This document shows positions 1-34,358 of a stretch of 34,358 nucleotides of DNA, piece after piece. The notes under the pieces were generated by a model that saw only the letters and a program-made list of their open reading frames with translations, was not told where the DNA came from and did no database searches. How positions within the stretch are numbered: position 1 is the stretch's first letter; each line of letters starts with the position of its first letter. The position numbers and the translations under genes are program-made. Source of the DNA: Alphaproteobacteria bacterium (GTDB taxonomy: Bacteria > Pseudomonadota > Alphaproteobacteria > Paracaedibacterales > CAIULA01); NCBI GenBank assembly GCA_026400645.1, contig JAPLOP010000031.1, positions 1-34,358 of the forward strand, in the 5' to 3' direction.

Positions 1-62
1 TATAAGACGGTATCGATTCTGGGTAAGACCGACAGAGGTGTTATGGCCCATTATTGAATCGG

Positions 63-95
63 GAGCCGGATGCCTTAATTGGGCAAGTCCGGTTC
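63..95 (+). ncRNA. group II intron domain V (catalytic hairpin)
   Basis: The lower stem pairs GAGCCGGA (63-70) with TCCGGTTC (88-95), including the AGC triad near the 5' side. The upper hairpin is 71-85, and a two-base bulge (AG, 86-87) separates the stems. This is the standard domain V architecture. It is 33 nt rather than the common 34, and the apical loop (TAAT-like) is not the usual GAAA tetraloop, which may indicate drift. Confidence 0.85.
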
Positions 96-96
96 T

Positions 97-135
97 GAGG
101 AGGGGGGAAGCTTGAGTGATTGGCTTCCTCTACTC
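97..135 (+). ncRNA. group II intron domain VI (branch-point helix)
   Basis: GAG (97-99) pairs with CTC (133-135), and GGAAGC (106-111) pairs with GCTTCC (123-128), leaving A132 as a candidate bulged branch-point adenosine. It directly follows domain V, as expected, and lies 7-8 nt before the proposed 3' splice site. Confidence 0.7.
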
Positions 136-139
136 AACT

Positions 140-442
140 TTTTTGACGGAGGCGTCGCGCATGCTTGGTTTGAGTTCGAATATTGAAACGCAGGACGCAT
201 ATTCAATTAATCGAAACTTTGATTTTGTTGTGTCTCGTGCATGGTCAAACCTCGGTAATTTAATAAATATAGTCCATAATGTTTCACGTGAAACAAAAGC
301 TGTCGGTGTCTTTCATAAAGGACATAGTTATGATTTGGAGATTTTAGATGCACAAAAAAGGTGGTCATTTGAGTATTCCGTATTTAATAGCGCAACAGAT
401 CCGACTGGCAAAATTATTACAATAAAAAACGTACAGGAGTAG
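140..442 (+). CDS. rsmG: 16S rRNA (guanine527-N7)-methyltransferase RsmG, C-terminal half (second exon)
   Basis: RsmG (GidB) methylates G527 in the 530 loop of 16S rRNA using S-adenosylmethionine. The 100 residues from FLTEA to the end match the second half of the family: the FL-x-E helix after the SAM-binding core, the FDFVVSRAW segment (FDxVxxRA in homologues), a GVFHKG strand matching the FLKG/ALKG strand, and a final GKIITIKNV strand. Typical RsmG is about 205-215 residues, so about half is missing. The missing part lies upstream of the intron. A GTG at 116 opens the same frame, but its first eight codons are intron domain VI sequence, so it is not a true start. Full RsmG depends on splicing; loss of rsmG is known to give low-level streptomycin resistance in other bacteria. 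It lies just upstream of parA, the usual order in Alphaproteobacteria. Confidence 0.85.
   Translation, partial: FLTEASRMLGLSSNIETQDAYSINRNFDFVVSRAWSNLGNLINIVHNVSRETKAVGVFHKGHSYDLEILDAQKRWSFEYSVFNSATDPTGKIITIKNVQE
280..295. promoter_or_regulatory. parS: parS centromere site (ParB binding)
   Basis: The 16-bp perfect palindrome TGTTTCACGTGAAACA is the canonical bacterial chromosomal parS sequence. It lies inside the rsmG coding frame, about 150 bp upstream of parA and about 140 bp downstream of the intron end. ParB dimers should load here as clamps and, with ParA, drive origin segregation. No second copy was noticed in the window by eye. Confidence 0.94.
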
Positions 443-445
443 GTG

Positions 446-1231
446 ATGGGAAAAATTATTGTTATTGCCAATCAGAAGGGGGGGGTTGGAAAAACGACAA
501 CCTCTGTTAATGTGGCGACGGCTTTGGCGGCGGTCGAAAGAAAGGTTCTTTTGATTGATATGGACCCGCAGTCGAATGCTTCTACTGGCGTAGGGATAAC
601 AAAAAAGAACAGAGCATACACAACGTATGACTTGCTGATTGGTCGTTGCACCATGGGCGAATCGTTACACAAAAGCATTATCCCTGGTTTGACAATAATA
701 CCAGCGGGCATAGAGCTGATTGGTTCCGAAATAGAGCTCGTCAGTGCGCAAAGCAGGGAGGGCGTTCTAAAGAAAATCATCACACCCTACAAGCAAATGT
801 TTGATTATGTCATTATTGATTGCCCACCATCCATGGGATTGCTTACGTTAAATGCAATGGTTGCGGCTGATTGCGTTTTGGTCCCCCTGCAGTGCGAATA
901 TTATGCCCTCGAGGGGCTCAGTTACCTCCTTCACTCAATTCAAAAAATTAAACAGAATTTCAATAAAGACCTAAGTTTGTTTGGTGTTGTGCTGACGATG
1001 TATGACCGGAGAAGTTCGCTTTGCGCGCAGGTGGCATCCGATGTTCGTATGCACCTGAAAGACAAAGTTTTTAAAACAATCATACCCAGAAACATAAAAG
1101 TGTCAGAGGCCCCTTCCCACGGGAAGCCTGTCCTTCTTTATGATGTCGGGTGCGTTGGATCAAAGGCATATATGGAATTGGCAAAAGAAATTCTTGTAAA
1201 AGCAGAAGGGAAGAAGGGTGATGGGCGGTAA
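446..1231 (+). CDS. parA: chromosome partitioning ATPase ParA (Soj family)
   Basis: ParA is a deviant Walker ATPase that dimerises on nucleoid DNA with ATP and moves ParB-parS complexes. The 261-residue product shows the Walker A motif KGGVGKTT (residues 11-18, with signature lysine), Walker A' LIDMDPQ (36-42) and Walker B VIIDCPPS (122-129). Length is normal for chromosomal ParA. The ATG at 446 is chosen over the in-frame GTG at 443 because AGGAG at 435-439 gives 6-nt spacing to the ATG and only 3 nt to the GTG. It follows rsmG by 3 nt, and its end overlaps the parB start by 11 nt, so the pair is translationally coupled. It may be co-transcribed with rsmG, in which case the intron lies within the same transcript. 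Confidence 0.96.
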   Translation: MGKIIVIANQKGGVGKTTTSVNVATALAAVERKVLLIDMDPQSNASTGVGITKKNRAYTTYDLLIGRCTMGESLHKSIIPGLTIIPAGIELIGSEIELVSAQSREGVLKKIITPYKQMFDYVIIDCPPSMGLLTLNAMVAADCVLVPLQCEYYALEGLSYLLHSIQKIKQNFNKDLSLFGVVLTMYDRRSSLCAQVASDVRMHLKDKVFKTIIPRNIKVSEAPSHGKPVLLYDVGCVGSKAYMELAKEILVKAEGKKGDGR

Positions 1232-2063
1232 TAATACACTAGGTCGCGGACTGTCGGCATTGTTGGGCGATATTGGATATGAGAATGATCGGGTGCAGCA
1301 ATCTTTGAATAGGGACGAGGTTCTGACGGAGAGTTTATATCCAGGTAAAATGCAGCCAAGGCAAAATTTTGATCCGGAGAAGCTGGAGGCCCTGGTTGAA
1401 TCTGTAAAATCAAAGGGCATCCTGCAGCCTATATTGGTCCGACGGTTTGAGGAAGACAAATATGAAATCATTGCTGGCGAGCGCAGGTGGCGAGCGGCAC
1501 AAACGGCAGGTCTTAAAAAGATGCCTGTCATTATTTTGGATTGTTCTGATAGCGAAGCGCTAGAAATCGGGCTGATTGAAAACCTTCAGCGCGACGATTT
1601 GAATCCTGTGGAGGAGGCCGAGTCCCTGCAAAGGTTACTTGATCAGCACAATAAGACTCAGGAAGAAGTCGCGCAAGCAATCAGCAAAAGCCGTAGTTAT
1701 GTTGCTAACATGTTGCGACTCAATCAGCTTCCCGATGGTGTGAAAAAAATGCTTCGTGATAATGTGTTGACAGCCGGTCATGCGCGAAGCCTTTTGAATA
1801 CGGATAACATAGAAGAGCTTGCTAACAAAATTGTTTCAGAAAAACTGACCGTACGCGAGGCAGAGAGTTTGGCCAAAAAGTCGAAAACACCCCCATCGCA
1901 ATCTCCTGTGGATCAGGATGCCGCATTGATAGCCGAAAAAATAGGCGAAGCGGTAAGGATGAAGGCAAAGCTTAATATCACAAGGCAGGGTGGGACGCTC
2001 ACGCTCTATTTTCGCGAATATGATCAGCTTGATGATTTGCTTGATAAATTACAGGTTAATTAG
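1221..2063 (+). CDS. parB: chromosome partitioning protein ParB (Spo0J family)
   Basis: ParB binds parS, hydrolyses CTP to form sliding clamps, and recruits ParA and SMC. The 280-residue protein starts with LGRGLSALLGD (7-17), the N-terminal ParA-stimulating peptide. It then has the ILQPILVR strand, the CTP-binding arginine-rich patch GERRWRAA (86-93), the ENLQRDDLNP motif (120-129), a helix-turn-helix for parS around 136-163, and a C-terminal dimerisation region. The ATG at 1221 is preferred; a GTG directly before it (1218) is possible. It overlaps parA by 11 nt upstream, and its last 15 nt are shared with the convergent cca gene. The perfect parS nearby supports a functional chromosomal partition locus. 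Confidence 0.96.
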   Translation: MGGNNTLGRGLSALLGDIGYENDRVQQSLNRDEVLTESLYPGKMQPRQNFDPEKLEALVESVKSKGILQPILVRRFEEDKYEIIAGERRWRAAQTAGLKKMPVIILDCSDSEALEIGLIENLQRDDLNPVEEAESLQRLLDQHNKTQEEVAQAISKSRSYVANMLRLNQLPDGVKKMLRDNVLTAGHARSLLNTDNIEELANKIVSEKLTVREAESLAKKSKTPPSQSPVDQDAALIAEKIGEAVRMKAKLNITRQGGTLTLYFREYDQLDDLLDKLQVN

Positions 2064-3284
2064 GGGGTTCTCTTTCTCCGCCCCAACAAGGGAGGCGCAA
2101 AAAGAAAGACAGTCATCTTTGGTGGGTAGACAATTATTCACAACCCACCAGCGTTCTGTCTGATCTAGCATCTCCCCGAGCGCCCGACCAGGTTTGATGT
2201 TGATCTTTAAAAGGTCCGCACCATTCAAAGGGAAATGATTGTCGCCTTGGTCGGAAAGTTTCGCCAACGCGGTTTCACAAAAAGAAATTCGTCCCTCATC
2301 ATGCATTGATGTACGCAGGAAAATCCAATCCGTTGCATGCTCCTTTCCATATTTATGGTAAACCCACCGCAAATCGTCCACATGGATAATTGATTCAATG
2401 GTTTCGAGGGCTCTGGTCTGTTTGCAAGAAAGCCGAAAATTCTTTTGATAAAAATTTCCATCACGCTGTGAATAAGACCGGAACAGAGTAAAAAAACGTC
2501 GCAAAGGAAATTCATTCGCTGAGCTGTCTGGAATGCTAAAATGTGCTTCAAGCTGGATTAAGTTTTGCAAAAGCGTAACATCCGGATCCGCATCGTAAAG
2601 CACAGAAAAAATCGCGTCAGCAATCATGCGATCGATGGCTTGCAAGGGATTTCTCGCCTTTAAAAGCTTGATGATTTCTCGTTGAATTCGCTCGGTGGAT
2701 AAATTCCCAAGGCCCTTCCTCATCTGACGTAAGGCCGGAATCGCCGCGGGCATTCCCCTTCCATGGGTGGCCAAAAACCTATAATACCGAAGGATTCTCA
2801 AGTAATCCTCCTTGATGCGCATGGCGGGGTCGCCTATGAACCGAATCACGCCATTAGCCAGGTCATCTTTCCCCCCAAAGAAATCGAACATCCGTCCATC
2901 TGCATCCAAATAAAGTGCATTGATGGTAAAATCACGGCGGCTGGCATCCTCCAGCCAATCGGTTCCAAACTCAACAACGGGATGACGCCCATCGGTTTTG
3001 CAATCTCGGCGGAGGCTTGTAACCTCAAAGGCCATATCCCCCACGACCGCTGTTATGGTTCCAAATTGAATGCCGGTTGGAATTGTTTTGACGTTATGTC
3101 GCCTTAAGGCATTTACCACCATCTGCGGCGGAGCAGCAACAGCAATATCAATATCGTGAATCGGCAAGCCAAGTAACGAATCACGCACGCATCCACCGAC
3201 AAGCCTTGCCTCGATTCCACTGTTGGCAAAAAGCTGAAATAGGGCGGAAATTTGGGGTCCCTGCAGTATGGGGAAACTCATCAT
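2049..3284 (-). CDS. cca: CCA tRNA nucleotidyltransferase / poly(A) polymerase family
   Basis: This class II nucleotidyltransferase adds or repairs the 3' CCA of tRNAs. The 411-residue product has the head-domain GGCVRD motif (30-35), the metal-binding DID aspartates (44-46), the SRRDFTINAL segment (115-124), and RIKEDYLRILRYYRF (146-160), which belongs to the neck region. These match the alphaproteobacterial CCA-adding branch. Both adjacent tRNA genes encode their own CCA, so repair is a likely role here. The start is one of two adjacent ATGs at 3284 or 3281; neither has a clear Shine-Dalgarno, and a TTG at 3302 would add six residues. The 3' end overlaps parB by 15 nt. Separating CCA addition from poly(A) polymerase activity by sequence alone is unreliable. 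Confidence 0.9.
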   Translation of the reverse strand: MMSFPILQGPQISALFQLFANSGIEARLVGGCVRDSLLGLPIHDIDIAVAAPPQMVVNALRRHNVKTIPTGIQFGTITAVVGDMAFEVTSLRRDCKTDGRHPVVEFGTDWLEDASRRDFTINALYLDADGRMFDFFGGKDDLANGVIRFIGDPAMRIKEDYLRILRYYRFLATHGRGMPAAIPALRQMRKGLGNLSTERIQREIIKLLKARNPLQAIDRMIADAIFSVLYDADPDVTLLQNLIQLEAHFSIPDSSANEFPLRRFFTLFRSYSQRDGNFYQKNFRLSCKQTRALETIESIIHVDDLRWVYHKYGKEHATDWIFLRTSMHDEGRISFCETALAKLSDQGDNHFPLNGADLLKINIKPGRALGEMLDQTERWWVVNNCLPTKDDCLSFCASLVGAEKENPLINL

Positions 3285-3434
3285 AAAAAATTGACGGCAC
3301 AATCATTAAAAAATGTACTTTGAAGTGTACTCGTTATAAATGAATTTGCGCACTCATATTCTTGGTATCCTCTGATAAAAACGCCAAAATTACCCACGAG
3401 CGAACGATAAATGCATCTGGATTTATGAATTAAC

Positions 3435-3463
3435 TTGCTTCCTGTGTTGGTTTTGTATATTTT
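3435..3463 (+). promoter_or_regulatory. possible promoter of tRNA-Glu
   Basis: TTGCTT (3435-3440) and TATTTT (3458-3463) are separated by 17 nt, and the predicted start falls just before the tRNA at 3473. The boxes are imperfect and AT-rich context makes chance matches likely. Confidence 0.35.
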
Positions 3464-3472
3464 GATGTTACT

Positions 3473-3548
3473 GTCCCCTTCGTCTAGAGGCCTAGGACAT
3501 CGCCCTCTCATGGCGGCAACACGGGTTCGAATCCCGTAGGGGACACCA
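3473..3548 (+). tRNA. tRNA-Glu (anticodon CTC)
   Basis: A 76-nt cloverleaf: acceptor GTCCCCT pairs with AGGGGAC, D arm GTCT/GGAC, anticodon stem TCGCC/GGCGG with loop CTCTCAT (anticodon CTC at positions 34-36), T arm with GTTCGAATC, discriminator A and an encoded CCA. It decodes GAG. It lies 64 nt before tRNA-Arg and is probably co-transcribed with it. Confidence 0.95.
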
Positions 3549-3612
3549 AAACGAAACTCTAATGACATCCTGTGGCTCATAGCCGTTGGTTTTGGGGTAT
3601 GTATTGCACAGA

Positions 3613-3689
3613 GCGTCCTTAGCTCAGCTGGATAGAGCGGCGGCCTTCTAAGCCGTAGGTCAGAGGTTCGAATCCTCTAGGACGCACCA
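3613..3689 (+). tRNA. tRNA-Arg (anticodon TCT)
   Basis: A 77-nt cloverleaf: acceptor GCGTCCT with AGGACGC, D arm GCTC/GAGC, anticodon stem GCGGC/GCCGT with loop CTTCTAA (anticodon TCT), T arm AGAGG/CCTCT, discriminator A and an encoded CCA. It reads AGA and AGG codons. Confidence 0.96.
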
Positions 3690-3795
3690 AAATTCACGAT
3701 CGTACCCGGGCTCGTGTGGGTATTTTCGGATCATATCATTTTATTCATGAGTTCATATTAATTTTAAGTTATCGAGACAAAGGTTACCCCCGCGC

Positions 3796-5619
3796 ATGAC
3801 TTCTCTTCGTAATATCGCCATTATCGCCCACGTTGACCACGGAAAAACAACACTTGTTGATAGTATGCTAAAGCAAAGCGGAATTTTTCGCCTTAATCAA
3901 GCAGTTGCTGAACGGGCAATGGATTCCAACGATTTAGAGCGCGAGCGTGGCATCACCATTCTTGCAAAGTGTACGTCCCTTAGCTGGAAAGATGTCCGAA
4001 TCAATATCGTCGACACACCAGGACATGCCGATTTTGGCGGCGAAGTTGAACGGATCCTGAGTATGGTTGATGGTGTTGTATTGCTGGTTGATGCAGCCGA
4101 AGGGCCTATGCCACAGACAAAATTCGTTTTGACCAAGGCTCTTAACCTGGGGTTGCGGCCAATTGTTGTCATTAACAAAATTGATCGTTCTGATGCCCGT
4201 CACGAAGAAGTCCTGAATGAAGTTTTTGATTTATTTTCAGCCCTAGAGGCCAGCGATGATCAGCTTGATTTTCCGGTTATTTTTGCATCTGGCCGAAGCG
4301 GCTGGGCAGTTAAAGATTTGTCAGAACCAAGAACCGACATTGCGCCGTTGTTCGACCTGATCCTTGAGCATGTTCCAGAACCAATCGCAGACCAAAATGC
4401 CCCATTCAGTATGTTGGTGACAACCCGTGAATACGATCCCTATCTTGGCCGTGTGCTAACGGGACGAATTTATGGCGGATCGATTAAACTAAACATGCCA
4501 ATCAAGGTTCTTGATGGCAGCGGCAAGGTTGTTGAAACAGGAAAAGCCACAAAAATTTTAACCTTCCGTGGATTGGAACGTATCCCCGTTGACCAAGCAG
4601 AGGCTGGTGATATTATCGCGATCGCTGGTTTGGAAAAAGCAACCGTTGCTGATACGATTGCTGCGCTTGAGGTTGACGTGGCCCTGCCATCGATTCCAAT
4701 TGATCCACCAACATTGGCCATGACATTTTCGATTAATGATTCCCCCTTGGCCGGTAAAGAGGGTACAAAATTAACATCACGTATTCTTCGTGAACGATTG
4801 ATGCGCGAAGTCGAAGGTAATATCTCGATTCGGATCAAAGAAACAGAAGACAAGGATGCGTTTGAGGTTGCTGGTCGTGGTGAATTGCAGCTAGGTGTTT
4901 TGATTGAAACCATGCGACGCGAAGGGTTCGAGCTGTCCATCAGTCGTCCCCGCGTATTGTATCAGACAGACGAAGCCGGGCAACGCCTTGAGCCGGTCGA
5001 AGAAATTCAAATCGACGTTGATGATGATTACGTTGGGGTTGTGGTTGAATCCATGAGTCAGCGCAAGGCCGAGATGACCGACATGCGTCCATCCGGCGGT
5101 GGCAAAACACGAATCATCTTTATTGGGCCATCACGCGGATTGATTGGATATCATGGTCCGTTCTTAACGGAAACACGTGGCACCGGAATCATGAGTCGTG
5201 TCTTTCATTCTTATGGCCCCTATCGCGGTCCCATCGGCGGACGTCACAACGGCGTTTTGATTTCAAACGGAAATGGCGACGCTGTTGCCTATGCCCTTTG
5301 GAAGGTTGAGGAGCGCGGACAGCTTTTTGTGAACCCAGGTGAAGCCCTTTATGAAGGCATGATCATCGGTGAAAACAGTCGCGATAATGACCTGGAGGTT
5401 AACGCCCTTCGTGGTAAGCAATTAACCAACGTTCGGGCATCCGGCAAGGATGAAGCCATTCGTTTGACGCCACCACGCATCATGACACTAGAGCAAGCCA
5501 TTGCGTATATCGAGGAAGACGAACGCGTCGAGGTCACGCCAAAATCGATTCGTTTGCGCAAGGCGATCCTGTGCCCCAATGACAGAAAACGGGCAGAGCG
5601 CGGCTCAAAAGAAAGATAG
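3796..5619 (+). CDS. typA: ribosome-associated GTPase TypA/BipA
   Basis: TypA is a translational GTPase related to EF-G and LepA that binds 70S ribosomes and aids 50S assembly and stress or cold growth. The 607-residue protein, the usual size, has G1 AHVDHGKTT (11-19), the RGITI switch I segment, G3 DTPGHADF (about 73-80) and G4 NKID (about 126-129). The rest matches the EF-G-like domains III and V, followed by the TypA-specific C-terminal domain (e.g. [17 protein letters not shown] and the final [13 protein letters not shown] segment). The ATG at 3796 gives the canonical N-terminus; its upstream Shine-Dalgarno is weak. It stands as a single gene after the two tRNAs. No clear intrinsic terminator was seen in the 146-nt space after it. 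Confidence 0.97.
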
Positions 5620-5765
5620 GGTTCAGTCTCTGGTGTAGCCCTGGGGACGGCGCATTATGCCATAGACAAATAATGAAAAATAGACGACACTGAAAAATTA
5701 TGAATTGCTTGCTTTGCGCATAAAGTGAATGAAGGGTTCGTCAAATTTTCTTTCCTATTGCTAAT

Positions 5766-6860
5766 ATGGATTTAGATCCAATTATAATTCTTGGTCTTGG
5801 AACCTTGGGTGGAATTGCCTCTGGGATGCTGGGTATTGGAAGTGGTGTCGTCATAACGCCCGCCCTTATTATGATTGGGATCCCCTCCTTTGTCGCTATT
5901 TCATCGCAGCTTAACAATGCGATTGGGACAAATCTGATTGGCTTTATGGGATATTGGCGTCGACGGGATGTTGATTTGGGGTTGGCGGGATACCTGTTTG
6001 TTGGGGGTGTCCTCGGGGCCTTTTCAGAGCTTTTTTTGTTGGGATGGATTCACCAATACAAGCCACCCCAATCTTTTATGCAATTGACGTATGTGTTGGT
6101 TTTGGGCATTTTGGGAATGGCGATGCTGTCCCAAAATATTCACAATATGCTTCATCCTAGAAATAAACATTCCAACAAAACAGTGATGATGCGTCGCTGG
6201 ATGATCTATTTTCCCTTTCATAAAATCTTTACAAGGGCACGCACAGAAATCAGTATTTTGGTCCCGCTTGTCGTTGGATTTGCGACAGGCCTTTTAACGT
6301 CAACCTTGGGTGGCGGTAACAGCCTTTTTATGATGCCAATTGTTGGGTATTTAATTGGTCGCAGCACGCCGGTTATTTCCGGGACATCTTTATTGGCAGG
6401 GTTTGCGATTACGCTTGCTGTGACACTTGTTCATGCATTAAATAGCGAGCCTTTTGATATCGTGATTGTTTTCATGCTGTTGATCGGGGGGATTCTGGGA
6501 TCCAGAATTGGCGTTCGTCTGGGCTATATCTTTCCAAGGCCTTATTTGGGGATTCTGGGGGCATCAGTCATATTAATGATTTGTTCTAAGTTTGCTTATG
6601 ATTTGATGGTGGCGGCTAGTGGCGGAATCGATTCTGCGGCGGGGATTCATCCCCTGGGATGTCAGTGTCCGTCAATGGATCATCGATTGCTTGTGGCCGA
6701 AGAATTTTATACAACGGGGGCCCGCTTTATCGTTCGACTGGCGGTGGATTGGCCAAATCTTTACACATTTATTGGTATCGCTGGTGTTGTTTTGATTTCT
6801 ATTCTGATAGAGCAAATTCTTCAACGTTTTGTCGCCGTTTCTCCAAGGATGCGTCGATGA
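5766..6860 (+). CDS. TauE/SafE (DUF81) family membrane permease
   Basis: A 364-residue polytopic protein with about eight hydrophobic segments. It has the two related TauE/SafE halves: the N-terminal half begins with GTLGGIASGMLGIGSGVVITPAL (split glycine-rich helix, about residues 14-36), and the second half repeats this theme with GFATGLLTSTLGGGNSLFMMPIV (about 174-196). Family members export sulfite, sulfoacetate or other small anions, and substrate cannot be assigned. The ATG at 5766 lacks a visible Shine-Dalgarno, but no better in-frame start precedes the first helix. Its stop overlaps the potF start by 4 nt (ATGA), so it is the first gene of the polyamine transport operon. Whether it works with the importer is inference. 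Confidence 0.85.
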   Translation: MDLDPIIILGLGTLGGIASGMLGIGSGVVITPALIMIGIPSFVAISSQLNNAIGTNLIGFMGYWRRRDVDLGLAGYLFVGGVLGAFSELFLLGWIHQYKPPQSFMQLTYVLVLGILGMAMLSQNIHNMLHPRNKHSNKTVMMRRWMIYFPFHKIFTRARTEISILVPLVVGFATGLLTSTLGGGNSLFMMPIVGYLIGRSTPVISGTSLLAGFAITLAVTLVHALNSEPFDIVIVFMLLIGGILGSRIGVRLGYIFPRPYLGILGASVILMICSKFAYDLMVAASGGIDSAAGIHPLGCQCPSMDHRLLVAEEFYTTGARFIVRLAVDWPNLYTFIGIAGVVLISILIEQILQRFVAVSPRMRR

Positions 6861-7987
6861 AAAGGATTTTTCTTCGTATCTTGGTTGCTTTTCCATTGGC
6901 TGTGCTTATCGTATGGCTTTTTACGGGGTTTGAAAATACCGGAAGGAAAGCGGCCTATGTTAACGTGTACGATTGGTATGGAATGCTTTCAAAGGATGTC
7001 ATCCGCCAGTTTGAACAAGAAACAGGTATTCACGTACGATATGATATGTATGACAATAACGAAGTTCTGGAGGCTAAGCTTCTGGCTAGCAATCCGGGAT
7101 ATGATGTTGTTTTTCCCTCGGCCAGCCCCTATGTGGCGCGGCAAATTGCAGCCCATGTTTACCAACCCCTTAACAAAACCCTTTTGCCGAATCTTTGCGA
7201 TCTGGATCCATTGATTACCGAAAAGATGGTAAAAATTGATGCGGGTATGGTGTATTCGATTCCCTATTATTGGGGGACACTGGGCATTGCTTTTGACGTG
7301 GACAAGGTTTCGGCTTTGCTTCCGGGGGTGGCGTTGGATGGATATCATATCCTTTTTGATAAGAAAAATCTTGAACGCCTTGCGCCGTGTGGTGTTAGTT
7401 TCTTGGAAGAAGCTGTTGATGTATTTCCCTTGGTATTGGCCTACCTTGGCCGGGATCGGCACAAAGAAAACATCGCTGATTTGGATGAATCTTTTCGTTA
7501 TTTGTTGACGGTTCGTCCCTATATCAGGCGGTTTACATCATCCCGGTTTATCAATGATTTGGTGATGGGTGATATTTGTATTGCGCAGGCATGGTCGGGT
7601 GAATCCCAGCGTGCGGTTGCGGAGGGTAAATCCTTGGGGCGAAATATTCGCTATATTATTCCAAAAGAAGGGACGACCCTTTGGATTGATTGCATTGCGA
7701 TCCCAGCGGGTGCTCCAAACCCAAAAAATGCACATCGTTTTATTAATTTTTTGCTTCGCCCCGATATTAGTGCCAAGATAACCAATCATTCATCGATCGC
7801 CACAGCCGTTCAAAAAGGGATCCCGTTCGTTAAGGCGTCCATACGTGACGATGTGACAGTTTTTCCATCACAGGAGGTTATGAGCCGCCTTCAGTTGGAT
7901 GTCCCACAAGATGGAAGTGAAAGCAGTCTGGCTTATGATCGCCAGCGAACACGGGCGTGGGCAAAAGTACGTTTGGGGAGGGAATAA
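6857..7987 (+). CDS. potF: polyamine ABC transporter substrate-binding protein (PotF/PotD family)
   Basis: This extracytoplasmic solute-binding protein captures putrescine or spermidine for the PotGHI permease. The 376-residue length is close to PotF (about 370). Residues 9-24 form a hydrophobic signal or anchor segment. The mature part shows the PotD/PotF hallmarks VNVYDWYGML near the start, a YDVVFPSA segment, the YSIPYYWGTLGIAFD stretch, and IAQAWSGES before the closing EGTTLWIDCIAIPAGAPN region. The start at ATG 6857 is fixed by the ATGA overlap with the permease gene and gives a proper signal segment; the open frame extends upstream to 6659 but without support. A clear signal-peptidase I site is not obvious, so the protein may stay tethered. 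The choice of PotF over PotD rests mainly on the operon's subunit lengths. Confidence 0.88.
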   Translation: MKRIFLRILVAFPLAVLIVWLFTGFENTGRKAAYVNVYDWYGMLSKDVIRQFEQETGIHVRYDMYDNNEVLEAKLLASNPGYDVVFPSASPYVARQIAAHVYQPLNKTLLPNLCDLDPLITEKMVKIDAGMVYSIPYYWGTLGIAFDVDKVSALLPGVALDGYHILFDKKNLERLAPCGVSFLEEAVDVFPLVLAYLGRDRHKENIADLDESFRYLLTVRPYIRRFTSSRFINDLVMGDICIAQAWSGESQRAVAEGKSLGRNIRYIIPKEGTTLWIDCIAIPAGAPNPKNAHRFINFLLRPDISAKITNHSSIATAVQKGIPFVKASIRDDVTVFPSQEVMSRLQLDVPQDGSESSLAYDRQRTRAWAKVRLGRE

Positions 7988-7991
7988 ACCA

Positions 7992-9137
7992 ATGCCACCA
8001 TTAATACGCACAACGCGCCAATTGGAATCCTGGCAGGATCCAATGGCCAAGCCTTATATTCAGCTAGAAAACCTTAGTAAAAGTTATGGCGCAACCCAGG
8101 CGGTTCGGGGTGTTTCTCTGTCCATTTATAATGGTGAGCTCTTTTCGTTACTGGGGGGGTCGGGCTGCGGAAAAACAACGCTGTTGCGCATGTTGGCGGG
8201 TTTTGAAAAACCAACATCTGGCCGCATTTTGATTGATGGTGTGGATGTAACCGATTGGCCGCCCTATAAACGTCCCGTTAATATGATGTTTCAGTCTTAT
8301 GCGCTTTTCCCACATATGAGCGTGTATCAAAACATTGCCTTTGGTTTAAAACAGGGCAGGGGCATGAATAAGGCGGAAATTCATGAACGGGTCCAGGATG
8401 GGCTTGAATTGGTGCAAATGCTTGCCTATGCGGATCGAAAACCACACCAACTTTCGGGTGGTCAAAAGCAGCGTGTTGCTTTGGCCCGAAGCCTGGTCAA
8501 GGAGCCAAAACTTCTTTTACTGGACGAGCCATTGGCAGCCCTGGACAAGAAGCTCCGCGAGCAAACGCAATTTGAATTGGTCAATATTCAGGAACGCGTT
8601 GGTATTACCTTTGTGCTGGTGACGCACGACCAAGAAGAAGCCATGACAATGTCGACGCGAATGGCTGTTATGGAGGAAGGGCGCATTCGTCAGGTTGGTG
8701 TTCCGCATGATATTTATGAATTCCCAAGCTCGCGATATGTGGCGGAATTTATCGGCAGTATGAATATTTTCGAGGGGATCGTCGTCGAGGACGAACCAGA
8801 CCATGTCTTGATTGAATCACACGAAGCGGGTTGTTTTTTGTATGTGACACACGCGGCGGCTATGCCAGTTGGATCGCAGGTGGCGGTGGCTATTCGTCCA
8901 GAAAAGGTGATGCTTTCGCAGACCCCGCCTGTGGGGAATCGAAATTGCACAAAAGGCGTGGTCAAGGAAATTGCCTACCTTGGGGATATGTCTATTTATT
9001 ACGTCCAGCTGGAATCGGGGAAGGTTGCCCAGGCTGCCTTGCCAAACTTGCTTCGGTTGTCAGAGCGGGGCGTTAAATGGGATGACGAGATTTACCTATT
9101 TTGGCGTGCAGAGAACGGGGTCGTTCTGGCGATATGA
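7992..9137 (+). CDS. potG: polyamine ABC transporter ATP-binding protein (PotG/PotA family)
   Basis: The cytoplasmic ATPase energises polyamine import. The 381-residue product has Walker A GGSGCGKTT (55-63), the Q-loop in MFQSYALFPHMS, the signature LSGGQ (154-158), Walker B LLLLDEP (174-180), the D-loop and the switch histidine in VLVTHDQEEAM. The C-terminal about 130 residues form the TOBE-like regulatory domain typical of PotA/PotG, with VAIRPEKV. ATG 7992 follows a GGGAGGG Shine-Dalgarno by about 8 nt. An internal ATG at 8043 (MAKPYIQLENLSKSYG) preceded by AGGA is a credible alternative that would remove 17 residues. It begins 4 nt after potF and overlaps potH by 4 nt. Confidence 0.93.
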   Translation: MPPLIRTTRQLESWQDPMAKPYIQLENLSKSYGATQAVRGVSLSIYNGELFSLLGGSGCGKTTLLRMLAGFEKPTSGRILIDGVDVTDWPPYKRPVNMMFQSYALFPHMSVYQNIAFGLKQGRGMNKAEIHERVQDGLELVQMLAYADRKPHQLSGGQKQRVALARSLVKEPKLLLLDEPLAALDKKLREQTQFELVNIQERVGITFVLVTHDQEEAMTMSTRMAVMEEGRIRQVGVPHDIYEFPSSRYVAEFIGSMNIFEGIVVEDEPDHVLIESHEAGCFLYVTHAAAMPVGSQVAVAIRPEKVMLSQTPPVGNRNCTKGVVKEIAYLGDMSIYYVQLESGKVAQAALPNLLRLSERGVKWDDEIYLFWRAENGVVLAI

Positions 9138-10069
9138 TTGATCATTTTTCCCATTCATGGCACCAGTGGCGGCAAAGAATCCAGAATTTCATGGATAGTT
9201 TCGTCATTGTCCTGCCCTATGTATGGCTTTTTCTTTTCTTTTTTATTCCCTTTTTGCTGATTTTTAAGATTAGCTTTTCACAAGTCATTGTGAGCATGCC
9301 CCCTTTTGGGCCGGTGGTGGAATGGCTTGGTGATCAGGTCCTTCATGTCCATCTGAATTTGAAAAATTATTCCGTGCTGTTCACGGATCCATTTTATGGG
9401 GCTGCTTTTGTGTCATCAGTTGGGATCGCAAGTGCGTCCACGGTTTGTTGTCTGATCCTTGGGTATATGATGGCTTATGGCATTAGTCGGGCCAATGAAA
9501 GACTGCGCCCTATCCTTTTGTTGTTTGTTGTTTTGCCGTTTTGGACATCTTTTTTGATTCGTGTTTATGCCTGGTTGAGCTTGCTTAGCTCTCAGGGTAT
9601 TGTTAATTCCTTGTTGATGTGGCTTGGTGTGATCGATCAGCCGCTTGTTTTGCTGGATAATTCCTATGCGGTTTGCGCGGGTATCGTTTACTGTTATTTA
9701 CCCTTTATGATTTTACCAATTTATGCAGCCCTGGAAAAAATTGATTCATCATATATTGAGGCTGCTTTTGATTTGGGCTGCACGCCGTGGAGAGCATTTT
9801 GGAGCATTACAGTCCCCCTGTCTAAAAAGGGGGTTCTGGCTGGTTGTGTATTGGTGTTTATTCCAACCATTGGGGAATTTGTTATCCCGGAAATTCTGGG
9901 GGGGCCCGATACGGTCACGATCGGCCGTGTTTTGTGGTGGGAGTTTTTTAACAATCGTGATTGGCCGCTGGCCTGTGCGTTGGCAGTGACGATGGTTTTG
10001 TTGTTTATTGCGCCGATTATGGCGTTTCAGCGGCATCGACTTCGTGATAACGAAGAAGGGGGATATTGA
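9134..10069 (+). CDS. potH: polyamine ABC transporter permease (PotH/PotB family)
   Basis: An inner-membrane permease subunit of the polyamine importer. The 311 residues contain about six transmembrane segments, the first at about 20-45 (FVIVLPYVWLFLFFF). The EAA loop, EAAFDLGCTPWRAFWSITVPLS, lies around 213-234 and contacts the ATPase. Length matches PotH (about 317) better than PotB (about 275), as does the periplasmic insert after the first helix. The ATG at 9134 overlaps the potG stop (ATGA), and potI follows after 3 nt. The frame is open from 9101, but that extension lies within potG and is not needed. Confidence 0.92.
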   Translation: MIDHFSHSWHQWRQRIQNFMDSFVIVLPYVWLFLFFFIPFLLIFKISFSQVIVSMPPFGPVVEWLGDQVLHVHLNLKNYSVLFTDPFYGAAFVSSVGIASASTVCCLILGYMMAYGISRANERLRPILLLFVVLPFWTSFLIRVYAWLSLLSSQGIVNSLLMWLGVIDQPLVLLDNSYAVCAGIVYCYLPFMILPIYAALEKIDSSYIEAAFDLGCTPWRAFWSITVPLSKKGVLAGCVLVFIPTIGEFVIPEILGGPDTVTIGRVLWWEFFNNRDWPLACALAVTMVLLFIAPIMAFQRHRLRDNEEGGY

Positions 10070-10072
10070 CCC

Positions 10073-10873
10073 ATGCGACGAATGTCTACCTCTGGAACGG
10101 TTGCGTTGATTTTTGGATATGCATTTTTATATTTGCCCATTCTTTTCCTGGTTGTATTTTCGTTTAACGAATCACGTTTACCGGGTGTATGGACGGGTTT
10201 TTCATTGAAATGGTTTCACCTGCTTTTTGATAACGAAGATTTGTTGGCGGCGGTTGTAACCAGTTTTCAGATTGCTTCAATGGCTGCAACGGGGGCTGTT
10301 GTTTTGGGGACTCTTGCAGCAGTTTCAATGGTTCGATTTGGGGTTTTTTATGGGCGAACGCTTTTTGGTGGGCTGATTTCGGCCCCCCTTGTCATGCCAG
10401 AGGTTATCACGGGGCTTGCTCTATTATTGACGTTCGTCAGTTTGGAGCGAATCATTGGTTGGCCATCGGAACGCGGTATGATGACCGTCACGATCGCCCA
10501 TACGACGTTGGCGATGGCATATGTTTATTTAATTGTTCACTCAAGGCTGCAGGATTTTGATCTAAGTCTTGAGGAGGCCGCTCTCGATCTGGGCGCAAAG
10601 CCTGTGAAAGTTTTTTTCCAGATTACCCTGCCAATCATAGCGCCGGCGTTATTATCCGGATGGTTGTTGGCTTTTGCCCTATCCCTTGATGATGTTATTA
10701 TTGCCAGTTTTCTGTCGGGCCCGGGGGCGACCACACTTCCCATTCTGATCTTTTCCAGCTTGCGATTGGGGATAACACCGGAAATCAATGCCCTTGCAGC
10801 AATCATCATTGGCATTGTCAGCCTGGGCGTGACCGTTGCTGGCTTTTTGCTCGTCAGGAAGCGAGTCTATTAA
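10073..10873 (+). CDS. potI: polyamine ABC transporter permease (PotI/PotC family)
   Basis: Second permease subunit, pairing with PotH in the membrane. The 266-residue protein has about six transmembrane segments and an EAA loop, EEAALDLGAKPVKVFFQITLP (about 164-184). It also has the SLDDVIIASFLSGPG segment characteristic of PotC/PotI. ATG 10073 follows an AAGGGGGAT Shine-Dalgarno; the ATG three codons later is also possible. It is the last gene of the operon and converges on the xre-family regulator gene with only 40 nt between them. Confidence 0.92.
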   Translation: MRRMSTSGTVALIFGYAFLYLPILFLVVFSFNESRLPGVWTGFSLKWFHLLFDNEDLLAAVVTSFQIASMAATGAVVLGTLAAVSMVRFGVFYGRTLFGGLISAPLVMPEVITGLALLLTFVSLERIIGWPSERGMMTVTIAHTTLAMAYVYLIVHSRLQDFDLSLEEAALDLGAKPVKVFFQITLPIIAPALLSGWLLAFALSLDDVIIASFLSGPGATTLPILIFSSLRLGITPEINALAAIIIGIVSLGVTVAGFLLVRKRVY

Positions 10874-10913
10874 AAGCCGCTCGACGCGCGTAAGCGAGGC
10901 CAATGCAAGATCC

Positions 10914-11366
10914 CTATGTAACTTCTGACCCCTCAGGGGTATCCATGCCCTTGTGCGCTTTAGCGAGTGCCTTGACCAAGGATAGCAGTTGTTTCTTTAC
11001 AGATTCATCCTGAATTGCTGTAAAGTGTCGGATCATCTCTATGGTCATGGGGGTTATAAGGTTTGGCGCTTTATAGGGGGCTTGGTTTGCTTCTCGCAAG
11101 CCACCCGGCGCGCTATCACTTTCCAGAATATCCTCAAAAAAATATTCGATTGGTACCTGAAGGATTTGGCTCATCTGAAATAGACGGCTGGCCCCTATTT
11201 TGTTGGTCCCGCTTTCATATTTTTGTACCTGTTGAAAGGTGAGGCCCAGGGATTCCGCAAGTCTTTCTTGTGTCAATCCCAGCAAACTTCGACGTAACTT
11301 GACGCGTGAACCAATGCATACATCAATAGGGTACGGTTGATTCTTTGTTTTGGTTTTTTGTGTCAT
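10914..11366 (-). CDS. XRE-family helix-turn-helix transcriptional regulator
   Basis: A 150-residue DNA-binding protein with one N-terminal Cro/C1-type helix-turn-helix at about residues 18-75: IGSRVKLRRSLLGLTQERLAESLG, then the recognition-helix region TFQQVQKYESGTNKIGASRL. This subfamily is common in Alphaproteobacteria. The C-terminal half (about 80-150) is variable and mostly charged, and no ligand domain is recognised. The ATG at 11366 has a strong AGGAGG Shine-Dalgarno 5 nt upstream. The start lies inside the end of lnt on the same strand (44-nt overlap), so it is likely co-transcribed with, and may be translationally linked to, lnt. Its target is unknown; it could be the polyamine operon it converges on, but nothing in the sequence proves this. 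Confidence 0.88.
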   Translation of the reverse strand: MTQKTKTKNQPYPIDVCIGSRVKLRRSLLGLTQERLAESLGLTFQQVQKYESGTNKIGASRLFQMSQILQVPIEYFFEDILESDSAPGGLREANQAPYKAPNLITPMTIEMIRHFTAIQDESVKKQLLSLVKALAKAHKGMDTPEGSEVT

Positions 11367-12834
11367 TGCTCCTCCTGTGGCCCAAGAAGTAACCGATTGA
11401 TAAAAATCCTATAAGTAGTATGCCAAAGGGTATTTCTTTCCATTGGCCGTATATTGTGCGCGTGATGAGGTGACGAGGAAGGGTAAAATCTATAAAACCT
11501 ATTTTATCAAGGTCAAGGTGATAAAGAATATTCCCGTAAGCATCGATAACCGCCGAGATGCCGTTATTGGCGACTCTTACGAGAGGAAGCCCCTCCTCGA
11601 TTGCTCTTACACGAACAATCGACAGATGCTGATAGGGACCATTAGTGCGGCCATACCATGCATCATTTGTTATATTTAGAATCCATTCAGGGTTCGACTG
11701 GGTCAACCTTACATCATACTGAATGACGTATCCAGGGAAAATCGCTTCATAACAAATTAATGGACTGAATGCAGGCAGCCCATCAACGACCATGGTTTTA
11801 ACGCCTTTTCCTGGGGTGTAATCAAACGTGCCAGCCGTTAATTTCTTAAAAAGAAACACCTTTTTAAGGGGAATGTATTCGCCAAAGGGGACCAGATGAA
11901 ATTTATCATACCATTTCAAAATATCGCCGTGATCATCGAGGGCAAAAAGACCGCTCCTCATTTCGCCGGGCAAATGGTGCGTTGCCCCAATCAGAAGGAT
12001 CCCATTCTGTGGCACTGCGTGTGTAATTTTTTCGATAGCGGCTGAATCTTGGTTGAAAAGAAAGGGAACAGAAGCCTCCGGCCAAATAACGGCGTGCAAA
12101 GGTTTTTCCGATGTTAGCTGAGACAAAGCAACATGAAGATCAAGGTTTCTTGCCAGATAAGCAGGGGTAAATTTTTCACCCTGGGGAATGCAGGGTTGAA
12201 TCAGTCGCATGTTGATTTCTGTATTGCCAAGAGATTTTGCGTGCTCTAGGCGGCAGGATCCGGCGATCCAAAGAACTGAAAGCACCGCGAAGGCGCCAAC
12301 TATAAGCGGCTTGGATCGGCTAGCCAATACGCAGGCGCAGAATATTGTGATCAGGGACAAGCCATAAATGCCGATAAAGGCTGTGGTTTGCAAGATTGGC
12401 AAGGGACACGCATATCCCACAAGGTTCCAGGGGAAACCCGTCAGTATGTGCCCCCGTGTCCATTCAAACAGCGACCAAAAGGCCGAAAATAACAGGACTT
12501 GGGAAACCGGCGTTCGTTGATAAAAAACGGTCAGCGCGCAAGCAAGCGCAGGAAAAAGCCCCAGCAACAACGGTAACCCGATTATCGGTATTGGCATTAA
12601 ATAACCAAGGCCCACGGTCTTAAAGGCAAATCCCACCCAATAAAGCCCGGTTAGGAAATAACCAAAACCAAATGTCCATCCCAACAAGAATGCAGTCTTA
12701 ATATTTTTTGTCTGGTAAAGGATATAAAGAAGCCCGGAAAACAGAGGGATTAGAATCGCTCCCATATGATAGGGGGCAAAGGCAAAGCATGACGCAGCAC
12801 CAAGACAGAAACAGAGCAAGTATTTGTCGATCAT
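11323..12834 (-). CDS. lnt: apolipoprotein N-acyltransferase Lnt
   Basis: Lnt is an inner-membrane enzyme that transfers an acyl chain from phospholipid to the N-terminal cysteine of diacylated lipoproteins, the last step of lipoprotein maturation in Gram-negative bacteria. The 503-residue product has about six N-terminal transmembrane segments, a nitrilase-like periplasmic domain and one C-terminal segment. The catalytic triad is visible: Glu253 (IWPEAS), Lys311 (YDKFHLVPFGEY) and Cys361 (LICYEA). The start at ATG 12834 puts the first membrane helix right at the N-terminus, as in homologues. The frame is open to 12894 (TTG), with an ATG at 12879, but those add a non-conserved leader. No strong Shine-Dalgarno is seen for any of these. 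Confidence 0.93.
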   Translation of the reverse strand: MIDKYLLCFCLGAASCFAFAPYHMGAILIPLFSGLLYILYQTKNIKTAFLLGWTFGFGYFLTGLYWVGFAFKTVGLGYLMPIPIIGLPLLLGLFPALACALTVFYQRTPVSQVLLFSAFWSLFEWTRGHILTGFPWNLVGYACPLPILQTTAFIGIYGLSLITIFCACVLASRSKPLIVGAFAVLSVLWIAGSCRLEHAKSLGNTEINMRLIQPCIPQGEKFTPAYLARNLDLHVALSQLTSEKPLHAVIWPEASVPFLFNQDSAAIEKITHAVPQNGILLIGATHHLPGEMRSGLFALDDHGDILKWYDKFHLVPFGEYIPLKKVFLFKKLTAGTFDYTPGKGVKTMVVDGLPAFSPLICYEAIFPGYVIQYDVRLTQSNPEWILNITNDAWYGRTNGPYQHLSIVRVRAIEEGLPLVRVANNGISAVIDAYGNILYHLDLDKIGFIDFTLPRHLITRTIYGQWKEIPFGILLIGFLSIGYFLGHRRSNDTKNQNKESTVPY

Positions 12835-12878
12835 TAATTTTGTAATCCATGAGGATAAAGAATTATGGTATACTCTCA

Positions 12879-12897
12879 TTCTTGAAAAAAACAAGAA
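12879..12897. repeat. short inverted repeat between divergent lnt and the aminotransferase gene
   Basis: TTCTTG (12879-12884) and CAAGAA (12892-12897) are perfect inverted repeats around an A7 spacer, placed just upstream of the start at 12907. It could be an operator or a chance feature of AT-rich DNA; there is no T-run expected of a terminator. Confidence 0.35.
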
Positions 12898-12906
12898 AGA
12901 ATTTAT

Positions 12907-14034
12907 ATGCAGTCTTTGATTCGTCTTTCTAGGCCCTGTGTTGGCCCAGAGGAACTTTTGGGTGTTAAGCGGGTTCTGGAGGCCGGATATCTTGGGATGT
13001 CATCCGAGGTAAAGGCCCTTGAGGAGGAATTGGCGGAATTCATTGGTTCGGGCCGTCATGTTGTGTGCGTTAATACAGGGACCTCTGCCTTGCAATTGTC
13101 AATTCAGGCCTGTGGTATTGGGGCGGGGGACGAAGTCCTGGTCCCGACATTGACCTATGTGGCCTCTTTCCAGGCTGTATCTGCGACTGGGGCGATTCCG
13201 ATCCCGTGTGATGTTGATCCCCGGACAGGTTTTTTGGATGTGGAGGATGCCAAGCGGCGCGTCACATCCAATACAAAAGCCATCATGCCTGTTCATTATG
13301 CCAGCGGTTTTGGTGCCCTTGATGCTGTTTATGAATTGGCCAAGGATCATCAATTGCGCGTTATCGAGGATGCGGCCCATAGTTTCGGGGGAACCTATAA
13401 GGATAAGCCCGTTGGCGCCATTGGGGATATCGTTTGTTTTAGTTTCGATGGAATCAAAAACATCACCTGCGGAGAGGGCGGTGCCATTGTGACCAGTGAT
13501 TCTGTGGTGGCCAACAGGATTAAAGATGCGCGCCTTTTGGGGGTGGAGAGGGATACCGAAAAACGATATGCAAAACAGCGTAGTTGGGATTTTGATGTAA
13601 CGGAACAGGGTTGGCGGTATCACATGAATGATTTGATGGCAGCCATAGGACGGGAGCAATTAAAGAAACTGCCTGAATTTGTGGAAAAACGCCGCCATAT
13701 TGTCCAACGGTACAAGGATTTTTTTGAGGGACATTCGGTGGTTGGTGTTCTTGATATTAATAGCCCTGGGACGGTTCAGCATATTTGCCCCATTGTTTTA
13801 AAGTCGGGCGACAGGGATGGTTTGCGACACTATTTGTTGGATAATAACATCGAAACAGGTCTGCATTACAAGCCAAACCACCTGTTGACGAAATACAGTC
13901 GTGGGTATAGTTTGCTACAGGCCGAATCGTTGTTTGAGAAATTGTTGACGCTGCCGATTCACCCCTTGTTAGAGGATGCCGATATCGACAGAATCACAGA
14001 TAGAATTCAGAAATGGGTTGATGGCAATGCATAA
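12907..14034 (+). CDS. DegT/DnrJ/EryC1/StrS-family PLP sugar aminotransferase
   Basis: The family transfers an amino group from glutamate to nucleotide-linked keto-sugars for surface polysaccharides. The 375-residue protein has the NTGTSALQLSIQA cofactor-binding start (about 56-68), GDEVLVPTLTYVAS (74-87), the VIEDAAHSFGG motif with Asp155 contacting the pyridine nitrogen, and the Schiff-base lysine Lys184 in FSFDGIKNITCGEGG. The lysine context FDGIKNI differs slightly from the common FHPTKNI. The end contains the GLHYKPNH motif typical of perosamine/viosamine-type enzymes. It is first in a plus-strand cluster with rpiB (14-nt overlap) and a GT10 enzyme, suggesting modified-sugar synthesis and transfer. 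The exact sugar is not determinable. Confidence 0.88.
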   Translation: MQSLIRLSRPCVGPEELLGVKRVLEAGYLGMSSEVKALEEELAEFIGSGRHVVCVNTGTSALQLSIQACGIGAGDEVLVPTLTYVASFQAVSATGAIPIPCDVDPRTGFLDVEDAKRRVTSNTKAIMPVHYASGFGALDAVYELAKDHQLRVIEDAAHSFGGTYKDKPVGAIGDIVCFSFDGIKNITCGEGGAIVTSDSVVANRIKDARLLGVERDTEKRYAKQRSWDFDVTEQGWRYHMNDLMAAIGREQLKKLPEFVEKRRHIVQRYKDFFEGHSVVGVLDINSPGTVQHICPIVLKSGDRDGLRHYLLDNNIETGLHYKPNHLLTKYSRGYSLLQAESLFEKLLTLPIHPLLEDADIDRITDRIQKWVDGNA

Positions 14035-14473
14035 AAAAATCGTTTTTGGGTGCGACCATGCGGGGTTTGATCTGCAGTCTTCTTTGGTGCGGTGGGCAGA
14101 GGGGGCCGGCCATATCGTAACGGATTGCGGAACTTTCGACGGGCGGATTTCCGTTGATTATCCGGATTATGCCGCAAAGGTTACGGAGGTTATCCTGGCA
14201 GGGCTGGCCGATGTGGGTGTGCTGATTTGTGGAACTGGCATCGGGATGAGTATCGCCGCAAACCGCCACCAGGGAATCAGGGCAGCATTGTGCACCACGG
14301 AATACGAGGCGATGATGGCCCGTCAGCATAACAATGCCAACATTTTGTGTTTAGGGAGCCGTGTTTTGGGTGATGGGGTGGCAAAAAGCTGTTTAGCCAC
14401 TTTTTTGCGGACAGATTTCCAGCAGGAACACCCAAGACATCAGCTGAGACTTGATTTGATGGAGAGGACATGA
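14021..14473 (+). CDS. rpiB: ribose-5-phosphate isomerase B (RpiB/LacAB family)
   Basis: RpiB interconverts ribose 5-phosphate and ribulose 5-phosphate in the pentose phosphate pathway. The 150-residue protein shows GCDHAGFDLQ at the N-terminus, the catalytic-cysteine segment LICGTGIGMSIAANR (phosphate-binding loop) and RQHNNANILCLGSRV. These are nearly invariant in RpiB. The start is ATG 14021 or 14027; both lie inside the end of the aminotransferase gene, and the Shine-Dalgarno is weak, which suggests translational coupling. It overlaps the following GT10 gene by 4 nt. In this setting it could supply a pentose or heptose precursor for a surface sugar, but the simple housekeeping role is equally possible. 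Confidence 0.93.
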   Translation: MAMHKKIVFGCDHAGFDLQSSLVRWAEGAGHIVTDCGTFDGRISVDYPDYAAKVTEVILAGLADVGVLICGTGIGMSIAANRHQGIRAALCTTEYEAMMARQHNNANILCLGSRVLGDGVAKSCLATFLRTDFQQEHPRHQLRLDLMERT

Positions 14474-15954
14474 AGAAAAGCTCCCTCTGGAAAAAATTTG
14501 TGATTCTTATGCTATTAATTTTTGTGGGGATCTTTAATTTCAACGTACTGAGTGATTTTTATTTTCGTCTAACGCCGTATTATTCGCTTACTTATGCGCA
14601 AGACAGGGAGCTTATTCGGCCCTATTTCGACGAAGAGTTTTATAGGCTTGCTTACGCGTCAGACTTGCAAAAAACAGGTGAGGCCCCCATCGACCATTTT
14701 CTTAGGCGTAGTTGTAGGATGGGTGGCGGTGACCATGACCCCAATGATTGGTTTAATGTGACGATATATAAAGATCGTTTGTGGCCTTGTTTAGGGAATC
14801 CCTTTGTTGATTTTTTGCGTCAACCAGAATCGTTACCGTCTAAGGACGGACCAGTTGTCGAGGTTTATGCCAACAAAGACCAGCTATTTCGGGCATGGAT
14901 GGCAGCCGAAGACTTTTTAAGAAAGAAGCAATTTTTAGTTATTTTGGTATTGCCAGATAACTTTAAAGACAGAATTCCCGTGCGATTTCATCCCATGATG
15001 AAGCGGGGTCTGCAGGTTCGTTTTTCCGATGATGTGGCGCTTTCGTTTTACAAAAGTCCCTTTTTGAAAAGCCCTGAAAAATATGATTGTACGGATTTGT
15101 TAGCTCAAGAATCTCCGAATTCAGATCAGGCTGTTTCTCGGATTCGTGTTGATGGGGGTTGTGACTATCTGGCTCATCGACTGTATAAATGCACACCCTG
15201 GAAAAAGGAAGGGATTTTGAATCCCTGTATGCTGAATTTTGGATTTTTCTGCACAGAACCGATTGAATTTTCTGCCTTTGGTCAGACAGAAGAAGATTTT
15301 CAAAAAAACATGAAACGGTTGGCACCTGGGTTTGATTTGCTCTTTTTAAATTCTGATATCGAAACGCCGAATTTGCGAATTATTCCAGGGTACATGGCGA
15401 CAATGGTTGACGAGCGTGAGATTTCCAAAGAGAAAATATTTGGGATTAGTTTTTTATTGAGTTTGGGAGGTAAAAATATGAGTTCCTTTAAAACAAGGGG
15501 TTCGTTTATTTACCATTTTAGAAAAGAGATTTTCGACAAAGAAAAAGAATTTACGGTGCCAGCGCAATTTTTTATATCGCGTCGTGATATTAAGAAATAT
15601 TCCAAAGACCTTCAAATTCGGGCCATGCCTGATGATTCAAAGAAATGGATCTTTGGGACACAATTCACCATCGCGATTGAAAACTCTCGTCAAAAGCATT
15701 ATTTTTCGGAGAAATCAATCGATTGCTTTATGGCGTTAACGGTTCCAATTTACATTGGGTGTCCGAATGTGACGGATTATTTTGATCGCCGTGGATTGTT
15801 TATTGCAAAAGATCCGAATGATGTTATTCGCATTGCTAATTCTTTGACGCCTGAAACCTATGCCAAGATGTTACCCTATCTTCTTGAAAACAAACGATTG
15901 GCCAAAATCTATATGCAAATGGAGAGAGTGTTTATTCAGGAGTTTTTTAAATAA
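14470..15954 (+). CDS. membrane-anchored GT10 (alpha-1,3-fucosyltransferase-like) glycosyltransferase
   Basis: A 494-residue protein. Residues about 8-26 (KKFVILMLLIFVGIFNFNVL) form one transmembrane anchor. Residues about 50-120 hold a region with FDEEFYRLAY, PIDHFL and, again, WFNVTIY and NPFVDFL, resembling the FDxxxY...NPLxHYL repeats attached to some bacterial surface-glycan glycosyltransferases. The C-terminal part carries the GT10 donor-binding signature: FTIAIENS (399-406), then YFSEKSIDCFMALTVPIYIG and CPNVTDYF (to about 437). Homologues use GDP-fucose; the donor here is unproven. It starts on the ATGA overlap with rpiB. It converges on hemC and overlaps it by 19 nt. Cysteines and basic residues are frequent in the middle region, which is not recognised. 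The family call is solid; specificity is unknown. Confidence 0.78.
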   Translation: MKKSSLWKKFVILMLLIFVGIFNFNVLSDFYFRLTPYYSLTYAQDRELIRPYFDEEFYRLAYASDLQKTGEAPIDHFLRRSCRMGGGDHDPNDWFNVTIYKDRLWPCLGNPFVDFLRQPESLPSKDGPVVEVYANKDQLFRAWMAAEDFLRKKQFLVILVLPDNFKDRIPVRFHPMMKRGLQVRFSDDVALSFYKSPFLKSPEKYDCTDLLAQESPNSDQAVSRIRVDGGCDYLAHRLYKCTPWKKEGILNPCMLNFGFFCTEPIEFSAFGQTEEDFQKNMKRLAPGFDLLFLNSDIETPNLRIIPGYMATMVDEREISKEKIFGISFLLSLGGKNMSSFKTRGSFIYHFRKEIFDKEKEFTVPAQFFISRRDIKKYSKDLQIRAMPDDSKKWIFGTQFTIAIENSRQKHYFSEKSIDCFMALTVPIYIGCPNVTDYFDRRGLFIAKDPNDVIRIANSLTPETYAKMLPYLLENKRLAKIYMQMERVFIQEFFK

Positions 15955-16907
15955 CGTGCAAGTTTTATCCCGAAATCCTCTGGTGAGCAATTGGACAGAG
16001 AGATCTCCTCCCTGTAATAAATTGGAACATCCCTGGGCGCATAAACAACATCCAGTGCTAGTATTTCCGGATCAATAATACTGGCAAAGGCAGCGATTGA
16101 GGTGTGGCAATTTCCACCCAATTCCCGTAACAAGGATCGTTCTGCCCGAATGCATAATTCTGTTGGATCATGATTGACTGTGCGCAGCAGGCTCAAGATT
16201 TCTGAATCATCGGATCGGGCTTCGATCGCAATGACCCCTTGACCGGCGGCCGGAAGCATTTCTTTTAATGATAAAATTGTGACACACAAATCAGAATAGC
16301 CAGATAAACTATTTTCATCCTGCAAAAGCCCAAGGCGCTTTAACCCCGCCAGCGCTAAAATCGTTCCATCGTATCCTGATGACTGAATTTGTCGCAGGCG
16401 CGTTTGAACATTCCCCCGGATGGGGATAATCCTGAAATCGGGTCGATGGGCCAAAAGCTGCATAGCCCGCCTTGGGGAACATGTACCAATGATCGCGCCT
16501 TGTTTCAGGGTTTTGAGGGTTAGGCCATCTTGTCTGGTAATCAAAACATCGCGGGCATCTTCGCGTTCCAAAACACAGGCAATGGTCAGACCGCTTGGTT
16601 GATGTGTTTCCAAATCTTTCAAAGAATGAATGGCAAAGTCGATTTCTTTATTCAGCAGGGATTGTTCTATTTCCTTGACAAACAAAGCCTTTCCCCCAAT
16701 ATCGGACAGGCTTTGATCAGTAATGCGATCTCCTGTCGTTGTGATGCCGACGACCTGAATCGGCGAAAGTGTTGGATTTGCCTGGCGCAAAGCATCAATG
16801 ACGATGGTCGTTTGGGCAAGGGCCAGGGGGCTTTTGCGTGTTCCAACGATATACCCTTCGCCTTTCAAACTCTGATCTTCGAAAATTTCGGAACCTCGCG
16901 TCCTCAT
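15936..16907 (-). CDS. hemC: hydroxymethylbilane synthase (porphobilinogen deaminase)
   Basis: HemC joins four porphobilinogen molecules into hydroxymethylbilane in haem synthesis. The 323-residue product contains GTRKSPLALAQT (22-33), the catalytic aspartate Asp98 in HSLKDLE, the substrate-binding arginine cluster in GTCSPRRAMQL and IRGNVQTRL, and AAGQGVIAIEAR. The dipyrromethane cofactor cysteine is Cys267 in ELGGNCHTSIAAF, matching the SC-x-T-P-I version of the motif. ATG 16907 is chosen because homology begins about 18 residues later. An upstream ATG at 17006 keeps the frame open and would add 33 non-conserved residues. It is transcribed away from the thioredoxin-like gene and overlaps the GT10 gene end by 19 nt. 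Confidence 0.95.
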   Translation of the reverse strand: MRTRGSEIFEDQSLKGEGYIVGTRKSPLALAQTTIVIDALRQANPTLSPIQVVGITTTGDRITDQSLSDIGGKALFVKEIEQSLLNKEIDFAIHSLKDLETHQPSGLTIACVLEREDARDVLITRQDGLTLKTLKQGAIIGTCSPRRAMQLLAHRPDFRIIPIRGNVQTRLRQIQSSGYDGTILALAGLKRLGLLQDENSLSGYSDLCVTILSLKEMLPAAGQGVIAIEARSDDSEILSLLRTVNHDPTELCIRAERSLLRELGGNCHTSIAAFASIIDPEILALDVVYAPRDVPIYYREEISLSNCSPEDFGIKLARYLKNS

Positions 16908-17075
16908 GTACGTCTCTGTACGCTCCGGGCGCTCGGTCCTTATTGTCAAATCCAGATTTCGAAATCCATTGGGTATGCAATGGGAGTGACATGGGGTTTG
17001 GGTCATTGCTTAAAAATATGGAAATTTAGACGTTTATAAGGAATACTAGGTTATAGGATAGGAAAAAAGAGAAGA

Positions 17076-17891
17076 ATGTCGAGAATGCGTATTTTTTTGA
17101 TTTTGAGTCTTTTTATGGGGCTGGATACGTGTATTGCCGTGGCGGGGGAGGAAACGTCATCCGTTTCTATGCCGTCAGTTGAAGGCATTGTTTTGGAATG
17201 CGCTGACAACCTTGGCGGCGATATAAAGCCCACTGTTGAGGTGTGCTTTTCCCCAACCTGTGGGCATTGTGCCGATTATATAAAAACGATGCTGCCAAAA
17301 ATAGAGGAAGAATTTATAAAAACAGGGAAAATCAAAGTCATCCTTCGTCTTTTTCCGTTTAACAATTGGGATTTTGTTGTTGGAAAATTGTCGCTTATTC
17401 CCAATCCTAACGGAGAAGGATACGCATTGTCACCCGAACGAATCCATCTTTTTCTCTACAATCAAGAAAAATGGATGCCAACACGGACTGAACAGGGTTC
17501 GGATAAAAAGGGAGATGGGGATACGCCTGGCCAACGAGAGCTGGATCTAAAAATCAAGGAAACGGCTGATCGTCTTGGGGTTCCTGCTGATGACCTTAAA
17601 AAAGATTTGTGCATTGAAGGGGGTGACCCATTTGTATCCCTAAAGCTGTTCTGTTTTGAACATAAGATCCCGCTTGATGAAATATTGAGCGCCGTCAAAG
17701 AAAACCCGGTACTTGAAAACGCGCTGACGTCTGTTTTTTTGCAGACGCTTGATGAAAAGGGAAATCCCATCCAGTTTGCGCCCGCATTTTTTATCGATGG
17801 AAAACTTCAGCCAGATTCGGTTAACATTGCGGAAATCAAAGCGTTTTTAAAGACGCTGCATAAGACCACTCCAGCCAAGGCAAAAGACTAA
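17076..17891 (+). CDS. DsbA-like periplasmic thioredoxin-fold protein
   Basis: A 271-residue secreted protein. Residues 4-23 are a Sec signal peptide, with a likely cleavage after AVA (21-23). The thioredoxin fold begins near residue 38, and the redox motif is Cys62-Gly-His-Cys65 in SPTCGHCADY. The cis-proline is in FAPAFFIDGKL (Pro236). Between them is an alpha-helical insert of about 100 residues, including a charged, glycine-rich stretch (about 130-150), in the manner of the DsbA/FrnE-like Thioredoxin_4 proteins. It probably oxidises or isomerises disulfides in envelope proteins. It does not look like a lipoprotein despite Cys19. The ATG at 17076 follows AAGAGAAG. Its last 56 nt overlap the convergent serC gene. 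Confidence 0.82.
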   Translation: MSRMRIFLILSLFMGLDTCIAVAGEETSSVSMPSVEGIVLECADNLGGDIKPTVEVCFSPTCGHCADYIKTMLPKIEEEFIKTGKIKVILRLFPFNNWDFVVGKLSLIPNPNGEGYALSPERIHLFLYNQEKWMPTRTEQGSDKKGDGDTPGQRELDLKIKETADRLGVPADDLKKDLCIEGGDPFVSLKLFCFEHKIPLDEILSAVKENPVLENALTSVFLQTLDEKGNPIQFAPAFFIDGKLQPDSVNIAEIKAFLKTLHKTTPAKAKD

Positions 17892-18987
17892 TCAGATCCT
17901 GCTTCTCCACCGTTGGGCCACACCAAATCCTAAGGGATGGTGGTGCAAAAATATGGTTCACGATATCAAGGGCGACTTGGTTTTCTTGAAGTTTGCTAGC
18001 CATAGTCCGCAGAAATTCCCGCTGGCCTTGTATCGTTTCATGAGGATTGTTAACTGTCAGGCAAACCGACGTTGGTGATGTGATCTCTGGGCTCTCTGCC
18101 ATAAAGGATATCCAGGGTGTTGTCTGAACCCAGTCCCGAACCACGGAAAAATTTTCTGAACAGCGTTGAAGAAGTCCGCTCAATCCGCCAATCGATTCCG
18201 CCCAACAAAGCGCACCCAGGCAATCTTCGGCGCACAGCATGGATGGTGTGTTGATTGTTTCGCCCCTGAATAGGCCGTCGGAAACCACGTTGTTTTTTGT
18301 CAGGCGAAATATACGGGGTATCGGCCATGATGGCTGGTGAGTTTCAAGGCGCTCAAGGGCCCGGGGGCTTAGGACCAGCATGCCATGAGCGGCCTCGCTT
18401 CCTAATCCTTTTTGCCACGAAAATGCAACCGCATCCAGTTTGTCCCAGGGTAAATCAAAACAAAAAGCCGCCGATGTTGCATCACAAATAGTGAGGCCAT
18501 GTCGGGTATCCGAAATCCAATCTCCATTGGGGATGCATGTCCCGGACGTGGTTCCATTCCAGGAAAAGACAATATCGTTGGTCGAATCAACAGTCGCCAG
18601 GTCGGGAATTTCCCCATATTCAGCAACCAAGGGGCGAACATCGGGCAGGCGCAATTGTTCCATAACGTCAGCCAGCCAGTGTTTCCCAAATACATCAAAT
18701 GATAGGGCATCAACCGGCCGCTGCCCCAAAAGGGACCAAAGCGCACATTCGATGGCTCCGGTTGCGGATCCTGCAAGGATCGCTATTTTGTGATCGGCTG
18801 GAATCTGCAAAACGGATCGCGTTAAATCAATAACTTGTTTTAATTTTTCTTTTCCCTGGATGGATCGGTGGGATCGTCCAAGCAATGCCTTGTCGAGGGA
18901 TTTCAGATTCCAGCCAGGGTGTTTGCGGGTGGGGCCAGAACCAAAATTTGGGCAAACGGGTTTTAGGTGGGGCTGGGGAAGTGTCAC
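17836..18987 (-). CDS. serC: phosphoserine aminotransferase SerC
   Basis: SerC converts 3-phosphohydroxypyruvate and glutamate to phosphoserine in serine synthesis, and can serve in pyridoxal phosphate synthesis. The 383-residue protein starts with PNFGSGPTRKHPGW, has HRS (40-42) from the conserved GRSHRS segment, AGSATGAIECALWSLLG for cofactor binding, CDATSAAFCFDLPWDKLD, and the PLP lysine Lys193 in FSWQKGLGSEAAHG. This is the variant found in Alphaproteobacteria and methanogens rather than the E. coli type. A serA partner, often adjacent in alphaproteobacteria, is not seen in this window. The 3' end overlaps the thioredoxin-like gene by 56 nt in opposite orientation. Confidence 0.92.
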   Translation of the reverse strand: MTLPQPHLKPVCPNFGSGPTRKHPGWNLKSLDKALLGRSHRSIQGKEKLKQVIDLTRSVLQIPADHKIAILAGSATGAIECALWSLLGQRPVDALSFDVFGKHWLADVMEQLRLPDVRPLVAEYGEIPDLATVDSTNDIVFSWNGTTSGTCIPNGDWISDTRHGLTICDATSAAFCFDLPWDKLDAVAFSWQKGLGSEAAHGMLVLSPRALERLETHQPSWPIPRIFRLTKNNVVSDGLFRGETINTPSMLCAEDCLGALCWAESIGGLSGLLQRCSENFSVVRDWVQTTPWISFMAESPEITSPTSVCLTVNNPHETIQGQREFLRTMASKLQENQVALDIVNHIFAPPSLRIWCGPTVEKQDLISLLPWLEWSYAASLKTL

Positions 18988-19064
18988 TGTTTTATAGCCA
19001 ATAAAAATGTATTATGTTTTGTTATATCCTAATGATAGCGGATGATTCTATTATTTTTTTGCAC

Positions 19065-19094
19065 TGGACAACCATAGGTAGATTGAGCTATAAG
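19065..19094 (+). promoter_or_regulatory. probable promoter of tRNA-Trp-secE-nusG
   Basis: TGGACA (19065-19070) and TATAAG (19089-19094) are 18 nt apart, ending 33 nt before the tRNA-Trp gene. Placement before the first gene of the cluster supports it; the call is by eye only. Confidence 0.45.
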
Positions 19095-19127
19095 TTACGA
19101 CAGTGTTTTGTTTTTGCAGGCAGGTTT

Positions 19128-19204
19128 AGGAGTGTAGCTCAATTGGCTAGAGCGTCGGTCTCCAAAACCGAAGGCTGGGGGTTCGAGACCCTCCACTCCT
19201 GCCA
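19128..19204 (+). tRNA. tRNA-Trp (anticodon CCA)
   Basis: A 77-nt cloverleaf: acceptor AGGAGTG with CACTCCT, D arm GCTC/GAGC, anticodon stem TCGGT/ACCGA with loop CTCCAAA (anticodon CCA), T arm with GTTCGAGAC, discriminator G and encoded CCA. The tRNA-Trp-secE-nusG order is common in Proteobacteria. Confidence 0.96.
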
Positions 19205-19247
19205 AGTATTTGGTTGCCGAGTAATTTAAGAGTTCGTAAGGGGCGCG

Positions 19248-19472
19248 ATGAAGACCATTTCTGGAAAGACCACTGCTAAAGTAGGGTTGTTTAAAAAGAT
19301 ATCCCGTTTTATAGACGAGGTTCGTCAAGAATCAAGAAAAGTAACGTGGCCAAGTCGCCGAGAGACGACATTGACGACAGTTGTTGTTTTTGTTTTGGCA
19401 GTTATAGCAGCTATTTATTTTATGATTGTTGATCAAGTTATTTATCGACTTTTACATTGGATCATTGGTTAA
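19248..19472 (+). CDS. secE: preprotein translocase subunit SecE
   Basis: SecE clamps SecY in the inner-membrane translocon. This is the short, single-membrane-segment form (74 residues): an amphipathic helix with FIDEVRQESRKVTWPSRRET (about 22-41), containing the conserved KVTWP motif, then one transmembrane helix (about 45-64). It lies 43 nt after tRNA-Trp and 32 nt before nusG. Confidence 0.96.
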   Translation: MKTISGKTTAKVGLFKKISRFIDEVRQESRKVTWPSRRETTLTTVVVFVLAVIAAIYFMIVDQVIYRLLHWIIG

Positions 19473-19504
19473 TAGATGTTTGTTTGTAGTTTGGGGAAAG
19501 TTTG

Positions 19505-20047
19505 ATGACGCGCAGTGCTCATTGGTATGTGATTAATGTCTACTCAGGTTTTGAAAAAAAGGTCGTTCAGGCGATCCAGGAGCAAGCCGAGAAAAAAGGC
19601 ATGTCGGACCGTTTCGAGGAAATGTTAGTCCCATCAGAAGAAGTTGTCGAAATCCATAAGGGTGCAAAAGTCAACACAGAGAAACAATATTTTCCCGGAT
19701 ACGTTCTGGTGAAAATGGAGCTGACAGACGAAACGTGGCATTTGGTAAAAAATACGCCTCGTGTTTCTGGTTTTCTGGGCGCGAAGGGCAAACCAAGTCC
19801 GATTAGTGAAGTCGAGGTGAGTCGTATCCTTCGCCAAGTGCAGGATTCGATTGAAAAACCACGCCATACACTTAGTTTTGAGATTGGCGAGCAGGTTCGC
19901 GTTTGCGAAGGGCCATTTACATCATTCAGCGGTTTGGTTGAAGATGTTGATGGTGAAAAGGGACGCTTAAAAGTGTCCGTTATGATTTTTGGTCGTCCGA
20001 CTCCGGTTGAATTGGAATTCGGTCAGGTCGAAAAGCAACAAGGTTAA
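19505..20047 (+). CDS. nusG: transcription antitermination/termination factor NusG
   Basis: NusG binds the RNA polymerase clamp, suppresses pausing and couples transcription to Rho or ribosomes. The 180-residue protein has the NGN domain opening with HWYVINVYSGFEKKV (5-19), the FPGYVLVKMEL strand, and the C-terminal KOW domain with IGEQVRVCEGPFTSFSGLVEDVD (about 127-149). ATG 19505 gives the standard N-terminus; a TTG directly before it is also in frame. It sits between secE and rplK, its usual place. Confidence 0.97.
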   Translation: MTRSAHWYVINVYSGFEKKVVQAIQEQAEKKGMSDRFEEMLVPSEEVVEIHKGAKVNTEKQYFPGYVLVKMELTDETWHLVKNTPRVSGFLGAKGKPSPISEVEVSRILRQVQDSIEKPRHTLSFEIGEQVRVCEGPFTSFSGLVEDVDGEKGRLKVSVMIFGRPTPVELEFGQVEKQQG

Positions 20048-20061
20048 GTTTATATAAATAT

Positions 20062-20086
20062 GTGGAAGGTGGCCGAACCGCACCAC
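20062..20086 (+). promoter_or_regulatory. RNA hairpin before rplK, probable ribosomal protein L1 binding site
   Basis: GTGG (20062-20065) pairs with CCAC (20083-20086), and a second GTGG (20069-20072) pairs with CCGC (20078-20081, one G-U pair). An asymmetric internal loop (AAG versus A) separates the helices. L1 is known to repress its own rplK-rplA mRNA by binding two short helices joined by an asymmetric loop that mimics its 23S rRNA site; this structure 24 nt before the rplK start fits. Assignment is by analogy, not alignment. Confidence 0.55.
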
Positions 20087-20109
20087 AAACTCAATAATTG
20101 GGGAGTACT

Positions 20110-20538
20110 ATGGCAAAAAAAGTTACAGGATACATTAAATTACAAGTATCAGCCGGTAAGGCAAATCCATCTCCGCCCATTGGGCCGGCATTAGGTCAAC
20201 GTGGACTTAATATTATGGAATTTTGCAAATCGTTCAATGCGCAAACACAAGGCATGGAACCAGGAACACCGATTCCTGTTGTGATCACCGTCTTTGCGGA
20301 TAAAACGTTTTCATTCGTTATGAAGACCCCGCCAAACACCCATTTCCTTAAAAAGGCAGCTGGAATTCAAAAAGGAATTCAGACGCCAGGTCGTGGAACA
20401 GTTGGTACGGTGACTATGGATCAGGTCAGAGAAATCGCAGCCATTAAGATGAAAGATCTTAATGCGCTTGATATTGACGCAGCATGCACGATGATTGTTG
20501 GGTCAGCTCGGTCAATGGGAATTGAGGTATCGGAGTAA
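20110..20538 (+). CDS. rplK: 50S ribosomal protein L11
   Basis: L11 forms the GTPase-associated centre with 23S rRNA. The 142-residue product has the N-terminal [35 protein letters not shown] core (the proline-rich [11 protein letters not shown] motif) and the RNA-binding C-terminal [21 protein letters not shown] with the final [13 protein letters not shown] 20110 follows GGGGAG; an in-frame TTG at 20098 is not needed. It is separated from rplA by 3 nt and probably controlled by L1 through the hairpin just upstream. Confidence 0.98.
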
Positions 20539-20541
20539 ATT

Positions 20542-21228
20542 ATGGCAAAAATTTGTAAAAGACTAAAGGTTGCTTACGCCGCTGTTGACAAAAATAAAGT
20601 TTACGGCTTGGCAGACGCCATAAAGGTTTTAAAATCCGTGGCTAAAGCAAAATTTGACGAAACAATCGAAGTTTCGATGAATTTGAATATTGACCCCAGG
20701 AAAGCTGAGCAAAACATTCGTGGCGTTGTTCAGTTGCCTCATGGAACGGGAAAAACCTATAAGGTTGCTGTTTTTGCGAGGGGCCCAAAGGCAATAGAAG
20801 CAGAACAAGCTGGGGCTGACATCGTTGGTGCTGAGGAGCTGATGGAACAGATCCAAGCAGGGAATATCAATTTCGATCGTTGTATTGCAACGCCCGATAT
20901 GATGGGTCTTGTTGGTCGCGTTGGCAAGATATTGGGCCCACGTGGTTTAATGCCAAACCCAAAGTTGGGCACAGTGACTATGGACGTTGCCGCTGCAATT
21001 AAAGCCGTCAAGGGTGGCCAGGTAGAATACCGTGCTGAAAAAGCGGGTATTGTTCATTCTGGCGTTGGCAAAGTTAGCTTTGATGACAGTGCTTTGGTTG
21101 ATAACATCATGATTCTTATTGATGCTGTCACAAAGGCCAAGCCACTTGGTGTCAAAGGAACATATATCAAGAAAATGAGTCTTAGTTCGACAATGGGACC
21201 TGGTTTAACCTTTTCCATCGAAGGCTAA
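20542..21228 (+). CDS. rplA: 50S ribosomal protein L1
   Basis: L1 builds the mobile L1 stalk that helps release E-site tRNA, and represses its own operon. The 228 residues include [34 protein letters not shown] split by the family's two-domain pattern, the signature [22 protein letters not shown] (about 129-150), and [20 protein letters not shown]. Length is normal. It is the last gene before the intrinsic terminator at 21271. Confidence 0.98.
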
Positions 21229-21253
21229 GTTTTACGAGTTAAGGGATAAGTTA

Positions 21254-21282
21254 TTGACTTTCCCTTATGCCTGCCCTATGTT
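21254..21282 (+). promoter_or_regulatory. probable rplJL promoter
   Basis: TTGACT (21254-21259) and TATGTT (21277-21282) with an exact 17-nt spacer. Transcription would begin near 21289, just ahead of the L10 leader structure. The -10 box overlaps the stem and loop of the rplA terminator. A separate promoter between rplA and rplJ is known in E. coli. Confidence 0.6.
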
Positions 21283-21295
21283 AGGGCAGTTTTTT
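21271..21295 (+). terminator. intrinsic terminator after rplA
   Basis: CTGCCCTA (21271-21278) pairs perfectly with TAGGGCAG (21282-21289) around a TGT loop, followed directly by six T residues (21290-21295). This would end or attenuate rplK-rplA transcripts before rplJ. Confidence 0.85.
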
Positions 21296-21303
21296 GTCAA
21301 AGA

Positions 21304-21356
21304 CTGTGGGTGCTGTTTCGATGGGAACAGTTTAATGGCGCAAGCTGCCCGCACAG
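21304..21356 (+). promoter_or_regulatory. L10 leader (ribosomal protein L10-L7/L12 binding RNA)
   Basis: CTGTGGG (21304-21310) pairs with CCCGCACAG (21348-21356, one bulged G). Inside are a hairpin CTGTT/AACAG (21313-21330) and a second with GGCGCAAGC, joined by TTTAAT. The three-way layout with an AACAGTTTAATGGCGCAAGC core matches the known L10 leader with its kink-turn, where excess L10(L7/L12)4 represses rplJL translation. It lies 133 nt before the rplJ start, so repression must act through further folding of the leader. Confidence 0.65.
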
Positions 21357-21488
21357 ACAGAAGGGGAAAACGTTTTTGGGTGTTTTATTAAGTTACGTTA
21401 ACTTGATGGCATTTGAATCTTCCACTCCTTCTGTGGTCTTAATGGAGGCGATGTGGCCTTCATTGGCTTTTATTAGAGGAGTAGAGTA

Positions 21489-21995
21489 ATGGACCGTACG
21501 CAAAAAGAAGGTTTAGTCTTGCGTATGCGTGACGAATTGCAAAACGCACAAACAGTGATCGTGACACGTCAAGTGGGCCTCACTGTTTCTGAAGTTACTG
21601 CACTGCGTCGTCGTATGCGTGAATCACAAGCCGAGTTTAAGGTTTTAAAAAATACTCTCGCCCGACTAGCTGTAAAAGGGACAGCACTAGAAGGAATCAC
21701 CGAAATGCTTCAGGGGCCAACGGCTCTTGCGTATTCTAGTGATCCCATTAGTGCCGCAAAGGTCGCTGTAAAGTTCGCGAATGATAACAAGAAATTGGTC
21801 ATTGTTGGCGGATGTATGAACGGCCTAGTTTTGTCTGAAGATGCCGTGAAAGCACTTGCAACACTGCCATCTCTTGACGAACTGCGTGGAAAGATCATTG
21901 GTGTTATTTCTGCGCCTGCAACCAAACTGGCTATTTTGTTAAAGGAACCGGCGGCACGCGTTGCTCGGGTTCTGGCAGCAAAGGGTTCAGAGTAG
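21489..21995 (+). CDS. rplJ: 50S ribosomal protein L10
   Basis: L10 anchors L7/L12 dimers to the ribosomal stalk. The 168-residue protein starts with MDRTQKEGLVLRMRDEL and shows the family core AEFKVLKNTLARLAVKGT, the LQGPTALAYSSDPISAAKV strand and a C-terminal helix that binds L7/L12. ATG 21489 follows AGAGGAG. A 260-nt leader separates it from rplA and carries the L10-binding structure; rplL follows after 59 nt. Confidence 0.97.
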   Translation: MDRTQKEGLVLRMRDELQNAQTVIVTRQVGLTVSEVTALRRRMRESQAEFKVLKNTLARLAVKGTALEGITEMLQGPTALAYSSDPISAAKVAVKFANDNKKLVIVGGCMNGLVLSEDAVKALATLPSLDELRGKIIGVISAPATKLAILLKEPAARVARVLAAKGSE

Positions 21996-22054
21996 TTTTA
22001 AAGTAATATTATTAAGAAGTATTTTTAGATAAGTACCATTATTGGAGAGTTTAA

Positions 22055-22420
22055 ATGGCAAAGTTAGCAAAAATCGTTGAAGAATTATCTGGTTTAACAG
22101 TTCTAGAGGCAGCCGAGCTGTCAAAAAGACTAGAAGAAACATGGGGCGTTAGCGCCGCTGCAGCCGTTGCTGCTGCACCAGCAGCACAAGCAGAAGTTGC
22201 AGAAGTTAAGACAGAATTTGATGTTTCATTGGATGAATTCGGTGCAAACAAAATCAACGTCATTAAAGAAGTTCGCGCGATTACTGGTTTGGGTCTCAAG
22301 GAAGCAAAAGACCTTGTAGAAGCCGCACCAAAGATGGTCAAGCAAGCAGTTTCAAAAGATGAAGCTGAAAAAATTAAGAAGCAGCTAGAAGAAGCTGGAG
22401 CAAAAGTTTCCATAAAGTAA
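22055..22420 (+). CDS. rplL: 50S ribosomal protein L7/L12
   Basis: The stalk protein that recruits and activates translational GTPases. The 121 residues comprise an N-terminal dimerisation domain (about 1-33), an alanine-rich hinge ([17 protein letters not shown], about 35-51) and the C-terminal factor-binding domain with [28 protein letters not shown] (about 69-96). ATG 22055 follows TTGGAGAG. An antisense open frame covering this gene reflects the alanine-rich codons and is not a gene. Confidence 0.98.
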
Positions 22421-22436
22421 TGGAAGCACTATTTTT

Positions 22437-22482
22437 CAAAAACTGTAGCGATGTTTTTTAGGGAGCATCGTTGCAGTTTTTG
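22437..22482 (+). terminator. attenuator-like long hairpin between rplL and rpoB
   Basis: Bases 22437-22453 pair with 22466-22482 over 17 continuous positions (two G-U pairs) around a 12-nt loop. The 3' arm contains TTTTT, so it could work as a partial intrinsic terminator or as an RNase III processing site. E. coli has both an attenuator and an RNase III site in the same rplL-rpoB interval, setting RNA polymerase below ribosomal protein output. Confidence 0.65.
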
Positions 22483-22699
22483 CCTAAAAGCATTAGGTTA
22501 AGAAACTTAATAGCAAGCGTAAAATTTGGTATATCTGATTAGTTTAGTCGCTAGGAACGAATGCAGTTATATCCTGCCCTTTCAAGAAACGTAATATCAT
22601 ACGGGTTCATAGTGACTTTTATTCATCAACGAAACAATAAAAGCGCAAAAAACAAGAATTATCAGGCATATATTAAGCACATTTGGGGGAACGGTATCG

Positions 22700-26872
<4,173 letters not shown>

Positions 26873-26933
26873 TTCATTCATTTTTGGTGTATTTTGGTTG
26901 TCGTACCAGGGAATCGTATAAGGAGTTTTAAGA

Positions 26934-29900
26934 ATGAGTCGTGCGTCACATAATAATTTCGGGAGTAATGAAATTTCCCCTGGATTCGATTCAATTCGAA
27001 TCTCTATAGCCAGTCCGGAACAAATCCGGTCTTGGTCTTATGGGGAAGTGAAGAAACCAGAAACAATTAACTATCGTACCTTTAAGCCAGAACGGGATGG
27101 ATTGTTCTGTGCCAGGATTTTTGGCCCCATCAAGGACTATGAATGCTTGTGCGGGAAATACAAGCGGATGAAATACCGCGGCATCGTTTGCGAAAAATGC
27201 GGTGTCGAAGTGACCTTGAGCAAGGTAAGACGTGATCGCATGGGTCATATCGAGCTTGCTTCACCCGTGGCACATATTTGGTTTACAAAATCTTTACCAA
27301 GCCGAATTGGTATGCTTTTGGATATCGCGCTTAAAGATTTGGAAAAAATTCTCTATTTCGAGAGTTATGTTGTAACTGATCCGGGGATGACACCGTTTAA
27401 AACGCAGCAGCTGCTGACAGAAGAAGAATACGCCCAGGCTCAGGACGAATACGGCGAAGAAGCCTTTAAAGCCAGTATCGGGGCAGAGGCATTAAAGGAT
27501 CTTTTGTCAAAAATCAATCCTGAAACGGAAAGTGAACGCCTACGCGAAGAATTAATCGAAACAACATCGGAAATCCGGCGGAAAAAAACCGTTAAGCGGT
27601 TAAAGCTGATCGAAGCGTTCTTGGAATCAAAAACGAAACCAGAGCATTTGATCCTAGAAGTCGTGCCGGTTATTCCACCAGAATTGCGCCCGCTTGTTCC
27701 ACTGGATGGCGGACGTTTTGCAACCAGCGATCTGAATGATCTGTACAGACGGGTCATCAACAGAAACAATCGTTTAAAGCGGTTGATAGAATTACGCGCA
27801 CCAGACATTATTGTCCGTAACGAAAAAAGAATGCTGCAAGAAGCCGTTGATGCGTTGTTTGATAACGGGCGTCGTGGTCGGGCAATCACGGGGGCCAACA
27901 AGCGTCCGCTTAAATCACTGGCCGATATGTTAAAAGGGAAACAGGGTCGTTTCCGTCAGAACCTTCTTGGAAAGCGTGTCGATTATTCCGGACGTTCTGT
28001 GATCGTTGTGGGGCCAGAATTAAAGCTGCATCAGTGTGGTTTGCCCAAAAAAATGGCACTTGAGCTGTTTAGACCCTTTATCTATTCACGGTTACAACGG
28101 TATGGATTGGCCAGCACATTAAAGGCCGCCAAACGCATGGTCGAAAAAGAACGCCCAGAAGTATGGGATGTTTTAGAGGATGTGATCAGAGAGCATCCGG
28201 TTATGCTAAACCGTGCGCCGACGTTGCATAGATTGGGTATTCAAGCATTTGAACCAATTCTGATCGAAGGAAAAGCAATTCAATTGCATCCGCTTGTTTG
28301 TGCGGCGTTTAATGCTGACTTTGACGGGGATCAAATGGCGGTCCATATTCCGTTGTCCTTGGAATCGCAGTTGGAATGTCGTGTTCTGATGATGTCAACG
28401 AATAACATCTTGAGCCCATCGAACGGCCGTCCAATTATTGTTCCGTCCAAGGATATCGTTTTGGGTCTGTATTATTTGTCACTAGAGACTGAAGGCTTGC
28501 CAGGCGAGGGATCGATTTTTGGAAGTATCGCTGAAGCTGAATTCGCCCTTCAGGAAAAAGTTGTCGAGCTGCATACCAAGATTTTTGCACGGACAGCCTA
28601 TTATACAGAGGCCGGTGACGTTTATTACAAGCGCGTTCCGACAACTCCAGGTCGTATGATCCTGGGGCAGCTTTTGCCGGCTCATGAGAAGGTTCCCTAT
28701 GATGTTGTGAACCAAATTTTGACCAGCAATGAAATTGGTAACTTGGTTGATACTGTCTATCGCCATTGCGGACAAAAAGAGACCGTGATTTTCGTTGATC
28801 ATATTATGGGCCTTGGCTTTAAATATATGACAAAGGGTGCAATTTCATTTGGTAAGGATGACTTGATTATCCCGGAAGAAAAGACAAAGCTTATTGCCCA
28901 AACGAAAACAATGGTCAACGAATATGAACAACAGTATCTAGATGGTTTGATTACTCAGGGTGAAAAGTACAACAAGGTTGTCGATATTTGGGATCGCTGT
29001 ACCGATAAGGTTGCCGAAGCCATGATGAAAGTTATGTCGCAAAGCAAACCAGGGGAGCCTGTGAATTCGGTCTATATGATGGCCCATTCAAAAGCGAGAG
29101 GATCGGCCGCACAGATGAAGCAGCTGTCCGGTATGCGTGGTTTGATGACAAAGCCGTCAGGGGATATTATCGAAACACCTATTATCTCCAACTTTAAAGA
29201 GGGGCTAACGGTTCACGAATACTTTATTTCAACCCACGGAACACGTAAAGGTTTGGCGGATACGGCATTGAAGACGGCAAACTCTGGGTACCTAACCAGA
29301 AGGCTTGTTGACGTTGCGCAGGATTGCATTATCACCGAAGACGATTGTGGAACAACCCGTGGCATTAAGATTCGTTCAGTGGTCGAGGGAGCCAATACGA
29401 TCATCAGCTTAGCGGATCGCGTTTTGGGCAGGTGTACAACCAATTCGATTGTTCATCCGCAAACCGATGTTGTTATTGCCGAGGAAAGCCATCTAATCAA
29501 CGAAGATGTTTTGGATGCGATTACCGAAGCCGGCATTGACGAAGTCACAATCAGGTCCGTATTAACGTGCGAAACCGAAGTTGGAATTTGTGCCAAATGT
29601 TATGGCAGAGATTTGGCGCGTGGCACAATCGTTAGTAATGGCGAGGCTGTTGGTGTTATTGCGGCTCAATCAATCGGGGAGCCTGGTACTCAGCTAACGA
29701 TGCGTACGTTCCACATTGGTGGAGCTGCCCAACGTGCGGCGGAACAATCCAGCATAGAGTCGGCACATAATGCAACCATCGCGTTTAAGAACGTATCATT
29801 TGCTAAAAATAGCGCCGGGGCAAATGTTGTGATTTCTAGAAACAGCGAATTAGTTCTGGTTGGCGATCAGGGCAGGGAACGCGTACGGTATAAAGTTCCT

Positions 29901-31106
29901 TATGGGTCTAAATTATTGGTCGCAGAGGGCGATGCCGTTAAGTTGGGACAACGTCTTGTTGAATGGGATCCTTATACGATTCCTGTTCTGACAGAAAAAG
30001 ATGGTATAGCGCATTACGTTGATTTGGTTGAAAACCAGTCGTTACGCGAAGTTGTGGACGAATCAACAGGTATTTCGAATCGTGTTGTTGTTGACTGGAA
30101 ACAAAACTCCCGTGGCGGAGATTTGCGCCCCATGATCAGCATCCGCGATGAAAAAGGGAACCCTGTTGTTCTGCAAACGGGCATAGAAGCGCGTTATCAT
30201 TTGCCGGTTGATACGATTATCAATGCGGATAATGGTGCACGGGTTTATGCGGGTGACGTCATTGCGCGTATCCCGATTGAAAAAATGAAAACACGTGATA
30301 TTACTGGTGGTTTGCCGCGCGTTTCTGAGCTTTTCGAGGCACGTCATCCAAAGGATGCGGCAATTATCGCTGAATTTGATGGACGCGTTGAGTACGGCAA
30401 GGACTATAAAGCAAAGCGTAGAATTATCATTCTTCCTGAAAATGATGAACGCCAACCGTTGGAATATTTGATTCCCAAGGGGCGGCACATTACAGTTCAC
30501 GAGGGGGATTACGTTAAGCGAGGAGAATTGTTGGTGGATGGTAACGCTGTTCCCCATGACATTTTGCGAATCCTGGGTGTGGAGGCGCTTGCTGCCTATC
30601 TTGTCAGCGAAATTCAACAAGTTTATCGCTTGCAGGGTGTTCCAATTAACGATAAACATATCGAGGTCATCGTCAGGCAAATGCTTCAAAAGCACGAGAT
30701 TACCGATGGTGGGGATTCGCAGTATATCGTTGGTGAGCAAGTTGATCGAAGTGAATTTGAGAAGATAAACAAGGGACTAGAATTGGAAGGCAAAAGACCT
30801 GCTCAGGGGATGCCCGTTCTTCAGGGAATCACCAAGGCATCCTTGCACACCAAGTCCTTTATTTCTGCTGCATCCTTCCAGGAGACAACACGTGTCCTGA
30901 CGGAGGCTGCCGTATCAGGTAAGGTGGATGATCTTGTTGGCCTAAAGGAGAACGTCATCGTTGGCCGTTTGGTGCCTGCAGGTACTGGTAGCGTTGTCAG
31001 TAAGCTTCGTGCCCTTGCCGCTAGCAGGGATCAAGAAGCCATGGACCAGAGCGCAGCCAGAGCCGAAGAAAGCCGCGAACAGTATCGGAAAACGACTGTC
31101 GCATAG
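26934..31106 (+). CDS. rpoC: DNA-directed RNA polymerase beta' subunit
   Basis: RpoC carries the catalytic magnesium site and bridge helix. The 1390-residue protein has the N-terminal zinc ribbon (Cys71, Cys73, Cys86, Cys89), the lid/rudder region, the invariant [12 protein letters not shown] motif (460-471, Asp462, Asp464, Asp466), the trigger-loop region, and the second zinc site with [11 protein letters not shown] (879-889). The end, [18 protein letters not shown], contains the usual C-terminal GTG tail. ATG 26934 follows AAGGAG. It is followed by a 110-nt interval with a promoter and inverted repeat ahead of the str operon. Its length equals RpoB by coincidence. Confidence 0.99.
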
Positions 31107-31117
31107 TAACAAAGCGC

Positions 31118-31146
31118 TTGACAAGGAAGGCCAGCCATAATAGCAT
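31118..31146 (+). promoter_or_regulatory. probable str operon promoter (rpsL-rpsG-fusA-tuf)
   Basis: A perfect TTGACA (31118-31123, in GCTTGACAAGG) is followed after 17 nt by TAGCAT (31141-31146). Transcription would begin near 31153, about 64 nt before rpsL. It lies directly after the rpoC stop, and its -10 box is inside the left arm of the inverted repeat at 31139. Confidence 0.55.
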
Positions 31147-31195
31147 CTTCAATAATGTTGTCGATGGCGGGGTCTTCTTTGTAGAAGATGCTATT
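31139..31195. repeat. 12-bp perfect inverted repeat before rpsL
   Basis: AATAGCATCTTC (31139-31150) and GAAGATGCTATT (31184-31195) are exact inverted repeats separated by 33 nt. In readthrough RNA from rpoC they would form a stable stem, but no T-run follows, so a terminator is unlikely. The left arm overlaps the proposed -10 box. It may be a processing site or a protein operator. Confidence 0.7.
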
Positions 31196-31216
31196 TGAGT
31201 AATAGAAAGAAAATAA

Positions 31217-31588
31217 ATGCCAACAGTTAATCAGCTCATTCGTAAACCTAGAGAACCAAAAGTCGCTCGGAATAAAGTTCCGGCTCTCGAAAGTTGCCCT
31301 CAAAAAAGAGGTGTCTGCACACGCGTCTTTACGACGACCCCTAAAAAGCCAAACTCAGCTTTGCGTAAGGTCGCCCGTATTAGACTGACAAATGGTTTTG
31401 AAGTAACCGGATATATTCCTGGTGAAGGTCATAACTTACAAGAGCACTCTGTCGTATTGATTCGCGGCGGCCGTGTAAAGGACTTACCGGGTGTTCGGTA
31501 CCACATTATTCGTGGTGCTTTGGATACCCAGGGTGTAAAAAACAGAAAGCAAGCTAGATCAAAATATGGATCAAAAAAGCCTAAGTAA
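31217..31588 (+). CDS. rpsL: 30S ribosomal protein S12
   Basis: S12 sits at the decoding centre and controls accuracy. The 123-residue product has [12 protein letters not shown] with Lys43 and [13 protein letters not shown] with Lys88, the two positions altered in streptomycin-resistant mutants; both are wild type. It heads the conserved rpsL-rpsG-fusA-tuf order. ATG 31217 follows an AGAAAG stretch, a weak Shine-Dalgarno. Confidence 0.98.
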
Positions 31589-31627
31589 TAGCTCTTTTGA
31601 TAAAGTTAAGGTATTTGGTCTTTTTAA

Positions 31628-32122
<495 letters not shown>

Positions 32123-32128
32123 GTTAAC

Positions 32129-34207
32129 ATGGCAAGAGTAACACCCCTAAGTCACTATCGTAATATTGGCATCATGGCTCATATCGATGCTGGAAAAACG
32201 ACGACGACAGAACGCATCCTGTATTACACAGGAAAATCATATAAAATTGGTGAAGTTCATGAAGGCACTGCCGTTATGGACTGGATGGAGCAAGAGCAAG
32301 AACGCGGGATAACAATTACATCTGCCGCGACGACTTGTTTTTGGCGCGATAACCGCATTAACATTATTGACACCCCTGGACACGTTGATTTCACAATCGA
32401 AGTCGAAAGAAGTCTTAGGGTTTTGGATGGTGCTGTTGCTGTGTTTGATGGCGTTGCGGGTGTTGAGCCCCAATCCGAAACAGTTTGGCGTCAAGCTGAC
32501 AAATATAACGTTCCAAGAATCTGCTTCGTTAACAAAATGGACCGCGTTGGTGCTGATTTTTATCGTTGCGTTGACATGATCATTGATCGTTTGGGGGCAA
32601 AACCTGTTGTTTTGCAGTTGCCAATTGGATCTGAAAGCGATTTTGTCGGCGTGATCGATTTGGTCAAAATGGAAGCAATCGTATGGCAAGATGATTCACT
32701 TGGTGCAAAATTTGACATCCTTCCAATTCCCGATGATCTGCGCGCAAAGGCGAATGACTATCGACTAAGACTGCTAGAGACAGTCGTCGAAGCTAACGAT
32801 GTCATCATGGAATCATACCTAGAGGGCAAAGAACCAACAGCGGAACAAATCGTTGACTGTATCCGTAAGGGTGTTTTGAATGGTTTATTCGTTCCTGTAT
32901 TGTGTGGAACAGCCTTTAAGAACAAGGGCGTTCAGCCACTATTGGATGCGATCGTTGACTATTTACCAGCTCCAGGAGACGTCGGTTCAGTCGAAGGAAT
33001 CGAAATGGATAGCGACGATGTAAAAGTCATTCGGAAAGCTGACGATTCAGAGCCGCTTGCTGCTTTGGCATTTAAAATCATGACAGACCCGTTTGTTGGA
33101 TCTATTACCTTTGTGCGTATTTATTCTGGTCGCATTGAATCCGGAACAAGCGTTTTGAATTCGATCAAGGACAGAACGGAACGCATTGGACGTATGTTGT
33201 TGATGCATGCAAACAATCGTGAAGACATAAAAGAAGCTGGCGCCGGTGATATCGTTGCCTTGTGTGGATTAAAGTACACAACGACAGGGGAAACACTTTG
33301 TGCGCCAAATAAGCCCGTTATTTTAGAAAAAATGGAATTCCCAGATCCGGTCATTGAAATTGCTATTGAACCCAAGACAAAAGCCGACCAAGAAAAAATG
33401 GGTGTTGCTTTGGCGCGCTTAGCATCGGAAGATCCATCCTTTAGAATCAGTTCTGATCAGGAAACAGGTCAAACGGTTATTAAGGGCATGGGGGAGTTGC
33501 ATTTAGAAATTAAGGTTGATATACTCAGGCGTGAATACAAGGTCGAGGCGAATATTGGTGCTCCTCAGGTTGCCTATAGGGAAACGATCACAAAAGCCAA
33601 TGAGATCGATTATACCCATAAAAAGCAATCGGGTGGTGCGGGTCAGTTCGCTAGAATTAAGCTTCTGTTTGAACCATTAGCACCTGGATCAGGATTTGTT
33701 TTCGAAAATAAGGTTGTTGGTGGATCTGTTCCAAAAGAATATATACCTGGCGTAACAAAAGGCTTGCATTCAGCTATGGAAACTGGTGTTGTAGCAGGGT
33801 ATCCGCTTATTGATTTTAAAGCCACATTGACTGATGGTGCTTACCATGATGTCGACTCAAGTACACTAGCTTTCGAAATCGCTGCAAGGGCAGCCTTTAG
33901 AGAAGGCATCGTGAAATGTGCTCCTAAATTGTTGGAGCCCATTATGAAGGTTGAAGCGGTAACCCCAGAAGATTATATGGGCGATGTTATTGGCGATTTG
34001 AACAGTCGTCGTGGACAAATTACAGGAATGGACCAGCGCGGAAATGCACGTGTTATTAATGCAATGGTGCCCCTGGCAAACATGTTTGGATACGTCAATA
34101 CACTAAGGTCAATGAGCCAAGGGAGAGCACAATTCTCCATGGTATTTGATCATTATGAGCAAGTTCCGCAACATGTAGCGGAAGAGATTAAAGCAAAACA
34201 AGCATAA
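32129..34207 (+). CDS. fusA: elongation factor G
   Basis: EF-G drives translocation and, with RRF, ribosome recycling. The 692-residue protein has G1 [13 protein letters not shown] (18-30), [10 protein letters not shown] (switch I), G3 DTPGHVDF and G4 NKMD. Domains II-V follow, including [23 protein letters not shown] (domain IV/V) and the end [16 protein letters not shown]. It is canonical single-copy-type EF-G in the str operon, 6 nt after rpsG and 23 nt before tuf. Confidence 0.99.
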
Positions 34208-34230
34208 CGAAAGAATGAGGAACACAAGCG

Positions 34231-34358
34231 ATGTCTAAAGCAAAATTTGAGCGGAACAAGCCGCACTGCAACATAGGAACGATTGGCCACGTTGACCACG
34301 GTAAAACATCATTGACTGCTGCGATTACGAAAGTATTGGCAGAAACCGGTGGTGCGAA
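34231..34358 (+). CDS. tuf: elongation factor Tu, N-terminal fragment (runs off the window)
   Basis: The first 42 codons encode [20 protein letters not shown] followed by [21 protein letters not shown], the standard EF-Tu start with the P-loop GHVDHGKTS (about 19-27). EF-Tu delivers aminoacyl-tRNA to the ribosome. A GAGGAA Shine-Dalgarno lies about 10 nt upstream. It is cut by the window edge, not truncated biologically as far as can be seen. Confidence 0.97.

Follow-up and report, generated by a model that had tools for sequence, protein, structure and literature searches.

A leader stem-loop ahead of rplJ with the anatomy of a terminator and overlapping promoter-like boxes in an alphaproteobacterium

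In the ribosomal protein operon analysed here, an old stem-loop adjoining the L10 leader appears to have gained, in one alphaproteobacterial lineage, both a tract of six T and the -35 and -10 boxes of a sigma-70-type promoter. We suggest, tentatively and at a little less than an even chance, that the lineage has thereby turned the leader hairpin into a partial terminator of rplKA and, on the same base pairs, a promoter of rplJL from which transcription would start just before the leader. That termination and initiation both occur at this site, and that each is only partly efficient, we infer from the sequence. The window, i.e., the whole stretch of DNA that was analysed, is the 34,358-nt contig JAPLOP010000031.1 (assembly GCA_026400645.1), and the features concerned are collected in Table 1.

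Table 1. Features from rplA to rplL in the window
Feature	Coordinates	Strand	Basis	Remarks
rplA (L1), upstream gene	20542..21228	+	open reading frame; tblastn against relatives; family search	stop codon 21226-21228
Hairpin 1, 5' member of a tandem stem-loop pair (rplA to L10 leader)	21239..21267	+	folding	
Promoter-like TTGACT-17-TATGTT	21254..21282	+	sequence scans	predicted start near G21289; discriminator AGGGCA
Hairpin 2, conserved stem-loop adjoining the L10 leader	21271..21289	+	scan; folding; positional conservation	
T6 tract TTTTTT	21290..21295	+		its two 3'-most bases open helix P1 of the L10 leader
L10 leader core, L10(L12)4 target by homology	21294..21364	+	covariance model R1, 71 bits (window among its building rows)	
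rplJ (L10), downstream gene	21489..21995	+	open reading frame; comparison with relatives	ATG at 21489
rplL (L7/L12), downstream gene	22055..22420	+	open reading frame	

The intergenic region between rplA and rplJ is 260 nt long, and the open reading frame after rplJ we take to be rplL from gene order and sequence. The stem of hairpin 2 begins only 42 nt after the rplA stop. Its 5' arm CTGCCCTA (21271-21278) and its 3' arm TAGGGCAG (21282-21289) enclose the loop TGT (21279-21281) in a perfect stem of 8 bp, 5 of them GC, with a calculated folding energy of -11.7 kcal/mol. To judge by anatomy, hairpin 2 together with the T6 tract is an intrinsic terminator of canonical form, with a GC-rich stem and a U tract that follows at once. 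When a strict terminator rule (a perfect stem of at least 7 bp with at least 4 GC, and at least 5 T in the next 6 positions) is applied to both strands of the 34-kb window, hairpin 2 with its T6 tract is the only site, found in two registers of one and the same hairpin, and shuffled 5-kb sequence gives 0.05 sites per strand. A looser rule returns ten terminator-like sites in the window, four of them on the + strand.

The core GTCNAAGACTGTRGGT...TTTAAT...GCCTGCA.AGACAGAAGG starts right after the T tract, so closely that the start of the leader falls inside the tract. We take this segment, by homology, to be an L10 leader and the target of L10(L12)4, with binding as a prediction. The covariance model R1 on which the assignment is based was built from an alignment of 16 order members, the window among them, and the structure of this alignment has six pairs in which both sides are changed in at least one sequence. 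The core is the sole match of R1 in the genome at E up to 0.001, with a score that is what it is by construction, the window being a building row. Independently of this, R1 matches 6 of 14 loci outside Alphaproteobacteria, upstream of rplJ (E up to 1). Escherichia coli was not among the matches of a search over 16 sources at E up to 1; when R1 is run on E. coli alone with filters off, the rplJ leader is recovered at L239:2313-2366 with 21.3 bits, and the next best match has 12 bits. For the E. coli L10 leader, a kink-turn site and translational control by L10(L12)4 are described in PMC10931766. The Rfam model RF00557 finds no L10 leader in 21200-21500, and its best match in the genome has 14.6 bits and lies on another contig, so that, with a cut-off of 44, assignment of the leader to RF00557 by score fails and the homology is shown by R1 instead. 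Among control genomes, too, no more than 3 of 14 pass this cut-off. An L10 leader model for Proteobacteria that includes the upstream stem-loop could be more sensitive than RF00557.

The corresponding stretch was compared in two sets of relatives. The order set includes Paracaedibacter, Odyssella, Finniella, and some Holosporales, and its 44 loci give 39 distinct intergenic regions; L030, a second, divergent copy with no intergenic region, was left out. For the class set, 103 of 115 genomes were matched, 101 of which remain once the window's own genome and those of its order are set aside; of these 101, 88 were read (28 + 60 loci), the other 13 being left out for weak matches or contig ends. 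Four loci in which no rplA was found (L160, L199, L206, and L234) were dropped, leaving 84, and 11 more lack the core according to a pattern of our own making, leaving 73, although some of those 11 (e.g., L167, L187, and L216) look like carriers of a variant core. The closest relatives that have the locus are distant, with 66-75% identity in L10. Between rplA and the core, the order relatives have two tandem stem-loops of differing sequence, the first comparable to hairpin 1 in most of them and the second ending, in most, 0-6 nt before the core.

Over this whole stretch, 35 of the 39 order intergenic regions fold better than their shuffles, with z below -2. When only the 45 nt before the core are folded, 37 of 39 order loci and 62 of 73 class loci have a hairpin of -6 kcal/mol or lower no more than 8 nt from the core, an energy threshold that is lenient for GC-rich genomes. 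The safer counts are those of z below -2 for the same 45 nt, which is reached by 31 of the 39 order/Holosporales loci and 41 of the 73 loci of the wider class. The evidence for the hairpin is in these z-scores; the comparison of hairpin 2 pairs used pairs picked by the fold and is therefore no independent test of covariation. In E. coli, a near-perfect stem-loop, GGAGCCTGG-CCTAT-CCAGGCCTCC, can be read by eye directly before GTCGAAGACC, and its inner part forms in a long fold. The upstream stem-loops of the E. coli leader belong to the published leader structures. Hairpin 2 is thus, as far as position and folding tell, the local form of an old stem-loop that adjoins the L10 leader core and that in relatives mostly lacks a T tract. 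As a general by-product, the L10 leader is seen to have an adjoining stem-loop throughout the Alphaproteobacteria sampled and also in E. coli; in the present genome the Rfam model misses this leader.

The T tract, unlike the hairpin, is not old. Of the 39 order/Holosporales loci, the window alone has five or more T among the 8 nt that follow the hairpin; in the class sample, L198 and L230 reach 5 T, but not as an unbroken run of six. In the same family as the window, L002, L007, and L014 have hairpin 2 without the T6 tract or the boxes, and the TTGACT that occurs nearby in L002 is at another distance from the core (p = 0.15). A dedicated and conserved terminator between rplKA and rplJL is therefore rejected, since the hairpin is kept in relatives and the T tract is not. 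The original prediction had read the site as a perfect terminator hairpin and T run with the -10 box of TTGACT-17-TATGTT on its stem and loop, and in sequence and coordinates all of this is as it claimed. Its terminator between rplA and rplJ stands in so far as the anatomy is canonical, but not as a dedicated element, since most relatives keep the stem-loop without the tract. The interpretation is in this way partly supported: the overlap it saw is real, and an ancient leader stem-loop was mistaken for a dedicated terminator.

That the stem-loop is found across the class with neither T tract nor promoter is also what would be expected if hairpin 2 were an ordinary leader hairpin, the T tract an accident or an extension of P1, and the boxes fortuitous, so that rplJL would be expressed by read-through, as is presumed for relatives. 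In a fold of 21200-21420, pairing between the T tract and the leader segment GACAGAAGG is possible, and the tract, hence, need not serve termination. This explanation is a serious possibility, to which we nevertheless give clearly less than an even chance. A GC-rich stem of 8 bp with six T directly after it is a textbook terminator, and downstream RNA, which has still to be transcribed when the polymerase reaches the tract, cannot undo it by folding. The explanation must also regard as fortuitous a strict promoter pattern that is locally rare and sited at the leader boundary.

The promoter-like sequence consists of the -35 box TTGACT (21254-21259), a spacer of 17 nt, and the -10 box TATGTT (21277-21282), the latter imperfect. 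The 3' part of hairpin 1 overlaps the -35 box and the spacer, and the -10 box extends from the two loop-proximal bases of the 5' arm of hairpin 2 through its loop to the first base of its 3' arm. How much weight such a match can carry depends on the rule by which it is counted. When the 99 nt before the leader are shuffled 20,000 times with dinucleotides preserved, the pattern TTGAC-N17/18-TATNNT occurs in 32 of the shuffles, compared with 906 for a looser 9-of-12 rule (p ~0.045), and over 4 kb the looser rule gives 8 sites, versus 6.2 +/- 2.5 in shuffles. Only two sites in the window, at 4589 and 21254, combine TTGAC with TATNNT, and the second of these is the only high-scoring promoter candidate between rplA and the leader. 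Genome-wide, the strict pattern is found 33 times, against 17 times for a reversed control pattern, i.e., about twofold in excess, which makes a bare match roughly an even bet before its intergenic and correctly oriented position is counted. Among the 30 of these 33 sites for which loci were returned, 10 lie outside open frames of at least 100 aa, the window site being one of them. Another of the 10, with the same spacing, TTGACA-17-TATAGT, lies 22 bp before a tRNA-Met gene in this genome, from which follows that the organism plausibly uses promoters of this type.

In relatives, promoters were scored with weights of our own, which were chosen after the window site was known and so favour it; with this score, 7 of 112 loci have p <= 0.05, compared with 5.6 expected, i.e., chance overall. 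Within order and Holosporales the same level is reached by 1 of 39 loci, the window itself, and a conserved rplJ promoter in the order is for this reason rejected. The preservation of both motifs together, to which the original prediction had looked, was checked and is not found, T tract and promoter each being confined to the window among the 39 order/Holosporales loci, and in no relative examined do T tract and promoter boxes combine on the hairpin. At p <= 0.01 there are four loci, namely the window (L001), L149, L161, and L215. In L161 and L215 the candidate promoter is upstream of most or all of hairpin 2. The rplA-rplJ intergenic region of L161 is 1185 nt long owing to a long insertion, with a terminator-like hairpin after rplA and TTGACT-16-TATCAG before hairpin 2, and it may represent an operon split of the same sense as that proposed for the window, reached by another route. 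L149 has two tandem copies resembling the L10 leader, with a TTGACA-type promoter directly before the first, additional copy, and is the nearest parallel to the window.

One may further ask how often a promoter nested in a terminator is to be expected. In 400 kb of the 1.32-Mb genome there are 108 terminator-like and 507 promoter-like sites, and 3 nested pairs, where random placement predicts about 2 (108 x 507 x about 31 / 800,000). A recurrent nested design in this genome is thereby rejected on these 400 kb, 3 pairs against about 2 being chance, and the same count agrees with an ordinary leader hairpin. An exact-phrase search of the open-access literature, in which most subscription journals are missing and whose outcome is accordingly weak, returned no account of a terminator with a promoter inside it at rplA-rplJ. 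Against the combined reading, in which T tract and boxes act together, stand these chance-level pairs, the absence of conservation of T tract and promoter, the imperfect -10 box, and the borderline p value under the loose rule. In its favour we count that T tract and promoter, each unique among 39 loci, coincide in one genome. The best argument for a real promoter is the position of its predicted start, for a start near 21289 is the last place from which a complete leader can be made.

The combined reading may be spelled out as follows. A polymerase arriving from rplKA would form the hairpin and the U tract and stop part of the time 7-9 nt past the hairpin, leaving 3' ends at about 21296-21298, inside the first bases of the L10 leader. 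A polymerase that reads through would make an rplJL mRNA with hairpin and leader, i.e., the ancestral form. Initiation 7 nt after the -10 box, at about G21289, would make a second rplJL mRNA, which begins 5 nt before the leader and lacks the hairpin. The 3' end of the rplKA message would then share about 8-10 nt with the 5' end of the rplJL message, and a polymerase stopping there would cover the new promoter. Since both rplJL mRNAs would keep the whole L10 target, feedback by L10(L12)4 would be kept, and the transcription of rplJL (together with rpoBC) would depend less on that of rplKA. A strong terminator would make a promoter for rplJL-rpoBC necessary.

An extension of this scheme gives the one hairpin three roles, as leader stem-loop on the read-through mRNA, as terminator of rplKA, and as promoter DNA for rplJL. 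A polymerase stopped at 21296-21298 would occupy the first bases to be transcribed from the new promoter, from which follows that termination and initiation would exclude each other in time, and the output of L11-L1 would be inversely coupled to that of L10-L12 (and of RNA polymerase). This extension we consider unlikely. The rplJL mRNAs with and without the stem-loop could also differ in their response to L10(L12)4.

Unlikely as well is a terminator without a nested promoter, which would attenuate transcription from rplKA into rplJL-rpoBC and so set the ratio of the products, the downstream RNA coming from read-through or from promoters inside rplA. The terminator match is indeed stronger than the promoter match, and promoter-like matches do occur inside rplA, at 20608 and 21083; however, these are found at the rate of chance, and neither combines TTGAC with TATNNT. 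It is, finally, improbable that the promoter is used without effective termination, with elongation factors or ribosomes close behind on rplA favouring read-through, for although the promoter is sited at the leader boundary and the short distance from the rplA stop to the stem could bring a trailing ribosome near, that ribosome should halt before it reaches the stem, whose strength, like the T tract, is that of efficient terminators.

The proposed arrangement can be compared with four known systems. It is like the E. coli rplJL L10 leader (RF00557) in that the core is directly upstream of rplJ and a near-perfect stem-loop adjoins it, and unlike it in that the stem-loop of the window has a T6 tract after it and promoter boxes inside. 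The E. coli promoter-like sequence TTGTCT-17-TATAAT (L239:2107-2135) lies close to the stop codon of rplA and a long way 5' of the stem-loop, so that the stem-loop would be inside the E. coli rplJ transcript, whereas the start predicted for the window is at the 3' foot of the stem-loop. If rplJL is transcribed apart from rplKA, from a promoter lying between rplA and rplJ, this would itself be a likeness to the internal promoter of the E. coli rplKAJL-rpoBC operon. In PMC12083536, this operon is given three promoters and is one of the E. coli operons named in a treatment of polymerase collisions and of promoters internal to operons. The Bacillus subtilis rplJL attenuator also has a terminator hairpin and an L10 leader ahead of rplJ, but there, according to PMC4538822, the L10-binding structure precedes and controls the terminator, whereas in the window the terminator would precede the leader. 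With the leader downstream of the hairpin, L10 binding could not control a terminator at hairpin 2. Intrinsic terminators of the alphaproteobacterium Zymomonas mobilis consist, according to PMC7566282, of a hairpin and a U tract with stops about 7 nt after the hairpin, and the termination window given there is 7-9 nt past the stem. The stem in the window has 8 bp, compared with a mean of about 11 bp in that text, and differs further by its overlap with promoter and leader.

If the combined reading is true, what in relatives appears to be an operon of a single block has been split by very few changes. For the existing leader stem-loop to act as a terminator, the gain of a T tract would be enough, and the promoter could arise within it, the feedback leader downstream staying whole. 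The site would then be a place, in front of the ribosomal stalk and RNA polymerase genes, where the ending and the starting of transcription on identical base pairs could be put to the test.

Some further observations concern the surroundings of the locus. No match to rplA was found in 4 of the 8 genomes of the window's family; these four (G001, G004, G005, and G007), of which three are rated at least 90% complete, have no match to rplJ either. L030 (G033:C37) has a second, divergent rplJ with 34% identity; its genome is rated 4% contaminated, and this copy is probably foreign DNA in the assembly. An unpaired GAAATTC-like motif is found 5' of hairpin 1, right after the rplA stop, in L002, L003, L005, L007, L008, and L027; many members of the order have it, and the window does not. 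It resembles an RNase E site and, as such, would fit processing between rplA and rplJ. At 22440-22481, in the rplL-rpoB gap of the window, an imperfect stem-loop of some length with T's after it can be seen by eye, its loop being too long for the terminator scan, and its position is that of the E. coli rplL-rpoB attenuator.
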